Positions 1 through 64,000 of a DNA stretch of 64,000 nucleotides are shown here, piece by piece. The notes under the pieces are model-generated. The model was given only the letters and a program-made list of their open reading frames with translations, ran no database searches and was not told where the DNA came from. The DNA comes from Anaerococcus sp. Marseille-Q5996. GTDB taxonomy: Bacteria > Bacillota > Clostridia > Tissierellales > Peptoniphilaceae. Each line of letters starts with the position of its first letter. Within the stretch, counting starts at the first letter, position 1. The position numbers and the translations under genes are program-made. Where the stretch lies: contig NZ_CAMPPE010000005.1 of the NCBI RefSeq assembly GCF_946893725.1, positions 1-64,000 of the forward strand, read 5' to 3'.

Positions 1-114
1 TTGTTTGTTATTTATTGATAGGTTGATTATGTTTTTATTTTACATAATCATTGATATTAAATTTCATTTTAGATGTTTGTTTAAACATCCGGTTCATTGT
101 GTCGTTGTTTTTAA

Positions 115-153
115 CGACTTTTATAGTCTACCATTAATTTTTAAACTCGTCAA
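115..153 (-). promoter_or_regulatory. Promoter P3 of a tandem set (leftward)
   Basis: TTGACG (148-153), 17 bases, then TAGACT (125-130), followed by ATAAAAGTCG. Transcripts would run left off position 1. Downstream are three short hairpins: GTCGTT/AACGAC near 102-118, GATGTTT/AAACATC at about 73-90, and GATTATGT/ACATAATC at about 25-51. No gene lies in 1-331. The pattern is typical of a stable-RNA (16S) operon leader; that identity is inferred. Confidence 0.8.
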
Positions 154-209
154 CTTTTTTTAAATGATTTTTACAAAAAGTTTACTGTAGCTTTACATAT
201 TAATGTATC

Positions 210-248
210 GACTTTTTATAGTCTATCACCTTTTTTATATCTTGTCAA
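210..248 (-). promoter_or_regulatory. Promoter P2 of a tandem set (leftward)
   Basis: TTGACA (243-248), exactly 17 bases, then TAGACT (220-225), followed by ATAAAAAGTCG. It has the same orientation and the same start-region motif as P1. Confidence 0.85.
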
Positions 249-284
249 GAATTTTTTTATTATTTAAATCCTGACTTTTGGTGT

Positions 285-323
285 CGACTTTTTCTATTAT
301 ACAGATATTGAATATTATGTCAA
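285..323 (-). promoter_or_regulatory. Promoter P1 of a tandem set (leftward)
   Basis: On the minus strand TTGACA (318-323), a 16-base spacer and TATAAT (296-301) form a full-consensus sigma-A promoter. It is followed by AGAAAAAGTCG (285-295), a start-region sequence repeated behind the two promoters further left. Confidence 0.85.
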
Positions 324-331
324 TAGTTTTT

Positions 332-565
332 TTAATTTTCTTCTATTTCTGGTTGATAGTTTACAATTGATACCATTTTGCCATCTTTGTCTTGGATTTT
401 CCTTATCTTTTTGTCAAAGTCTATGCGTTTTAGCCAAATTGATTTTTCACATCCTAGGCATTTTATTTTCATATCTGCTCCCATGCGTTCTATCTCCCAT
501 TTGTTTTCTCCACACGGATGGCCTTTTTTAAGAGTTATAATGTCTCCTTGCTTATACTTCTTCAT
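332..565 (-). CDS. DUF951 family protein (YyzM-like)
   Basis: A 77-residue protein of the DUF951 family, whose function is unknown. The family hallmarks are the HPCG motif (Cys18) and a CLGC pair (Cys36, Cys39), consistent with a small metal-binding or nucleic-acid-associated fold. The start is backed by a GGAAAGG ribosome site a few bases upstream. It overlaps the end of the upstream MscS gene by 14 bases, so the two are one transcript; the association with MscS-type channels is common in Firmicutes. The length is normal for the family. Identity is firm, function is not known. Confidence 0.85.
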   Translation of the reverse strand: MKKYKQGDIITLKKGHPCGENKWEIERMGADMKIKCLGCEKSIWLKRIDFDKKIRKIQDKDGKMVSIVNYQPEIEEN

Positions 566-1403
566 TTATTTCCTTTCCATTTGCTAGGGCTACTACTTGT
601 ATACTTGGGTTTAGTTTTCTTTTAGATATCTCATCTATAATTAGTTTTCTTTCTTTTCTACCTAGTACCCATTGGTGGCCAGGGACTGCTACTGCTGTTG
701 TTCTTAGTAGGTATGAGTTTTCGCGGATTTCCATTATTCCAAATATACTTACGTCTTGGATAAGGTATTTGCCTAATTCTTGATCAGCTTTTAGTTTTTT
801 TGATACTGACTCGACTAAGTCTTGGGCTTGCTCGTAACTTACATCATATGATAAGAAGATATTACAATCAAATCTTATTGGCCCACTGTTTAGGTTTTGC
901 ACATTTGTGATTTGTGAATTTGGTATGGTGTGAAGAGATCCGTCGTAGTCTCTGATTTTTGTATGACGCATACCAAGTGTTTCGACAGTTCCTTCTACTC
1001 CTGCTGTTTTTATCCAATCTCCCACCCTAAATGTATCATCTAGGATGATAATTACTCCAGTTACTATGTCTTTTACTAGAGTTTGTGCACCAAAGGCTAT
1101 GGCAACCCCACCTATTCCTGCAGTTGCTATTATTGATCTAGTATTTATTCCTAGCATATCTAGAATAATCATCACAATGATAAATCCTACTATAAATCGA
1201 ATTACAGTATATAGATTTTTGCTAAGTGTTTCTATTCTTACTTTTCTATAGCCGTCTACATCCATCTTGTTTTTAAAGGCCTTGGCCATAAGATGTGATA
1301 GGCTATTAAGCAAGATTTTGCTGATAACTATAATGATTAATATTAATATTATATCTTTAATAATATTTGTTTTGGCTAATTGATTTAAGTTTATATCTGG
1401 CAT
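552..1403 (-). CDS. mscS: Small-conductance mechanosensitive channel (MscS family)
   Basis: A 283-residue inner-membrane channel that would open under membrane tension to release solutes during osmotic downshift. Three membrane segments are visible: about residues 14-36, 62-84 and 92-122. The third is the Gly/Ala-rich pore helix with the family run GAQTLVKDIVTG (106-117). The soluble beta domain follows, with DDTFRVGDWI (122-131) and the conserved PNSQITN loop (161-167). Start: AAGGAGGAG sits just before the ATG. Co-transcribed with the DUF951 gene downstream. Length and motifs match single-domain MscS proteins. Confidence 0.93.
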   Translation of the reverse strand: MPDINLNQLAKTNIIKDIILILIIIVISKILLNSLSHLMAKAFKNKMDVDGYRKVRIETLSKNLYTVIRFIVGFIIVMIILDMLGINTRSIIATAGIGGVAIAFGAQTLVKDIVTGVIIILDDTFRVGDWIKTAGVEGTVETLGMRHTKIRDYDGSLHTIPNSQITNVQNLNSGPIRFDCNIFLSYDVSYEQAQDLVESVSKKLKADQELGKYLIQDVSIFGIMEIRENSYLLRTTAVAVPGHQWVLGRKERKLIIDEISKRKLNPSIQVVALANGKEINEEV

Positions 1404-1463
1404 TTCTCCTCCTTTTTTTGCTACATTATATATTTTATAATGTATTCTCCAATTTTGCCATAT

Positions 1464-1491
1464 AAAAACACAGGATTTTTTATTCCTGTGT
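1464..1491 (-). terminator. Rho-independent terminator after the GDSL hydrolase gene
   Basis: Arms ACACAGGA (1468-1475) and TCCTGTGT (1484-1491), then a T run on the minus strand. The hairpin overlaps the last codons of the hydrolase gene. Confidence 0.8.
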
Positions 1492-1977
1492 TTTTTGAAT
1501 TACATTTAGAATCTCACCAGCTAATTTTATATGAAAATCTTCTCGCATATGAAGTCCATCTATATAAGAAGGTTTTATTTTTCTGGCGTCTATTATCGTT
1601 TCCTTAAGATTCTTTTCTAAGGCTGCCAGTTTATTTATTTTCTCATTTATCTCAGCGTATCTGGGATAGGAATCATCTATTTCCATTAGGGGTGGAATGA
1701 TTATTATGTTTTGCTGGCCTTTTGATTTGTTAAGCAATTCTTTTATATTTTCAAAAACTTGGTCTGGGCTAGTAGCATCAAAAAAATCATTTGTACCTGC
1801 AAATATTATTTGTATATCGCAGACATCTCCTTTAAATCTTTCTAGCATGCCGCTAGTGCGGTCCCCGTTTTTTCCTAAATTTATTACTTGATGTCCATAA
1901 TCTTTTAGCAAATCTGCATAAGATTTGTCTACCAAATAGCCTTCTGTATATGAATCTCCTAGGCAAATTATTTTCAT
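1480..1977 (-). CDS. SGNH/GDSL-type hydrolase
   Basis: A 165-residue esterase/lipase-like protein, cytoplasmic because it lacks a signal peptide. Block I is GDSYTEG with the nucleophile Ser9, block II is NLGKNGDRT (33-41), block III is GTND (61-64), and the catalytic Asp/His pair is DGLH (Asp140, His143). All four SGNH blocks are intact, so it should be active on an ester or acyl group; the substrate cannot be told. Its ATG overlaps the stop of glgB by one base (TAATG), implying translational coupling. A terminator closes the pair. Fine function unknown. Confidence 0.88.
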   Translation of the reverse strand: MKIICLGDSYTEGYLVDKSYADLLKDYGHQVINLGKNGDRTSGMLERFKGDVCDIQIIFAGTNDFFDATSPDQVFENIKELLNKSKGQQNIIIIPPLMEIDDSYPRYAEINEKINKLAALEKNLKETIIDARKIKPSYIDGLHMREDFHIKLAGEILNVIQKTQE

Positions 1978-3968
1978 TAATCGATCCTTTGTAGGGCAAG
2001 GGCTGTTCTTGCTGGGATGTAAATTTTTATCCCGTCATAGTCTGTGCCAGCTAATCTTTCTGTTTTGTAGACATATTCATGAGAAATGCGTCCTTTACCT
2101 CCAAATTTTACTTGGTCGGTGTCCATAGATACCTTAAATTTTCCTGTATCATGGATTGGAACTGCAAATGAATCGTATGAATTTGTTGGGTGGAAGTTGA
2201 AAATATAAACCACATCCTTATTTCTATATGCAATTACTTTTCTGTCATTATCTATCCATAGCCTAAAAATCCTATTGCCCAATTGCTCATGATTTTGAGT
2301 AAAGTCTAGCATTTTTTGATCAAATTTGGCTAAATATTGGTATTTTAGATTGTCATTTTCTAAAAGCGACCATTGGCGTTTGGCGTAGTCAAAGGAATAT
2401 CCATTGCCTTCTCTTGGGAAATCTATCCATTCAGGGTGGCCAAATTCGTTACCCATAAAATTTAAATATCCGTCTGATCCCATGGAGATTGTAATCCACC
2501 TAATCATTTTGTGAAGGGCAAGGGCTCTTTCTATTATATAGTTGTCATCATCCTTATTCATATGCCAGTACATTTCTTGGTCTGCTAAGGTAAAGATTGT
2601 GGTTTTTGAGCCAACTAAAGCTTGGTCGTGGCTTTCTACATAAGCTATGCGTTTTTCCTCTGGACGGTGGGTGGATAGTTCGTACCACAGATTGGATAAA
2701 TCCCAATCCTCATCGCGTTTGTCGAGGGTGCGTTCCCAAAAATCTGGCATACCCATAGCCAGTCTATAATCAAAACCTATTCCACCTTTAGAAATTGGCA
2801 GGCACAAACCTGGCATCGCCGACATATCTTCTGCAATGGTAATTACATCTTTTTTTACCTCACGGGCTAATTCATTGGCCATTTGCAGATAGTTTATCGC
2901 TTCTATATCTGTATTCATAGAAAAATATTTATCATAATGGTCAAAACTTATCCCACGGCCGTGGTTTTTATAAATCATCGATGTAACTCCATCAAATCTA
3001 AAACCATCAAAGTGGAATTCTTCTAGCCAGTATTTTACATTAGAAAGTAGGAAATGTGCTACACCTGGTTTTGCATAGTCGAATAATTTGCTATCCCAAT
3101 CTGGGTGCTCTCCCTTTTCTCCTGTATGGAAAAATTGGTAATCGGTGCCATCAAATTCGTTGATACCCTCGACGGTATTTTTTACGGCATGAGAATGAAC
3201 TAAGTCCATAATTACATTTAATCCCATTTCGTGGGCGGTATTTACAAGCGATTTTAAATCATTAATCCCCCCATACCAAGAACTTGGCGTATAAAAATTG
3301 CTAACTTGGTAGCCAAAGGATCCGTAATATGGGTGCTCAGCTATGGCCATCAATTGAACAGTATTATAACCTGCTTTTTTGATTCTAGGTAGGATGTTTT
3401 TTTCAAATTCTTTGTAAGTTGAAACTTTGCCCTCTTCACCAGCCATACCAATATGAGCTTCGTATATTAATAAATCATCATTTTGAATTTTAAAATCATC
3501 ATCGGTCCACTTAAATTTGGATCGCGGATTATACATTATAGCTGCAAAATCCCCTTTTTCATCTCTTTCTACTCTTTTTGCAAAAAGTGGAATCCTATCA
3601 GAAATTTTGCCATTTGCCTCTACTAAAATCTTTATGCGGGATCCATGAGGAATGGTTTTGATGCCTTTTACAGATATTTCCCAATCCTCATCATTTATTT
3701 TTTTCATTGGATGGGAATGCCTGTCCCAATTATTAAAATCACCGATTAAATAAAGGCTATCTGCATTTGGTGCCCACTCTCTGTAAACCCAACCAGTTTT
3801 TGTTTTTTGAAAACCGTAATAATGGTGGGCATTGGCAAAGTCAGAAAGTGTTTGGCCATCTCCTATGAGTCTATCTTTTGCTTTTTCATATTCGCTCATT
3901 CTAAGATTTATATCATTTTCATAATCTTTTATCCAAGGGTCAATGTCTAAAATTTCCCACTTTGCCAT
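1977..3968 (-). CDS. glgB: 1,4-alpha-glucan branching enzyme, GH13_8 (eukaryote-like) type
   Basis: A 663-residue glycogen branching enzyme that cuts alpha-1,4 chains and re-attaches them as alpha-1,6 branches. An N-terminal CBM48-like domain (about 55-150) precedes the GH13 barrel. The catalytic residues are visible: nucleophile Asp326 in GFRFDG, acid/base Glu380 in ITIAED, and Asp448 in VESHDQ. Runs such as HDQALVG, GNEFGHPEWIDFPR and WDSKLF match the GH13_8 subgroup, which contains the human and plant enzymes, rather than E. coli-type GH13_9. It starts just after an SD (GGAGGCAAAT). No glycogen synthase or ADP-glucose pyrophosphorylase lies in the window, so its substrate supply is unclear. 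Confidence 0.95.
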   Translation of the reverse strand: MAKWEILDIDPWIKDYENDINLRMSEYEKAKDRLIGDGQTLSDFANAHHYYGFQKTKTGWVYREWAPNADSLYLIGDFNNWDRHSHPMKKINDEDWEISVKGIKTIPHGSRIKILVEANGKISDRIPLFAKRVERDEKGDFAAIMYNPRSKFKWTDDDFKIQNDDLLIYEAHIGMAGEEGKVSTYKEFEKNILPRIKKAGYNTVQLMAIAEHPYYGSFGYQVSNFYTPSSWYGGINDLKSLVNTAHEMGLNVIMDLVHSHAVKNTVEGINEFDGTDYQFFHTGEKGEHPDWDSKLFDYAKPGVAHFLLSNVKYWLEEFHFDGFRFDGVTSMIYKNHGRGISFDHYDKYFSMNTDIEAINYLQMANELAREVKKDVITIAEDMSAMPGLCLPISKGGIGFDYRLAMGMPDFWERTLDKRDEDWDLSNLWYELSTHRPEEKRIAYVESHDQALVGSKTTIFTLADQEMYWHMNKDDDNYIIERALALHKMIRWITISMGSDGYLNFMGNEFGHPEWIDFPREGNGYSFDYAKRQWSLLENDNLKYQYLAKFDQKMLDFTQNHEQLGNRIFRLWIDNDRKVIAYRNKDVVYIFNFHPTNSYDSFAVPIHDTGKFKVSMDTDQVKFGGKGRISHEYVYKTERLAGTDYDGIKIYIPARTALALQRID

Positions 3969-3983
3969 ATTTGCCTCCTAAAC

Positions 3984-6041
3984 TTATTCTTTGTGCGCTT
4001 CTATAACTTTTTGTGTAATTTCTTTTGGTACTTCTTCATATCTTTCAAATTCCATGGAGAATGATCCCCTTGCTGATGTTTGACTTCTTAAGTCAATGGC
4101 ATAGGTTAAAACTTCTGCAAGTGGAGCTTCGGCAAGTATGATTTGGCTGCCATCTGCTTGTGGGTCCATGCCCAAAATTCTGCCACGTCTTTTGTTCATA
4201 TCTCCCATTATGTCGCCCATGTAAGTTTCTGGAACTCTAATTTCAAGTTTCATAACTGGTTCTAAAAGAATTGGGTCTGCTTCTTCTATACCCTTTTTAA
4301 AGGCAATTCTCGCAGCGGATTTAAAAGCTTGTTCATTACTATCAACAGGATGATAAGAACCATCGTAAAGGGTTGCCTTGATACCAGTTACCTTAAATCC
4401 TGCTAGAGGTCCTTCTAATAGGGATTCTTCAAGGCCTTTTTCTACTGCTGGGAAGTAGTTTTTAGGAACTGCTCCTCCAAACACTTCTTCATCAAATACA
4501 AAATCTTCTTCTGTTGGCTCAAACCTGATAAATACATCTCCGTATTGGCCAGCACCACCTGATTGTTTTTTGTGTTTACCTTGAACATCAGAATTACCTT
4601 TTATGGTTTCTCTGTATGGGATTTTGTAATCTACTATTTCTGTATTTACTCCATAATTATCACGAAGTTTATCCATAATTACTTTTAACTGAACATTTCC
4701 AAGACCTGATAGGATTTGTTGGTGGGTTTCTGTATTTCTGTCATCTTTGAAAGTAGGATCTTCTTCAATTAATTTTTGTAAGGCTTCTGAAATCTTATCC
4801 TCATCGTTTTTACTAATTGCATTTATAGCATAAAATAAAACTGGTTTTGGATATTTGATTGGCTTGTATTCTATTTTATTAGCAGCTGTTGCAAGAGTAT
4901 CGCCTGTTGATAATTCATCAAGTTTTGTAAATGCACCGATGTCCCCTGCAATTACTTTGTCAGCCTTTATTTGTTCCTTGCCCCTTAGGAAAAATAAATT
5001 TGACGCCTTTAATTCTTTATTTTTTGTAACATCTAAAAACTTATCATCTTTAGCAACTGAACCTGACAAAACTTTAAAAATAGAAATTTTACCAACAAAT
5101 GGATCTGCAAGAGTTTTGAAAACTACTGCTGAGAATGGTGCATCCTCATTTGCATCAAATGCTTCATAGCCATCTTTTACTCTAAAACCAATATGAGCCA
5201 CTTCATCATCAATTGATGGCATGTATTTTGTAATTACTTCTAATAACTGAGTAAGTCCTATTTCTCTTTCGCTAGATCCGGCAATAAGTGGGACAACAGT
5301 TCCGTTTAGGATGGCTTCTGTAAGACCTTTTCTAAATTCGCTTTCAGAAAATTCTTCGCCTTCAAAGAATTTTTCCATTAGCGAATCATCAGTTTCGGCA
5401 ACTGCTTCGATAATTTCTTCATAAACTGCATCTACTTCTGCTAGGCGGATTTCTGGGATTTCCACTTCTTTTTTCTCACCGTTTTCATATGTGTAGGCTT
5501 TTTTATCTAAAACATCGATAACACCTTCAAATTCATCTCCCTGTCCTAGCATGAGGGTAAGAGGTGTAACTTTTTTGCCAAATTCTATATGAAGGTCTGA
5601 TATAACCTTATTAAAATGAGCATTTTCCTTATCAAGTTTGTTTACAAAAATAATTGATGGGAGATTTATCTCTTGGGTATAATTCCAATATTTTTCTGTT
5701 CCAACCTCAATTCCATTTTCTCCGTCAATTACAAAAAGTGCTGCCTCACTAGCTCTTAAGGCTTGCAAAACCTCACCCTCAAAGTCAAAAAATCCAGGAG
5801 AATCTATAAAGTTTATCTTGTAGTCTTCGTATTCTATAGGAATGATTGAAGTTTGGATTGAAATCCCCCTTTTTTTCTCTTGAGCTTCATAGTCTGAAAC
5901 TGTAGATCCTTCTTCAACTCTTCCTTTTTTGTCAATTGCACCTGTTTTATATATAAGTGCTTCAGCAAGACTTGTCTTACCACTTGCTGAGTGACCGACT
6001 AAAGCTAAGTTTCTAATTTGGGATGTAGTATAATTTTTCAT
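3984..6041 (-). CDS. Elongation factor G-like GTPase (EF-G2/TM_1651-like)
   Basis: A 685-residue translational-type GTPase with the full EF-G domain order. The G1 loop is GHSASGKTS (16-24), the switch I region has RGISI (58-62), G3 reads DSPGFFDF (80-87) and G4 is NKLD (134-137). In classical EF-G the G3 motif is DTPGHVDF; the histidine needed for ribosome-stimulated hydrolysis is Phe here. Divergent paralogues with this change form the EF-G-like group found in many Firmicutes and Thermotoga. It is therefore unlikely to be the housekeeping fusA. An SD (GGAG) sits 7 bases before the ATG. It stands alone, separated from the PTS genes by a terminator and from glgB by 15 bases. Confidence 0.88.
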   Translation of the reverse strand: MKNYTTSQIRNLALVGHSASGKTSLAEALIYKTGAIDKKGRVEEGSTVSDYEAQEKKRGISIQTSIIPIEYEDYKINFIDSPGFFDFEGEVLQALRASEAALFVIDGENGIEVGTEKYWNYTQEINLPSIIFVNKLDKENAHFNKVISDLHIEFGKKVTPLTLMLGQGDEFEGVIDVLDKKAYTYENGEKKEVEIPEIRLAEVDAVYEEIIEAVAETDDSLMEKFFEGEEFSESEFRKGLTEAILNGTVVPLIAGSSEREIGLTQLLEVITKYMPSIDDEVAHIGFRVKDGYEAFDANEDAPFSAVVFKTLADPFVGKISIFKVLSGSVAKDDKFLDVTKNKELKASNLFFLRGKEQIKADKVIAGDIGAFTKLDELSTGDTLATAANKIEYKPIKYPKPVLFYAINAISKNDEDKISEALQKLIEEDPTFKDDRNTETHQQILSGLGNVQLKVIMDKLRDNYGVNTEIVDYKIPYRETIKGNSDVQGKHKKQSGGAGQYGDVFIRFEPTEEDFVFDEEVFGGAVPKNYFPAVEKGLEESLLEGPLAGFKVTGIKATLYDGSYHPVDSNEQAFKSAARIAFKKGIEEADPILLEPVMKLEIRVPETYMGDIMGDMNKRRGRILGMDPQADGSQIILAEAPLAEVLTYAIDLRSQTSARGSFSMEFERYEEVPKEITQKVIEAHKE

Positions 6042-6169
6042 ATTTTTCTCCTTTGTGAAAACATTTATATTTTAAAAATAAATATGCTTTCTAAATCCTT
6101 ATAAGTTAATTATATAGCAAATTTCTATATTTTACCACATTTTTTGCAAATGTTTTCATAAATTAATAA

Positions 6170-6193
6170 AAAAAGAGCACCCATGGGCACTCT
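6170..6193 (-). terminator. Terminator at the end of the mannose PTS operon
   Basis: Minus-strand hairpin AGAGTGCCC / GGGTGCTCT followed by a run of seven T, directly behind the DUF956 stop codon. Confidence 0.8.
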
Positions 6194-6548
6194 AATTTTT
6201 GAAAGCTCTTTTTATATAATCCACAAAGGATAATGATTTTCTAAGCTTTTCACTTGGTATATAATTGTTAATTGCTCGTAAAGTTTTTTTATTATCCACT
6301 GTCGAAAAGATAAAATCCCCATTTTGCTTGGTGTGGATAGCAAATCTTGGAATTTTCTTTTTAAATATAACTTCAGCGGTTATAAGTTCGATCTCGCTCC
6401 ATGGAATTTGGATAAAATCCCTAGGGTTTTTTTCATTGTAATATTCAATTGCCTTATTACCAATAACAAGATCCCCAGAGCTAGTAAAACCCTGGAGATG
6501 CCTTGCTTTTATCGATAAGTCGATATTTTTGTTCTGTGATTTAATCAT
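6192..6548 (-). CDS. manO: DUF956 family protein (ManO-like)
   Basis: A 118-residue protein of the DUF956 family, usually encoded right after the IID gene of mannose-type PTS operons (manO of lactobacilli). The proposed role is regulatory but poorly defined. A PH-like core is suggested by alternating beta stretches such as GDLVIGNKAIEYY and ISWSEIELI-like runs. The gene begins 3 bases after the IID stop. There is no good SD; instead TATAAT stands 7 bases before the ATG, inside the end of the IID gene. That could reflect re-initiation after IID or a weak internal promoter. Confidence 0.85.
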   Translation of the reverse strand: MIKSQNKNIDLSIKARHLQGFTSSGDLVIGNKAIEYYNEKNPRDFIQIPWSEIELITAEVIFKKKIPRFAIHTKQNGDFIFSTVDNKKTLRAINNYIPSEKLRKSLSFVDYIKRAFKN

Positions 6549-6551
6549 AAC

Positions 6552-7643
6552 CTACATTATATTAAAGTATCTAGCAACGATACCGATGATAAATAGGGCA
6601 ATGATAATTGTAATTGGAGAAACATCTTTTTTAAGAAGTTTTGAAACACCAAGTGTTAGTAATAATGGAACTAAGCCTGGGATAAGCATATCTAAGTTAT
6701 CTTGTAAGGTTGTGACTTTTTCTGGACTAAAGGCATTTGCTCCGTATGTTTCATACATTTCTAGGGCTTGTTTTATGCCTTCTGATCCACCTGGTAGATT
6801 TGCCCAATCGATAAATGTTTTGCTATCTTGAGCTACTCTTGTGATTTCCACTGGGAAGTCTACACTTACCCATCTTTGAACTAGAGCCCCAATTACAAAC
6901 ATACCAAGGATTGAAGCTGTCAGGGTTACCCTACCTAATAGTCCGCCTGATAAGTCTTTTGTAATTTCATTACCAGCCTTATATCCCGCTTCTTGAGTTC
7001 TCCATAGGAAAATATATCTGATTAGGTTCCATACTACGAAAAATAAAATTGGTCCTAGTGGGTTTCCACTTAAAGCTATGGATGCGCCAAGGGCTCCAAG
7101 TATCGGTCTAATTGTAAACCAGAATACTGGGTCTCCAACACCTGCAAGTGGTCCCATCATACCGACTTTTACCCCGTTAATTGCTGCATCATCAATTGCA
7201 GTACCATTTGCTCTTTCTTCTTCCATAGCAAGTGTTACACCTAAAACTGGTGCAGAAACGTATGGGTGGGTGTTGTAGAATTCTAAGTGGCGTTTTAATG
7301 CTGCTGCTTGACCAGCTTCGTCGTGATATAAAGTTTTGATAGCTGGTATCATTGAATAAGCCCAACCACCATTTTGCATTCTTTCAAAGTTCCATGTTCC
7401 TTGTAAAAATTGGTGGCGGTTACAGATTTTTCTTCTTACATTTTCTGGTAATTCTATTCTATCTGCACTTTTAGTTTCTAATTTCTCGTCTAAAACTTCT
7501 TCTTTTGTTTCAACAACTTCAGTTTTAGCAGGTTCTTCTACTATTACTTCTTTTTTTACAGCAGGGTCTTCATTTTTTATAACTTTTTTACTTGAATCTG
7601 CTTCATAAACTTCTTTGTCTTTTTCTTTTTTGTTATCAGTCAT
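6552..7643 (-). CDS. PTS mannose/fructose/sorbose family IID component
   Basis: A 363-residue membrane subunit that, with IIC, forms the sugar channel of a mannose-type PTS. The conserved start of the IID domain (QGTWNFERMQNGGWAYSMIP, about 81-100) and the C-terminal membrane helix (about 335-355) are present. IID proteins are usually about 270-300 residues. The excess is a charged N-terminal tail of some 65 residues rich in Lys, Glu and Val, probably disordered and cytoplasmic. The start has a strong SD (AAGGAGGGATCTT). It is third in the operon IIAB-IIC-IID-manO; the sugar may be mannose, glucose or an amino sugar and cannot be decided here. Confidence 0.92.
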   Translation of the reverse strand: MTDNKKEKDKEVYEADSSKKVIKNEDPAVKKEVIVEEPAKTEVVETKEEVLDEKLETKSADRIELPENVRRKICNRHQFLQGTWNFERMQNGGWAYSMIPAIKTLYHDEAGQAAALKRHLEFYNTHPYVSAPVLGVTLAMEEERANGTAIDDAAINGVKVGMMGPLAGVGDPVFWFTIRPILGALGASIALSGNPLGPILFFVVWNLIRYIFLWRTQEAGYKAGNEITKDLSGGLLGRVTLTASILGMFVIGALVQRWVSVDFPVEITRVAQDSKTFIDWANLPGGSEGIKQALEMYETYGANAFSPEKVTTLQDNLDMLIPGLVPLLLTLGVSKLLKKDVSPITIIIALFIIGIVARYFNIM

Positions 7644-7654
7644 AAGATCCCTCC

Positions 7655-8470
7655 TTAATAATCATTTATAATATCGCCAAGTGGGTCGCCGGAATTTCCG
7701 CTAGCTCCTGTACCACTTTGAGCAATACCTTTTAGCTTCATATAAATAAGGGCAAATGCAATACCGATAACACCAATACCTATAAGTGTAATATCAGGGA
7801 TAGCAGCGATAACAAAACCTAGGGCAAAAAATGGCCAGGTTTCTTTGGTACTCATCATATTTAAAACCATGGCATAACCAACTGCTGCAACCATGCCACC
7901 ACCTACTTGCATACCACCTTTTAGCCACTCTGGCATAGCATTTAGGGCATCCGTTACTGCCTTAGCAGGGATAAAACATAAAATAAGTGCTGGAATTGCA
8001 ATTCTAAGTCCTTGCATAGCAACACCTGACCAGTGGATTCTTTCTATTTTTTTAAAGTTTGCAGTCTCTGCTGCATTATCCATGGCGTGAACCATAGGAA
8101 TTGCTATAGTCCTTGCAAGCATGGTTAAAAATAAACCAGCCACTGATAATGGGATAGCTAGAGTGATAGCTGTACTTCTAGCTTCTGCAGCATTTGTAGA
8201 TCCTCCATTTAGGGCCAGGGCCATAATAATTGCAGATGCTACAGATGCTAAGGCTGCATCTGGAGCTATAGCCGCCCCAACATTTGACCAACCTAGGGCC
8301 AACATTTGTAGCGCACCACCTAGCATAATACCTTCTTTTAGGTGTCCTGTTACAAGTCCGATAAGGGTACAAGCAACAATTGGTTGGTGAAATTGGAATT
8401 GGTCTAGGACTCCTTCACAACCAGCTAGGAAGGCAACTACAAAAATTAATATAATATTAATAGCAGTCAT
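7655..8470 (-). CDS. PTS mannose/fructose/sorbose family IIC component
   Basis: A 271-residue, strongly hydrophobic protein of the mannose-family IIC group. The N-terminal run has the family pattern around GCEGVLDQFQFHQPIVACTL (17-36) and the Gly-rich LGGALQMLALGWSNVGAAIAPDAAL-like segment after it. About eight membrane helices can be drawn. It translocates the sugar together with IID. It lies 9 bases after IIAB and 11 bases before IID, with an SD GGAGAGG. The C-terminal tail is Gly/Ser-rich. Confidence 0.93.
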   Translation of the reverse strand: MTAINIILIFVVAFLAGCEGVLDQFQFHQPIVACTLIGLVTGHLKEGIMLGGALQMLALGWSNVGAAIAPDAALASVASAIIMALALNGGSTNAAEARSTAITLAIPLSVAGLFLTMLARTIAIPMVHAMDNAAETANFKKIERIHWSGVAMQGLRIAIPALILCFIPAKAVTDALNAMPEWLKGGMQVGGGMVAAVGYAMVLNMMSTKETWPFFALGFVIAAIPDITLIGIGVIGIAFALIYMKLKGIAQSGTGASGNSGDPLGDIINDY

Positions 8471-8479
8471 TTTCCTCTC

Positions 8480-9496
8480 CTAATTCATATTTAATTCTGT
8501 ACGTGCTTTTTTAAGCATATTGTCTAGATTTTCTTTTTTATCTGATGGGACTTTTCTAACATCAAAAGTAACACCCTGCTCTTTTAGTTTTTCTAGAGTT
8601 TCCACATCTGATTGTCCCATTGATACTGATGTTGTAAGGTTTACCTTTCCATCCGAATAAGCCATAGATCCGATGTTTAGATGATCAATCTTGCCACCTA
8701 ATTCCATTAATTCTAATACGTCTTCTGGTTTTTCAAATAAGAGCATAGCTCGTGTTGCTCCAAATCTTGGATCCTCTAAAATTTCTTTCATTTTCCAAAC
8801 CGGTACTACGTGAGCCTTTACTCCTGGCGGTTCTGCCTCCATTACCATAGATTTTCTTAAGGCATCCTTACTAACTGCATCTGAAACTACAATGATGCGG
8901 TCAGGATTTGTTGCCCTTGTCCAGCTAGTTGCCACTTGACCGTGCAAAAGTCTGGTGTCGATACGTGCAAGGACAATATCGATTTTGCCATCTCCAATCA
9001 CTGTTCCTTCTGGGATTGATCCATCAGATGCTTTTTTTGCATCAACTAGGGCTTGGGCATCATCAGCTTCATTATTTGCTGGTTTTTGGCTAACTTCATT
9101 TAGGTCTTCAGGTTTGATTTTCACCCCTTCTTTGGCAGAGCCTATGATTGCTTTTGCAATTGCATGTGAAGATTCATTTGTAAATCTTTCTGATAGGGCT
9201 TCTATAACCATTGGAAGGTTCATTCCTGCTACTATTGCCCATTTATCCTCATGGCCTTCAAGCAAATTTGAAGTTTGGTTAAATGGAGTGCCTCCCCAAA
9301 GATCAACTAGAAATAAAATCTCATCGCTATCCACTTTTTTGATACAAGCTTCAAGCTCACTTCTTAAGTCATCTGGTCCCATGCTTGGCAAAAGAATTGC
9401 TGTTTCAAATTTTTCTTGGTCGCCAAAAATCATTTGGGCAGATTCTTTGATACCTTCAGCAAAATGGCCGTGACTTGCAAGTATTATTCCTACCAT
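8480..9496 (-). CDS. PTS mannose/fructose/sorbose family IIAB component
   Basis: A cytoplasmic phosphotransfer protein with a fused IIA domain (1-125), a linker of about 45 residues and a IIB domain (170-338). Phospho-accepting histidines are His9 in ASHGH (IIA) and His185 in RLLHGQV (IIB). The start at 9496 is chosen because AAAGGAG sits 5 bases before it; an ATG 15 bases upstream (9511) has no SD and overlaps that ribosome site. First gene of the operon. A TATAAT lies about 50 bases upstream of the start, and a 10-base palindrome TTCATATGAA (about 9532-9541) lies between it and the gene. The sugar is unknown. Confidence 0.93.
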   Translation of the reverse strand: MVGIILASHGHFAEGIKESAQMIFGDQEKFETAILLPSMGPDDLRSELEACIKKVDSDEILFLVDLWGGTPFNQTSNLLEGHEDKWAIVAGMNLPMVIEALSERFTNESSHAIAKAIIGSAKEGVKIKPEDLNEVSQKPANNEADDAQALVDAKKASDGSIPEGTVIGDGKIDIVLARIDTRLLHGQVATSWTRATNPDRIIVVSDAVSKDALRKSMVMEAEPPGVKAHVVPVWKMKEILEDPRFGATRAMLLFEKPEDVLELMELGGKIDHLNIGSMAYSDGKVNLTTSVSMGQSDVETLEKLKEQGVTFDVRKVPSDKKENLDNMLKKARTELNMN

Positions 9497-9572
9497 CTTC
9501 TCTCCTTTCATAAAAATGATATTTACATAAATTCATATGAAAATGATTTTACAAGTTTATTATATCACACTA

Positions 9573-10565
9573 TTAAAGAATTTTATCAGATGGATAATAA
9601 ATATTTGCATCAAATCTTGCTTTTGTTATAACCTCCATATAATTGCGGGTTTTTTCTAAGAGTTCTTTTTCTTTTTTTGTATCTCGAGTTCTTAAAATTT
9701 CTTCTATGCAAACGAATTCATAATACAATCTTGATTTGCCCTCTTGGTTAAATTGGAAAGAATATTGCCCATCATCTCCCACCACTTCTAGGTTAAATTC
9801 CTCAAAGCTATTTAGAGCATCTGGGATTTCTATAGTTCCCTTTGTTCCTTGGATGGTATTTATCATAGGTGCAGCAGAATCTTTTGATCCGATGCAGGAT
9901 ATTTTAAAGTCATCATAATCTAAGATTACAATTCCAGATGTATCTATGTTTTTTTCAATATTTGCAAAATATTTTACATCCTTTGGTAGGCCAAAAGTAT
10001 CAACTGCAAAGGCAACATTATATAAATTTAGATCAATTAGAGCTCCTCCAGCACTTTCTAGTGAAAATACCGGCTCAATAATTCCTTCTTTAAATTTGTC
10101 ATATCTTGAAGAATATTGGGAATAGTTAAGGGAAACTATTTTTATATCTCCAAGGTCATCAACAATTTTTTTTGCCTCAATGGCATTTGGTATAAATCTA
10201 TGGCTGATTGCCTCAACAATCATCACCTCATGTTCTTTTGCTTTTTCGATTATTTTTTCAGTTTCATAGCTATTAGTTGTAAATGGTTTCTCACAGATGA
10301 TGTCTTTTCCAGCATCAATTGCCTTATCCATAGCATAAAAATGCAAATTATTTGGTAAGGCAACATATACAGTATCAATCTGTTCATCAGCTAATAAGGC
10401 TTCTATGCTCAGATAATATTTTTCAATGGCAAATTCTTCACATAAATTTTGTAATTTTTCTTCATTGCGGGCTGCAATTGCCACAACTTCTATATTTTCG
10501 ATTTCCTTTAAAACTGGCAAAACTTCTTTTACGATTTTGCCTGATCCAAGTATACCAAGTTTCAT
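9573..10565 (-). CDS. Gfo/Idh/MocA family oxidoreductase
   Basis: A 330-residue NAD(P)-dependent dehydrogenase. The Rossmann start GILGSGKI (4-11) and the family lysine motif CEKPF (in the run DIICEKPFTTN) are present, and an acidic-histidine region follows. The C-terminal alpha/beta domain is complete. The substrate is likely a sugar, inositol or a derivative, but nothing here fixes it. The start is supported by GAAAGGGGT. It follows the membrane-protein gene at 10562 with an ATGA-type overlap and ends 77 bases before the PTS operon; whether it shares regulation with the PTS is unknown. Confidence 0.9.
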   Translation of the reverse strand: MKLGILGSGKIVKEVLPVLKEIENIEVVAIAARNEEKLQNLCEEFAIEKYYLSIEALLADEQIDTVYVALPNNLHFYAMDKAIDAGKDIICEKPFTTNSYETEKIIEKAKEHEVMIVEAISHRFIPNAIEAKKIVDDLGDIKIVSLNYSQYSSRYDKFKEGIIEPVFSLESAGGALIDLNLYNVAFAVDTFGLPKDVKYFANIEKNIDTSGIVILDYDDFKISCIGSKDSAAPMINTIQGTKGTIEIPDALNSFEEFNLEVVGDDGQYSFQFNQEGKSRLYYEFVCIEEILRTRDTKKEKELLEKTRNYMEVITKARFDANIYYPSDKIL

Positions 10566-11140
10566 TTATTACCCCTTTCATAATTCATCTTCATTTGCTT
10601 ATCATCAAAATTTTTGCCTAATAGAGACCTTTCATCCATTAATTTTATAAAATATTTTGATGAGTAAAGGCCTATTAAATATACTGCCAGCGACAGGATT
10701 AAGGTTGGAATTAAAGCTGCCTGGGTGAATTTGGATTCTGGAACAAATCTCATCACTACAAAATAGGAAGTCCATACCTGAAAAAATCCATTTATAGGCA
10801 CTGTTAGATAAATATCCCTATAAGATTTGTATTTTCTGATTAGTAAAAACGTCAAAATATCAGCCAAAAATGCACTGGCCCAAATAGCTATCACTCCAAA
10901 GATAGAAAATTTTAATAAGAATATTCCAAATACAAAAGAGATTAAAGATATAACACCGATTTTCTTAATCCTAAGTATGAGAGCAGTAAATATAAAAGAA
11001 AAAGCAGGAGCCATGGCCAAAAGCCTACCTCCAGGTATAGGCAAAGACCTGCCCACAAAATATAAAATTGAACCCAAAACCACCATCAGGGCAAGGGAGA
11101 TTGCCATGACTGTAAGCTCCTGAGTTTTAATTTTTTTCAT
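10562..11140 (-). CDS. Integral membrane protein, ECF S-component-like, unassigned
   Basis: A 192-residue hydrophobic protein with five or six membrane helices and a basic N-terminus (MKKIKTQE). Size and helix pattern resemble substrate-binding (S) subunits of ECF transporters, but no family signature was recognised. The start at 11140 has an excellent SD (AGGAGG, 5 bases); a longer reading from 11179 lacks one. It overlaps the downstream oxidoreductase start by 4 bases, so the two are coupled and may handle the same compound. It is divergent from the M16C peptidase gene. Confidence 0.6.
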   Translation of the reverse strand: MKKIKTQELTVMAISLALMVVLGSILYFVGRSLPIPGGRLLAMAPAFSFIFTALILRIKKIGVISLISFVFGIFLLKFSIFGVIAIWASAFLADILTFLLIRKYKSYRDIYLTVPINGFFQVWTSYFVVMRFVPESKFTQAALIPTLILSLAVYLIGLYSSKYFIKLMDERSLLGKNFDDKQMKMNYERGNK

Positions 11141-11225
11141 ATATCCTCCTAAGTAAAGTCCTATTAAATTTTTACCCAATATCGATAAATATTTCTTGGA
11201 GTATAGTTAAAAAAACGGAGGAATT

Positions 11226-14075
11226 ATGACTTACACTTTAAAAGAAAAACAAGCTTACGAAAAAATGGGCGTGGAGGTTTATCTTTACGAACACGATAAA
11301 ACCAAAGCCCAAGTTGTTTATGTAAAAAACGATGATAAAAACAAGACTTTTGGTATAGGATTTAAAACTCCACCAACAAATTCCAAGGGCATGGCCCATA
11401 TTATGGAACACTCAGTATTAAATGGGTCAAAAAAATACAAAACCCGCGAGCCATTTATGGATATGGCAAGCTCATCGCTCCAAACTTTTTTAAATGCTAT
11501 GACCTACCCAGACAAGACTGTTTATCCAGTTTCTAGTGAAAATGACAAAGATTTTTATAATCTAACTGATGTATATCTCGACGCTGTTTTCAATCCTAGC
11601 GTCCGCCACAAAAAAGAAGTTTTGGACCAAGAAGGCTGGCATTATGAAATAGAAGATGACAAAATTTCAGGTATTTCTGGTGTAGTTTATAACGAGATGA
11701 AGGGTGCTCTTACCGACCCTGATGAACTTGTTTACAATGACTTTGTCGCTCATCTTTATAAAAATAGCCCCTACCAATACGAATCAGGCGGAGATCCTGC
11801 TGATATTTACAAGATTTCCTATGATGAATTTGTAAATTTCTATGACACTCACTACCATCCTTCAAATGCCTATATTTATTTTTATGGTGACTTGGATATA
11901 GATTTTTATTTGGATCACTTGGATAAGGAATATTTAGCAAATTATGATTATAAGGACCTTGATTTTGATATAAAAGTGCCTGATAATTACTATTCTGATA
12001 CTATAAAATCAACCTATCCTGGCAATAGTGACCAAGAAAATGCTGACTACTTGCTATATGGATTTTTGACTAAGGAAGATCAAGATACAAAATACTATCT
12101 GACCCTTTTAATCCTAATCAGCGCCCTATTTCACATGGATTCATCCAAAATCAAAACCCAAATAAATATGGAAATAGACCCAGATGACTTTTCTGCAAGA
12201 GTCGGATATGGGGTTAGAAGTGCTGTTATCTTGCAAGCTCAAAAAGCTGATAGCGCAAAATTAAATAGATATGTAGAAATTATTGAAAATGGCCTAAAAG
12301 AAGCTGCGGATGGCATCAATAAGGAAAGTTTAAAAGCTGCATTTTCTATTTTTGAATATGGGCAAAGGGAACAATTAATTTCTGTAATGCGTGGTTTGAC
12401 CTATTTCTTGATGTGGAGATTTGACAAGCCAATTTTTGAGACCTTCCAAATAATTGATTATTTAGATGAGTTAAGACAATTAATTGACACAGACTATTAC
12501 GAAAATTTCATCAAAGAAAACTTTATAGACAATCCAACAAAATTAGTCTACATTGCAAAACCAAGTAGTGATTATATGACTAATAAACAAAAGGATTTAG
12601 ACGAGTATATTGCTAATTTAAATGAAAATATGACTGATGATGAATTAGCAAAAATAAAAAGTGATTTGGAAAAATTAGAAATCCACCAAAATGAGGTAGA
12701 CACTGAGGAAGAAAAAGCAACAATTCCAGTATTAAATATCGAAGATGTCCCAACAAGGGTAGAAAAAACTGCCAGGGAAATTGTAAAAGATAAATTTACC
12801 TATATTTATCACGACATTGACACAGCAGGTTTGATTTACACTTCCCTTTATTTTGACATCAACCATTTAAATTTAGATGAGCTTTCCTACCTTTCACTTA
12901 TAAATGATTTTATGGGCTCAGTAAATACTGAAAATATGGATTATACAGAAATTGATGATGTGCTTTTCCAATACTTGTCTAGCCCAAATTTTTCAAATAC
13001 ATTTATAAATGTAAATGATGAAAAAATAGCAAGGTTAGAAAAAGTTTCCTTTACATCAACAATTGAAACGGCCGAAAAGGGACTTGATTTGATGGCAGAT
13101 TTTATGTTTAATTCTGTATTTGACAATCAAAAGAGGATTTTGGAAGTCCTTCGTATGAAAAAATCATATTTTGAATCAGTAATGTATGACCAAGGCCATA
13201 TATTAGCCATGAATAGAGCAAATGCCCATATTGATAAAAACATGATGATTAAAGATCAGCTAAGCGGTATAGGTTCCTATTTATTTTTAAAATCAGTAAT
13301 AAATGAGGTTAAAAATAATTTTGATGAATTTTTAGCAAAAATTACTAGCATTTACAAAAAAATCTTTACAGAGAGTCTAGAAATTAATATTACCTCTTCT
13401 GAAGACGACTTTGCTAAGATGAAACAAATTATTAACTCACAATTTGATTCATTAATGCAAAAACAAGATACGGTTGACATTAATTTTAAGCCTGAGTACT
13501 ACAAAGAAGCCATCCTTTCAAATGCAAATGTAAACTATATTTCAAAAACTGCAAATATAAAAGAATTTGGAAGTGAATTTGATGGCAAGTTGATGCTAGC
13601 AACTTCAATTTTATCAAACCCTTACCTTTACGAATTAATCCGTGCCAAGGGCGGGGCTTATGGAGCAGGTATTACTGCAAATAGGTCAGGACTTCTTTCT
13701 ACCTACTCCTACCGCGACCCAAATATTTTAAAAACTATTGAAAGTTTTAATTCCATTGGGCAGCTTACAAAAAATATTTACCTTACAGATAGAGACTTTG
13801 AAAACCAACAAATCTCATCTATGGGCAGCATTTTAAGGCCAAAATCTCCTCAATCCCTAGCAGATGAAGATTATGGTAGGTACAAAAAGGATAATCCTAT
13901 AAATCCAGAAGAGATTTTAGGACAGATAAAAAACGCAAAACTTGATGATATAAAGGCATATAGTGATTTATTTGAAAAATCCATGCAAAAAGATAATCTA
14001 GTAGCCTTTGGTAATCGCAATAGTTTAACAAATATTAAGGATAGTTTCGATAAGATAATTGATTTAGATGACTAA
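11226..14075 (+). CDS. M16C family zinc metallopeptidase (insulinase/presequence protease type)
   Basis: A 949-residue peptidase of the PreP/Cym1 type. The inverted zinc motif HxxEH is His58-x-x-Glu61-His62 (MAHIMEHS), and the third ligand is probably Glu157 in YNEMKGA. The length fits the four-domain M16C chamber that degrades short peptides. The C-terminal half carries the Arg/Tyr region (RAKGGAYGAG) typical of substrate binding in the family. No signal peptide, so it should work in the cytoplasm on peptides. An SD, CGGAGGA, precedes the ATG. A terminator was not seen behind it; the XpaC gene starts 73 bases later. Confidence 0.93.
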   Translation: MTYTLKEKQAYEKMGVEVYLYEHDKTKAQVVYVKNDDKNKTFGIGFKTPPTNSKGMAHIMEHSVLNGSKKYKTREPFMDMASSSLQTFLNAMTYPDKTVYPVSSENDKDFYNLTDVYLDAVFNPSVRHKKEVLDQEGWHYEIEDDKISGISGVVYNEMKGALTDPDELVYNDFVAHLYKNSPYQYESGGDPADIYKISYDEFVNFYDTHYHPSNAYIYFYGDLDIDFYLDHLDKEYLANYDYKDLDFDIKVPDNYYSDTIKSTYPGNSDQENADYLLYGFLTKEDQDTKYYLTLLILISALFHMDSSKIKTQINMEIDPDDFSARVGYGVRSAVILQAQKADSAKLNRYVEIIENGLKEAADGINKESLKAAFSIFEYGQREQLISVMRGLTYFLMWRFDKPIFETFQIIDYLDELRQLIDTDYYENFIKENFIDNPTKLVYIAKPSSDYMTNKQKDLDEYIANLNENMTDDELAKIKSDLEKLEIHQNEVDTEEEKATIPVLNIEDVPTRVEKTAREIVKDKFTYIYHDIDTAGLIYTSLYFDINHLNLDELSYLSLINDFMGSVNTENMDYTEIDDVLFQYLSSPNFSNTFINVNDEKIARLEKVSFTSTIETAEKGLDLMADFMFNSVFDNQKRILEVLRMKKSYFESVMYDQGHILAMNRANAHIDKNMMIKDQLSGIGSYLFLKSVINEVKNNFDEFLAKITSIYKKIFTESLEINITSSEDDFAKMKQIINSQFDSLMQKQDTVDINFKPEYYKEAILSNANVNYISKTANIKEFGSEFDGKLMLATSILSNPYLYELIRAKGGAYGAGITANRSGLLSTYSYRDPNILKTIESFNSIGQLTKNIYLTDRDFENQQISSMGSILRPKSPQSLADEDYGRYKKDNPINPEEILGQIKNAKLDDIKAYSDLFEKSMQKDNLVAFGNRNSLTNIKDSFDKIIDLDD

Positions 14076-14148
14076 TTTGATATAAATTGAAAGTCGATTT
14101 AAATTTGTTAATATTTAGGGTATGATAATATGTAGACAAGGAGTGCCT

Positions 14149-15240
14149 ATGAGTGATAATAAAAATAATTTTGATTTTAATGATATAGACTTTTACGAAA
14201 TCGGTCAAACAATTAAAAAATCGGTAAATTCTACCCTAAAAAAATTTACAGAAGCTAATGAAAAAGATGAAAACTTACCCCAAACAAGAAATAAGGAAGT
14301 CTGTGCCCAAAAACCACCAGAGCTTTCAAAGGCCAAGGGTTGGCAAGCAGGGGCAATTATAAGTGGAATAATTTTGCCCATAATAACTATTAGTTTCTTT
14401 TCAGAATTTGTAAATTTTAGAGGCTTTTTCCCTTTTATAATGACAATATTGTTTGCAATATTAAGTATTGCAGTGCCTTATACTACATGGAGAGCTTCCA
14501 AAGAGTATTTTAGACTAACAAATAATTATGTAAGATTTTTAAGAGAACTTGGCAACAATACAGTTATTTCTATAAGAGATTTGGCAAGTTCTGTTGCCCA
14601 AAGTGAAGAAAAAACTGTATCTGACCTTACAAAAATGATGAAGCGAGGATATTTTTACCAAGCTCGTATAGTAGAAAATGATTCTCTTTTTATCCTAGAC
14701 ATTCCTACCTTTAGATTATATAAAGAGAAGAAAAAAGAAATCCCAGAGCCTAGAGTAAAATCATATGAAGAAGATGAAGTTTTAGTAGAAGACTTGTCAG
14801 CTGAAAGGGCAAAGGAAATCTTAAATCAGGGTAAAAACTATATTGAAGAAATAAAGTTAAGTCAATCCAAAATTAGCAAGCAAGATTTTAGGGAAAATGT
14901 AGATAAGATATTAAAAAATTCGACTGATATTTTAAATATTGTAGAAAAATATCCAGATAAGTCCTATGCCCTAAACAAGTTTGCCGACTACTATTTGCCA
15001 ACAACTGCAAAACTAGTAGAAACTTATTATGATTTTGAGATGATGCGTACAAATGATAGCAAAATTTTAAATTCTATGGATCAAATCAATGAATCTATAA
15101 TTACCATCGGCGCAGCCTTTGATAAAATCAAAGTAGAACTTTTATCAGATAGGGCCATGGATATAAAAACTGATATTGACACAATAAATTTATTATTAAA
15201 CCAAGAAGGTTATGCAGAAGACGATTGGAGTAATCAATGA
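14149..15240 (+). CDS. xpaC: XpaC-like membrane protein (PF10112 family)
   Basis: A 363-residue protein of the family named after B. subtilis XpaC (5-bromo-4-chloroindolyl phosphate hydrolysis protein); the real biochemical role is unknown. It has a charged N-terminal 60 residues, two membrane helices (about 67-86 and 93-112) and a long helical cytoplasmic part. The start at 14149 has AAGGAG 7 bases upstream; the longer reading from 14122 does not. It overlaps telA by 4 bases (ATGA). In B. subtilis the homologous pair xpaC-yaaN has the same arrangement, which supports the call. Confidence 0.8.
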   Translation: MSDNKNNFDFNDIDFYEIGQTIKKSVNSTLKKFTEANEKDENLPQTRNKEVCAQKPPELSKAKGWQAGAIISGIILPIITISFFSEFVNFRGFFPFIMTILFAILSIAVPYTTWRASKEYFRLTNNYVRFLRELGNNTVISIRDLASSVAQSEEKTVSDLTKMMKRGYFYQARIVENDSLFILDIPTFRLYKEKKKEIPEPRVKSYEEDEVLVEDLSAERAKEILNQGKNYIEEIKLSQSKISKQDFRENVDKILKNSTDILNIVEKYPDKSYALNKFADYYLPTTAKLVETYYDFEMMRTNDSKILNSMDQINESIITIGAAFDKIKVELLSDRAMDIKTDIDTINLLLNQEGYAEDDWSNQ

Positions 15241-16355
15241 GTGATATAAAATTAACTTTAGATGGCGCTGATGAAAATGATAGCAAATTAGATAATATAG
15301 GCAATGAAAATCCTGATTTGGTAGAAAATAATGTTAAGTTTTCTCCCGAAGAAGAAAAAATGATAGATGATTTTTCTAAAAAAATTAACCTAGATGATAC
15401 AAATATCATTCTCCAATATGGATCAGGTGCTCAAAAAAAGATTTCAAATTTCTCAGAAAAAACCTTAGATACAGTTCGTAATAAGGACTTAGGAGAGATT
15501 GGAGGCTTGCTTGATTCTGTTGTTATGGACATACGCGATATGGAGCGTGAAGAAGCTTCTGGTCCCCTTGGATTTTTGAAAAAACAAGCAAATAAGGTAG
15601 AATATTTAAAAGTCCGCTACCAATCAGCAGAAAAAAATATAGATGAAGTAGCAAAAACTTTGGAAAATCATCAAATAACACTGATGAAGGATATTTCTAT
15701 GCTCGATCAAATGTATGACTTAAACGAAGAATATTACAAAGAAATTACCATGTATATTGAGGCTGGGAATCGTAAATTAAAAGAAACATATGCAAGTGAA
15801 ATCCCAGCACTTGAATCTCAAGCCAAAGAATCAAACTTGCCACTAGATGCCCAAAAGGTAAATGACCTAAAGGCGCAGGCAAATCGTTTTGAGAAAAAAC
15901 TTCACGATTTGGACCTAACCCGTATGGTTTCAATCCAAATGGCACCACAAATCAGGATGGTCCAATCATCAAATTCTATAATGGCAGAAAAAATTCAAAC
16001 CACAATTGTAAATACCATTCCACTTTGGAAAAACCAAATGGTTTTAGCCTTAGGCATGAACCACACCAACCAAGCCATTGCCACCCAACAAAGAGTAACC
16101 GACCTAACCAATGAACTTTTAAGAAAAAATGCAGATACCCTAAAACAAAACACAATAGAAACTGCAAAGGCTACAGAACGTGGTATTATAGACCTAGATA
16201 CAATCAAACATACCAACGACCAGCTAATTTCTACAATAGAAGAAGTTAGAAATATCCAAATCGAGGGTAAGAAAAATAGGACTCTGGCCCAAGCAGAGAT
16301 TGCTAGGCTAGAGGATGAACTTAAAAGAAATTTAACAAAAGGAAATAGTAATTAG
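15237..16355 (+). CDS. telA: TelA/YaaN family protein (toxic anion resistance family)
   Basis: A 372-residue, mostly alpha-helical soluble protein of the TelA family (PF05816). The family is linked to tellurite and cell-envelope-antibiotic tolerance, but the mechanism is not known. Family features include the YLKVRYQSAEKNIDEVAKTLENH-type segment, the paired glutamines around MVSIQMAPQIRMVQSSN and the run LALGMNHTNQAIATQQ near residue 265. Several stretches look like coiled coil. Translation is coupled to xpaC through ATGA. It probably works at the membrane with XpaC. Confidence 0.9.
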   Translation: MSDIKLTLDGADENDSKLDNIGNENPDLVENNVKFSPEEEKMIDDFSKKINLDDTNIILQYGSGAQKKISNFSEKTLDTVRNKDLGEIGGLLDSVVMDIRDMEREEASGPLGFLKKQANKVEYLKVRYQSAEKNIDEVAKTLENHQITLMKDISMLDQMYDLNEEYYKEITMYIEAGNRKLKETYASEIPALESQAKESNLPLDAQKVNDLKAQANRFEKKLHDLDLTRMVSIQMAPQIRMVQSSNSIMAEKIQTTIVNTIPLWKNQMVLALGMNHTNQAIATQQRVTDLTNELLRKNADTLKQNTIETAKATERGIIDLDTIKHTNDQLISTIEEVRNIQIEGKKNRTLAQAEIARLEDELKRNLTKGNSN

Positions 16356-16363
16356 GAGGAAAT

Positions 16364-16624
16364 ATGGTAGATATAGGAGATTTTAAATTTGATACACAAA
16401 TGCTAATAGCAGGCGAAGACTTGGATGAAGATGAAATCTTTGATCACATTACAGAAAACTTTGAAGGCGACAGCCTCCTTGCAGTAGGTGATGAAGAATT
16501 AATCAAAATCCACTTTCACACAAACAAACCTTGGGAAATCTTAAAATATGCAGCAAGTCTTGGAGAAATCCACGACATAGTTGTAGAAAATATGCTAAGA
16601 CAAGCTGAAGGACTTCAAGGATAA
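16364..16624 (+). CDS. Free-standing FakA/YloV middle-domain-like protein
   Basis: An 86-residue acidic protein. Its sequence matches the segment that follows the DAK2 domain in fatty-acid kinase FakA/YloV: the run GDSLLAVGDEELIKIHFHTN (about 35-54) mirrors GDSLVVVGDDDLVKVHVHTN of that family, and the end GEIHDIVVENM mirrors GELSNIKIDNM. There is no nucleotide-binding DAK2 domain, so it cannot be a kinase by itself. A strong SD (AGGAGGAAAT) and its own terminator show a real gene rather than a remnant. It follows telA by 8 bases. Possible role: partner or regulator in acyl-phosphate metabolism; this is inference. Confidence 0.75.
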   Translation: MVDIGDFKFDTQMLIAGEDLDEDEIFDHITENFEGDSLLAVGDEELIKIHFHTNKPWEILKYAASLGEIHDIVVENMLRQAEGLQG

Positions 16625-16625
16625 T

Positions 16626-16656
16626 AAAGGCTAGGACAATTTGTCCTGGCTTTTTT
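16626..16656 (+). terminator. Terminator of the xpaC-telA operon
   Basis: Arms AGGCTAGGACAA / TTTGTCCTGGCT followed by six T. Confidence 0.88.
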
Positions 16657-16720
16657 CGATTGAAAAATCCTTATTTTTTAATATAATAATATAAAGAAGC
16701 GTAAAGAGAAAGAGTATATT

Positions 16721-18145
16721 ATGAAAATTAAAAATTACGGAAAAATCCTAGCTCTATCCCTTGCTATTGGCCTAGCCGCTCCGCTGACCAGCGCTTTTGC
16801 AAGTGAAGACCAGGTACAAATTCAAAATATAAATACATTAGAAAATTTTGATCAGGCATCAAAAAACGAGATTGAAGCCTACAATAATCTAATAGACCAA
16901 AAAAATAATGATAGTAATCTAAGCCCTGACTTAGAAAAAAATTTAAAAGATTTAGCAGGTAAATTTGGTCAAGAATACAAACTTCGCTATAATCTAAAAG
17001 CAAATATCGAACTAATCAACAAAATCGATGGCCAAAGCTTTGCTGAAGTTATCAAAGATAGCAAAAAAATTTTAAATGGCGATGACCTTGGCAAAATCAA
17101 TGATCAAAGCGAATATCTAAAGCTATTAATTAGCCAAAATCAAAAAGAAAATCCTATATCCCTATCAGATGAAGAAATAAAAAATATTGAAAATCAAACA
17201 AAAAACTTCATCGATAATGGCATTCTTTTTGCAGATGAAAATGCAGAAAAAAATGAAAACCTAGAGCAAAATATAAAAGCAATTGAAAATTCAAAGGCTT
17301 ATTACTTGGCTGATAAGAATCTAAAAGAAAAATACGATGAACATTTAAAATTAGCTAAAGAAAATAAGGAAAATCAACAAGCAAAACAGCTTTTAAATGA
17401 TTTCCTACTAAGTCCTGACAAAGAAAATTATCAAATACCAGAGACTTTAATATCTTACGATGAAACAGAAATCAAAAACCAAGATTTTATCGCAGGAAAC
17501 ACAGATTCAGATAGTCAAACACTAGTTGAAGAAAGCCAAACAATAGAAAACCCATCCCAAAATTCAGGCTCATCTGCCAGCCAAAACGAATCAGCATTTT
17601 TAAAAAATGAAAAAACAAGCAGCAAATACAAAGAATTGTCAGATGCACAAAAAAGAGAAGTAGATGCAATCGATACAAATACTGATGGGATAATATCCGA
17701 TTCTGAACTAGATGCATCTGCAAATTATACAGCAGATTTAGGATCTGATTCCTGGCTATACCCATTTACAGAAAAAGCAATAAATGAAACAGGTTCAGCA
17801 GAAAATCAAAATGAACAGCAAGCTGAAAGTACAAATCCCCAAGAAAACACTGGTTCAACTGAAAATACAGAGCAAAAACAACCACCAAAAACAGTTACAA
17901 TAGACAATGAAACCAAGGCTCCAGAATTAAAAAATAATACTGAAGAAAAGCCAGAAGATAAAGAAGAAAATCAAGAAAAATTCAACGAAAGCCAAGCTAA
18001 CCAAAATCTAGTACCAAGAGAAAATACAAATGCAGCAAGCGTTGTAAAAACAGGTATAGAAAGCCTAGGCTATGTAGTTGCAATCCTGGTAATAGCCCTT
18101 GGAGCATATTACTTCTTAAATAAAAATCAAAAAAACAAAAAATAA
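16721..18145 (+). CDS. Secreted/surface protein with EF-hand loop and C-terminal membrane anchor
   Basis: A 474-residue protein not recognised as a named family. A Sec signal peptide covers about 1-27 (cleavage after AFA). Residues 30-250 are Asn/Lys/Glu-rich and helical; 250-300 and 355-430 are low-complexity Ser/Asn/Glu/Gln linkers. A textbook calcium EF-hand or dockerin-like loop is at 318-329 (DTNTDGIISDSE). The end has VKTGIES (442-448), a membrane helix (about 448-466) and a Lys/Asn tail. This looks like a cell-wall sorting signal but lacks LPXTG; NPKTG-like signals are the nearest variant. It has its own promoter region (TATAAT about 16683) and only a weak SD. Confidence 0.75.
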   Translation: MKIKNYGKILALSLAIGLAAPLTSAFASEDQVQIQNINTLENFDQASKNEIEAYNNLIDQKNNDSNLSPDLEKNLKDLAGKFGQEYKLRYNLKANIELINKIDGQSFAEVIKDSKKILNGDDLGKINDQSEYLKLLISQNQKENPISLSDEEIKNIENQTKNFIDNGILFADENAEKNENLEQNIKAIENSKAYYLADKNLKEKYDEHLKLAKENKENQQAKQLLNDFLLSPDKENYQIPETLISYDETEIKNQDFIAGNTDSDSQTLVEESQTIENPSQNSGSSASQNESAFLKNEKTSSKYKELSDAQKREVDAIDTNTDGIISDSELDASANYTADLGSDSWLYPFTEKAINETGSAENQNEQQAESTNPQENTGSTENTEQKQPPKTVTIDNETKAPELKNNTEEKPEDKEENQEKFNESQANQNLVPRENTNAASVVKTGIESLGYVVAILVIALGAYYFLNKNQKNKK

Positions 18146-18191
18146 TTAAAAACTAATATTTTTGTAAAATTAGATTAATTATTACAAATAA

Positions 18192-18220
18192 AAAACTCGA
18201 ATCATATTGATTCGAGTTTT
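18192..18220. terminator. Bidirectional terminator
   Basis: Arms AAAACTCGAATCA / TGATTCGAGTTTT with T runs on both strands, between the convergent surface-protein and S41-peptidase genes. Confidence 0.9.
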
Positions 18221-18225
18221 ATTTT

Positions 18226-19629
18226 TTAGAAATTCCCAGCTTCTATTTCTTGAATTGTTTCTATAGAGTTTCTAAAGGATTCTGATTGTATGTCTGGGAC
18301 AGTGCGTTTTTCTGCATTTATTGTGCCATCTGGTGCATAGCCTAGGGTGTTTGTATAGGTAAAAACTAGGCCTGAATTTGGCATAACATCATTTATTACT
18401 CCTAGGGTTATCCCGTCCCCTCCGGTTGTTTGGCCGATTAGGCTTGCTGATTCAGAATTTTTCATAAAACTTGCCATACCTTCAGCAGCTGAAAATACCG
18501 CCTTATCAACCATCAGGTAAATATTTCCATCAAATCCATATTCTTTGTTAGATTCATCTGGATTTACTGTAATCGTGTCTTTTATATAGTAGTCAAAGTT
18601 TTTAAGATCACTTGAATGTTCTAGCTTTACCCCTGAAATATCAACATTTTTTAGGGTTTCGATATTTAAGGTATCATCTGCTAAGATTAATTTGGCCCTA
18701 TCTGAGTCTTTGAAAAATAAGTGGTTAGTTACTGATTTTGGGTTTTTTAGGATTTTTGGTAAAAGGAATTTTTGCCAATAATCCATATTGCCCCCGTAGT
18801 TTTCACGGATGTCTATTATTAGCGCCTTATAAAGGTGTTTATTTCTTAAAAACTCATCTAAAATCGCCTCATCTTGGCTAAATTTTTCTGGGTCAACCAT
18901 AGAATTTATTTTTAAAAGGGCTATGCCTTCTGCTGGGCTTTCTAAAGTTAGATTTGTAGTTTTATTTTTGTTTATAAATGATAGGGCCCTTTTTTGAGAT
19001 TCGCCTTGTGAATCTTGAGTTTGCTCGCCCTTTAAATCGTAGCGGTTTCTAACCACTTGCTTATTCATTTTCAAAAATTCAAAATAAATTGATGGTGTAT
19101 TCCAATTTTTTGAATAATATTTTAAGGTATTTTCTACATAGGCAGTGTCTGCAATCCTTGCATGGGAGTTGTTTAGCTCACCCATAATCCCTGTCATTTC
19201 ATCGATAAATTCTTGGTCGGTTTTTGCATTTTCTATGCGTTTTAAATATTTTTTGTAAGAGCCTAGAAAATCAATATTGTAATCCCTTTTTAAAACTCCA
19301 AAAAATGGATAATTTGCCTTTAATTCATTGAAAACATAATTAAAGTCCTCTACCATTTGCTTATTTGTAAGTGCCTTTGGATTTTCTGGGGCTGGTAATT
19401 GTAATTTTGGCGGATTTTGTAGGTTTTTGTACCATTTTAAATATGATTCTGTATCGTATTTGTCGATATTATCTGGGTAAAAAACATCATCTTTTCCGTT
19501 AAATCCCCCATCTTCTACAATTGTTTGGGTGCGTCTTGCCTCTAATTGGTCTAATCTTCTTTTGGCACAAGATGTATTTGTAAGCATAAAAACGAGGATT
19601 AGACAAAAAATCTTAATCTTATTTTTCAT
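18226..19629 (-). CDS. S41 family peptidase, putative lipoprotein
   Basis: A 467-residue C-terminal-processing-peptidase-like protein. The N-terminus is a short signal with Cys near residue 21 (LTNTSC), a weak lipobox. The S41 core is recognisable from DIRENYGGNMDYWQKF and from DKAVFSAAEGMASF, where the serine after VF is the expected nucleophile, followed by GGDG. No PDZ domain is apparent. It is likely extracellular and membrane-anchored; its substrate is unknown. ATG at 19629 follows AGGAGG; it overlaps the small membrane-protein gene by 11 bases. Confidence 0.85.
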   Translation of the reverse strand: MKNKIKIFCLILVFMLTNTSCAKRRLDQLEARRTQTIVEDGGFNGKDDVFYPDNIDKYDTESYLKWYKNLQNPPKLQLPAPENPKALTNKQMVEDFNYVFNELKANYPFFGVLKRDYNIDFLGSYKKYLKRIENAKTDQEFIDEMTGIMGELNNSHARIADTAYVENTLKYYSKNWNTPSIYFEFLKMNKQVVRNRYDLKGEQTQDSQGESQKRALSFINKNKTTNLTLESPAEGIALLKINSMVDPEKFSQDEAILDEFLRNKHLYKALIIDIRENYGGNMDYWQKFLLPKILKNPKSVTNHLFFKDSDRAKLILADDTLNIETLKNVDISGVKLEHSSDLKNFDYYIKDTITVNPDESNKEYGFDGNIYLMVDKAVFSAAEGMASFMKNSESASLIGQTTGGDGITLGVINDVMPNSGLVFTYTNTLGYAPDGTINAEKRTVPDIQSESFRNSIETIQEIEAGNF

Positions 19630-19972
19630 CAAATCCTCCTCTTAAAATGTAATCTCTCTTGTATAAATCATAGATTACAGGGATATTTCCTATTGGATTT
19701 ACTAGTGAAAATACTACAATTGCAATAACTAAAAGATTTAGTTTTTTCCTTTCATTTCTTGCTATTGCCCCTAGACTTACATTTCTAATTCTTAAGACAG
19801 CTATCCCGTAAATAAAGGCAAGGATACCAAATACAATTTCAAAGATTTCTTTATAATAAATCCCAAAAACTAATACTCCGATACCTGCCAGTATCCAAAT
19901 TACAGAACTTGCTGTTTGCATTTTATTATATTTTTTTAATAAGTCTATGCTTTCACTTCTTTTTCTTCTCAT
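19619..19972 (-). CDS. Small membrane protein, unrecognised
   Basis: A 117-residue protein with a basic N-terminus (MRRKRSES) and four hydrophobic helices (about 21-38, 43-62, 80-100 and a short one near 100). No family recognised. There is no SD; TATAAT (19980-19985) lies exactly 7 bases before the ATG, so its mRNA could be leaderless. It sits between tsaD and the S41 peptidase gene, overlapping the latter by 11 bases, which suggests a shared role at the membrane. Confidence 0.65.
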   Translation of the reverse strand: MRRKRSESIDLLKKYNKMQTASSVIWILAGIGVLVFGIYYKEIFEIVFGILAFIYGIAVLRIRNVSLGAIARNERKKLNLLVIAIVVFSLVNPIGNIPVIYDLYKRDYILRGGFDEK

Positions 19973-19987
19973 AATTTATATTATATC

Positions 19988-20998
19988 TTAAATTTCTAAA
20001 TTTGGGTAAACTTTCATAAATTTATCAGATTCTTCGCCTGCTTGGTAGTTTAAATACCCTGCCATGGCAATCATCGCTGCATTGTCTGTGCAAAGTTCTA
20101 GGGATGGATAATAAAATTTGATATTTTCTTTGGCACATTCTTCTGCCATACGTTCTCTTAATCTACTATTTGCTGCAACTCCGCCACTTAGGGCAAATTT
20201 ATTAAAGCCTGTTTCTTTTAAAAGTCGCATGGATTTTTCTACCAAAACATCCACAACTGCCTCTTGAAAACTTGCAGCAAGGTCTGCCTTATTGATTTCA
20301 TTTCCCTTTTGTTCTTCTTGGTTCATATGGTTTAAGACCGCTGTTTTAAGTCCTGAAAAAGAAAAATCATATGAATCTTTTTCAAGTCTTACCCTTGGAA
20401 AATCTATGGAAGATCCATTTCCTTCTTTGGCAAGTTTATCAATTTTTGGTCCACCTGGATAGCCAAGCCCCATTTTTCTTGCAACTTTGTCATAGGATTC
20501 ACCCGCTGCATCATCACGAGTTTTGCCCACAACTTCATAATCTGTATAAGAATTTACTTTTACTAGATAAGTGTGGCCACCGCTAACAACGAGTGTTACA
20601 AAGGGTGGTTCTAAATCCTTGTGAGCAAGATAATTTGCACAAATATGGCCTTGCATATGGTTTGTACCAATCATTGGTTTATTTGTTGCAAGGGATAGGG
20701 CCTTTGCTGCAGAAATTCCGACCAAAAGTGATCCCATAAGTCCTGGTCCCTTGGTTACAGAAATCAAATCTATATCATCATAAGTCAGATTTGTATCATC
20801 CAAGGCTTTTTTTATCAAAGGATTTATAGCTTCTAGATGTTTTCTACTTGCAATTTCTGGGACTACCCCACCAAAAAGTGTATGGATGTCAATTTGCGAT
20901 GATATTAAATTTATTAAAAGCTCTCTATCATTTTTAAGAATTGCTACACAGCTGTCATCACAGCTGGTTTCAATCCCCATAGTATAAAAATCTGTCAT
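19988..20998 (-). CDS. tsaD: tRNA N6-adenosine threonylcarbamoyltransferase TsaD
   Basis: A 336-residue universal tRNA-modifying enzyme that transfers the threonylcarbamoyl group to A37 of ANN-decoding tRNAs (t6A), acting with TsaB and TsaE. The metal-binding pair is HMQGH (His114, His118); MGIETSCDDS is the N-terminal ASKHA signature, and the Gly-rich PGLMGSLLVG and CTDNAAMIA are present. Its ATG overlaps the rimI stop by one base. The cluster tsaE-tsaB-rimI-tsaD is the standard Firmicutes arrangement. Confidence 0.97.
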   Translation of the reverse strand: MTDFYTMGIETSCDDSCVAILKNDRELLINLISSQIDIHTLFGGVVPEIASRKHLEAINPLIKKALDDTNLTYDDIDLISVTKGPGLMGSLLVGISAAKALSLATNKPMIGTNHMQGHICANYLAHKDLEPPFVTLVVSGGHTYLVKVNSYTDYEVVGKTRDDAAGESYDKVARKMGLGYPGGPKIDKLAKEGNGSSIDFPRVRLEKDSYDFSFSGLKTAVLNHMNQEEQKGNEINKADLAASFQEAVVDVLVEKSMRLLKETGFNKFALSGGVAANSRLRERMAEECAKENIKFYYPSLELCTDNAAMIAMAGYLNYQAGEESDKFMKVYPNLEI

Positions 20999-21432
20999 TA
21001 CAATTCCTTTTTCATATTGTAGGCATCTTCGCCAATTTTCTGGTAATAATTTTTTCTAATGCCCATTACTTCAAAACCAAATTTTTTGTATAAATTGATG
21101 GCTGCAGTATTTTTTGTAGAAACTTCCAGCCAAATTTCTTTTATATTTTTTGAAAGGCTTGTTTCTACTAGGTGGTTTAAGAGGCTGGTGGCAATTCCTT
21201 TTTTTTGAAAATCACGGTCCACTGCTATGGTAAATATCTCCGCATCATCCATTACATGGCTTGATATATAAAATCCAACCACCTTGCCGTCTACTTCTGC
21301 AACATAATGATTTAAAAATGAATTAGATTTCAAATCTTTTATAAGATTTTTCTTAGACCACGGTTCAAAAAATGCCTGGTTTTCTATATTATAAACCTCA
21401 TCTGCATCTGAAATTTCCATTTTTCTAATCAT
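20998..21432 (-). CDS. rimI: Ribosomal protein S18 alanine N-acetyltransferase RimI
   Basis: A 144-residue GNAT acetyltransferase. The acetyl-CoA loop is VDRDFQKKGIATSLL, and the C-terminal NLYKKFGFEVMGIRKNYY is typical for RimI. The ATG at 21432 lies just after the tsaB stop codon and has AAGGTG upstream; an ATG 90 bases earlier would overlap tsaB and adds a non-homologous tail. Sits between tsaB and tsaD, its usual neighbours. Confidence 0.92.
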   Translation of the reverse strand: MIRKMEISDADEVYNIENQAFFEPWSKKNLIKDLKSNSFLNHYVAEVDGKVVGFYISSHVMDDAEIFTIAVDRDFQKKGIATSLLNHLVETSLSKNIKEIWLEVSTKNTAAINLYKKFGFEVMGIRKNYYQKIGEDAYNMKKEL

Positions 21433-21433
21433 T

Positions 21434-22105
21434 TTACACCTTGTTCTTTTTCTCGTATTCTCTTTCTGCTTGGGATTTTCTAAGGTAATTTGGGCTAATT
21501 TCAAACAAATCTGGGCTATCATTTATATGAATAAGCCCTAATCTTATAAGAGACTTGCCAATACAATTATTAAAATTTATAGGCAAAGTGTGGGCATTTT
21601 TAAATTGCTCACAATATTTTCCGCTGATTTCTCCTATAAGCTCTACTTCCTCTTTTAAATCATCAACAAGTTTTATAAAATCTTCTATCTCATAAAGGTC
21701 TTCTTTTATAATTTCATTATAATCCTTATCATAAACTGCTGCATAAACCCTATTGCCCCTAGCATCTAGCATAGGTGCTTTTAGTTTTTCACTTGAAGAA
21801 TTGTTTGCAAGAGCCAAAAGCGTGCTAATTGGGATAAGTTTTTTTTCATTTACTTGTGCCAAAGTTTTTGCAACAGTCATACCAATTCTAAGACCTGTGA
21901 AAGATCCTGGCCCCTCAGAGATAACAAAGGCATCTATATCTTTGATAGTCATCCCTAACAAATCCAACAAATTTTCAATCATAGGAACCAAGGATTCACT
22001 GTGAGTTTTTTGCTGATTTACATTAAAATCTCCAAGAATTTCATTATCACTTGCTATAGTTACTGTTGAAATCATAGTTGAGGTGTCAATTGCTAAAATA
22101 TTCAT
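21434..22105 (-). CDS. tsaB: t6A biosynthesis protein TsaB
   Basis: A 223-residue ASKHA-fold partner of TsaD. The start ILAIDTSTMISTVTI and the run ISEGPGSFTGLRIGMTVAKTLA are family signatures. It lacks the metal-binding histidines of TsaD, as expected for the scaffold subunit. Overlaps the tsaE end by 20 bases. Confidence 0.95.
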   Translation of the reverse strand: MNILAIDTSTMISTVTIASDNEILGDFNVNQQKTHSESLVPMIENLLDLLGMTIKDIDAFVISEGPGSFTGLRIGMTVAKTLAQVNEKKLIPISTLLALANNSSSEKLKAPMLDARGNRVYAAVYDKDYNEIIKEDLYEIEDFIKLVDDLKEEVELIGEISGKYCEQFKNAHTLPINFNNCIGKSLIRLGLIHINDSPDLFEISPNYLRKSQAEREYEKKNKV

Positions 22106-22532
22106 TTATCATTTGCCCCCTTTTTGTATCATCTAGGATTTTAATCTCGCGAGTATTACTATCTATTTTTGAAATCTCAACATTTATCATACCATTTGGC
22201 AAGAAAGCTCCTCCATTTTCTGCCCATTCTATAAAGGTAATTGCATTATCTGGATAAAAATATGTTTCAAAGTCAATTTCTAAAAGCTCATAAGGATCTT
22301 CCATCCTATATAAGTCAAGGTGGTAGATGGTTTTATCCCCTTCATAAATATTTACAATAGAAAAGGTTGGAGATGAGCTATCATCTATATTAAAATACTC
22401 GGCAATAAAATTAGTAAGGGTGGTCTTGCCAGCACCCATATCTCCTATTAAATTTATAACATCATTATCTATTAAAAGGGATGCAAATTTATGAGCAAAG
22501 TCCCTCATTTCATTTAAATTATTTATAATCAT
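22086..22532 (-). CDS. tsaE: t6A biosynthesis ATPase TsaE
   Basis: A 148-residue P-loop ATPase that drives turnover of the TsaBD complex. Walker A is GDMGAGKTT (30-38) and the DLYRMEDPYEL run follows. First gene of the tsaE-tsaB-rimI-tsaD unit, with the SD AAAGAGG before the ATG. Confidence 0.95.
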   Translation of the reverse strand: MIINNLNEMRDFAHKFASLLIDNDVINLIGDMGAGKTTLTNFIAEYFNIDDSSSPTFSIVNIYEGDKTIYHLDLYRMEDPYELLEIDFETYFYPDNAITFIEWAENGGAFLPNGMINVEISKIDSNTREIKILDDTKRGQMINEYFSN

Positions 22533-22569
22533 AAATCCTCTTTATCTTAAGTATTATACTATTTATAAT

Positions 22570-22596
22570 AAAAAAATCCCTAGATAAGCTAGGGAT
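22570..22596 (-). terminator. Terminator after ribU
   Basis: Minus-strand arms ATCCCTAG / CTAGGGAT, then seven T, separating ribU from tsaE. Confidence 0.88.
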
Positions 22597-22606
22597 GATT
22601 TTAAAA

Positions 22607-23203
22607 TTAAAATTTAAGTGATGGTGATATGCGTTTGTATAGTATTTGAGTTACGATTGATTCGATAGCACCTTTTATAATATTAAATGGAGCTACTGAA
22701 AAAATCATAAGTGTAATATAATTTTTAACCAGTGAGTTTCCAGGAATCATACCAGCAAAGGCTTCAAGGTCTATGTTCATTACCTTGCTATAGATTGGGA
22801 AAACTACAAAGGCATTTGATAAAGTTGCAACTGCACTCATAGCAATCACACCCAAAATTAAGGCTAGGATAGAATTTTTGCGAGTTTTTTTGTTGCGATA
22901 AATAAGTGATGATACCAAAACAAAGGTAGATCCTACAACAAAGTTAGATAATTCCCCAACCCCACCTGTCATAGTCTTTGAAAGGTTAAGGACGTTTTTA
23001 ATTAGCTGGATTAAAACCCCATACCAAGGGCCCATAGCAAAGCCACCAATAAGTGCTGGAACATCAGCAAAATCAACTTTCATAAAAGGTGGAGCTATTG
23101 GAATAGGCAATTGAATAAACATCAATAAATATGATATACCCGCCAAAATACCAACTTTTACCATTCTGTCTAAACTAAACGATTTACTTCTTCTTTGAAT
23201 CAT
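22607..23203 (-). CDS. ribU: ECF-type riboflavin transporter S component RibU
   Basis: A 198-residue membrane protein with about six helices that binds riboflavin for uptake with a shared ECF energising module (not in this window). The family run IAPPFMKVDFADVPALIGGFAMGPWYGVL (about 33-61) is clear. The upstream FMN riboswitch makes the riboflavin assignment secure. The leader also contains an intrinsic terminator, so FMN should switch transcription off. Basic N-terminus MIQRRSKS. Confidence 0.95.
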   Translation of the reverse strand: MIQRRSKSFSLDRMVKVGILAGISYLLMFIQLPIPIAPPFMKVDFADVPALIGGFAMGPWYGVLIQLIKNVLNLSKTMTGGVGELSNFVVGSTFVLVSSLIYRNKKTRKNSILALILGVIAMSAVATLSNAFVVFPIYSKVMNIDLEAFAGMIPGNSLVKNYITLMIFSVAPFNIIKGAIESIVTQILYKRISPSLKF

Positions 23204-23223
23204 AATTACCTCCTAAAGTGGGC

Positions 23224-23252
23224 AATAAAAAATGCCCTAATCTTGGGGCACG
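23224..23252 (-). terminator. Riboswitch-linked terminator before ribU
   Basis: Minus-strand hairpin TGCCCC..GGGGCA-type (TGCCC / GGGCA) followed by six T, 20 bases past the aptamer. Expected to be formed when FMN is bound. Confidence 0.75.
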
Positions 23253-23271
23253 AAAAAAATACAAAAAATAT

Positions 23272-23392
23272 ATACTTCTCCCATCCAGACTATAACTGTC
23301 GGTTTTGGAATTGCACCAAATCAACCAAAAAAATGGCTCGCAGACTATAACTGCCGGTTTAGGAATTTCACCTTACCCCGAAAACAAGCCCG
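23272..23392 (-). promoter_or_regulatory. FMN riboswitch (RFN element)
   Basis: On the minus strand the element shows GGTGAAATTCC, CCGGCAGT, TAGTCTGCGAGCC, then GGTGCAATTCC, CCGACAGT and the closing GTCTGGATGGGAGAAG. These are the two halves of the RFN consensus in the right order. It controls ribU. Its 5' boundary runs straight into a GC-rich repeat block. Confidence 0.95.
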
Positions 23393-23528
23393 TCCGGCTA
23401 GAGGAGGACCCTCCACGGAGTGGTCTGAGGACGCAGTCCGAGGAAAGCCCGTCCGGCTAAGAGAGGAACCTCCACGGAGTGGCCGCAGGGCGGCACGCCC
23501 GAGGAAACTTATCCGGCGTATAGAGGAC
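23388..23528. repeat. GC-rich tandem repeats at the 5' edge of the FMN riboswitch
   Basis: Unit A is 23388-23446 and unit B 23447-23507; a partial third copy covers about 23508-23528. The units share GCCCGTCCGGCTA and CTCCACGGAGTGG almost exactly. Their variable part folds as a hairpin with an invariant GCA loop (plus strand) and different but complementary stems: GGAC/GTCC in A and GGGCG/CGCCC in B. A separate hairpin CGTGCC/GGCACG lies at about 23530-23546. The block is far richer in G+C than its surroundings. Confidence 0.85.
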
Positions 23529-23671
23529 TCGTGCCAATTAGGCACGGAATTACCACAAACGCCAAGATGATTACCTATTACCGTATGGACTTTTAACCTA
23601 TTTAGTTCTTGACAACATTATATCACAATCACAATCCAATATCAATTAAATTTGAAAACAATTTCACAAAA

Positions 23672-24334
23672 TTAATCATTTGGCTTACAACTATCCAAAA
23701 CCCACTTATAGCCCTTGCGATTAATAGTTTCTATAGGATTTAGATTTGCCTTTTTAAATTCTAAACGAATTTTTCTGATATGCTCTCTTACAGACCTCTC
23801 TGTGGTCTTCATGCCTTTTTTGTTCATGGCTTCCACAATGTCATCCTTGCTTAAAACTTTACCCATATTTGAAATTAAAACTGAGCAAATACTTATTTCA
23901 AATTTTGTAAGGTCTAGAATGTCATTTCCAATCCTAAATATCCCATTATCCTCCTCCATTGTACAAAAACCAAGGCGGACAATGTTTGTATCATTGATTT
24001 CTTCTACTTTTTCAAAAACTGAATTAATAAATTCCTCACGAGTATTTGAATGAATGACAAAGTCTTTGTCATCTAGCTCTTGTTCGTAAGGATTATCTGC
24101 GTTTCTCTCTGTTAGATAAATAACAGGTGTAGTAGTTGTTTGCTTTATGTATTGAATTACCTGGAGACATTTATTGTAGGTCATATCAACTAAAATCAAA
24201 TCGTATTCGCTAAGATCAAGACCTATTAGGTCTTCCATTTGTTCAAATTTATGTATAACTACTTCGTTTTTATCAAACTGGGAATTTAAGAGAGATGAAA
24301 CACCATTTTCATATTCAACTGATGCTATTTTCAT
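23672..24334 (-). CDS. Orphan OmpR-like regulator with degenerate receiver domain
   Basis: A 220-residue protein. The N-terminal half (1-115) follows the receiver fold with a central Asp in LILVDMTY, but the acidic pair that should follow the first strand is missing (KIASVEYENG). The conserved Lys region is also not evident. The C-terminal half (about 125-215) is a winged-helix DNA-binding domain (ISICSVLISNMGKVLSKDDIVEAM, RSVREHIRKIRLEF, GYKWVL). ATG at 24334 follows GGAGGAG. No histidine kinase is adjacent. It may be constitutive or sense something other than phosphorylation. Confidence 0.8.
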   Translation of the reverse strand: MKIASVEYENGVSSLLNSQFDKNEVVIHKFEQMEDLIGLDLSEYDLILVDMTYNKCLQVIQYIKQTTTTPVIYLTERNADNPYEQELDDKDFVIHSNTREEFINSVFEKVEEINDTNIVRLGFCTMEEDNGIFRIGNDILDLTKFEISICSVLISNMGKVLSKDDIVEAMNKKGMKTTERSVREHIRKIRLEFKKANLNPIETINRKGYKWVLDSCKPND

Positions 24335-24449
24335 ATCTCCTCCTTTTCTATCCATAATTATAGCCTTTTAATAAGACAATGTAAAGATTTTTTTATATAA
24401 ATTTTTATCATCTGTATATAAAATACAAATTTGACTGAACTTTGTCAAG

Positions 24450-24478
24450 AAAAAAGAGCCTGCTTTAAGCAAGCCCTT
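24450..24478 (-). terminator. Terminator after gpmA
   Basis: Minus-strand hairpin GGGCTTGCTT / AAGCAGGCTC then six T. Confidence 0.82.
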
Positions 24479-24489
24479 TAAATTATTTT

Positions 24490-25179
24490 TTATAAATAGT
24501 ATTTTTTTATCATTTTAAGATCATCATCTAGTTCATAAACTAATGGTTGACCTGTTGGGATTTCTAAGTCCATTATATCTTCATCTGAGATACCTTCGAT
24601 GTGTTTTGCTAATGCTCTTAGTGAGTTTCCGTGAGCTGCTACTAGGATTGTTTCATCTTTTAGTAGTTGTGGTGCAATATTATCAAAGAAATATGGTAAT
24701 GCTCTTTCTAGAGTAACTTTTAAGTTTTCTCCTGTTGGAATTACATCTTTTGGTAGATTCTTAAATTGTCTCATATTTAATTGCTTTTCTTGTTCTTCTT
24801 CAGAAAGAGTTGGAGGTAGTGTATCATATGATCTTCTCCAAATATGAACTTGCTCATCCCCATATTTTTCTGCTGTTTCTGCTTTATTAAGTCCTTGTAG
24901 GGCACCATAGTGACGTTCGTTTAGTCTCCAAGATTTTTCTACCGGCACAAATAATTGTTCAGAATATTCTAGGACATAGTTACAAGTTTTGATTGCTCTT
25001 TTTAAAATTGATGTGTGAGCGTGGTCAAAAACTATGCCTGCTTCTTTAATTTTTTTACCAGCTTCAATTGCTTCTTCTTGGCCTTTTTCTGATAAATCAA
25101 CATCTACCCATCCAGTGAATTTGTTTGCAAGGTTCCATTCACTTTGGCCGTGTCTAACCATTACTAAAGTTTTTGTCAT
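24490..25179 (-). CDS. gpmA: 2,3-bisphosphoglycerate-dependent phosphoglycerate mutase
   Basis: A 229-residue glycolytic enzyme interconverting 3- and 2-phosphoglycerate. The phospho-histidine motif is RHGQSEWN (His10), and the second histidine is in [10 protein letters not shown]. The length fits the dPGM family. Its ATG overlaps the mreB stop by one base, with AAGGAG upstream, so it is translated from the mreB transcript. Confidence 0.96.
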
Positions 25180-26228
25180 TATCTTCTCCTTAGTTTTTCA
25201 TTACTTTCTAACTCTTTTTGCTTAGCTTTTACGGAATCATCAGCGCTTTGGTCTATTTCATCAAGCCATGTAAGGGCGCGTCCTGTACCAATTACTACAC
25301 ATTGGTCGGCATTTTCCGCTATATTTACATCTATTTGGAATTTTTCAGCCAATCTTTGGCGTAGGCCGATGGTATAAGCCCCACCACCAGTTAAAATTAT
25401 TTGTTTTTCGTAAATATCTGCTGCAAGCTCTGGAGGAGTTACCTCTAATACTTTTTTTACCCCATCTACGATTAAATCAACATAAGGCTTAATTGCAAGC
25501 TCTATTTCTCCTACCGGAACAAAAACTTTTTGTGGAAGTCCTGTAGCAATTTCTCGCCCAGTAACTTCTATAGATCCATCAATCTCTGCATTTCCAGCCT
25601 CAATTTTTACTTCTTCAGCCTTGTTATCTCCAAGTAAAAGACCATATCTTTTTCTAATATAATCTTTAATTGCAGTATCAAATGTAAGTCCTGCCACTGG
25701 CACTGATGTACTAGCTATGATTTGACCCATAGAAATCACTGCAATATCAGTAGTTCCCCCACCTATATCTACAATTAATTCTCCGCCAGCATCTGTAATA
25801 TCAACTCCAGCGCCAATTGCAGCTGCAAGGGCTTCCTCGATTAAATATGTCCTGTGGGCTCCAGCATTTTCACTTGCCTGAAGGACTGCTCTTTTTTCTA
25901 CTTGAGTTGCCCTACTTGGTACGCAAATTAATACATCTGGTTTTAATAGTGCTTTACTTAATGACTTATCTAAAAAATATTTTAGCATGCGTTCAGTAGA
26001 TGGAAAATCTGCTATAACACCGTCTTTTAAGGGCATAACTGCTTTTACATTTCCTGGGGTTCTACCGACTAATTTTTTTGCTTCATCTCCCACAGCAAGT
26101 ATCTCATCTTTTAAAACATCCACAGCAATTACTGATGGCTCACTAAGGACCACTCCCTTGTTATTTACAAAAACTAAAACTTTGGCTGTACCAAGGTCTA
26201 TAGCTACACTTCTTCTAATCCTTGCCAT
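25179..26228 (-). CDS. mreB: Rod shape-determining protein, MreB/Mbl family
   Basis: A 349-residue bacterial actin that forms membrane filaments guiding cell-wall synthesis. Nucleotide-binding signatures are [11 protein letters not shown] (phosphate 1), [14 protein letters not shown] (phosphate 2) and [12 protein letters not shown] (adenosine). No mreC/mreD neighbours, so Mbl or MreBH are alternatives. A Lys/Glu-rich C-terminal tail follows the actin fold. It lies 8 bases after metK and is coupled to gpmA. Confidence 0.93.
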
Positions 26229-26236
26229 TTTTTCTC

Positions 26237-27409
26237 CTAATATTTTTTAAGCTCTTCTACCTTATCAAGGGCTTCCCAGGTAAATTCTGGATTATTTCTG
26301 CCAAAATGCCCATAGCTTGAGGTATTTTTGTAAATTGGCCTTAATAGGTCCAAATTATCTATAATCGCTTGTGGTCTAAAGTCAAAGTTTTCTTTGACAA
26401 TTTCTAGTAATCTTTCATCATCATATTTTCCTGTACCAAAGCTGTCTACAAATATTGAAAGTGGATGGGCAACACCAATTGCATAAGAAATACCAATTTC
26501 AAGTTTTTCAGCAAGGCCAGCAGCAACCATATTTTTAGCTGCATATCTTGCCATATAAGCTGCGGACCTATCTACTTTTGTAGGGTCTTTTCCAGAAAAT
26601 GCTCCACCACCAGATTTTGAATATCCACCGTAGGTATCTACAATTATTTTTCTTCCAGTTAGCCCGCTATCGCCTTTTGGTCCACCGATTACAAATTTGC
26701 CTGTTGGATTTACATAAATTTTAGTATTTTCATCGATTAATGATGGATCTATTACTTTTTTTATAACTTCATTTATAATATCTTCTCTAATTTGTTCAAG
26801 GCTTATATCTTCTGTATGTTGGGCAGAAATTACTATATTGTCAATACGAACTAATTTATCATCATCATATTCTACAGTTACTTGAGTTTTGCCATCTGGT
26901 CTTAGGTAGTCAAGTACTTTATTTTTACGAACTTCTGTTAGTCTTTGGGCAAGTTTGTGGGCATAGTTTATAGAAACTGGCAAATATTCTTCAGTTTCAT
27001 TGTCTGCATAACCAAAAATTATTCCTTGGTCGCCTGCTCCAATTTGGTCGTATTTATCATTTGTTGACTTAAATTCTTGGGCGCTATTTACCCCTTGGGC
27101 GATGTCTGGTGATTGCTCGATTAAGGATGTAAGAACAGCTACATTTGAATAATCAAAACCAATATTTGGATCATCATAGCCAATTTCTTTAATAGTTTGG
27201 CGGACAATTTGTTCTACTGGTGCATAAGCTGTTGTAGAAATTTCTCCAACAACCAATACCAAACCTGTTGAAGTTACTGTCTCACAGGCTACTCTCGCAT
27301 TTTTATCTTGTTTTAAACACTCATCAAGGATTGCATCTGAAATCCTATCGCAAACCTTATCTGGGTGGCCTTCTGTTACTGATTCGCTTGCTATAAATCT
27401 ACGCATCAT
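26237..27409 (-). CDS. metK: S-adenosylmethionine synthetase
   Basis: A 390-residue enzyme making SAM from methionine and ATP. Signatures: [17 protein letters not shown], the hexapeptide GAGDQG and the loop [16 protein letters not shown]. The start overlaps the ispF stop by 4 bases (ATGA), with GAGGAG upstream; a second ATG one codon on is equally possible. No SAM riboswitch precedes it, since it is inside an operon. Confidence 0.97.
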
Positions 27410-27879
27410 TTCTCCTCTAATATTACAACAGCACGAGCTTCAATTCCTAAACCCTCTCCAGTAAATCCAAGGCCTTCACTTGTAGATGCCTTGATGGATA
27501 CATTTTCAGGTAGTGTTTTTAAATGCTCTGCTAATAAGTTTTTAATTTCATCTCTTCTTGGGCTGATTTTTGGCATTTCACAGATGATAACTGTATCAAG
27601 ATTGCCAATTTTATAGCCCTTTTGGTCCATAAGCTCAACCACATGGTCAAGTAGGTCTATAGAATAAATATCCTTGTATTTTGGATCTGTATCTGGGAAT
27701 AATTTTCCAATATCACTTTGCCCTAGGGCTCCCAAAATTGCATCCATAATGGAGTGGGTCAAAACATCTGCATCAGAATGGCCCAAAAGACCTTTTTCAT
27801 AATCAAATTTGATGCCGCCTAGGATTAAATCTCTATTTTCTACTAGCCTATGAACGTCATAGCCTATACCAATTTTCAT
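27406..27879 (-). CDS. ispF: 2-C-methyl-D-erythritol 2,4-cyclodiphosphate synthase IspF
   Basis: A 157-residue enzyme of the MEP isoprenoid pathway. Metal ligands Asp8 and His10 (GYDVHR) and His34 (LLGHSDAD) are present. ATGA overlaps link it to ispD above and metK below. Confidence 0.97.
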
Positions 27880-28598
27880 TTATTTTCCTCAGTTTCTTCT
27901 TGTTTTTTAATATATGCTCTTGCAAAAAGTATATCTTCATTTGTGGTAATTTTGATATTTGAATATTCTCCCTCAACCACTTTTACTGGTGTTTCCCTAT
28001 CAAAAAACTCAAATAATTGACTGTCATCAGTTATTTTAAATTCACTTTTTACGTATTTTTCATACATGGTAAATATAGTTTTTTTGTCAAAGGCTTGGGG
28101 AGTTTGAACATTGTAGACAAAGGCACGGTTTGGCGTAAAATCAACAACCATGTTTTCATCTAAAATTTTAACTGTATCTTTTGTTTTTGTTGCAGTTATT
28201 ACTGCCTTATAATTTTTTAGCTCCTTAAGTGTATTATAAAAAAGCTGTCTACTTGCAAAAGGTCTTACCCCATCGTGGGTTAAGACCAATTCACAATCTT
28301 TATTTAAGGCTTTTAGTCCTTCAAATGTCGATAGCTCGCGAGTGCTGCTACCAAAAACATAGTTTACTTTTTTAGAAAATTTGTCATTTTTTAGTATTGA
28401 TTTGATAATCTCTTCATCTTCTTTTCTGATTACTAAAATTATTTCGTCAAATTCTTCAATACTTGTTACAGTTTCTAAAGTACGTTCGATTATTTTTTTA
28501 TCATCGATATTTAAAAAAGGTTTGTTAATATCGCTATTCATACGTCTGCCTGAGCCTGCGGATGTGATTATAGCTGATAAAAATTTGCCATCAAACAT
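27876..28598 (-). CDS. ispD: 2-C-methyl-D-erythritol 4-phosphate cytidylyltransferase IspD
   Basis: A 240-residue nucleotidyltransferase of the MEP pathway. The CTP-binding loop is TSAGSGRRMNSDINKPF, and LTHDGVRPF carries the catalytic Asp-Arg pair. SD GAGGAT before the ATG. Order YacL-ispD-ispF is the same as in B. subtilis. Confidence 0.95.
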   Translation of the reverse strand: MFDGKFLSAIITSAGSGRRMNSDINKPFLNIDDKKIIERTLETVTSIEEFDEIILVIRKEDEEIIKSILKNDKFSKKVNYVFGSSTRELSTFEGLKALNKDCELVLTHDGVRPFASRQLFYNTLKELKNYKAVITATKTKDTVKILDENMVVDFTPNRAFVYNVQTPQAFDKKTIFTMYEKYVKSEFKITDDSQLFEFFDRETPVKVVEGEYSNIKITTNEDILFARAYIKKQEETEENK

Positions 28599-29699
28599 TT
28601 AATCCTCTTCGCTTCTTACAAATATCATACGTCCTGCAGAAGTTTGTAAAACACTGGTTACAACAGCATTTATAGTTTGGTCGATAAATTTATCCCCATC
28701 TTCTACTACTACCATTGTACCATCGTCAAGATATCCTACACCTTGATTTTTGCCCTTTCCTTCCTTGATGACGTCTATTCTCATTCGTTCACCTGGAATT
28801 ACTACTGGTTTTAGGGCATTTGCCAAATCATTTATGTTTAAAACCGGGATGCCTTGGACATCTGCCACCTTGTTTAGGTTGTAATCATTTGTAAAGACTT
28901 TTGCTCCCAAATCCATGGCAAGTTTTAAAAGTTTGCTGTCCACTTCCTTAATTTCTGGATAATCTTGATCTGTTATTTTTAGATTTATTTTATCTGACTT
29001 TTTAATTGCATTTACAATATCAAGCCCGCGGCGACCACGTTCGCGTTTTAAGTCATCTGGGCTATCTGCTATGTGTTGGAGCTCTTCTAGGACAAACTCA
29101 GAAATAATTAGCTCCCCTTCTATAAAATCAGTTTCAATAATATCAACTATTCTTCCATCTATAATCACTGATGTATCAAGTACTTTTGGGCTTGCAGGAT
29201 TTTTGCTTCTATCAAGTTTAAAAGTTGATTTTAAGTCCTTATTTTCTTTGCTGGTTTTAAACAAATTGACAAAATCATCGCTATTTTTAGCTGCCACTCT
29301 CCAACCTAAAAAACCTAAACCGATATATAATAAAATAGATAATAGCACAAAAATTGAATTGCCCACATAAGGTAGTTGTAGGCTGGTTAAAGGTCTTGAG
29401 ATTAAAGTTGCAATTAAAATACCAAGTATTGCCCCAATTGTTCCAACAATAAGTTTGCTTGCCGGTATGTCGCTCATTTGGCCTTCAATATTTGAAATGC
29501 CTGCCATAAATTTATCTGCAAATGATGCAAATAATAAATAAAATATTATCCCACCAACTAGGCCTGCTATAACATTAGCAATGATAAATATAATGCCGCT
29601 CGGTTGAATTAACAAACTTGCGGCATTGAATACATTTAAAACTACTATGCCAAGGACTAGGCCAATTAGTGTGATAAGAATTTCAAAAACTCTTTTCAT
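28599..29699 (-). CDS. PIN/TRAM domain membrane protein (YacL family)
   Basis: A 366-residue protein. Four membrane helices occupy about 1-150. A PIN nuclease-like domain follows with DTSVIIDGRIVDI, GRRGLDIV and TNDYNLN, and a TRAM domain closes the protein (GYLDDGTMVVVEDG). Acidic PIN residues are intact, so RNase activity is possible. It is anchored at the membrane. The ATG at 29699 has AAGGAG 5 bases upstream; a GTG two codons earlier abuts that site. It lies between carD and ispD. Confidence 0.92.
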   Translation of the reverse strand: MKRVFEILITLIGLVLGIVVLNVFNAASLLIQPSGIIFIIANVIAGLVGGIIFYLLFASFADKFMAGISNIEGQMSDIPASKLIVGTIGAILGILIATLISRPLTSLQLPYVGNSIFVLLSILLYIGLGFLGWRVAAKNSDDFVNLFKTSKENKDLKSTFKLDRSKNPASPKVLDTSVIIDGRIVDIIETDFIEGELIISEFVLEELQHIADSPDDLKRERGRRGLDIVNAIKKSDKINLKITDQDYPEIKEVDSKLLKLAMDLGAKVFTNDYNLNKVADVQGIPVLNINDLANALKPVVIPGERMRIDVIKEGKGKNQGVGYLDDGTMVVVEDGDKFIDQTINAVVTSVLQTSAGRMIFVRSEED

Positions 29700-29715
29700 T
29701 AACACTCCTTGATTA

Positions 29716-30195
29716 CTAAAGTCCGATAGATTCGTCTATCATTTTCTCAGCTTTTTCTTTATCTAGAGAACCTGCCATGACTAATTCGCTAGCCATAATT
29801 CTTCTTGCTCTATTTAACAATTTCTTTTCTGTGGTTGATAAACCTTTTTCCTTATCCAAAATTGTAAGATTTCTAACCATCTTTGCAATTTCGAAAATAT
29901 CGCCTGTCTTAATAATTTCTTGATTTTCTCTGTATCTTACATTCCAGTTGCTAGACATTTCTGTTGGTTCATCATCCAAAATTCTAAGTACTTCATCGCC
30001 ATCTTCCTTGCCGATGACATCTCTTATATGCATTTTATCAATATTTGCTATTGGAATTGAAATATCCATAGAACCAATTGGCATTTTTAGGATGTAATAA
30101 TCTTTTTCTTCTCCCAAAAATTCCTTTTTTTCAATAGAATCAATAGTACCCGCACCGTGGTTTGGGTATACGATTTTATCGCCGATTTTAAACAT
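29716..30195 (-). CDS. carD: CarD/CdnL family transcriptional regulator
   Basis: A 159-residue RNA-polymerase-binding protein that stabilises open promoter complexes, notably at rRNA promoters. The N-terminal RID/Tudor-like domain starts FKIGDKIVYPNHGAGTI; the C-terminal helical DNA-binding part has RENQEIIKTGDIFEIAKMVRNL and RRIMASELVMA. Strong SD AGGAGG. A TATAAT lies about 30 bases upstream of the SD, so it likely starts the carD-yacL-ispD-ispF-metK-mreB-gpmA run. Confidence 0.95.
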   Translation of the reverse strand: MFKIGDKIVYPNHGAGTIDSIEKKEFLGEEKDYYILKMPIGSMDISIPIANIDKMHIRDVIGKEDGDEVLRILDDEPTEMSSNWNVRYRENQEIIKTGDIFEIAKMVRNLTILDKEKGLSTTEKKLLNRARRIMASELVMAGSLDKEKAEKMIDESIGL

Positions 30196-30273
30196 TTTTA
30201 CCTCCTAGGTTCTCACTATTATTATAACAAATTTGAACCTTTTAGTAAATAAATTAAAGTTTTGCCAAAATAC

Positions 30274-31179
30274 CTAGACCCTATCCCTAAGTCCTGTTCT
30301 CATCCTAATTTTCTCTTTTAAGACCCTAATGTCGGCAAGGGTAGTAGATCCCCCGTATTCTCCATCAAGGGCCCAGGCTACTTTTTGATCAGTTCTTACA
30401 ATAAATTCCCTGCCTTGGCGGAGAATTAGCATATCATTTTCTTTTCTATTTGTAATTCCAAAAACAATTTTATTTATATCAGCCAGAGATTGGGGGCGTT
30501 TTACCATAGTTAGCTCAAAAATCCCATCAGAAAGGCCTACATTTTCACCGGTTATACCCACAAAACCTCCAACAGAAACAGAATTTGTAACCATAAAGTG
30601 GATAAATTCTCCACCTATGACTTCTCCATCTACTTCTACTTCCATTTTATATGCTGGGATGTTAACTAGGGGTAAAGTTTGCTTTAAGCCCTCAAAAATA
30701 TAGGCAGAACGACCAAAAATATTCTTTACATCTTGGCCTGTACTATAAGAAACCTCGGCAATAGTCCCAAAGGCTGCTACATACACAAAATACTTTTCAT
30801 CTAGCCTTCCTACATCAATATGTTTTTGATATCCACGGGTAGCAACTTTTGTGGCTTTTTCTATGTCTGCTGGGATATTTAATGATATTGAAAAATCATT
30901 TGTAGATCCAGTTGGTATGTAGCCTATTAGGGGATCAATTTCTCTTTTACAAACTGCAGAAATAACTTCATCAAGGGTACCATCTCCACCGCTGACTATG
31001 ATTTCGTCAAAACGATGGCCCATTTTTTCTACTATGTAGCGAGCATCCCCTCGACTTTGAGTTGCATAAACGCTTGTTAAATATTCTCTTTCGCTAAGGT
31101 AGTCTATAATCCAGGGCAAGTATTCATTTATTATTCTCTGGCCGCTGTTTGGGTTGTAGACAAAAAGGGCATCTTTCAT
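30274..31179 (-). CDS. Diacylglycerol/lipid kinase family protein (YegS/DgkB type)
   Basis: A 301-residue lipid kinase. The ATP loop is VSGGDGTLDEV (about 60-70), preceded by NPNSGQ and followed by PTGSTNDF, all catalytic-domain signatures. Probably phosphorylates diacylglycerol for phospholipid recycling. SD AAGGAG. Stand-alone gene. Confidence 0.92.
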   Translation of the reverse strand: MKDALFVYNPNSGQRIINEYLPWIIDYLSEREYLTSVYATQSRGDARYIVEKMGHRFDEIIVSGGDGTLDEVISAVCKREIDPLIGYIPTGSTNDFSISLNIPADIEKATKVATRGYQKHIDVGRLDEKYFVYVAAFGTIAEVSYSTGQDVKNIFGRSAYIFEGLKQTLPLVNIPAYKMEVEVDGEVIGGEFIHFMVTNSVSVGGFVGITGENVGLSDGIFELTMVKRPQSLADINKIVFGITNRKENDMLILRQGREFIVRTDQKVAWALDGEYGGSTTLADIRVLKEKIRMRTGLRDRV

Positions 31180-31237
31180 GGCATCTCCTTTATTTCTTTA
31201 TTTAAGAAAAATATACACTTTATAGGATTTTTGTAAA

Positions 31238-31262
31238 TAAAAAAGATGCCAATTTGGCATCT
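31238..31262 (-). terminator. Terminator of the GntR-ABC operon
   Basis: Minus-strand arms AGATGCCAA / TTGGCATCT followed by six T. Confidence 0.88.
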
Positions 31263-31265
31263 AAT

Positions 31266-32054
31266 TTAAGCAACACTTAATTTATCTTTGTGGATTTTAA
31301 GAGTTAAGATGTAAAATATAGCTGCAACAAATATGTTAAATAAGGCTGGTAGAATAACCGTCTTCATAACAGGTGCATTATTTGCAACTTCAAGACTAAA
31401 TTCACCTGAGTTAACAGTAGTCATATAATCAGCTATAATCCACCCTTGAACTTTAGTGAATAAATATCCAACAATTATAAATATTATGGAAAATATAATT
31501 GCTGAAGCAGATTTTGAAACTCCTAATATTTTTAAATGACCAGCTGTATTCGCAAACATAATCATAGATGCAAATGAAAGTCCAATCATAAAAAAGTTTA
31601 GTATTACTCCCCAAAATATCCTAATATCTATCTTGCTAAGTAGTTCTGAGATTTCCCCAAAAAGTTCAGCAAAACTTAATGGTGCATTGGATTGGGTAAT
31701 AGTTAATAGTATGAAATTCAAAACAATAGATATAGCAATAATAAGTCCAATTAATATATAATTGATGTATCTTGCTCCTGTAACTTCAGCAGAACTAAAA
31801 GGTAAGGCTGAATAAAATGATGCATTATCGCCATAAAATCTTTGATTGTCATTTTTTGTTAAAACTGCAATACCAATAAGTGGTCCTGCTACTAAAAGTA
31901 TCCCAGAAAGTACTAATCCAATTCCAACTAAAAACGAGCTCTCAAAAACCCTTATTAGCTGAGAAAAAATTGTAACTGCAGCTAAGGGTAAAAATAACCA
32001 CAATATTATAGTTTTAATATCTTCCTTAAAAATTTGTCCAAATAATTTTCCCAT
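31266..32054 (-). CDS. ABC transporter permease (YtrC/D-like)
   Basis: A 262-residue membrane protein with six predicted helices, the partner of the ATPase encoded immediately upstream (the two genes share one base). The N-terminus MGKLFGQIFKEDIKTIILW is cytoplasmic. The set GntR-ATPase-permease resembles B. subtilis ytrABCDEF, induced by cell-wall antibiotics. The cargo is unknown. Confidence 0.82.
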   Translation of the reverse strand: MGKLFGQIFKEDIKTIILWLFLPLAAVTIFSQLIRVFESSFLVGIGLVLSGILLVAGPLIGIAVLTKNDNQRFYGDNASFYSALPFSSAEVTGARYINYILIGLIIAISIVLNFILLTITQSNAPLSFAELFGEISELLSKIDIRIFWGVILNFFMIGLSFASMIMFANTAGHLKILGVSKSASAIIFSIIFIIVGYLFTKVQGWIIADYMTTVNSGEFSLEVANNAPVMKTVILPALFNIFVAAIFYILTLKIHKDKLSVA

Positions 32055-32737
32055 TACATAACCTCCGTAAAGTAATCTTCTACACCCATTTGATGATTTA
32101 ATCTTATGTCATCTACACTTTCATTTACGATTATTTTTCCATTTTTTACAAAAACCGCCCTATCCAAAACTTTTTCAATTTCAGAAATCAAATGAGTAGA
32201 TATTAGCAAAATTCCATTATAATCAAAATTTTCAATAATGGTATTTATTACCATTTTTCTAGATTTGGGATCCACCCCACTGATTGGTTCATCTAATAAA
32301 TATATTTTTGCTTTTCGGCTAAGGGTAAGGGCGATTTGAACTTTTTCACGCATACCCTTTGAACATTCTCCAAGCTTTAATTCACTTGAAATATTAAATC
32401 CTTTTAGCAAATCATAAAACTTTTTGCTATCAAAATCTTCATAAAATTTTTCATATATGCTAACCACATCATTTATTTTCATGCTTTTATCTAAGGGCAT
32501 ATGGTCAGGTTGGTAGGAAACTATACTATTTGTATGGCCACCAGGTTTTTGCCCATTTATTTTTACAAAACCCATATAATCTCTTTCAAGTCCTGCAAGA
32601 ATTCTTAATAGGGTTGTCTTCCCTGATCCATTTTCCCCAACTAGGCCAACAATTTGCCCATTTTCCAAAGTTAAATTTACATTATCTAGGGCTGCCTTAC
32701 CGTTATAAACCTTGGTTAAATTTTTTATATCAATCAT
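32054..32737 (-). CDS. ABC transporter ATP-binding protein (YtrB-like)
   Basis: A 227-residue ATPase. Walker A GENGSGKTT, signature CSKGMREKVQIAL and Walker B KIYLLDEP are intact. The C-terminal tail is short. It overlaps the GntR gene by 8 bases and has GGGAGGAG ahead of its start. Powers the permease encoded by the next gene. Confidence 0.93.
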   Translation of the reverse strand: MIDIKNLTKVYNGKAALDNVNLTLENGQIVGLVGENGSGKTTLLRILAGLERDYMGFVKINGQKPGGHTNSIVSYQPDHMPLDKSMKINDVVSIYEKFYEDFDSKKFYDLLKGFNISSELKLGECSKGMREKVQIALTLSRKAKIYLLDEPISGVDPKSRKMVINTIIENFDYNGILLISTHLISEIEKVLDRAVFVKNGKIIVNESVDDIRLNHQMGVEDYFTEVM

Positions 32738-33095
32738 TTTTCTCCTCCCAATATTGTTTTAATTGGTTAATTGCGTCATCTTTTTTTAGATTTAAACTTT
32801 CTGCTCCACTTATAAATTCATCTGCTATCTTATAAAAAGAATTGTCTTCTAATTTTGAAATTAAGTTCTTATCATCTGTTACAAATCTGCCTGCTGTTCG
32901 TCTAGTTTCTGTTAGACCAGCTCGTTCCAGTTCTACTAGTGCTTTTTGAACTGTATTCGGATTTACTTCATAATCTCTTGCTAGATTTCTTACAGAGTCG
33001 ATCTTTGCTCCAGGTTCCCACTGGCCAGTTGATATTTTTACCTTAAATTCTTCTAGAAGTTGCAGATAAATTGGTCTTGATGAATCAAATTCCAT
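32730..33095 (-). CDS. GntR/YtrA family transcriptional regulator
   Basis: A 121-residue short GntR regulator of the YtrA subgroup: winged helix at about 10-75 (RPIYLQLLEEFKVKISTGQW, VRNLARDYEVNPNTVQKALVELERAGL) and a small dimerisation tail. First gene of the ABC operon, which it presumably represses. SD CGGAGG. Confidence 0.93.
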   Translation of the reverse strand: MEFDSSRPIYLQLLEEFKVKISTGQWEPGAKIDSVRNLARDYEVNPNTVQKALVELERAGLTETRRTAGRFVTDDKNLISKLEDNSFYKIADEFISGAESLNLKKDDAINQLKQYWEEKND

Positions 33096-33120
33096 CCGCG
33101 CCTCCGTTTTTGTATTGTTG

Positions 33121-33171
33121 TATTACTATCTTAGTGCAATAATATTATATCAGCTAAATTTTATTTTGCAA
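33121..33171 (-). promoter_or_regulatory. Promoter and candidate YtrA-type operator
   Basis: TTGCAA (33166-33171), 16 bases, TATAAT (33144-33149). An imperfect inverted repeat lies just downstream of the -10 (33121-33142: TATT..ACTA..TAGT..AATA), a position where a GntR repressor would block transcription. The repeat assignment is tentative. Confidence 0.6.
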
Positions 33172-33209
33172 GAGCTAATTTAAATTTTTCAAATATTATT
33201 TTTAAGCAT

Positions 33210-33237
33210 AAAAAAAGCAACCTTTTAGGGTTGCTTT
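33210..33237 (-). terminator. Terminator after thiT
   Basis: Minus-strand arms AAAGCAACC / GGTTGCTTT followed by T run. Confidence 0.88.
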
Positions 33238-33248
33238 CTTTATTTCAA

Positions 33249-33809
33249 TTACATTTTTGGTAAGTCTTTGGTTAAAAAGTTCTTTAATAAGAATAGTATT
33301 ACTAGGGCGATTGCGTATTCTACAGCTAGGTATGATGCATTATAAACTAATGAATAAGCTAGCGCTCCTTGTCCTTCTGGAGCATATGATGAGAAGAATA
33401 CTACACCTGATAATACGTGGGTTACAAATCTTGCAATAATTGCAATAAGTGTTCCCTTTAATATTGGTCCAAATTGGTGAGTTCTTTTAAACTCTTCTGA
33501 GTAAAGTCCAGATAGACCAATCAATCCGTATGGCATTGGATAATCAAGAATTGCTTGGATTGGATGGATTACATATCCTCCAAATAGCATATCGATGATT
33601 CCATATACTGCACCGATTAAAAATCCTTTACCTGCTCCATATCTAAGCGAAAATATAATTAATGGAATCATTTGTCCAGGTGTGATTTCTCCACCTTGTG
33701 GCATTTGAAAAAGTCTAAATCTAGCTAAAACAAATGATAAGGCGATAGCTAGTGCGCCTTCTACTAACATCTTGGTTGTCCAAGATGATCTTGTCTGATT
33801 ATTTTGCAT
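33249..33809 (-). CDS. thiT: ECF-type thiamine transporter S component ThiT
   Basis: A 186-residue membrane protein of the YuaJ/ThiT family with six helices, binding thiamine for ECF-driven uptake. The run LVEGALAIALSFVLARFRLFQMPQGGEITPG holds family residues. The ATG at 33809 has AGGAGGT 8 bases upstream; an in-frame ATG at 33833 lies inside the expression platform and lacks an SD. A TPP riboswitch directly upstream confirms the substrate. Confidence 0.95.
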   Translation of the reverse strand: MQNNQTRSSWTTKMLVEGALAIALSFVLARFRLFQMPQGGEITPGQMIPLIIFSLRYGAGKGFLIGAVYGIIDMLFGGYVIHPIQAILDYPMPYGLIGLSGLYSEEFKRTHQFGPILKGTLIAIIARFVTHVLSGVVFFSSYAPEGQGALAYSLVYNASYLAVEYAIALVILFLLKNFLTKDLPKM

Positions 33810-33817
33810 AAAAAAAT

Positions 33818-33846
33818 ACCTCCTTTTGCACATACTTAGAGAGGTT
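33818..33846 (-). promoter_or_regulatory. SD-sequestering hairpin of the thiT leader
   Basis: ACCTC just after the aptamer can pair with GAGGT inside the AGGAGGT ribosome site of thiT (33818-33822 with 33841-33845). A T7 run follows, so the hairpin could also act as a weak terminator. Confidence 0.6.
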
Positions 33847-33917
33847 TAGACACTTTCCTCCGCAAGCATTACCTTGACCAGGTTAAGGGTATGATCTCAG
33901 CCAACTGGCACCCCTAG
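33845..33917 (-). promoter_or_regulatory. TPP riboswitch (THI element)
   Basis: The minus strand carries the THI-box landmarks in order: GGGGTGCC, GGCTGAGATCATACCC, GACC region with CTGG, GGTAATGC and CGGAGGAAAG. It controls thiT. Confidence 0.96.
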
Positions 33918-33954
33918 TGCATATTTATTATATTACATTTATAAAAAAATGCAA

Positions 33955-33977
33955 AAATAAAAGGGCTGATAGCCCCT
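33955..33977 (-). terminator. Terminator of the exopolysaccharide gene group
   Basis: Minus-strand GGGCT / AGCCC hairpin (extended by GG..CC) followed by a T-rich stretch. Confidence 0.7.
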
Positions 33978-34296
33978 ATATTTCTTTTAGGTATTTTGTT
34001 TTTATATATAAAGAATCACCGTTAAATTCTACTCTTACAAAGCCATCTTCGCTTTCATTTACTATCTTAACAACAGATCCTGCATCCAACTTATCATATG
34101 CACTTTTTTCATCCATATCTGCATAAATATCAGTTTTTTGACTCACTTCATAAAGCCCGCCAATCTGTGGGCTATCATCTTTTTGACCTTGCTTTTTATT
34201 TTCATAAATTTTTATATCGTGGTCCTTGTAATTATCATCATTTTTACAAGCAGTAAGAGAAAAAAGACAAAGCAATAATAAAACTTTTTTAATAAT
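33976..34296 (-). CDS. SH3-like domain lipoprotein, probable AUU start
   Basis: A small lipoprotein with an SH3b-like domain (GGLYEVSQKTDIYADMDE..., AGSVVKIV, GFVRVEFNG). The lipobox LFSLTAC is clear. The first conventional start is TTG at 34275, which leaves only nine residues before Cys and no basic residues. In-frame codons upstream are limited by TGA at 34300-34302. Reading from ATT at 34296 gives the ideal signal (M)IKKVLLLLCLFSLTAC, with AGGGGTG about 6 bases ahead. I therefore place the start there. It overlaps the Wzz-like gene by 8 bases. Probably periplasm-side, acting with the polysaccharide proteins. Confidence 0.7.
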   Translation of the reverse strand: MIKKVLLLLCLFSLTACKNDDNYKDHDIKIYENKKQGQKDDSPQIGGLYEVSQKTDIYADMDEKSAYDKLDAGSVVKIVNESEDGFVRVEFNGDSLYIKTKYLKEI

Positions 34297-35305
34297 AAAT
34301 CACCCCTAAAATATCAATTTCCAGTCTTTCTAGCTCATTTACAGCATTTTCCAAATCATTTTTTAAGGCATTTTTTGAAAGTAATAGGATTTTGTAATCT
34401 TCATATTCAGCCAAATCTATGGCTTCTGGGCTGTTAAAGTTAGCTTCATTAATTAAAATATATGGATAATTTGCTTTTAGTCCCTTAAGTTCATCAGAAA
34501 TATTTTTTTCATTTTCGGGGCTAATTACAAGTCCATTTAAAATATCAGCAAGTTCACCTGCAATATTGACTTTTGTATTTGCATTTTTTAAGTGAACAAG
34601 GCCTATTACTGCATTTGCTCCCTTAGTTTTTATTTTTCTTTTAACTTTTGCAAGCTCAGAATTTTTATCCCTAGTTAAATCTGCCAAAACTTCATAATCT
34701 AATTGGCGAATATCATCAGCAGTGGAAATCCTATCTGATAATAGTTCTTTAAGGATAAGCAATAAAATTCCTAGCAAGGCCCCTACAAACAGGCCCAAGA
34801 TTGCAAAAATTATTCCACGGATTTTTGAGGCCTTACTTACAACTACATTTTGCAAATACTCAATATTTTCCATATGCAAATAATTTCTTGTATATGACCT
34901 AAATTCTTCTGCAATAAGTGTAAGGGTATCTTCTGCGCGTTTTTCGTTTGTATCCTTATATGTCAAGCTAATTACTCCGCCTTGAGGGTTGACATCATAG
35001 TCAAAGTTTTTAGAAACTTTTTTGCTATCCCAGTCTGGATCGATTTTTTCTGAAACAGTTTCAAATAGATTTTCTGATTCCAAAAATTGGGAATAAACAT
35101 TGGCAAGTTTTTCATTTAAAATTAGCTTATTGTAGGTAATTGGCTCATCATCATTGCTTGTTACAATTAATACTGCCTCAGCCTCATAATCTCCTGGCAA
35201 AATATTTTGGGTAAAATAAGCCAAAAATCCAATCAAGAGTGCCGGAATAATAATCAGCCACTTATTTTTATTGATTGCTTTTCTAATATCTTGTGTTGTT
35301 AACAT
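34289..35305 (-). CDS. Wzz/CapA-type chain-length protein with degenerate kinase-like C-terminus
   Basis: A 338-residue polysaccharide co-polymerase. It has two membrane helices (about 15-33 and 163-187) bracketing the external domain. The C-terminal 215-338 part resembles the second half of a BY-type tyrosine kinase (YPYILINEANFNSPEAIDLAEYEDYKILLLSK..., ending LEIDILGVIYY, like the usual ..LGVVLN). No Walker A motif is present. In Firmicutes the kinase is usually a separate protein; here a non-catalytic relic seems fused. It follows the EpsG-like gene by 9 bases (SD TAGGAG). Confidence 0.8.
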   Translation of the reverse strand: MLTTQDIRKAINKNKWLIIIPALLIGFLAYFTQNILPGDYEAEAVLIVTSNDDEPITYNKLILNEKLANVYSQFLESENLFETVSEKIDPDWDSKKVSKNFDYDVNPQGGVISLTYKDTNEKRAEDTLTLIAEEFRSYTRNYLHMENIEYLQNVVVSKASKIRGIIFAILGLFVGALLGILLLILKELLSDRISTADDIRQLDYEVLADLTRDKNSELAKVKRKIKTKGANAVIGLVHLKNANTKVNIAGELADILNGLVISPENEKNISDELKGLKANYPYILINEANFNSPEAIDLAEYEDYKILLLSKNALKNDLENAVNELERLEIDILGVIYY

Positions 35306-35314
35306 AATATGCTC

Positions 35315-36433
35315 CTATTTTAATGAGTGAATTGCATTTAAATTTGTAAAGAAAAAGTCATAACTTGGGGCCTTGGCCATTAAGAAAATGGCGTAGGGTA
35401 TGATAAAAATAACAATGGCAAGGGCAATTAAAAATCGGCCTAGCTTATCGATATTTTTTATTTTTTCTAAAACAAGGGGTATATAAATAATTTCCAAAAT
35501 CGTAAAAAAGGTTGAAAATCTAAAGGCAATAGCAGTTGATGACCTGAATACTAATAGTACCAAAAGGGCAAACCACATGGCCTTTATACTTGCTTCTTCT
35601 ATAGTAAATTTGCCAAAATCTTTTTTTCTAAAATACATCAAGCTTGTTATAAATAATGCTGCGGCAAAGATAATTCTTGGGTCATAAAATTTCATAGCTC
35701 CTGCAAATTGCCCAGTAAAGGTATAATTTAAAACCTTAGTTGCCATTCGTCCTAGTCCAATTGCAGATAAGATTTGAGCTAAAATCCTAAACATAAGGCT
35801 TGAAAAAACTGATGCAACAAAGGCAAGACCTGCTGTTAGAATTTTAAAAAATCTGCCAATTTCAAAGGCCATAAAAAATAAAAATGGCAATAATATTACA
35901 CTTGCCCTATGAAAGGTCATGGCAAAAACAAAAAACAAGAAGCTTTTAAAGAATTTTTTCTCACTAAAAAAATTAATGCTCATAAGTCCTAAGCCAACTG
36001 CACTTGCAGTTCTTGCCGTTTGCATATCAAATTGGATAAATATTGGCAAAAATATAATTGCGGATAAAAAAGGATTTTTGCTTTTCTTTATGGATATATA
36101 TGCCACAGGAATTATTGAAAGGGCATTCATAATCACAATTATCCATTGCCTTGATAAACCAAAAGTATTTATCAAATAAGAAAATAACCTAAAGGCAAAT
36201 TCCACTGGATAGGAAAAGTTTAAAACTTTTGAAAAATCTGTCCCTATATCTTTTGCAAACCACAAATAATTGTAATAATCAGCATCTCCTGATCCCCTAA
36301 AGGCTGCAAAGGCAAACATAATAAAAAACATGAGCCCTGCAGCAAGATTTTTCTTATTATTATCCTTAAATTTTATGAAATTGTTAATTAAAAATAAGCT
36401 AAGCTCACTTAGAGTAAATAAAGCAAATCCCAT
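35315..36433 (-). CDS. EpsG-like polysaccharide polymerase membrane protein
   Basis: A 372-residue protein with about ten membrane helices, matching the EpsG/Wzy-type family: FRGSGDADYYNYLWF (about 46-60), FDMQTARTASAVGLGLM and FHRASVILLPFLF. Probably polymerises exopolysaccharide repeat units at the membrane. First of a three-gene minus-strand set with Wzz-like and SH3 proteins. No glycosyltransferase is adjacent, so the repeat unit must be made elsewhere. SD AAGGGG; an extended -10 (TGATATAAT, 36459-36467) lies about 25 bases before the ATG. Confidence 0.82.
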   Translation of the reverse strand: MGFALFTLSELSLFLINNFIKFKDNNKKNLAAGLMFFIMFAFAAFRGSGDADYYNYLWFAKDIGTDFSKVLNFSYPVEFAFRLFSYLINTFGLSRQWIIVIMNALSIIPVAYISIKKSKNPFLSAIIFLPIFIQFDMQTARTASAVGLGLMSINFFSEKKFFKSFLFFVFAMTFHRASVILLPFLFFMAFEIGRFFKILTAGLAFVASVFSSLMFRILAQILSAIGLGRMATKVLNYTFTGQFAGAMKFYDPRIIFAAALFITSLMYFRKKDFGKFTIEEASIKAMWFALLVLLVFRSSTAIAFRFSTFFTILEIIYIPLVLEKIKNIDKLGRFLIALAIVIFIIPYAIFLMAKAPSYDFFFTNLNAIHSLK

Positions 36434-36619
36434 ACTTTCCCCTTCTTATCATAAGCCTATTATATCAGAATTTTTGAATATTAATAAATATTTTTAATAT
36501 AAAACCCTAGGTGAAATTTATAAATAATTAAAAAATTTAATTAAAATTCATCTATATTTAACATTAACTTTACAAATCCCTTATGAAAACAAAACAATTA
36601 TCCATTAATATATGTATCA

Positions 36620-36839
36620 AGGGAACAGTTTGAAGCTGACAGATTAATTTTCATCGCATATGCGTACTCTTCCTTAATAATAAATTTGTGTCAACTGTTT
36701 ACCTTTCCGGGTACAAAAGTCTAAACCCTCAAACTTTTGTGCTTCTCTCACAATTATAAAAACTCTTCTTAGCATAAATTTTTGCAAAAAACCTTAGTGA
36801 GAGCTCTAACAGTCAGGCAGCGGCCTTGGCTGTTTTTTT
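36620..36839 (+). ncRNA. Candidate structured RNA or leader with terminator, class unknown
   Basis: This fills most of the 36434-36935 gap. Three successive perfect stems: AACAGTT/AACTGTT (36624-36630, 36693-36699), ACAAAAGT/ACTTTTGT (36713-36720, 36733-36740) and CTCTCAC/GTGAGAG (36745-36751, 36797-36803). Then comes an intrinsic terminator (36809-36839). CTGAC (36636-36640) could pair with GTCAG in the terminator's 5' arm (36812-36816) as an antiterminator. No T-box motif, no known riboswitch consensus and no rRNA/tmRNA/SRP features were recognised. A weak promoter may lie near 36568-36610. Confidence 0.55.
36809..36839 (+). terminator. Terminator of the candidate RNA
   Basis: Nine-pair stem ACAGTCAGG / CCTTGGCTGT with G-T pairs, then seven T. 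Confidence 0.85.
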
Positions 36840-36899
36840 GTATAAAAAATTATCTGGATAAATTATATCAGCAAAAATTTTCTAAATACCTTAATCCTT

Positions 36900-36928
36900 T
36901 TGAATATATTAACTACTTATGTTAGAAT
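36900..36928 (+). promoter_or_regulatory. Promoter of the DUF1893 gene, leaderless type
   Basis: TTGAAT (36900-36905), exactly 17 bases, TAGAAT (36923-36928). The predicted start of transcription falls at or next to the A of the ATG at 36936, and no SD is present. Confidence 0.7.
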
Positions 36929-36935
36929 AATTGTT

Positions 36936-37352
36936 ATGAATAATATTGATTTAGCAAAAACTACACTTTTAGAAAATAAGCATTCCATAGTTGTAGTTAA
37001 AGAAAATAATGTTGTTTATAAGTCGGATAAAAATGGCTTATTGCCTATTATAGATGTCTATGACAGTGATAAAAAAATCCTAAAGGATGCTGCTGTTGCA
37101 GATAAAGTAATAGGTAGGGCTGCCGCACTTATTTTGATAGAAGCAAATATAAGCAAGCTTTATGCCCAGCTTATATCAGAAAATGCCATCAGTATTCTTG
37201 ATAATACAAATATTGAATATGAATACGATAAAAAAGTAAAGGAGATAAGAAATAGGGATAATACTGGCATGTGCCCTATGGAAGAGCTATCACTAGCCAC
37301 TGACAATGCTGATGAGCTAATAAAAAAAGTTAAGGAGAAATTTAATAAATGA
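36936..37352 (+). CDS. DUF1893 domain protein (TM1506-like)
   Basis: A 138-residue protein of the DUF1893 family, which has a cytidine-deaminase-like fold but no known reaction. Hallmarks: VADKVIGRAAALILIEANISKLYAQLISENA (about 48-78) and the GMCPMEEL motif near 108-115. The ATG at 36936 is chosen because a longer reading from 36900 starts inside the -35 box. No SD precedes it; see the leaderless promoter. It overlaps the ECF S-component gene by ATGA, a frequent partnership that hints at handling of the same vitamin or nucleoside-like compound. Confidence 0.85.
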   Translation: MNNIDLAKTTLLENKHSIVVVKENNVVYKSDKNGLLPIIDVYDSDKKILKDAAVADKVIGRAAALILIEANISKLYAQLISENAISILDNTNIEYEYDKKVKEIRNRDNTGMCPMEELSLATDNADELIKKVKEKFNK

Positions 37353-37888
37353 CTACAAAAAAATTAGTATATTCAGCAGTTTTTCTGGCTTTAGGAATAT
37401 TATTTCCAATGATATTTCACACTTTAGGACTGCCTGGCCAAGTGCTATTACCAATGCATATTCCTATTTTTCTAGGAGCTTTAACACTTGGACCTATTCC
37501 AGGATTATTAATTGGATTAGTAACTCCAGTTCTATCAAGTCTACTTACTGGCATGCCACCAATGGTGCCTATGGTTCCAATTATGGTTTTTGAACTAGGA
37601 GCTTACGGATTTTTTGCTGGATATTTTTACGAAAAATACCAAAAAAATGTGTTTCTTCCTCTAATCGGAGCTATGATTGTGGGTAGAATTGTAGCTGGTG
37701 TTGTGGCCTCTATTGTATTTAATATATTTAATATGGAAGCTATCAGCATCATTCCATTTATTACTGGATCTTTTGTAAAAGGACTTCCAGGCATTATCTT
37801 AGCACTTGTTCTAGTTCCACTTTTATATAAATGGATGCCAGCTAATATAAAAAATAATTATGATCCAAGGACAAATAGGATTGGTTAA
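37349..37888 (+). CDS. ECF transporter S component, substrate unassigned
   Basis: A 179-residue membrane protein with six helices. The run LPMHIPIFLGALTLGPIPGLLIG (about 35-57) and the proline-rich LLTGMPPMVPMVPIMVFELGAYG (about 69-91) are typical of a widespread Firmicutes S-component group whose ligand is not settled (pantothenate is one suggestion). Coupled by ATGA to the DUF1893 gene, which supplies its ribosome entry. Shares the ECF module with RibU and ThiT, encoded elsewhere. Confidence 0.85.
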   Translation: MTTKKLVYSAVFLALGILFPMIFHTLGLPGQVLLPMHIPIFLGALTLGPIPGLLIGLVTPVLSSLLTGMPPMVPMVPIMVFELGAYGFFAGYFYEKYQKNVFLPLIGAMIVGRIVAGVVASIVFNIFNMEAISIIPFITGSFVKGLPGIILALVLVPLLYKWMPANIKNNYDPRTNRIG

Positions 37889-37889
37889 A

Positions 37890-37919
37890 TAAAAAAAAGA
37901 CCTTGTTAGGTCTTTTTTT
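37890..37919. terminator. Bidirectional terminator
   Basis: Arms AAAAAAAGACC / GGTCTTTTTTT between the convergent ECF and DUF4097 genes. Confidence 0.9.
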
Positions 37920-37920
37920 A

Positions 37921-38982
37921 TTATCTTAAATTTATTCTGCCAAAGGCTGCTGATGCAAAGATTTCTATGTCTGATTTTTCGACATTTGTAGAAACTTCAT
38001 AGCCTTTTTCTTTTTGCATTTTGTTTTTAAATTTGTCGCTTAAGTTTAGGCCTTGGCTTAAAACATTAGCTTTTATTTCACCATTATAGGATTCGCTATC
38101 TATTACTATATTTCCAAATCCTGAGTTTAAATCAATTTTTTCGCTATCTTTGATATTGTAAATTCTAATATTTCCAGAATCTGTGTCTGCAAATAAGTTT
38201 TTAGTATCTAATCCATCTACCCTAATATTGCCGCTAACTGCATCAATTTCTGCTTTTTCGCCACTAATATTAGCTAAGTATACAGATCCATTTACATTAT
38301 CAATTGTTAAATCCCCATTGGTATTTTTTATATCTACTTTTCCATTTGTATTTTGAATGTCGATATTTCCTTGGGAATTTATCACATTTACTTTTGCATT
38401 TATAGAATTAATGCTAGTTTCTGTAAAATCAACATCTTCGATTTCGATATTACCATTTACAAGGTTAATATTTAGGTTTTCGTATAGATTTTTGCCTAGG
38501 GCAAGCTTTATAATTGAAGTTGCTTCAAGATTTTGGTAAGTTTCGTTGATTTTGATATTTAAATCATCTTCTACAATTTCAATATCTAAATAATCTAAAA
38601 GTTCGCCTTTTTTCGCCCAAATATCTTGGTTGATTGTGATTGCAGAATCACTTGCTCGCTCTATCAAAACTTTGCCTGATGGAATGTCGATATTGATAGT
38701 GTTGATTTCATCATCAATTCTCATTTCCTTATTTGTATTTACTTGGCCTTTGATATTGTATTGGTTGATGTCAATATTGTCCAAATCTATATTTGAAAGT
38801 GATTCGAAAGCATCAGTTGTTTTTTTGATGACACTTTCTATAGATTGGTTGATTTTAGCCATAAAGTCGCTTTCGTTGCGATTTTTTTTATTGCCAACAG
38901 CGCTTAATAAGTCATTTGCTTCTTCAACAGTAATTTTACCTTCTTTAAGCATTTCTAAAATTAATTGTTTTTCATCATTCAT
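37921..38982 (-). CDS. DUF4097 beta-repeat protein with SHOCT-like N-terminus
   Basis: A 353-residue protein. Residues 1-32 form a SHOCT-like helical motif (QLILEMLKEGKITVEEANDLL). From about 85 to 340 short beta repeats predominate, with recurring xGNIxIxN units, as in the YvlB/LiaX-type DUF4097 family. No signal peptide. Family members take part in cell-envelope stress responses in some Firmicutes; the role here is inferred. It overlaps the DUF2089 regulator gene by 8 bases. Confidence 0.83.
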   Translation of the reverse strand: MNDEKQLILEMLKEGKITVEEANDLLSAVGNKKNRNESDFMAKINQSIESVIKKTTDAFESLSNIDLDNIDINQYNIKGQVNTNKEMRIDDEINTINIDIPSGKVLIERASDSAITINQDIWAKKGELLDYLDIEIVEDDLNIKINETYQNLEATSIIKLALGKNLYENLNINLVNGNIEIEDVDFTETSINSINAKVNVINSQGNIDIQNTNGKVDIKNTNGDLTIDNVNGSVYLANISGEKAEIDAVSGNIRVDGLDTKNLFADTDSGNIRIYNIKDSEKIDLNSGFGNIVIDSESYNGEIKANVLSQGLNLSDKFKNKMQKEKGYEVSTNVEKSDIEIFASAAFGRINLR

Positions 38983-39331
38983 CTTTTAATTCCTCCAATA
39001 ATTCACGGGCTTGGTCAGCTGTGATTTCGCCGTTATCAAGCATATTAAGGATATCTAAACGGCTTTCTTTTTTATCGATTTTGCCACCTAGTTTTGCTAC
39101 TAACTTATCAATTCTATTTCTAACTGTTGGGTATGAAATGCCGATTTCTTCTCCAACATCTTTGATTGATCCTCTTTTTTGTAAAAATAATTCTATAAAT
39201 TCTTTATCTTCTTTATCAAGTCTAGAAAATTTGTCAATTTCAAATTCACCACTTACTTCTGTATAACAACTATTGCATCTATATGATGTGATGATCATCT
39301 CGTCACCACAGTTTGGACATTTATTAATCAT
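38975..39331 (-). CDS. DUF2089 zinc-ribbon/HTH regulator
   Basis: A 118-residue protein. It has a zinc ribbon of two CxxC pairs (CPNC, CNSC; residues 5-8 and 19-22), a sigma-70-region-4-like helix-turn-helix (FIELFLQKRGSIKDVGEEIGISYPTVRNRIDKL) and a C-terminal SHOCT-like motif (RLDILNMLDNGEITADQARELL). Likely the regulator of itself and the DUF4097 gene. SD AAGGAGG. Confidence 0.87.
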   Translation of the reverse strand: MINKCPNCGDEMIITSYRCNSCYTEVSGEFEIDKFSRLDKEDKEFIELFLQKRGSIKDVGEEIGISYPTVRNRIDKLVAKLGGKIDKKESRLDILNMLDNGEITADQARELLEELKDE

Positions 39332-39464
39332 AGATAGCCTCCTTTTGATTTTAATATACTACCAATTTTAATTTTTGTAAAGTCTATTTTAATATTTTTA
39401 ATATTTTTTTCTTTATTTTTAAATTTATCAATTACACTTTGATAAAACACACATTTTCTTCAAT

Positions 39465-39490
39465 AAAAAAAGACTTGAATTTTCAAGTCT
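39465..39490 (-). terminator. Terminator after the 39490-40182 gene
   Basis: Minus-strand arms AGACTTGAA / TTCAAGTCT followed by seven T. Confidence 0.88.
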
Positions 39491-40182
39491 TATATATAAT
39501 CTTTTGCCCAGTAGGATTTTAATGTACGAACAATCCATAATATGGTATTTACCATGACAACCGCTAAAAAAAGCATTCCTAATAGCAAAAAAGATGCCAT
39601 GCTTATGTCATTTGTAAATATTCTTGGTGGCAGGAAATTATATAAAAATGCTGATACAAAGAAAAATGCCATCCATTTTAGGCTGGTTTTTAAATTTCCA
39701 TCAAAGTCTGGGAAAATCATTTGTTTTTTGCCATAGCGATTTTCATATTCATCCCTTTTTCTTCTGATTTCTTCACGTTTATTTTTGTCCGCATGGTCAA
39801 TTTTTGCTGAAAAATAATGCTCCATATCTTCATTTGTTGTTGCATATTTTAATAAATTGTCGACTTCTTCTTGGCTGTATTCTTGATTTAAAATTTTACT
39901 GGTAATGGCTGCCTTTGATTTGTAGGTCTTGCGATTTTCCCTTAAATCTTTTAGTTTTTGGACATCACGGGTATCTGACAAAAGTTTTTCAGTTTCTGCC
40001 TCGTATTTTCTTTGGTATTTTAAGAGATTTGTAAAAATAAATACAAATACCAAAATTACAAACATTTGGGCTATTAAAACCATTATCTCACCAGCATTAA
40101 ATATTGTAGCAAGTCCCATAAAAAAAGCTGGGATTAATATTGTAATAATGGAAAGTCCCAAAAATTTTAAAATAGATCTCAT
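39490..40182 (-). CDS. Membrane protein of unknown function
   Basis: A 230-residue protein not assigned to a family. Two helices at about 7-26 and 32-52, a highly charged helical middle (55-155, rich in Lys/Arg/Glu, coiled-coil-like) and two C-terminal helices at about 168-185 and 195-218. Its ATG overlaps the end of the glycosyltransferase gene (ATGA at 40179-40182), so it is co-translated with the glycolipid genes and may serve the same membrane process. Confidence 0.7.
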   Translation of the reverse strand: MRSILKFLGLSIITILIPAFFMGLATIFNAGEIMVLIAQMFVILVFVFIFTNLLKYQRKYEAETEKLLSDTRDVQKLKDLRENRKTYKSKAAITSKILNQEYSQEEVDNLLKYATTNEDMEHYFSAKIDHADKNKREEIRRKRDEYENRYGKKQMIFPDFDGNLKTSLKWMAFFFVSAFLYNFLPPRIFTNDISMASFLLLGMLFLAVVMVNTILWIVRTLKSYWAKDYI

Positions 40183-41180
40183 AAATTTAGTACCTTTTCA
40201 TAGCATTCTACCAGGCGTTTGCCGGTATTTTCTATAGATTTTTCGGCTGCTTTTTTGTAGCCCTCTTCTCTTAGTGATGGTAACTCACCATTTAATATTC
40301 CTTTTATTTTTGCTTCAAATTCCTCATTTGAAGTACCCTTGTAGACATTTTTGCCGTCAATATAATCATCTTCAAAAATTTCTATATCACGGATTAAAAT
40401 ATCGGCCTTGCAAGCCAAGGCTTCTAAAAGGACTATTCCCTCGGTCTCTTCGTGGGTTAAAAAAACATATAAATCTGATCCGCTGTAAGCTTCTCTAAGG
40501 TCAGTACTTGAAATATAGCCTGGAAAATGTAGATTTGCTGGGGCATTATCAATTAATTTTTTGATTTCTATGGGTAAAACTGCAGGATTTAATTTGCCAA
40601 ACCAAACAAATTCATATTCTGGCATCTGATTTGCCAAATAAATAAAATCATCAATTCCCTTTCTTTTTATAGGCAAACCTACAGAAATAATTGATTTTTT
40701 GCTCTTATCTAGGCCATATTTTTCATAAAAATTATCCCTATCAAAGTCCCTATCCTGCCAAAAATCTAAATCAATCCCGTTTGAAACAACTTCTATGGGT
40801 CTTTTTAGTTCATAGGATTCTAAAATTCCCTTAGAATAATCAGTAGGGGTTAAAATCAAATCTCCCTTGTTGTAGCAATATTCTAGCCATTTTTTAAAAG
40901 CTGGAGCTATTTGATTTGAAAATGTAAAAGAATTTCTAAAGTCCTCTTTGGTAGAGTGGGCATGGTAAATTACTTTTTTGCCGCGCCTTTTTGCCCTATC
41001 AGCAAAGGTCACAGATTTTGGGAAAATTGTATTGATGTGGACAATATCAAAATCTTCCTTATCATTTAAGGTAAAATCACAACCAACAAGGGACAAGGCC
41101 TTGATTTGGTGGTCAATTGCCTTACCTACACCACTTTCTTTAACTGTATCATAATCTTTTGTATATAAAAGAACTTTCAT
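40179..41180 (-). CDS. Glycosyltransferase GT4, LafB/CpoA-like (second glycolipid sugar)
   Basis: A 333-residue GT4 enzyme. The N-terminus (KVLLYTKDYDTVKESGVGKAIDHQIKAL) and the region YHAHSTKEDFRNSFTFSNQ match the pneumococcal CpoA/LafB group, which adds the second sugar to monoglucosyl-diacylglycerol. The donor-binding E-x7-E motif is EETEGIVLLE. ATG at 41180 preferred; a TTG two codons upstream is the alternative. It overlaps the LafA-like gene by 32 bases. Product: a diglycosyl lipid, possibly the lipoteichoic acid anchor. Confidence 0.82.
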   Translation of the reverse strand: MKVLLYTKDYDTVKESGVGKAIDHQIKALSLVGCDFTLNDKEDFDIVHINTIFPKSVTFADRAKRRGKKVIYHAHSTKEDFRNSFTFSNQIAPAFKKWLEYCYNKGDLILTPTDYSKGILESYELKRPIEVVSNGIDLDFWQDRDFDRDNFYEKYGLDKSKKSIISVGLPIKRKGIDDFIYLANQMPEYEFVWFGKLNPAVLPIEIKKLIDNAPANLHFPGYISSTDLREAYSGSDLYVFLTHEETEGIVLLEALACKADILIRDIEIFEDDYIDGKNVYKGTSNEEFEAKIKGILNGELPSLREEGYKKAAEKSIENTGKRLVECYEKVLNL

Positions 41181-42309
41181 AATCAAACTCGTTTATTGCT
41201 TTCTCGTACAAATCTTCACACTTACTACCAAAACTTTCTACAGAAAAATTATCTAGGGCGTATTTTCTAGCATTTGTAGATAATTCTTTTTGGTAATCTG
41301 GATTATTTAAAACTTTGTAAATGTATGTCTTATATTCATCAAAATTATTAAATCTAAATCCATTAAAGCCATTTTTTAATACACCATCTAAGGACTCATC
41401 ATCACGGCAGACAGCGACAAGGCCGTTTGAAAGTGCTTCATAATAAGTAAGTCCTTGGGTTTCTGAGGTGGATGATGTGGTAAATATATCTGCTGCTTGG
41501 TAATATTTATTAACTTCACTAGGATCAACCATACCCACAAAATTAACATTTGCCTTTAATTTTTCATTGTAGGCTTTAAGCTTATCAGCATGTGGTCCGC
41601 CTCCTACTATGAAAAATTCAATATTTGGATCATCCAACCTTTGGTAAAAGTCTATCAATTCCTCGATATTTTTCTCCTCTCCCAAACGACCTAGATAAAG
41701 TAATATTTTCTTATCCTTAGGAATACCTAGCTCAGCCCTTAAATCCTCATCATACATATCACAAATATGGACACCTGTTGGGATTACAGCAATTTTTTTC
41801 CTGTCAATATTATAAGATTCCAAAATATTTGCAGTTTTTTCAGTAGGGGCAATCATATAATCGCACATATCTGAAAAGTTTTTGCTAAAGGCTGCCACAA
41901 TTTTTAAACCAGCACGTTTATTTTTTGTAAAATAGTGGGTGTAGTCCTCATAAACCGTATGGTAGGTGTGGACTAAGGGGATATTTAAAATTTTTGCCAA
42001 AGTTTTTCCCATAAGAAATGTAGAAAATTCGCATTGGCTGTGGACAATGTCTGGCTCCCATTTTCTGATATTTCTTAGATGAGTTTTGGCCAAAATATTT
42101 GTAATTCGTGCTTCTGGATATATTCTTTTTGCAGAAAGAGATCCTATGTAGTACACTTCCTCAGTTTGGTAACTAGAAATGGTATTTGAAAGTGTTAAGA
42201 CTCTTACCTCGTGACCTTGACTTTCTAAATAGTTTTTTAAGTTTAATACAGATCGGACCACCCCGTTTACAACCGGATAGTACCAATCGCTTGTTATAAG
42301 TATTTTCAT
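41149..42309 (-). CDS. Glycosyltransferase GT4, LafA/MGS-like (monoglucosyl-diacylglycerol synthase)
   Basis: A 386-residue GT4 enzyme. It starts MKILITSDWYYPVVNGVVRSV with the acceptor-side loop, then HTYHTVYEDYTHYF, and has the E-x7-E motif SETQGLTYYE. These match alpha-monoglucosyl-diacylglycerol synthases. A peripheral membrane protein, expected to make glucosyl-diacylglycerol for the LafB-like enzyme encoded next. First gene of a three-gene overlapping set. Confidence 0.85.
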   Translation of the reverse strand: MKILITSDWYYPVVNGVVRSVLNLKNYLESQGHEVRVLTLSNTISSYQTEEVYYIGSLSAKRIYPEARITNILAKTHLRNIRKWEPDIVHSQCEFSTFLMGKTLAKILNIPLVHTYHTVYEDYTHYFTKNKRAGLKIVAAFSKNFSDMCDYMIAPTEKTANILESYNIDRKKIAVIPTGVHICDMYDEDLRAELGIPKDKKILLYLGRLGEEKNIEELIDFYQRLDDPNIEFFIVGGGPHADKLKAYNEKLKANVNFVGMVDPSEVNKYYQAADIFTTSSTSETQGLTYYEALSNGLVAVCRDDESLDGVLKNGFNGFRFNNFDEYKTYIYKVLNNPDYQKELSTNARKYALDNFSVESFGSKCEDLYEKAINEFDYESSFIYKRL

Positions 42310-42409
42310 AAATTCCTCTAATATTACTATATTAGCTAAGAAGACTTTTTACAATTCATCTTTAATTATCAATTAATTTTAGTATAGTTTATGTGAAATG
42401 AGGTGAAAA

Positions 42410-42760
42410 ATGGGACCCCTAATTGCAACTAATATCATGCTTTTAATATTTAGCATTTACATAGGCATATTTTTTAGGCACTTTCATAGTAGCTATCCTG
42501 AAATGGAAGTAGGCTTTCACTTATGGGAAGTTTGCTACAATCAGGATACATGGAATTATGGAAATAAATTTGCAGGAAATCTTTCAATCATCCTAGGCAT
42601 ATTATTTTTTGGAATTATTTATCCTATTTGCCTGTATTTAGAACTTAAGAGGTCTTATATGACCGGGCTTTTATTTATTCTTGCAATACTATTTCTATTG
42701 CTATTATTTCTTATAGTAAAAATAAGGATGCGCAAAAAATTTAATCTAAAAGACAAATAA
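42410..42760 (+). CDS. Small membrane protein, SdpI-like family
   Basis: A 116-residue protein with three membrane helices (about 5-22, 57-75 and 85-108). The segment EVGFHLWEVCYNQDTWNYGNKFAG resembles the core pattern of SdpI-family proteins (G.....N..TW..AN...G), some of which give immunity to toxic peptides; this match is tentative. SD GAGGTGAAAA; a TATAGT lies about 30 bases upstream. It stands alone, divergent from the glycosyltransferases. Confidence 0.65.
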   Translation: MGPLIATNIMLLIFSIYIGIFFRHFHSSYPEMEVGFHLWEVCYNQDTWNYGNKFAGNLSIILGILFFGIIYPICLYLELKRSYMTGLLFILAILFLLLLFLIVKIRMRKKFNLKDK

Positions 42761-42784
42761 GACGGCAGTGTTGTCGTCTTATTT
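42757..42784. terminator. Bidirectional terminator
   Basis: AATAAGAC...GTCTTATT hairpin (with GGCA/TGTC-type centre) between the convergent 42410 and 42779 genes. Confidence 0.75.
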
Positions 42785-44368
42785 TCTTATCCTAAAGGTA
42801 TTTTTCCCATAAATTTTAACTAGGAGGTGAAAAACAATTATTAAAACAAGCATTATAGCGCTTACAATAATTAAAGTTAATTGCCCCTTAGATGTTTTTC
42901 CAATAATTAGTGGAATAAAAATTACATTTGCATAATTTAATATATTGTAAAATAGCTTGTATCCATGTCCAACATTAGCCGCCTCAAAGTTAAAGGGTTG
43001 GAATATATAGTAAATAAATAATTCAAAGGCTATATAAAATAAAAAACTTGCCAATACAAAAATCTCACACACAATTAAATTTTTAATGCCTAGAGCTGGA
43101 AAAAGTAGAAAAGCTAAAATATTTACCAAAAAACCTGCTAAGAGGCCAATCAAATTTATCTTTAATAGAGATTTATACCTAAGCTTAAACATGGCAAAAA
43201 TTGCATTTTCCTCTTTATAAAACCCATATTGGAGTAAGGACCTATCGCAGTTTAAGAACATTGCCCTGCTGGAATTTGGATTATTAAAGAGTATCGATAC
43301 AAATATTGATTGAACCAATAGCAAAATATTTTCTATGCCAAAGTTAGAATCACCAAGTTTATACTTTGTAAATACTAGGGCAAGGGCAGCTATGGCAAAG
43401 ATAATACCAGCTTTTTTTAAAATTGGTTTGGCAAGAAGTCTCTTATGCCTTGCAAAAAATAAATTATTTAATAGCTCATAACCACTTCCATTTTCTTTTT
43501 TGCCAGCTTCTATGTCAGTATCCTTTAAGGCCAGGCTATCATTGGCAATTTGATCAAAATCTATACTTATATCAGCTTCTGCAGCCTTTGCATCCTCTAA
43601 TACCTTGCCATAGTCATCTAGTTTTAATAGATATTTCATTGCAAAAATAGATCCTATAAGGCTAATTACAAATATTACCAGCAATATAAGAGTGTTATAA
43701 GTCTTTACATTCATAAAAATAGCAAAAAGAACTATAAAGGATAGGATGTTTACCCACCACTTATTCGCATAAATTTCCTTTTGCCTCTTTGAAATAATAA
43801 GAGTAAAGGTGTTTGAGATAATCCTTGCAAAGGCAAGGATAAAGCTTAGTAAAAATCCGTTTTTAAGGCCAAGAAATATTGCAAAAGCAAATCCCCTCCC
43901 AAATCCTATCCTAAGGGGGTCAAAAACTCCTTTAATCAACCCGCTTTCTTTAGGGGCGAGCCTGTATTGGTTATTTAGATTTCTCATATCAACCTTATTG
44001 CCAGCAATGCTATTTGAATTTATAGCAGCACTTAGGTAAAAGGCTAGAAATGATAGGTTTGATAGGGATAGGTCGACAAATTGATTAGTCCTTAGCCCTT
44101 CAAATTGTAATGGAGTTTTTATAAGCCATAGGATAAATCCCGCAAAAGCCAAAGCCATAAAGTAAGCAAAAATGCTTTTTAAAATCTGACCCAAAACAGA
44201 AAATATGGGACCTAGGGCATAGACAAGTTTTTTTAATCCATAGGCCCTATATTTTTCTCCAGTGTATTTGCCAATTATTGGCAGATGATGGAAAAAATAA
44301 ATAATTTGGTTAATATTTTTTGCTAGATTTGCATTTTCTATAATCCTATACTTTTTGTAATATTCCAT
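42779..44368 (-). CDS. Large ABC-transporter membrane protein
   Basis: A 529-residue polytopic protein with about twelve helices and a cytoplasmic charged loop near 260-300. It carries no recognised family signature, but the gene starts one base after the stop of an ABC ATPase gene, a near-certain functional link. ATG at 44368 follows AGGAGG; a reading from 44410 extends into the ATPase gene. Size resembles fused ABC-2 permeases. Cargo unknown. Confidence 0.75.
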   Translation of the reverse strand: MEYYKKYRIIENANLAKNINQIIYFFHHLPIIGKYTGEKYRAYGLKKLVYALGPIFSVLGQILKSIFAYFMALAFAGFILWLIKTPLQFEGLRTNQFVDLSLSNLSFLAFYLSAAINSNSIAGNKVDMRNLNNQYRLAPKESGLIKGVFDPLRIGFGRGFAFAIFLGLKNGFLLSFILAFARIISNTFTLIISKRQKEIYANKWWVNILSFIVLFAIFMNVKTYNTLILLVIFVISLIGSIFAMKYLLKLDDYGKVLEDAKAAEADISIDFDQIANDSLALKDTDIEAGKKENGSGYELLNNLFFARHKRLLAKPILKKAGIIFAIAALALVFTKYKLGDSNFGIENILLLVQSIFVSILFNNPNSSRAMFLNCDRSLLQYGFYKEENAIFAMFKLRYKSLLKINLIGLLAGFLVNILAFLLFPALGIKNLIVCEIFVLASFLFYIAFELFIYYIFQPFNFEAANVGHGYKLFYNILNYANVIFIPLIIGKTSKGQLTLIIVSAIMLVLIIVFHLLVKIYGKNTFRIRK

Positions 44369-44369
44369 A

Positions 44370-45071
44370 CTAATCCTCCTTTTGGAGTAGGTCAATGACC
44401 CTATCTTCAAAATCAGGATTATTTTTTATTTGCCTATCTACTTCCTCTATTTGACCCTTATGTAATAAAACTATCTCATCTGATATGTCCTTGGCTAGGT
44501 CTAAAATGTGGGTTGAAAATATTATAATATGATCATGTTTTATAGACTTTATGAGGTCTTTCATTTCTTTTTGAACAACTACATCTAGGGAATTAAGGGG
44601 CTCATCCATTAAAATAACTTTTGGTTTTAGTATAAGAAACATCATCATTTGAAGCTTATTTCTCATCCCAGTCGAATATCCTTGGATAAGTCTATCCTTA
44701 TCATCTTCATCAAATTTTACCAGGTCAAAATAGTAACTAGGGTCAAGGGTTCCTGCAATTCTTTGCCTATTTACATCTATAAAAAAATTTATAAACTCCC
44801 TAGCAGTTAAAAACCTTGGCAATTCTGGTTCTGCTAGCATAAAGAATACATCCTTACTATCAAGATTTATTTTTTCATCATTATCTATTAGATAAATCTC
44901 CCCGCTATCTTTCTTAAGTTCCTTTGCAATCAAAGAAAAAAGAGTTGTCTTTCCAGCTCCATTTCTTCCCAAAAGGGCATATATAATACCTTGGTCAAAT
45001 GTAGCATCTAAGTTTTTTAAGACACTCTTTTCTTCAAATTGTTTTGATAAATTTTCTATGACTAGTTTCAT
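44370..45071 (-). CDS. ABC transporter ATP-binding protein
   Basis: A 234-residue ATPase. Walker A GRNGAGKTT, signature YSTGMRNKLQMM and Walker B KVILMDEP are complete, with the switch histidine in STHILD. ATG at 45071 has GGAG five bases upstream; in-frame ATGs at 45074 and 45104 are less well placed. Partner of the large membrane protein downstream. Confidence 0.9.
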   Translation of the reverse strand: MKLVIENLSKQFEEKSVLKNLDATFDQGIIYALLGRNGAGKTTLFSLIAKELKKDSGEIYLIDNDEKINLDSKDVFFMLAEPELPRFLTAREFINFFIDVNRQRIAGTLDPSYYFDLVKFDEDDKDRLIQGYSTGMRNKLQMMMFLILKPKVILMDEPLNSLDVVVQKEMKDLIKSIKHDHIIIFSTHILDLAKDISDEIVLLHKGQIEEVDRQIKNNPDFEDRVIDLLQKED

Positions 45072-45190
45072 CATATCTCCAATCTCCCCAGAATATTTCA
45101 TCATAAGAATATCAGAGAATCAATATATTATCTAGCTTAATTAATAAAGTTTATAATAATTTTAAATATACTTAATAAGTTAATGCTTAT

Positions 45191-45841
45191 TTATATTCTT
45201 TTTATAGATGTGATTTCACTTGGATGATCTATAATCAAATCAGGATTTTCTGCCTCTAAAACTTCACGGTCTCTAAAGCCCCATGAGCATCCCACGGTAA
45301 AAATATTTGTATTTCTACCACATTTCATATCCACTTCACTATCGCCAAAGTATAAAATATCTGAAAATGGCACATCAAAGTGGTTGGCGATAATCATAAT
45401 CCCTTCTGGAGATGGCTTTCTTTTATAATCTTCCCTATATCCTAGGATGTAGTCAAAATATTTTTCGCCAAAAATAGATTTTAACACTCTATTACTGGTT
45501 TCATCAGGTTTATTTGAAAATGCAGCAATAATTTCTCCATTTTCTTTTAATTTATCTAGGGATTCTTTGATACCTTCAAAGGGTTTTGTAAGGTGTAGGG
45601 GGTCGTTGTTGTAGGACTCGTTGTATCTATTATAGATTTCTTCTTTTAATAGCTCATCTCCGGTAAATCCAACATAATTTAAAGTTTTATCCAACAAAAC
45701 TCTGGGACCATTGCCGACAAATTCTCGAATTTTTTCTTTGGGAACTGATTTTAATCCGTATTTTTTGAAAGTTTCGTTTATATGAAAGTTTATTGAATCA
45801 ATAGTATTTAAAAGTGTCCCGTCGATGTCAAATATATACAT
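45191..45841 (-). CDS. HAD family phosphatase (phosphoglycolate phosphatase-like)
   Basis: A 216-residue HAD hydrolase. Motif I is DIDGTLLNT, the Ser motif AAFSNK, the Lys in KRKPSPEG and motif IV YFGDSEVDM are all present; the cap is the four-helix type of the Gph/PgmB group. Likely a phosphatase for a small sugar phosphate. SD AAAGGAGG. Stand-alone. Confidence 0.88.
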   Translation of the reverse strand: MYIFDIDGTLLNTIDSINFHINETFKKYGLKSVPKEKIREFVGNGPRVLLDKTLNYVGFTGDELLKEEIYNRYNESYNNDPLHLTKPFEGIKESLDKLKENGEIIAAFSNKPDETSNRVLKSIFGEKYFDYILGYREDYKRKPSPEGIMIIANHFDVPFSDILYFGDSEVDMKCGRNTNIFTVGCSWGFRDREVLEAENPDLIIDHPSEITSIKRI

Positions 45842-45956
45842 TTTACCTCCTTTACAAAATTTAAGTTCTTAGTCTATCTTTACCCTAATAGAATAATATT
45901 TTAATAATATTTTGGATAAAGTATGAAAAAAGGGCATAATTATTGGTAAGAATAAT

Positions 45957-45997
45957 TTTGCAAATGTTTGCAATTTTGTCCCATTGTATATACAATG
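45957..45997 (+). promoter_or_regulatory. pncB promoter overlapped by a perfect palindrome
   Basis: TTGCAA (45968-45973), 17 bases, TACAAT (45991-45996). The -10 lies inside CATTGTATATACAATG (45982-45997), a perfect 16-base palindrome, likely a repressor operator. TTTGCAA is also directly repeated (45957-45963, 45967-45973). Confidence 0.75.
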
Positions 45998-46029
45998 AAA
46001 GAAGAAAAGATTTTGAAAAGAGGGTTTTT

Positions 46030-47475
46030 ATGAGTAATGTAAGAAATTTATCAATGCTCAGTGATTTTTACGAATTTACCATGGCCAATGCATATTTTAA
46101 CCATGGTATGAAGGATACAATTGCTGTTTTTGATGCATTTTATAGGACAAATCCTGATGAAGGTGGATATTCCATCTTTGCAGGTTTAAACGATGTAATT
46201 GATTTTATAGAAAATCTACATTTTACAGAAGAAGATATAGCTTATCTAAAGGAAGTGGGAGATTTTTCTGATGGCTTCCTAGATTACCTACGTGAGTTTA
46301 AATTCACCGGCGATGTCTGGGCCTTTCCTGAAGGATCAGTTATGTTTCCAAACGAGCCTATCATCACAGTTAAGGCACCTATTATAGAATGTTCTATAGT
46401 AGAAACTTACCTATTGCTATCAATGAATTTTAATTCACTGATTGCTACAAAAACAAGTAGGATAGTAAAGGCTGCTGGAGACAGGCTTGTAATGGAATTT
46501 GGTGCCCGCCGTGCCCAAGGAGCAGATGCTTCTCTAACAGGTGCAAGGGCTGCATTTATAGCTGGTGCACCAGTATCAAGTAATACACTTTCTGCAAAAA
46601 CATATGGTTTTAAGCCATCTGGTACCATGGCTCATGCGTGGATTCAAGCCTTTGATAGTGAGTATGAAGCCTTTAAAGTTTATGCTGAAACTTATCCAGA
46701 AAACTGCACACTTTTAATCGATACCTACGATACAATTAATAGTGGCTTACCAAATGCTATGCGTATATTTAAAGAAGTTTTAGAACCAAAAGGTCTTACT
46801 GGTGGGGTGAGAATAGACTCTGGGGACCTTGCTTATTTATCTAAAGAAGTAAGAAAAATATTAGATGAAAATGGCTTTAAAGATACAAAAATAGTTGCAT
46901 CTAATTCTCTAGATGAATTTAAAATAAATTCTCTAACAGCCCAAGGAGCAAAAATCGATGCCTTTGGTATTGGTGAAAGACTTATAACAAGTAAGTCTGA
47001 CCCAGTTTTTGGTGGGGTATATAAGCTTGTAGGAATTTATGAAAATGATGATCTAAAGGCCCGTATAAAGGTATCTGAAAACGTAGAAAAAATTACAACA
47101 CCAGGCTTTAAAAATGTTTATAGGCTTTATGACAAAAACACTGGCAAGGCTGAGGCTGATTATATCACCCTACGCGAGGAAGAGGTGGATGATTCAAAAC
47201 CACTTGTAATCTTTGACCCACTCTTTACATGGAAAATGAAAAAAATGGACAATTATGAAGCCCGCCTAATGCAAGTGCCTATATTTGAAGGTGGAAAACT
47301 AGTCTATGACCAACCAGATATCCACGAAATCCAAGCTTATTGCAAAAAAGAAATCGAAAGCATATGGGATGAGGTAAAAAGATTTGACCAACCTCACAAC
47401 TACTATGTCGACCTTTCCCAAGACTTGTGGAATCTAAAACAAAACCTTATTTTGGAAGCTAAAAGAGGCCAATGA
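46030..47475 (+). CDS. pncB: Nicotinate phosphoribosyltransferase
   Basis: A 481-residue NAD-salvage enzyme joining nicotinate to PRPP. Start region LSMLSDFYEFTMANAYF, the PRPP/phosphate region ARRAQGADASLTGARAAFIAGAPVSSN and GVRIDSGDLAYLSKEVR are family signatures. ATG at 46030 has GAGGG upstream; a longer frame from 45943 runs through the promoter and has no homology. It overlaps the SDR gene by ATGA. Confidence 0.95.
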   Translation: MSNVRNLSMLSDFYEFTMANAYFNHGMKDTIAVFDAFYRTNPDEGGYSIFAGLNDVIDFIENLHFTEEDIAYLKEVGDFSDGFLDYLREFKFTGDVWAFPEGSVMFPNEPIITVKAPIIECSIVETYLLLSMNFNSLIATKTSRIVKAAGDRLVMEFGARRAQGADASLTGARAAFIAGAPVSSNTLSAKTYGFKPSGTMAHAWIQAFDSEYEAFKVYAETYPENCTLLIDTYDTINSGLPNAMRIFKEVLEPKGLTGGVRIDSGDLAYLSKEVRKILDENGFKDTKIVASNSLDEFKINSLTAQGAKIDAFGIGERLITSKSDPVFGGVYKLVGIYENDDLKARIKVSENVEKITTPGFKNVYRLYDKNTGKAEADYITLREEEVDDSKPLVIFDPLFTWKMKKMDNYEARLMQVPIFEGGKLVYDQPDIHEIQAYCKKEIESIWDEVKRFDQPHNYYVDLSQDLWNLKQNLILEAKRGQ

Positions 47476-48212
47476 TTGCAATAATTACCGGGGCAAGTTC
47501 TGGAATCGGCAGAGAATTTGCTATCCAAGTTGATGATTTAAGCTATGATCAGATTTGGATAATAGCTCGCAGAAAAGACCGCCTAATAGAGCTTAAAAAT
47601 CAGCTAAAAACAAAAAGCAAAATCCTTGCCCTGGATTTGCTTGACAGGGAAAGTTTCTTAAAAATATCAAATGAAATTGAAATTGCAAATCAAAAAGTCG
47701 GTCTCTTAGTAAATGCTGCAGGTGTGGGTTTTAATGATTATTTTGAGAATGTGAGTCTAGAAGAAAATCAAAGGATGATTGACTTAAATATTCTAGCACC
47801 CACCCAGCTTATAAAAGTGATTTTGCCTTACATGGCTGAAAACTCGGTGATTATAAATGTAGGATCTGTAGCAGGATTTATTCCTCAGCCAAAATTTGCG
47901 ACCTATGCAGCTAGCAAATCGTATTTGATAAGCTTATCCCGCGCCTTAAATCGAGAATTGAAAGGCAGAAAAATCCATCTTACAAGTCTATGCCCAAATC
48001 CAGTTGACACTGAGTTTGGAGAAATTGATAAAAATGGCATAAAAAAATACGGGACAGAAGACATCCATAAATTGGTGGCAAAAGCTTTAAGAGAAGCTAG
48101 ATACAAGGATCTAATTTCTGTCCATGCATCAGCAAAATTTATGAGACTAATATCAAAAATAATACCCCACTCCTTTGTGATGTGGCTTGAGAGGGTTTTT
48201 GGCATGTATTGA
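47472..48212 (+). CDS. Short-chain dehydrogenase/reductase
   Basis: A 246-residue NAD(P)-dependent SDR. Cofactor loop TGASSGIG (4-11), NAAG, active-site Ser in VGSVAGF, and YAASK with the catalytic Tyr and Lys. Substrate unknown. Coupled to pncB by ATGA, but the pairing does not reveal a pathway. Confidence 0.9.
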   Translation: MIAIITGASSGIGREFAIQVDDLSYDQIWIIARRKDRLIELKNQLKTKSKILALDLLDRESFLKISNEIEIANQKVGLLVNAAGVGFNDYFENVSLEENQRMIDLNILAPTQLIKVILPYMAENSVIINVGSVAGFIPQPKFATYAASKSYLISLSRALNRELKGRKIHLTSLCPNPVDTEFGEIDKNGIKKYGTEDIHKLVAKALREARYKDLISVHASAKFMRLISKIIPHSFVMWLERVFGMY

Positions 48213-48224
48213 TCAAAATTCAAA

Positions 48225-48261
48225 ACAAGCGTGTCATTTGAGGTTGACTTAGCGGTTTTGA
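48225..48261 (+). repeat. 37-base repeat, intact copy
   Basis: The segment from ACAAGCGTGTCATTT through GAGGTTGACTTAGCGG to TTTTGA, uninterrupted. A second copy follows about 150 bases later. Confidence 0.85.
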
Positions 48262-48375
48262 GTTTTTGTAGATAGAATTTTAATAAATTAAAAAAGTCTC
48301 TGCCTAAACTTCTCTCATTTTCTTTGTTTAGATAGTAATTGATTGGGATAATATATATTTAATATAAAAATCAAT

Positions 48376-48522
48376 ACAAGCGTGTCATTTAGAAAAATTT
48401 ACTAGAATTCAAATTGAAAAATTCATTAAAAAATTGCACTGTTTGAGCGAAAGCGAGTTTGCAATTTTTAGAATTTTGAGATTATGAATTCTTAAATTTT
48501 GAGGTTGACTTAGCGGTTTTGA
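48376..48522 (+). repeat. 37-base repeat, copy split by an insertion
   Basis: The first 15 bases (48376-48390) and the last 22 (48501-48522) are identical to the intact copy; 110 bases separate them. The rest of the 48213-48576 gap is AT-rich with no other gene seen. Confidence 0.85.
48391..48500. mobile_element. 110-base palindromic MITE-like insertion
   Basis: Its exact limits come from comparing the two copies of the flanking repeat. The two arms are complementary over most of their length: AAAATTTA..AGAATTC at the left pairs with GAATTCTTAAATTTT at the right, then GAAAAATTC with GAATTTTGAG, then AAAAATTGCA with TGCAATTTTT. The centre holds GAGCGAAAGCGAG. It codes for nothing. A small non-autonomous element or palindromic repeat is the best reading. 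Confidence 0.7.
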
Positions 48523-48552
48523 TTTTTAGGTATTATTAATAATTTTACAATA

Positions 48553-48578
48553 AAAAAGAGCCTCTCGGCTCTTTTTTT
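48553..48578. terminator. Bidirectional terminator
   Basis: AAAAAAGAGCC / GGCTCTTTTTTT next to the manA stop. Confidence 0.88.
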
Positions 48579-49515
48579 ATGCTATATTTGACTCAATTAT
48601 TGTTAGGTTTCCTTCAAATTCATAAGATGACACTTCATTTGTCAGGATAAAGAAGTCTCCCTTTTTGATATTGTATTCTTCCCCATCTACCCTTAGGACT
48701 CCCACACCTTCTACAACTGATTCTAATAGGTAAGGAGCATTTCTTATCAAGCTTACTCGGTTACTGGTTTCTAGTTTTCTTACTTCAAAAAATTCATTTT
48801 TTGTAAGGCTAGTTTTTATAAGGTTGCCTGCTTCTTCTACATTTTTTTCATCTGCTATTTCATTTAATTTTATAGCCTGGATGGATTTATCTATATGAAG
48901 TTCGCGTAGATTGCCTTCTTTATCTGGGCGGTCGTAGTCGTAAAGTCTATAAGTTATATCAGATGCTTGTTGGATTTCTAATATTAGACATCCCTTTTTA
49001 ATGGCATGGACTGTACCTGCTGGCACAAAGAAAAAATCTCCCTTAGTGGCTGGGACTTCTTTTAAAACATCATTCCATTTTTTATTTTCAATTTTTTCAA
49101 CAGCATCATCCTTATCTTCAGCATTTAGCCCATAAATAATTGAAGCAGGATTTTCATTTAGGATATACCAGCATTCGGTTTTGCCCCTTGAGTTTTCAAG
49201 TTTTGCTCCCATTTGATCATCTGGGTGGACTTGGATAGATAGGTCATCTGTGGCATCAATTATTTTTACCAAAAGTGGGAAAGTTTCTTCGCCTTCACCA
49301 GCAAATAATTCCTTATTATTTTTGTAAAGTTCTTTTAGTGTTTGGCCAGCCAGCTCTCCATTTATTACAACAGAACTTGCCTCATCCATGCCAGATATGG
49401 CCCAATATTCACCAACACTATCAGAATTTATATTATAGTCAAATTCGTCTTTTAATCTGGACCCGCCCCAAACCTTATCAACAAATTCTCCTTGTAAAAT
49501 CAAAACTTTTTGCAT
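48577..49515 (-). CDS. manA: Mannose-6-phosphate isomerase, class I
   Basis: A 312-residue zinc isomerase interconverting mannose-6-P and fructose-6-P. Zinc ligands are in QVHPDDQ and VPAGTVHAI; YRLYDYDRP is the family signature. It is the short Firmicutes form. It would complete mannose use if the PTS at 6.2-9.5 kb imports mannose. SD AAGGAG. Confidence 0.95.
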   Translation of the reverse strand: MQKVLILQGEFVDKVWGGSRLKDEFDYNINSDSVGEYWAISGMDEASSVVINGELAGQTLKELYKNNKELFAGEGEETFPLLVKIIDATDDLSIQVHPDDQMGAKLENSRGKTECWYILNENPASIIYGLNAEDKDDAVEKIENKKWNDVLKEVPATKGDFFFVPAGTVHAIKKGCLILEIQQASDITYRLYDYDRPDKEGNLRELHIDKSIQAIKLNEIADEKNVEEAGNLIKTSLTKNEFFEVRKLETSNRVSLIRNAPYLLESVVEGVGVLRVDGEEYNIKKGDFFILTNEVSSYEFEGNLTIIESNIA

Positions 49516-49524
49516 ATTTTCTCC

Positions 49525-50385
49525 TTAAAGTCTATTTAAAATATCAAGGGTGTCTTGGATATGGCCATCGCCTGGATTGTCGATGTCATCGTAGGGAGCA
49601 CCCATGGTAACTATAATATATTCTTTCCCATTTTTGACTGAAAGTGTCGCCCAGCATAATCCTGCCTTGTCTGTTGTACCAGATTTGCCACCAATAATTT
49701 CAAAACCATCTTGGTCATAATTTTCAAGCTTGTCAAAAACTGTACTTGTCATATATAGGCCCTCTGGGTGGTGGTCGGTTGGCAGGGTCAGATAATTTTT
49801 CTTTGTAAAAATCGCCCTAAAATTGCCATCTTCTAAGGCGTATTTTAATAGCATGGCCATGTCTTTGGCAGAGGAATAATGGCCTATATCATCCATGCCA
49901 TCTACATTTTGAAAATGTGTGTTTTTTAGTCCCCACTCTTCAGATCTCTCATTCATAAGGCCTACAAATCCTAGTTCTGATCCTGAGATGTTGATTGCAA
50001 GCGAGTCTGCCGCCTCTCCGCCAGATGGGAGCATGGCGCCATATAGCAAATCACGATATGTAGTCATTTCCCCACCAAAAAAACCTGCCATTGATGCATT
50101 TTCTCCTACAAGTTGCTGGTAGGATTCTGTATCTACTGGTGCATAGGCTCCCAAATCATTTACTTTTTGTAAGGCTTCATAGACTGTCATCATTTTTGTA
50201 AGCGATGCCATTGCTAGTTTTTCATCTTCATTTTTGCCTGTGACCTTCCTATCATCAGTCAAATTATAAACGTAGACCGCTTTTGAGTTGTACTCGTAGA
50301 CCTCACGGTTTTGGTAGCGGCTGATTAAAAAAAGACCTATTATGACTAAGGGAAGGATTAATAGTGTGTATGACCTTTTTCTCAT
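49525..50385 (-). CDS. D-alanyl-D-alanine carboxypeptidase (S11, DacF-like)
   Basis: A 286-residue low-molecular-weight penicillin-binding protein trimming peptidoglycan stem peptides. N-terminal membrane anchor at about 5-22. Active-site motifs: SLTK (Ser61), SGGEAA in place of the usual SxN, and KSGTT. The second motif, SGG, is unusual for S11. ATG at 50385 has GAGGGT upstream; a start at 50409 has none. The C-terminal domain of PBP5-type enzymes is absent. Confidence 0.9.
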   Translation of the reverse strand: MRKRSYTLLILPLVIIGLFLISRYQNREVYEYNSKAVYVYNLTDDRKVTGKNEDEKLAMASLTKMMTVYEALQKVNDLGAYAPVDTESYQQLVGENASMAGFFGGEMTTYRDLLYGAMLPSGGEAADSLAINISGSELGFVGLMNERSEEWGLKNTHFQNVDGMDDIGHYSSAKDMAMLLKYALEDGNFRAIFTKKNYLTLPTDHHPEGLYMTSTVFDKLENYDQDGFEIIGGKSGTTDKAGLCWATLSVKNGKEYIIVTMGAPYDDIDNPGDGHIQDTLDILNRL

Positions 50386-50442
50386 AATACCCTCTGTAAT
50401 ATTTTTCATTTTTACTATACGTCCACAAGTTTTTTTGACAAA

Positions 50443-50466
50443 GAAAAACCACCCTTTTGGGTGGCT
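50443..50466 (-). terminator. Terminator after the FMN-binding lipoprotein gene
   Basis: Minus-strand CCACCC / GGGTGG stem followed by TTTTTC. Confidence 0.8.
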
Positions 50467-50480
50467 TATTGTATCTTTAA

Positions 50481-50858
50481 TTATTTTGCGTTTGCGATTG
50501 CTTCGTTTACAGCTGATTTGAATGCTTCAGATGTTACTGTTGCGCCTGATACATTCTCAACGCCCTCTGTTCCGTTTGCTTTAATAATTGCATCTGTTAA
50601 TTCTGGAATAGCTTTTGCTCCGATGTCTTCTGTTTCTGTGTGTTCTGTATCGATTGATTCGATAACTCCGTCTTTTCCAAAGTTAACTGTTACTTTGATG
50701 TCTCCACCGTAACCTGCAACTGTTGCTTCACCTTTTGATGGTTGAGCTTCTTCAGCTGGAACTGTTTCTGTATTTTCTGCTGTATTTGCATTGTTTCCAC
50801 AAGCTGCAAATGTAAATGCCATAGCTGCTACTAGGGCAAATTTATTTAAGTTTTTCAT
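50481..50858 (-). CDS. FMN-binding domain lipoprotein
   Basis: A 125-residue extracytoplasmic lipoprotein. The signal ends in the lipobox TFAAC (Cys20); a short Glu/Asn linker follows and then the FMN_bind domain (about 44-125). The SGAT motif (104-107) is the site where FMN is attached through Thr by ApbE-type flavin transferases. Likely carries electrons at the outer face of the membrane, as in extracellular electron transfer chains, but no partner is encoded nearby. SD AAGGAG. Confidence 0.9.
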   Translation of the reverse strand: MKNLNKFALVAAMAFTFAACGNNANTAENTETVPAEEAQPSKGEATVAGYGGDIKVTVNFGKDGVIESIDTEHTETEDIGAKAIPELTDAIIKANGTEGVENVSGATVTSEAFKSAVNEAIANAK

Positions 50859-50932
50859 AAAACTCTCCTTTTATGTACGCCATTTTCGGCAAATTTTGAA
50901 TGCGAATAAGTCGCTATGTCTTTTGTATGAAT

Positions 50933-50960
50933 ATTATAACACATATTTTGATAAAATCAA
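50933..50960 (-). promoter_or_regulatory. Promoter of the FMN-binding lipoprotein gene
   Basis: TTGATT (50955-50960), 16 bases, TATAAT (50933-50938), giving a leader of about 65 bases. Confidence 0.75.
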
Positions 50961-51002
50961 GATTAACGATATTTTTTAGTAATCATAAAATAATTTGATA
51001 TT

Positions 51003-51289
51003 TCATTTTCTATCTATATCTATTTTTGTTTCTTTAACCTGGCCTGTCCTGGCGTTAAATAAGTATTCCTTGCCATCAGTCCTGATAAAAGAATAATTTA
51101 TATCCTTACTGTAAGGGTTAAAGGAGCTCATCTGGTCAGTAGTATATGGAAGCAAATATATATCCTTACCATAGTTCTCTTTCATAAAGTTTTCCGCATA
51201 AGTTGTGCTGTATTTTGGCATGGAAAACATATATAGGACAGTTATTATGATTGTTAGCAAATATTTAGGGTATTTAGGAGATTTTTTAG
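51003..51289 (-). pseudogene. 3' part of a probably frame-split membrane gene
   Basis: The frame encodes one membrane helix (LLTIIITVLYMFS) and an external domain of about 70 residues (ending GKEYLFNARTGQVKETK, a PepSY-like look). The only in-frame start is TTG at 51260, but the frame is open upstream and reads KKSPKYPKYLLTII, which looks coding. One extra A in the A6 run at 51282-51287 would join it to the gene at 51254-51448. It may be a frameshifted gene, a sequencing error or a frameshift-dependent product. Confidence 0.55.
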
Positions 51290-51448
51290 TCCGATTTCCA
51301 TTAAATACATTATAGCTATTGGCAGGATAAATAAAATAATATTTATATGTTTATCAAAAAAAGTATGATTTACATACATAATTATAGCTATGGCAAGCCA
51401 AAAGAAAATGTCATCTCCTGAAAATCTTTCTTTAATAGTCTCCCACAT
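51254..51448 (-). CDS. 5' part of the frame-split membrane gene (64 residues as it stands)
   Basis: It starts well (SD AAGGAGGG) and encodes two membrane helices (about 13-30 and 35-52), then ends MEIGLKNLLNTLNIC. The last ten residues look like read-through of the wrong frame after the A6 run. Together with the 51003-51289 frame it would give a protein of about 148 residues with three helices and an external domain. Function unknown. Confidence 0.6.
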   Translation of the reverse strand: MWETIKERFSGDDIFFWLAIAIIMYVNHTFFDKHINIILFILPIAIMYLMEIGLKNLLNTLNIC

Positions 51449-51465
51449 ATGCCCTCCTTAATTTT

Positions 51466-52830
51466 CTATCTAAAACACTCATCAATTACTTGTCTTATAT
51501 TTGATTTCTGCAATACCCTTATACCAGAAAATTCATTTTCATCAACAGAATTTCTTGCTACAAAGCACTTTTTATAGCCCAAACGCTCTAATTCTTTTAT
51601 GCGCTGTTTAATTTGTGGTACTTTTTTAAGCTCTCCAGTAAGGCCAACTTCTGCAATAAAAACGGTTTTGTCATCTATGGGCTTTTTTAAAAGAGAAGAT
51701 GCGATAGACATCATAATGGCAAGGTTTACTGATGGCTCTGACAATTTTAGGCCACCTGTAGTTTTTATAATTACATTGTAATCAAATAAATTTAGACCAG
51801 CACGCTCTTGTAAGATTGAAATCAAGGTGTTTAGGTCATCTTTTCTTAGCGAATCCCCAATCCTTTGCGGATATGGCAAAAATGATTTGCTGACTAAGGA
51901 CTCGATTTCTACTTCCAATAGCCTGGAGCCTTCCTTAGTAACAGATATGGCTGACCCTTCAATTTCATTTTCACGAGCTGTTATAAAATACTCACTAGGA
52001 TTAGAAATCTCTATCAAACCATCTTCAGTCATAGAAAATAAGCCGATTTCACCGGTGCGGCCAAATCTGTTTTTTGTAGAAGTTAAGACCCTTAGGTCCT
52101 CATCACTTTCTCCATCTAAAACTAAAACTGTATCTACCAAGTGTTCCAAAGTACGAAGTCCTGCCATTTCGTTGGCCTTGGTCATGTGCCCTATCATAAT
52201 TATTGCGCGTTTTTTATGCTCATCTTTGGCAATTTCTACTGCCTTGTTGGCTACCTCTATGGTTTGAGTTGGGCTTCCAGCCTTATTATCAAACTCTGCT
52301 AGGGTAAAAGTTTGGATAGAGTCAAGAAAAACTACATCCGCATCTATGTTTTTAATCTCACTAACGGCACTATCCATAGAGTTTGTAGAAAGAATCCATA
52401 CATTTTCAGGTAAGCTTTCCATTATCCTATCTGCACGGGATTTGATCTGGCTTTCTGATTCTTCTCCAGAAACATAAAGAACTTTTAAACCCTCATCTGC
52501 ATAGGCCTTTGATAATTGGAGCAAGAGTGTAGATTTTCCTGCACCCGGGCGGGCAGTTAGGATTGTGACACTATCACGGACTAGTCCCCCTCCAACTGCA
52601 CGGTCAAATTCTTCAAAGCTTGACTTTATTCTTTCAGATTCGTTAATTTCAATAGTATTTAGTTTTTTTGCAGCCTTGTCATCAACAACTACACTTGCGT
52701 TTTTTTTGCTTTCCTTAACTGTTACTTCAATCAAAGACCCCCACTTACCGCACTCTGGACATTTGCCTGCCCAAAGGGGTTGGGTGTGACCGCAATTGTT
52801 GCATTCAAAGGCTTTTTTTATTTTTGCCAC
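51466..52830 (-). CDS. radA: DNA repair protein RadA (Sms)
   Basis: A 454-residue RecA-like helicase that helps process recombination intermediates. The N-terminal zinc finger is CNNC...CPEC (Cys10, 13, 24, 27), Walker A is RPGAGKST, the RadA-specific KNRFG motif is present, and the C-terminal Lon-like domain is complete. Its ATG shares one base with the stop of the gshA-type gene. In many Firmicutes radA follows clpC; here it is separate. Confidence 0.96.
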   Translation of the reverse strand: MAKIKKAFECNNCGHTQPLWAGKCPECGKWGSLIEVTVKESKKNASVVVDDKAAKKLNTIEINESERIKSSFEEFDRAVGGGLVRDSVTILTARPGAGKSTLLLQLSKAYADEGLKVLYVSGEESESQIKSRADRIMESLPENVWILSTNSMDSAVSEIKNIDADVVFLDSIQTFTLAEFDNKAGSPTQTIEVANKAVEIAKDEHKKRAIIMIGHMTKANEMAGLRTLEHLVDTVLVLDGESDEDLRVLTSTKNRFGRTGEIGLFSMTEDGLIEISNPSEYFITARENEIEGSAISVTKEGSRLLEVEIESLVSKSFLPYPQRIGDSLRKDDLNTLISILQERAGLNLFDYNVIIKTTGGLKLSEPSVNLAIMMSIASSLLKKPIDDKTVFIAEVGLTGELKKVPQIKQRIKELERLGYKKCFVARNSVDENEFSGIRVLQKSNIRQVIDECFR

Positions 52831-54116
52831 TAATTTTCCTTTATAAATTTATTTACTGAGAAATTGTAGATTGCTTTTTGTGGATCTTTCTTGTACAAGG
52901 ATTCATATATATCGCGAGGTTTTTCATCTCTTTTTAAAAGCTCTTCTAAAGGTTTTATATATTCATAATCTTCTTCTATCATGCCAGTAATTTGTAGCAT
53001 CCATTCAGATATTTTCTTGTTCTTATATATGGTATTTATCCCTTGCATTACTGCCTTATCTTTTAGTTTTTGTGATTTTTCATAGGTCATATCAGAGAAT
53101 AATTGGTATAAAAATCCAAATATCTCCTCATCATAGAACATATTTTTGATAAGGGCAACTGCTGCAAAATTGTATGGATATGGAACATTATCAGGCATTC
53201 TTACTTCTATATATTGTTTGGTCCTAACATCTGGAAAAACTATAGAAAGGGCATGATATACCATATCCTTACTCATATCTTGATTAAAGATTTCTTCGAA
53301 AGGAGTATCTCCTGTATAAATATCTTTTCCATCTTTATGGATAAATATACTATCAGTAGCTAAGATTTTTTCTGCATATTTTCTGTATGATAGGTCATCA
53401 TCAAACGCAAAAGAATAAGTACCTGTACGTGGTTTGTCGCAATTTTCCCAAATGGTTTGGCGGAGGTTATGCTTAGCATAAACCTCTCCCTCAAAGATAT
53501 AAGAATTGTCAAAGGTACTGTATAAAAATGTAGAAACTGCATTGGCAACAAAGAATTTTTTCTTAAAATCTTCCTCATCCTTAAAGTCAATTGCCACTTG
53601 GAGGCTTCCAGATCCTTGCATCATATTTAATGGCATAGTTCCCCCAAATTCTCTAAAATATTTGGACATATATTTATAACGTTCTTTAGGAATAAAAGGC
53701 AGATCTGCAATTTTTGACTTTGGTTGATAACCTAGTTCAGCTAGGAGTTGATTTTTCTTATCAAAAATAGGAACAATCTCTCCCATAACTTTTTTATAAT
53801 TATCAAAAAGCTCATCCATAGTTTTTTCAGCCCCAAAGGCAACTTCAAATTGGGCTGCAGGTTCTATAGAAACAGCAAAGCCATCACCAGAAAGTCCCAT
53901 AATATTTTCGCCCTCGTATGTACCCTCATAGCCAAGTTTTTCAATCTCCATTAGAGAATCACGGACTCCACCATCTTCTCCATAAGTGATAGTTTCCATA
54001 GTTTCTGCATCTATAGCAAAGTGCTCCACCTCAAAACCAACTTTGAAATTATCCTCACTTTTCTCTCCAGATTTTATATAATCAACAATTGCATCAATTT
54101 TTTTATCGTAGTTCAT
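52830..54116 (-). CDS. gshA: Glutamate-cysteine ligase (GCS2 type)
   Basis: A 428-residue ligase making gamma-glutamylcysteine. The N-terminal KVGFEVEHFAID, the acidic SGDGFAVSIEPAAQFEVAF and GSGSLQVAIDF segments match the GCS2/plant-type family. No glutathione synthetase domain follows and none is encoded nearby, so the product may be used directly or finished elsewhere. SD GAGGGTG. Coupled to radA by TAATG. Confidence 0.88.
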   Translation of the reverse strand: MNYDKKIDAIVDYIKSGEKSEDNFKVGFEVEHFAIDAETMETITYGEDGGVRDSLMEIEKLGYEGTYEGENIMGLSGDGFAVSIEPAAQFEVAFGAEKTMDELFDNYKKVMGEIVPIFDKKNQLLAELGYQPKSKIADLPFIPKERYKYMSKYFREFGGTMPLNMMQGSGSLQVAIDFKDEEDFKKKFFVANAVSTFLYSTFDNSYIFEGEVYAKHNLRQTIWENCDKPRTGTYSFAFDDDLSYRKYAEKILATDSIFIHKDGKDIYTGDTPFEEIFNQDMSKDMVYHALSIVFPDVRTKQYIEVRMPDNVPYPYNFAAVALIKNMFYDEEIFGFLYQLFSDMTYEKSQKLKDKAVMQGINTIYKNKKISEWMLQITGMIEEDYEYIKPLEELLKRDEKPRDIYESLYKKDPQKAIYNFSVNKFIKEN

Positions 54117-54206
54117 AACACCCTCGATTCTTAAATTTCATTTATATTATTATACATTAAAATTTAAAAATTTTTATTAATGCTTTTTATATTTAAAATT
54201 ATATAT

Positions 54207-54212
54207 TAAAAT
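54207..54212 (+). promoter_or_regulatory. -10 box close to the ogt start
   Basis: TAAAAT lies 6 bases before the ogt ATG; no SD and no good -35 were seen. Confidence 0.45.
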
Positions 54213-54218
54213 GTAGGT

Positions 54219-54674
54219 ATGAAAACAGCATTTTACACCACAGATATTGGGATAATCAAAATAACCTATAAGCAAAAAATATCAAAAATTGAATTAGTAG
54301 ACCAAACTAATGAAAATAATGATAAAACTTTAGAAACTAATAAAGTTATTAGCCAAATAAATGAATATTTAGATGGCAAAAGAAAAGAATTTAGTATTTA
54401 TGATTTATGTAAGGCAGAAGGCACAAATTTTCAGCAAAAAGTCTGGCAAGAGCTTTTAAACATCCCCTATGGCCAAACAAAAACCTATAAGGACATAGCA
54501 AAAAATATAGGAAATGAAAAAGCAGTCAGAGCAGTTGCCACTGCCATCGGCAAAAATCCACTAATGATAATCACCCCCTGCCACAGAGTCATAGGCAGTG
54601 ACGGGAAAATGCATGGCTATGCCTATGGGATTAATCTTAAGAAAAAATTACTTGACCTTGAAAATAATAATTAA
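54219..54674 (+). CDS. ogt: Methylated-DNA-protein-cysteine methyltransferase
   Basis: A 151-residue suicide repair protein that removes O6-alkyl groups from guanine. The acceptor cysteine is Cys121 in PCHRVIG; the helix-turn-helix with the arginine finger (KAVRAVATAIGKNP) precedes it. Start at 54219 fits the family, but it has no SD and lies 6 bases past a -10-like TAAAAT, so it may be leaderless. Divergent from gshA. Confidence 0.94.
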   Translation: MKTAFYTTDIGIIKITYKQKISKIELVDQTNENNDKTLETNKVISQINEYLDGKRKEFSIYDLCKAEGTNFQQKVWQELLNIPYGQTKTYKDIAKNIGNEKAVRAVATAIGKNPLMIITPCHRVIGSDGKMHGYAYGINLKKKLLDLENNN

Positions 54675-54683
54675 ATTACAAGT

Positions 54684-54707
54684 AAAAAAGCAGGATTCCC
54701 TGCTTTT
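54684..54707. terminator. Bidirectional terminator
   Basis: AAAAGCAGG / CCTGCTTTT between the convergent ogt and peptidase E genes. Confidence 0.8.
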
Positions 54708-54710
54708 CTA

Positions 54711-55331
54711 CTAAAAATCCCCAAAGTCAACATCAAATCTATCATCTCCCTTGTGGATAATAGCGCCTTTGTTATCTATTGCTATTAGCTGTAGGCTGTC
54801 TTTATGGGCCTTGTGGATTTTTTCTGCGGCTTCTTTAAATGGCTCCTCACCCCAGTGTGGAAGGGGGTAAAATTCTACTAAATTTAGGGCTTTTGTTGAT
54901 TTTAATTCTGGTGCAGCTTTTGGGTCGTCCATGTATTTAATATATGCTATATCAGGACTTGCAATTACTGATCCTGCTGATTCTCCAATATAGACCATAC
55001 CCTCACTTACTTTTTCTTTGATTAATCCTAGTAAATCTTTCTTTTTTAGTTCTTGGAGCAAGTAAAAAGTATTGCCTCCTGATACATATAAAATCTCTGT
55101 ATTTTTTATAATTTCTTTAGCTTGCTCTTCAGAAACCTTACTTACTTCTAGGTCTTTTATTTCAAATCCCTTTGATAAAAAATACTCACGTGCATCATCT
55201 ACATACTGGGTGTATGGTGAAACTTCTGCTGCAGTTGCTATAAATGTTATTTTCTTTGCTTGATATTTTTCAATAAATCTTTCAAATCCATTTTTTGCCC
55301 CGACTAGGGATGATGATAAAAATATGTTCAT
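54711..55331 (-). CDS. Peptidase E-like S51 family protein
   Basis: A 206-residue serine peptidase of the S51 group, related to class I glutamine amidotransferases. The nucleophile elbow is GESAGS (Ser118); GGNTFYLL is the conserved turn before it. Expected to act on N-terminal Asp dipeptides or cyanophycin-like peptides. Cytoplasmic. SD AAGGAGAG. Confidence 0.88.
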   Translation of the reverse strand: MNIFLSSSLVGAKNGFERFIEKYQAKKITFIATAAEVSPYTQYVDDAREYFLSKGFEIKDLEVSKVSEEQAKEIIKNTEILYVSGGNTFYLLQELKKKDLLGLIKEKVSEGMVYIGESAGSVIASPDIAYIKYMDDPKAAPELKSTKALNLVEFYPLPHWGEEPFKEAAEKIHKAHKDSLQLIAIDNKGAIIHKGDDRFDVDFGDF

Positions 55332-55360
55332 TTGCTCTCCTTACTTATATATAGAAATTT

Positions 55361-55789
55361 TCACAACTTTTTCCCGATTTTTTTACCTCTTAGCATAATT
55401 ACAATAAATAAGACCAAAAATAGTCCTGTTAGTATCCATGCAAAAATAGTGCGAGGTATAAAATGCCCTTGCAAGATATATATGGACAAAAGGCAGGATA
55501 GTCCATTTATTATTTTATATAAAGTTCCAAAACTTGTTACCGAAAAGCTATAAATCGTATAAATAATCAGTAGTATGGGATAAAGTATAATGACGTTTCT
55601 AAAAAAATTTACATTGGCTATGTATGACTCATAGTCTATTGTCTGATAAGTTCCTATATAATCTTCAAAGGTTTTTGAGTTTGAAATTGCCCTAGCATGG
55701 ATGATTGTAAATATGATAATTAATATAGATATGCCAAGTATTGCTAGGCTTACTTGTCTTTGATTTTCTATATTTTTTATTTTTTCCAT
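55361..55789 (-). CDS. Small membrane protein, unrecognised
   Basis: A 142-residue protein with four membrane helices (about 13-31, 63-84, 90-108 and 114-133) and a basic C-terminus. No family recognised. It lies between peptidase E and clpC genes, all on the minus strand but not overlapping. Confidence 0.65.
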   Translation of the reverse strand: MEKIKNIENQRQVSLAILGISILIIIFTIIHARAISNSKTFEDYIGTYQTIDYESYIANVNFFRNVIILYPILLIIYTIYSFSVTSFGTLYKIINGLSCLLSIYILQGHFIPRTIFAWILTGLFLVLFIVIMLRGKKIGKKL

Positions 55790-55851
55790 AATCTACCCTT
55801 TTTATATTTTCTAGTGTATTATTACCCTAAATTTGGCAATTTTTTGCAAAA

Positions 55852-55876
55852 TAAAACCACCCCTTGGGGTGGCTTT
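55852..55876 (-). terminator. Terminator of the ctsR-clpC operon
   Basis: Minus-strand CCACCCC / GGGGTGG then TTTTATTTT. Confidence 0.85.
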
Positions 55877-55896
55877 GAGTAGCTATTATCTCATGC

Positions 55897-58329
55897 TTAT
55901 TCTGCTGTTTCTACTGCTAGGGCTTCCTTTTTTTGACCTGCTACATTTTCAAAATTTAGTTCATCATTTTTTACTGATAGGTGGATTATGGCATCCCTAT
56001 TTAGTTTGTTATCTAGGATATCTTCTGCTAGCCTATCGTCTATCATTTTTGTGATGTGACGTTCTAGTGGCCTTGCCCCGTATTCTTCGTTAAATCCTTC
56101 TTTTGCTAGAAGTTTTACTACTTCGTCATCATAAGTGATGTCGATGTCGATGTTATTTAGTCTTTGTCTGGTTTTTTCTAGCATTAGTTGTGTAATTTCT
56201 TCAATGTTTGCCTCACTTAATGGGTTAAACATGATTACTTCATCTAATCTGTTTAAAAACTCTGGTGCAAAGGCATCTTTTACTTCACGTTCTATGATTT
56301 CACGGGTGCGGTCGGCATTTTTTTCTTCTTGATTGCCTGTTTCAAAACCAATGGCTTGTTTTTCGTTTAGGCTTGATACACCAACGTTACTTGTCATAAT
56401 TATGATTGTATTTTTAAAGTCTACTGTGCGGCCTTGGCCATCTGTTAGTCTACCGTCATCTAGGATTTGTAATAATAAATTGAAAATATCTGGGTGGGCT
56501 TTTTCGATTTCATCAAATAAAATTACTGAATATGGGTGATTTCTCACTTGTTCTGTCAACTGTCCACCTTCTTCATAGCCTACATATCCTGGAGGAGAAC
56601 CTACCAAACGAGATACGGCAAATTTTTCCATATACTCACTCATATCCATACGAATTAGGTGGTCTTCTGACCCAAATATATTTTCAGCCAAAGATTTTGC
56701 TAAGTAAGTTTTACCAACTCCTGTTGGCCCTACAAAGATAAATGATCCGATTGGTTTTGATGGATCTTTTAGTCCAACTCTGGCACGTTTTATGGCGTGG
56801 GCTACTGATTTTATAGCTTCTTCTTGGCCAATTACAGTGCCCTCTAATTGCTTATCAAGGCTTGCGTATTTTTGTTTTTCATCTTCAGTTAATTTTGTAA
56901 CTGGAACTTTTGACCATGATGCAACTATGCTTGCAATGTCATCAAAGCCTATAAATAAGTTTTTCTTATCCTTATTTTTCTTTTCGATTTCTGCTTCGAT
57001 TTCAAATCTGGCTTGGTTGATTTGATCACGTAGTTCTGCAGCTTTTTCAAAGTCTTGGTCTTTTACTGCCTGCTCTTTTTCACGAACTAGGTCATTGATC
57101 TTATCTTCTGGATTAGAATCACTTTCTTCTTCTTGATAGGCCTTGATACGGACCTTACTCATGGCCTCATCTAGGACATCTATAGCCTTATCTGGCAAAA
57201 ATCTATCGTTTATATACCTATCTGTTAGCTCAACTGCAGCATAAATTGCTTCTTCAGTCATTTCTACCCCGTGGTGGGACTCATATTTATCTCTGACACC
57301 CTTGATTATTTTCCTGGTGTCTGATAATGATGGCTCTTCCACTTGGATAGGCTGCATACGACGGGTTAAGGCGCTGTCTTTTTCTATATATTTTCTGTAT
57401 TCTTCTATGGTTGTAGCACCGATTATTTGAATGTCACCCTTGGCAAGGATTGGTTTTAAGATATTTGCAGCATCCATAGATCCTTCTGCTGCTCCTGCTC
57501 CAAGTACCATATGAAATTCGTCGATAAATAGGATTACATCATCTCGGTTTGCTAGCTCATCAAATAGTTTTTTTAGCCTATCTTCAAAGTCCCCACGATA
57601 TTTTGTACCTGCAATCATGCTTGCAAGGTCTAGGCTTAGTATAGTTTTATCCTTAATTATCTTTGGCACTTCGCCTTCTACAATTCTTTGGGCAAGGCCT
57701 TCTGAAATTGCAGTTTTACCTACACCTGGCTCACCAATTAGGATTGGGTTATTTTTTGTCCTACGCATCAATATTTGGATGACGCGTTCTATTTCTACAT
57801 CACGGCCTATTACTGGGTCAATCTTGCCTGTTTTTGCTTCTTCATTTAAATCACGAGCAAATTTTGAAACATTTTCACTAAGTTCATTGGCCGAACCAAC
57901 TACTTCTGGTTGGTCATTTAGTAACTCTTTTAAATTTCTTTTTACAATATCTTTTTCTACTCCCGATAGCAAAAACATGATGTTTGTTAGTGAGTCTTCG
58001 TCTTCAAGGATTGCAAATAATACATTTTCTTCGCCTGCAGAAGATTGGCCGTATTTGTTTGCATTTAGCCTTGCTAGTTCTAAAACCTGTCTTACTTTTT
58101 TGCTATATTCTGTTGCAGGACGCATGGCTTGACCTTTGCCTATATTATTTATTACAACTTGGCGAAGCAAATCATAGTTTGCTCCGGCAGCCTCTAATGC
58201 TTTTGTTGCAACAGAACCTGTTTTCATTAATGCAAGGAGCAAGTGCTCTGTACCGATATAGTCGTGGTTTAGAGAGTAACTTTCGCGCCTTGCCTGTTGG
58301 GTTAATTTATTTAATCTATTAGCTTCCAT
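55897..58329 (-). CDS. clpC: ATP-dependent Clp protease ATP-binding subunit ClpC
   Basis: An 810-residue class I Hsp100 unfoldase that feeds ClpP. N domain (1-140), D1 with Walker A GEPGVGKTA, a UVR middle domain (KEQAVKDQDFEKAAELRDQI), D2 with GPTGVGKTY, and the ClpP-docking IGF loop (KQAIGFETG). In the N domain the first phospho-arginine pocket motif GTEH is kept (Glu28) but the second is changed to GEEN. Its start lies within the mcsB end (19-base overlap, SD AAGGAG). Regulated by CtsR through the operon promoter. Confidence 0.96.
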   Translation of the reverse strand: MEANRLNKLTQQARRESYSLNHDYIGTEHLLLALMKTGSVATKALEAAGANYDLLRQVVINNIGKGQAMRPATEYSKKVRQVLELARLNANKYGQSSAGEENVLFAILEDEDSLTNIMFLLSGVEKDIVKRNLKELLNDQPEVVGSANELSENVSKFARDLNEEAKTGKIDPVIGRDVEIERVIQILMRRTKNNPILIGEPGVGKTAISEGLAQRIVEGEVPKIIKDKTILSLDLASMIAGTKYRGDFEDRLKKLFDELANRDDVILFIDEFHMVLGAGAAEGSMDAANILKPILAKGDIQIIGATTIEEYRKYIEKDSALTRRMQPIQVEEPSLSDTRKIIKGVRDKYESHHGVEMTEEAIYAAVELTDRYINDRFLPDKAIDVLDEAMSKVRIKAYQEEESDSNPEDKINDLVREKEQAVKDQDFEKAAELRDQINQARFEIEAEIEKKNKDKKNLFIGFDDIASIVASWSKVPVTKLTEDEKQKYASLDKQLEGTVIGQEEAIKSVAHAIKRARVGLKDPSKPIGSFIFVGPTGVGKTYLAKSLAENIFGSEDHLIRMDMSEYMEKFAVSRLVGSPPGYVGYEEGGQLTEQVRNHPYSVILFDEIEKAHPDIFNLLLQILDDGRLTDGQGRTVDFKNTIIIMTSNVGVSSLNEKQAIGFETGNQEEKNADRTREIIEREVKDAFAPEFLNRLDEVIMFNPLSEANIEEITQLMLEKTRQRLNNIDIDITYDDEVVKLLAKEGFNEEYGARPLERHITKMIDDRLAEDILDNKLNRDAIIHLSVKNDELNFENVAGQKKEALAVETAE

Positions 58330-59297
58330 TGCCTCTCCTTAATATAAGAGTTCAAAAACTCTGATCTTTCAGGGTCTTTTTTGCCCTTGTACTTATTTTT
58401 TGTCAGATTAAATATTAAATAGTCTAACTCGTTGCTTGTTAAATCAGTATTAAATCCAAGTTTGTTGTATTTTTTAAGCTTAAAAAGCTCATTTGCAATT
58501 GTATTTAAACTGTTTAGCTTTCCTGAGTTTAGAGTATTTAAACTTATTGCTATCTGTTCTATAATCTCATCATCAGAAATATTATTTAATAACTGATAAT
58601 CTCTTCTAAATCTTCTTTCATTTCTTACTAGGGAATCAATATTAGCACTCATTTTTAGGACATAGTCATCCATATCATCACGATAATTTCCAAAATTCTT
58701 CACTAGATAAATGTCATCTACATATTTGTCATAATAGGCTGGAATGTATCTTGTCCCATACATGCCGTGGCTAAGTAAACCTTGTTTGAAACCATAATAT
58801 GATTCCTCAGCATCCACTAGGGCAAATAAAAACATCTTTAGTCTGATTTCAAGACCTGCACCATTATTTCGTCCATCACTAGTCAGATACCCATATTGGG
58901 CCTTAAAGGCAAAATCAAATTTTTCGTCTAATTCTTTTTCGATTTCAATTGCCTTTTTGTAGGCCTTTTTGACATCCATATCAAAGTTGCGGATATTTAT
59001 GGCTATATGGTCACGATCATTGATGGTGATGATGTAATCATCAGCAAAAACCACTGCAATTTGAGCAAGTTTGCTAGTAACATCTTCTGATAGGACCATG
59101 TCATTTATGAGTTTATTTAGGGTATTATCATCTATTTCATTTAACAAAACTAGGTTATCTGGATAAATATCCCTAAACATTTTCACAATCTTTTCGCTAT
59201 CTTCATAGGTAATTGTTGTTGGAAAATCAAAACCCTTTATATTTCTCCTAATAGAAAGATTTGAATTTAGAATGATATCTTTTGAATAATCTATCAA
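58311..59297 (-). CDS. mcsB: McsB-like protein, kinase residues lost (predicted pseudokinase)
   Basis: A 328-residue protein in the mcsB position and alignable with McsB along its length. The protein-arginine-kinase residues are missing. The CPTN loop is DGRN (141-144), NEEDHIRI is NDRDHIAI (93-100), GLRAS is GLEIR (148-152), and YGEGSEA is YGTRYIP (180-186). SSRIRLARN at the N-terminus is NSNLSIRRN. Both substrate-binding glutamates and several ATP-binding arginines are therefore gone. It probably acts as an adaptor or scaffold with McsA and ClpC; this is inference. It overlaps mcsA by 4 bases and clpC by 19. Confidence 0.82.
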   Translation of the reverse strand: MIDYSKDIILNSNLSIRRNIKGFDFPTTITYEDSEKIVKMFRDIYPDNLVLLNEIDDNTLNKLINDMVLSEDVTSKLAQIAVVFADDYIITINDRDHIAINIRNFDMDVKKAYKKAIEIEKELDEKFDFAFKAQYGYLTSDGRNNGAGLEIRLKMFLFALVDAEESYYGFKQGLLSHGMYGTRYIPAYYDKYVDDIYLVKNFGNYRDDMDDYVLKMSANIDSLVRNERRFRRDYQLLNNISDDEIIEQIAISLNTLNSGKLNSLNTIANELFKLKKYNKLGFNTDLTSNELDYLIFNLTKNKYKGKKDPERSEFLNSYIKERQWKLID

Positions 59298-59878
59298 TTT
59301 TTCACCTTCATATTTAAATCATCTAATTGTTCTTTTAAATCAGCAGCTTGTTCATAATCCTCGGTAGCTATTGAGTGGTCTAGCTTTTCTTGGAGGGCCT
59401 TTATCTCAAGTGCCATTTCCTTAAATTCACGGTCTTTTTTTGGTAGCCTACCTGTGTATTTATCATAATTATTATAGGTTTTTAAAACTTTTTGGGTTAG
59501 GCTTTTATTTAGTTTAAAACACTCTTCACAGCCAAATATTCCTTGGCGGATATTTGACTCAAGATTGCCACAATTTGGGCAAGTTTTTTCATTTAAACCT
59601 TCCATATATGAAAATGGTTGGTTATTTTGATTGTATTTATATTCATAATATCCATCGATCATATCATCTAGGGATGGTACAAATTTTTGGATAAGACTTT
59701 CTAAATTTTTGTTATTTAAATTAAGTTTATGAAATCCGTCTTCATTAATATCAGCACTGTCAGTCATGTCTGTGTATGTTTTTAAACAATCATTGCACAA
59801 ATAAAAGTCATGCTCATGTCCATTTACTATAGCCTTGACACTTACAGAAGCATCCTTGCCACATTTTTCACATTTCAT
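59294..59878 (-). CDS. mcsA: McsA, activator of McsB (UVR domain protein)
   Basis: A 194-residue protein. Two zinc-binding CxxC sets are intact: CEKC/CNDC in the N-terminal part and CPNC/CEEC in the middle. The C-terminal UVR motif (LQEKLDHSIATEDYEQAADLKEQL) is present. In other Firmicutes McsA activates McsB kinase; here its partner looks inactive. Two bases separate it from ctsR; SD AAGGAG. Confidence 0.93.
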   Translation of the reverse strand: MKCEKCGKDASVSVKAIVNGHEHDFYLCNDCLKTYTDMTDSADINEDGFHKLNLNNKNLESLIQKFVPSLDDMIDGYYEYKYNQNNQPFSYMEGLNEKTCPNCGNLESNIRQGIFGCEECFKLNKSLTQKVLKTYNNYDKYTGRLPKKDREFKEMALEIKALQEKLDHSIATEDYEQAADLKEQLDDLNMKVKN

Positions 59879-59880
59879 AA

Positions 59881-60342
59881 TTAACTCCTTGCTAAAACAC
59901 TTAATAGAATATTTTTTATGATGTCAGAACGTATACCATTGCGATTTTTGCTATCAACTCCACACAGAGCCTTATCGCTTGTAGCATATTTTGCCATCAA
60001 AAACTCATCCTTGGTAAAGTATTTTTTACTATATAAATCCTTAAACAAGCTATCAGCGTTTGCCTCAGTCATTTGCCTGTTTAGGTTTTTGATTAAATAT
60101 GTTAAATAATTATCTTCTTCTACTATGGTTATGATTTTGATAAAACCATTGCCACCACGTTTACTTTCTATAAGATACCCGTTGTGTGGGGTAAATCTTG
60201 TCGAAAGCACGTAATTTATCTGGCTAGGTGCACAATCAAATTGCATGGCCAAATCATTGCGTCCAATCTCAAGCATCCCATCAGTAGATTCTTCTAGCAT
60301 AGCCTTTAAAAATCTCTCAATATCTGATGTAAGACCTGCCAT
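59881..60342 (-). CDS. ctsR: CtsR heat-shock repressor
   Basis: A 153-residue winged-helix repressor of class III heat-shock genes. The DNA-binding part matches CtsR (NDLAMQFDCAPSQINYVLSTRFTPHNGYLIESKRGGNGFIKI). The wing is RGGNG where most CtsR proteins have RGGGG; this Gly loop is the reported thermosensor. Its own promoter carries CtsR boxes, so it autoregulates. Confidence 0.95.
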   Translation of the reverse strand: MAGLTSDIERFLKAMLEESTDGMLEIGRNDLAMQFDCAPSQINYVLSTRFTPHNGYLIESKRGGNGFIKIITIVEEDNYLTYLIKNLNRQMTEANADSLFKDLYSKKYFTKDEFLMAKYATSDKALCGVDSKNRNGIRSDIIKNILLSVLARS

Positions 60343-60378
60343 ATATTCACCTACTTTCCTAATTGTCTTTTTATTTTA

Positions 60379-60400
60379 CAATTATATATCAAAAGGTCAA
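60379..60400 (-). promoter_or_regulatory. Promoter of the ctsR operon
   Basis: TTGACC (60395-60400) and TAAAAT 16 bases further on (60373-60378), 30 bases before the ctsR ATG. Confidence 0.65.
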
Positions 60401-60408
60401 GAAAAAAC

Positions 60409-60433
60409 TCTGACCTTTTGACTATCTCTGACC
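60409..60433 (-). promoter_or_regulatory. CtsR operator
   Basis: GGTCAGA-GAT-AGTCAAA (60417-60433) fits the heptad direct repeat RGTCAAA-NAN-RGTCAAA with one mismatch. A further GGTCAGA follows one base on (60409-60415). It lies directly upstream of the -35 box. Confidence 0.85.
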
Positions 60434-60691
60434 TTTTTTATTAAAAAATAAGAATCCCTTTATTGATTCTATTAAAACTGTACTTTTTTTCACTACTTTT
60501 TCAAGGTCAATGCCAGTAAGACCAACAATGTAATAATTTAGAATATTTTTTCATAACAATCCAAGTATTGCCACAAATTTTACTCCTCTAACTATTGCAA
60601 ATTTGCTATAAATTAAAGTGTATTTATCCCTTCATAACTAGGGTTTACATTCCCATATGTCATATCAACAATAGATTTAAATGCCAGCAAT

Positions 60692-60832
60692 ATGTATTTT
60701 AAAAATATTGGCTACGATTATAAATGGATAGATATACTTGTATGTATAGATAAATATTTTGCCCTTATAGTAGTTATTTTTGTACTGATTATATTTATAG
60801 AATTTATATTTGTATCAAAATGTAAGGATTGA
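60692..60832 (+). pseudogene. 46-residue membrane ORF, possible C-terminal gene remnant
   Basis: It reads MYFKNIGYDYKWIDILVCID followed by a long helix and the tail VSKCKD. The frame is open upstream to about 60636 (..FPYVISTIDLNASN), which also looks coding, but no start codon with an SD is present. It resembles the end of a polytopic membrane protein. Apart from this and the CtsR control region I see nothing gene-like in 60434-60860. Confidence 0.4.
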
Positions 60833-60863
60833 AACAAGGAAAAATAGTATTTATAGGCAAAAA

Positions 60864-60895
60864 AAATCTTAGGTATGTATACCTAAGATTTTTTA
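60864..60895. terminator. Bidirectional terminator
   Basis: Perfect arms AAATCTTAGGTAT / ATACCTAAGATTT with T runs, just past the solute-binding protein gene. Confidence 0.9.
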
Positions 60896-60900
60896 GTGTT

Positions 60901-62271
60901 TTATTGTGCAAAGTCTGCTTTATATTGTGGTGCGAATGCTTCTAGTTCTGCTTTTACATCTGCTTGTGTGTTTGAAAGGATTTGTTCAAGAACTGATCCA
61001 ATATCGTTATATGCTTGTTGGCTACCTGGTGCAAGTGGTCTTGAGTATAGGTTTTTGGTTGCATCTGCAAGTATTGGAGCAATTGCAGAATCAGATTCTG
61101 AGTATGTGCTATCTTCAATTGCACTTGTTCTAGCTGGCATATATCCTGTATCTAAGGCAAATTGGATTTGAGATTCTTTGCTTGTTAGGAATTTTAAAAA
61201 TTTAAAGGCTGCTTGCTTTTGTGCATCATCTGCATTGTCAAACATATAAATATTTGTACCTTGTTGTACTGCACTTTCTGCAGGATATGGTGCTGCTGCA
61301 TATTCAAATTTGCCATCTACTCCATCTTTTACATATACTTCACCAGCATTTGATCCAATATATGCTCCTACTTGCTCATTTGCAAATGGTCCTGACATGT
61401 ATTGGTCTGTTCCTGCTATTCTAAAGTATCCTTCTTTGATACCATCTAGATAATATTGAACAGCTTCTACTGATTCATCGCTTGTTACATCAAGGTTTTC
61501 ATCCATTTCTACGCCTTTATTGTGTAGATATGTGGCATAGAAGTTTGATAGTGAATCAAAACCAACTCCTGGGATGCCTTTTTCTTCATTGATTTTTTTA
61601 GAAACTTCTACTAATTCTTCATAATTTGTTGGTACTTCAAGGCCTAGTTCATCAAAAAGTGTCTTGTTATACCAGAATACTTCTGTAGATTTGTTAAATG
61701 GTAGTCCCATGATTTTGCCGTCTTTTTCAATTTCTTGACGTACACCTTCTAGGATATCTTCATAATCTTCAATACCATTTTCGCCATTTACCATGTCTGT
61801 AAGCTCTGTTACTAGATTTGCATCTTCAAATTGTAGCATCCAGTCTGGGTATGCTTGGGTAATAGTTGGTAGGTCATCTGGTGATTGCATTGTTGCAACT
61901 AAGATTTGATTTAAATCACCATAATTACCTTGGTTTTGTAGGTTTACTTTGATATTTGGATTTTCTTTTTCAAATTCTGCTACAAGTTTTTCTAAGGCTT
62001 CACCTTGGCCACCACCCATTGCATGCCAAAATGTGATTTCAGCTGCTTCATCTGTGCTAGAGTCAGCCTCTTTTTCAGTATTTTCTTCCTTTGCTGCATC
62101 TTTTTCTTCTGTATTTTCTTTATTTTCTGTAGCTTCTTCTGCATTTTCTGTTTGTGCTGTTTCTGCAGTATTTTCATTTGTACCTGTATTGGCATCTTGG
62201 TTGCCACATCCTACTAAAACAGCTAAAGACAACATAATTGTTGCTAGTAATGAATAAAATTTCTTGCTCAT
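60901..62271 (-). CDS. Sugar ABC transporter solute-binding lipoprotein (UgpB/MalE-like)
   Basis: A 456-residue family 1 solute-binding protein. Lipobox VLVGC (Cys22), then a 50-residue Glu/Asn/Thr-rich tether and the binding domain from ITFWHAMGGGQGEALEKL (about 79). The fold and the FWHAMGG start are like UgpB-type proteins, which bind glycerol-3-phosphate or oligosaccharides; the ligand is not certain. Followed upstream in the operon by two permease genes. SD AAAGGAG. Confidence 0.92.
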   Translation of the reverse strand: MSKKFYSLLATIMLSLAVLVGCGNQDANTGTNENTAETAQTENAEEATENKENTEEKDAAKEENTEKEADSSTDEAAEITFWHAMGGGQGEALEKLVAEFEKENPNIKVNLQNQGNYGDLNQILVATMQSPDDLPTITQAYPDWMLQFEDANLVTELTDMVNGENGIEDYEDILEGVRQEIEKDGKIMGLPFNKSTEVFWYNKTLFDELGLEVPTNYEELVEVSKKINEEKGIPGVGFDSLSNFYATYLHNKGVEMDENLDVTSDESVEAVQYYLDGIKEGYFRIAGTDQYMSGPFANEQVGAYIGSNAGEVYVKDGVDGKFEYAAAPYPAESAVQQGTNIYMFDNADDAQKQAAFKFLKFLTSKESQIQFALDTGYMPARTSAIEDSTYSESDSAIAPILADATKNLYSRPLAPGSQQAYNDIGSVLEQILSNTQADVKAELEAFAPQYKADFAQ

Positions 62272-62340
62272 AAAATCTCCTTTATATATATATTTGTCAT
62301 TACATTTTTTATATACCCTATAAACTTAAAAATTGCAATT

Positions 62341-63159
62341 TTAACCTTTCAATCCGCCGTATGACACCCCCTCTAAAATTTGTCTTCTAAAGATAAAGTA
62401 TAAAATTAAAATTGGAAGAATTGTAATGGTCGATGCTGCCATTTGCAGGTGGATATATGATCCAGCTTCTGTAGCAAAAGCAGAAAGACCGTTTGAAATC
62501 ATCCTCATGTTTTTGCTATTTGTTACCAAGATTGGCCATAGGAATGAATTCCATCCAGCAATAAAATTTAAAAGTCCGATGGTAAATAAAGTTGATTTTG
62601 AAAGGGGTACCATAACTCTAGTTATAAACTCAAAATCACTAGCCCCATCCACCTTTGCTGCATTGTAATAATCCATAGGAATAGACCTTAAAAATTGTCT
62701 AAGGTAGATTATATAAAAAACACTAGCCATAAAAGGCAAAATTAAAGCCCAATAGCTATCTAATAGGGAAAGCTTGGCAATAGTTCTAAAATTGGTGAAA
62801 ACTATGATTTCAAAAGGAATCATCAAAAGTGCTAGCAATATACTTTCTACCAGCTTTTTGTGCTTAAAGTTCAAAAAGTTAAGGGCAAAAGCTGCTAAAG
62901 TTGTTGTTATAAGAGTTCCTAAAGTATTAACTAAGGTTACAAAAATAGTATTAAAAAAGTATCTAGCAAAGGGTGCCACCTTCATAGCTTCACTAAAGTT
63001 TGAAGCTTGAGCAGTTTCTGGCAATAATTTTGGTGGTATGCTTGTTACTTCCTGAAAGGTCATCAGCGACGATGAAATCATATAAAAAAATGGAAAAAGG
63101 GTAATGATTGCCATAAAAATTACAAAAATATATCCTAAAATTTTATTTACTTTACTCAT
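62341..63159 (-). CDS. Carbohydrate ABC transporter permease (MalG/UgpE type)
   Basis: A 272-residue permease with six helices. The cytoplasmic EAA loop is YYNAAKVDGASDFEFITRVMVPLSKS (about 163-188), the docking site for the ATPase. N-terminal helix at 8-30. SD GGAGG. The ATPase gene is not in the window; Firmicutes often use a shared MsmK-type ATPase. Confidence 0.93.
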   Translation of the reverse strand: MSKVNKILGYIFVIFMAIITLFPFFYMISSSLMTFQEVTSIPPKLLPETAQASNFSEAMKVAPFARYFFNTIFVTLVNTLGTLITTTLAAFALNFLNFKHKKLVESILLALLMIPFEIIVFTNFRTIAKLSLLDSYWALILPFMASVFYIIYLRQFLRSIPMDYYNAAKVDGASDFEFITRVMVPLSKSTLFTIGLLNFIAGWNSFLWPILVTNSKNMRMISNGLSAFATEAGSYIHLQMAASTITILPILILYFIFRRQILEGVSYGGLKG

Positions 63160-63168
63160 ATCCCCCTC

Positions 63169-64000
63169 CTATTTTGTAAGTTTTTCTATGATTTTTCTTT
63201 GAACAAAGGTTAAGAGCAAAAGCATCAGGAATAGTAAAACTGCAGCTGCCATTGCTTGTCCATAGCGGTATTCTACATAAAATTTATTGTAAATATAAAA
63301 CACGGCAGTCACAAGCCTATTTCCCACCCCCGCCTTTCCATTAAATAAGGCAAAAACTTCGTTATAAACCTTAAAAGCTTGGATGAAGCTTGTTAAAAAC
63401 AAAAATGTTATAATTTTGGAAAGGGCTGGTAGGGTAATCCTAAAAAATTGCTCAGACTTGCTCGCTCCAAAAGTTTCCGCTACCCTATAATAATTTTTAT
63501 CAATCCCCCTAAGGCCTGACAAAATAACTATGATATTAAAGGCTAGGCTGTTCCATATTCCAAAAATGATCAATGCTGGCATATTGTAATTGCGATTGTT
63601 CAAAAAATCAAAAGGCCCTATGCCAAATATTTCAAGAACATAATTGATAAATCCATATTGACCATGGAAAAGATATCTAAAAACAATCCCAATGGCAATT
63701 ACTGATGTAAGATAGGGAATAAAAAATATAGTCTCAAAAAACTCAGATCCTTTGATTTTTTCATGCAAGATTAGCGCTATAATCATTGAAATTATAAGAG
63801 ACAATGGCACAACCGTAACTGCATAAATGAAGGTATTTGTCATAGCAAGTTTAAATTGTGGGTCCTTAATTACCACAGGAAAGTTTGTAAATCCGATAAA
63901 AGTAGGATTTAGTATGCTATTTGACTGGGTTGACATTATAAATGTTCTAAAAAGTGGATAAATTGTAAAAATGCCTATAAAAATGATTGCTGGCAACAAA
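63169..64000 (-). CDS. Carbohydrate ABC transporter permease (MalF/UgpA type), 5' end outside window
   Basis: At least 277 residues are visible, beginning inside the first helix (LPAIIFIGIFTIYPLFRT). The start codon lies beyond position 64000, so it is partial at its N-terminus. The EAA loop is YYRVAETFGASKSEQFFRITLPALSK. The C-terminus is complete. It is coupled closely to the MalG-type gene (9 bases). Confidence 0.9.
   Translation of the reverse strand, partial: LLPAIIFIGIFTIYPLFRTFIMSTQSNSILNPTFIGFTNFPVVIKDPQFKLAMTNTFIYAVTVVPLSLIISMIIALILHEKIKGSEFFETIFFIPYLTSVIAIGIVFRYLFHGQYGFINYVLEIFGIGPFDFLNNRNYNMPALIIFGIWNSLAFNIIVILSGLRGIDKNYYRVAETFGASKSEQFFRITLPALSKIITFLFLTSFIQAFKVYNEVFALFNGKAGVGNRLVTAVFYIYNKFYVEYRYGQAMAAAVLLFLMLLLLTFVQRKIIEKLTK

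Follow-up and report, generated by a model that had tools for sequence, protein, structure and literature searches.

In the mcsB position of its clpC operon, Anaerococcus sp. Marseille-Q5996 carries a McsB homologue that has almost certainly lost its catalytic activity. The reading that best accounts for the evidence as a whole, held here with fair confidence, is that of a pseudokinase: arginine phosphorylation has been abandoned repeatedly, and the dead McsB has been retained, bound to McsA, to act as a scaffold or adaptor for ClpC. On sequence grounds, phospho-arginine tagging by the McsB pathway is gone from the Anaerococcus lineage, because both the ATP and arginine chemistry of McsB and its cognate phosphatase, YwlE, have been lost. 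Service of the dead protein as a scaffold for ClpC is probable.

The window, that is, the whole stretch of 64,000 nucleotides analysed, contains the operon on its minus strand in the order ctsR-mcsA-mcsB-clpC, with the following features:

55897..58329, minus strand: clpC, AAA+ unfoldase with N-domain and M-domain (UVR), from Pfam and NCBIfam
58311..59297, minus strand: mcsB, McsB homologue of 328 aa with a TTG start, almost certainly catalytically dead, from PDB, NCBIfam and Pfam homology
58866..58877, minus strand: former CPTN loop, now DGRN, residues 141-144 of McsB, from alignment
59007..59021, minus strand: former NEEDH motif, now NDRDH, residues 93-97 of McsB, with the catalytic Glu replaced by Arg95, from alignment
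59294..59878, minus strand: mcsA, with two zinc fingers (four CxxC) and a UVR-like C-terminus
59881..60342, minus strand: ctsR, class III stress repressor, from Pfam CtsR and CtsR_C
60417..60433, minus strand: CtsR operator-like direct repeat GGTCAgAgAtAGTCAAA upstream of ctsR, with one mismatch to RGTCAAANANRGTCAAA

The TTG start of mcsB overlaps the stop of mcsA. The operator-like repeat adjoins a TTGACC...TATAAT promoter just upstream of ctsR. In a control with shuffled sequences, 31 of 100 shuffles matched the operator pattern as often at two or fewer mismatches, which makes the pattern alone weak; GGTCAgAgAtAGTCAAA is considered a candidate CtsR operator because of its placement upstream of ctsR, not because of the pattern itself. 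At the other end of the operon, many relatives have radA 3' of clpC, and Marseille-Q5996 has instead a small putative membrane protein and a peptidase E-like gene (54711-55789, by eye). An open reading frame at 52830-54116 resembles glutamate-cysteine ligase by eye, which is of interest in an anaerobe.

Homology of the protein to McsB spans the kinase and C-terminal domains. PDB protein-arginine kinases are matched at E 7e-15 across residues 6-294, and the NCBIfam McsB models NF053707 and NF002194 at E 3e-25, with scores well under the curated equivalog cut-offs (89 vs 385 bits; 80 vs 500 bits), so that the protein falls outside equivalog membership in both. Against Pfam ATP-gua_Ptrans (PF00217) it scores 61 bits, above the gathering cut-off of 22.4, which makes it a member of the superfamily. 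Gene order and these matches bear out the initial annotation, made from the sequence, which had placed the gene at the mcsB position of a standard ctsR-mcsA-mcsB-clpC operon. The same annotation had named a second canonical McsB in the genome as a finding that would speak against it; McsB is the sole PF00217 match in the 99.75% complete genome, and no second guanidino-kinase homologue was found there. Like B. subtilis and G. stearothermophilus McsB (PDB 6fh1-3, 6tv6, 8wtb/c), to which it is homologous over the residues given and whose place in the operon it shares, the protein retains the last conserved Arg and, in its C-terminal half, a conserved E...R motif; unlike them, it has none of the eight active-site residues, no YwlE partner and scores far under the equivalog cut-offs. 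In the C-terminal phospho-arginine (pArg) pocket, RDxxR(A), the last Arg is invariant among 31 Anaerococcus genomes, and the remaining motif is variable, in canonical proteins too. Structure prediction from four sequences gave a pLDDT of 56 and a pTM of 0.39, too poor for a fold search or inspection of the pocket. Among named records, the closest is A. sp. mt242 at 93%, followed by A. octavius at 84% and A. nagyae at 78%.

The active site was scored at eight positions in Geobacillus-type numbering (R29, R31, E122, R126, C168, R177, R208 and E213), among which R177 and R208 are taken by us to be active-site positions from general phosphagen kinase knowledge. A review names Arg29, Arg31, Arg126, Glu122, Glu213 and Cys168 as active-site residues of Geobacillus McsB (PMC12387690). 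None of the eight is kept in Marseille-Q5996 McsB, the losses being two Glu, the Cys and five Arg, and 17/42 other positions conserved in canonical McsB are retained. When seven lineages were pooled, catalytic sites were kept in 1/56 cases vs 136/294 for other sites (Fisher p 2e-12, for lineages that partly share history). In the aligned columns R29 has become N13, R31 S15, E122 R95, R126 A99, C168 D141 and R177 E150; the R208 column holds H or T and the E213 column T or Y, depending on the alignment. At the level of motifs, SRIRLARN reads SNLSIRRN, NEEDHLR reads NDRDHIA, CPTNxGTGLRAS reads DGRNNGAGLEIR, and the RGxYGEG region reads HGMYGTR. The residue list of the initial annotation, which had the CPTN loop, both key glutamates and several arginines replaced, was right.

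The same kind of degenerate McsB, encoded by an intact open reading frame, occurs in 31/31 Anaerococcus genomes, Marseille-Q5996 included, the other 30 proteins showing 49-93% identity to it. Median pairwise dN/dS (Nei-Gojobori) is 0.12 for mcsB, 0.10 for mcsA, and 0.07 for both ctsR and clpC. Because the protein is common to all these genomes, has 47 invariant residues across them and evolves at this low dN/dS, mcsB of Marseille-Q5996 is neither a sequencing error nor a fresh pseudogene. Within the former active site, some replacement residues are fixed (N13, D94 and R143 in 31/31 genomes, E150 in 30/31) and other replaced positions drift, position 95 being R, S, K or M, position 99 A, S or G, and position 141 D, F, G or N. 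A homologue without catalytic residues that is kept under purifying selection is what the terms pseudokinase and pseudoenzyme describe. The likeness to such proteins in general lies in this combination of lost catalytic residues and selective conservation; the difference is that the fold here is that of a guanidino kinase, and that the loss comes with loss of a phosphatase and remodelling of an activator protein.

The phosphatase in question, YwlE, acts on phospho-arginine and has the P-loop CTGNTCR. Neither the Marseille-Q5996 genome nor Anaerococcus yielded a YwlE-type phosphatase, sought as a CxGNTCR P-loop and as a protein. The operon was then read genus by genus in relatives of the family Peptoniphilaceae (genera coded g1-g39, g1 being Anaerococcus), and three states were found: canonical McsB with YwlE, degenerate McsB without YwlE, and deletion of mcsB with mcsA and clpC kept. 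They are distributed as follows:

Canonical McsB: g2, g3, g8, g10 (Cys lost, rest intact), g17, g18 (slightly altered), g19, g27, g29, g32
Degenerate McsB: g1 (Anaerococcus), g5, g6, g9, g11, g14, g16, g20, g21, g22, g23, g25, g33, g39
mcsB deleted, mcsA abutting clpC: g4, g7, g15, g24, g26, g30, g31, g34, g35

YwlE is present in the canonical-McsB genera, as the variant CIGNTARS in g18, and in g12, where mcsB is unreadable; it was found in no degenerate-McsB or mcsB-deleted genus of the family. Intact McsB and YwlE thus go together in every family genus where both are readable. On a ClpC tree, the split between intact and lost states corresponds to at least five irreversible losses when only well-supported branches are counted, and to seven on the best tree. 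Phylogenetically independent McsB/YwlE pairs are concordant in 4/4 cases (sign test p 0.125, four pairs being too few to reach significance). A survey of Peptoniphilaceae for the same losses and for YwlE had been suggested from the outset; its outcome was a degenerate McsB that recurs across genera, with YwlE found in none of these. The proposal that arginine phosphorylation was abandoned in this lineage receives strong support from the genus-wide loss of the active site, the absence of YwlE and the recurrence of the coupled loss across the family.

Several candidates for YwlE were set aside. Those PF01451 low-molecular-weight phosphatase matches in Anaerococcus that were read carry an ArsC-type P-loop, VCVHNSCRSQ. 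On the evidence of the codons, P-loop pattern matches were rejected in genomes G028 (CHGNTCR with a TGN codon next to it on the 3' side), G095 (CMGNTCS), G297 (CYGNTCS) and G430 (CRGNTCRS), and a match in G206, CEGNTCR, is ambiguous. Variant forms were also seen. At loci L119 (G047) and L045, a YwlE-like phosphatase with the P-loop CIGNTARS, its second Cys changed to Ala, occurs in a genome with a slightly altered McsB (GLKAS, RELYGTN). The McsBs of L140, L229 and L230 have lost the catalytic Cys (to Ser, or to Thr/Ser by alignment) and retain the other catalytic motifs largely intact; they may mark the onset of inactivation or a change that is tolerated.

Beyond the family, 391 genomes of the class Clostridia were surveyed for McsB by PF00217 score. 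Among the matches listed, most McsBs score above 200 bits; lower-scoring McsBs that have lost the active-site motifs occur in families f27, f30, f60, f74, f82, f98 and f99 (loci L213-L241), and McsB inactivation is therefore recurrent in the class. In f82, the YwlE pattern is found in three canonical genomes, is absent in three degenerate ones and is still present in one degenerate genome, G397. In f39, the exact P-loop pattern is missing in two canonical-scoring genomes.

The activator protein McsA offers a view of what the dead McsB may still do. In characterized systems, the second zinc finger of McsA binds the McsB kinase domain (PMC12387690; PMC7235348). Both fingers are present in Marseille-Q5996 McsA as four CxxC motifs, as the initial annotation had stated, and no mcsB-bearing genus tested lacks finger 2, whether its McsB is dead or not. 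Among mcsB-deleted genera it is absent in 7/9, where McsA consists of finger 1 and the UVR tail (loci L122-L135); in g26 and g31, mcsB is deleted yet finger 2 is still present. Loss of finger 2 amounts to about two independent events on the tree. Of the indirect evidence for continued binding of the dead McsB to McsA, this correlation is the strongest, and it hints at such binding. Because finger 1 and the UVR tail alone are kept in those 7/9 genera, the shortened McsA may be a McsB-free partner of ClpC, as its domain composition suggests. McsA of g21 and g22 (L136, L137, L141) has lost finger 1 and kept finger 2, beside very divergent McsBs, and the search recovered no McsA in g8 and g10.

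ClpC is inactive until an adaptor or pArg acts upon it (PMC12583610; PMC13125188). The Phe motif of the M-domain is retained in Anaerococcus ClpC (QDFEKAAELRD), and the second repeat of the N-domain is altered in Marseille-Q5996 (SKK, GEEN). Near the pArg1 site of the N-domain, the Thr and Arg of TPR are kept in 0/13 and His107 in 3/13 members of the Anaerococcus clade, vs 16-17/17 in canonical lineages. Loss of the pArg sites of Anaerococcus ClpC was expected and did not prove to be the case: Glu32 and Glu106 are mostly retained in the clade, only neighbouring columns having changed, and the pArg reader has therefore not vanished. Changes confined to the neighbouring columns are weak support. 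MecA is the other classical adaptor of ClpC. It was found in 0/121 genomes searched, with the positive controls B. subtilis and L. lactis matched. In B. subtilis, the kinase-dead laboratory mutant McsB C167S keeps part of the wild-type McsB effect on MgsR turnover, a kinase-independent, adaptor-like effect (PMC7235348). Marseille-Q5996 McsB resembles this mutant in being, almost certainly, kinase-dead; it differs in that the mutant carries one engineered substitution, and in Anaerococcus the entire active site has been replaced naturally across the genus. The initial suggestion of a kinase-free McsA/McsB adaptor for ClpC would fit the purifying selection, the retention of finger 2 with McsB, the lack of MecA and the behaviour of C167S. 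It is compatible with the abandonment of arginine phosphorylation, and both fit the data.

The proposed course of events may be outlined as follows. A McsB descendant has lost its ATP and arginine chemistry along with the cognate phosphatase YwlE, and the polypeptide has stayed under purifying selection in the clpC operon. The pseudo-McsB would remain bound to McsA through the second zinc finger of the latter, and the complex would activate ClpC or deliver substrates to it. As a next step in sister lineages, mcsB has been deleted, leaving an McsA mostly of finger 1 and UVR tail that presumably serves ClpC alone. A more elaborate version is put forward tentatively: the family gave up protein arginine phosphorylation on at least five occasions, a kinase-free McsA/pseudo-McsB adaptor arose repeatedly with the old cleft rebuilt as a binding surface, and some lineages then deleted mcsB and trimmed McsA of its McsB-binding finger.

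Other explanations draw on parts of the same evidence. The replacement residues fixed in the old active site could mean that the cleft for nucleotide and arginine has been remade, as xRNxGxGxE with R143 and E150 fixed, to suit another ligand or reaction. Such neofunctionalisation is unlikely, since R95, A99 and D141 drift, no new catalytic signature was recognised, and packing of an empty pocket would yield the same pattern. Clean deletion of mcsB in nine genera of the same family and low overall identity to canonical McsB would suit a decaying relic, jobless since phospho-arginine was abandoned, heading for deletion and devoid of present function. However, an open reading frame intact in every Anaerococcus genome, the dN/dS and invariant residues reported above, and an McsA finger 2 kept alongside McsB make this improbable.

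That the protein is still an arginine kinase working by an altered mechanism is very improbable: the operon context and the fold family are retained, but neither catalytic Glu survives, nor do the Cys, the five Arg or the cognate phosphatase, and the ClpC columns near the pArg1 site are altered. No evidence was found for an artefact of annotation or assembly, or for a further, canonical McsB encoded at another locus; with a single PF00217 match in a nearly complete genome and one state shared by 31 genomes that were assembled separately and by three named records, the probability of such an explanation is negligible. The pseudokinase retained as a scaffold for ClpC is thus the reading preferred here.

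McsB has been likened to an E3 ligase that writes phospho-arginine as a degradation signal. No report of a natural pseudo-McsB was found in the literature searched, a search outside which most subscription papers lay. Many anaerobes carry the annotation "protein arginine kinase" in error. Lineages with pseudo-McsB constitute natural kinase-dead experiments that separate the enzymatic from the adaptor role of McsB, a question until now addressed with point mutants, and the graded series of intact, dead and deleted McsB is useful for studying how the control of ClpC is rewired.
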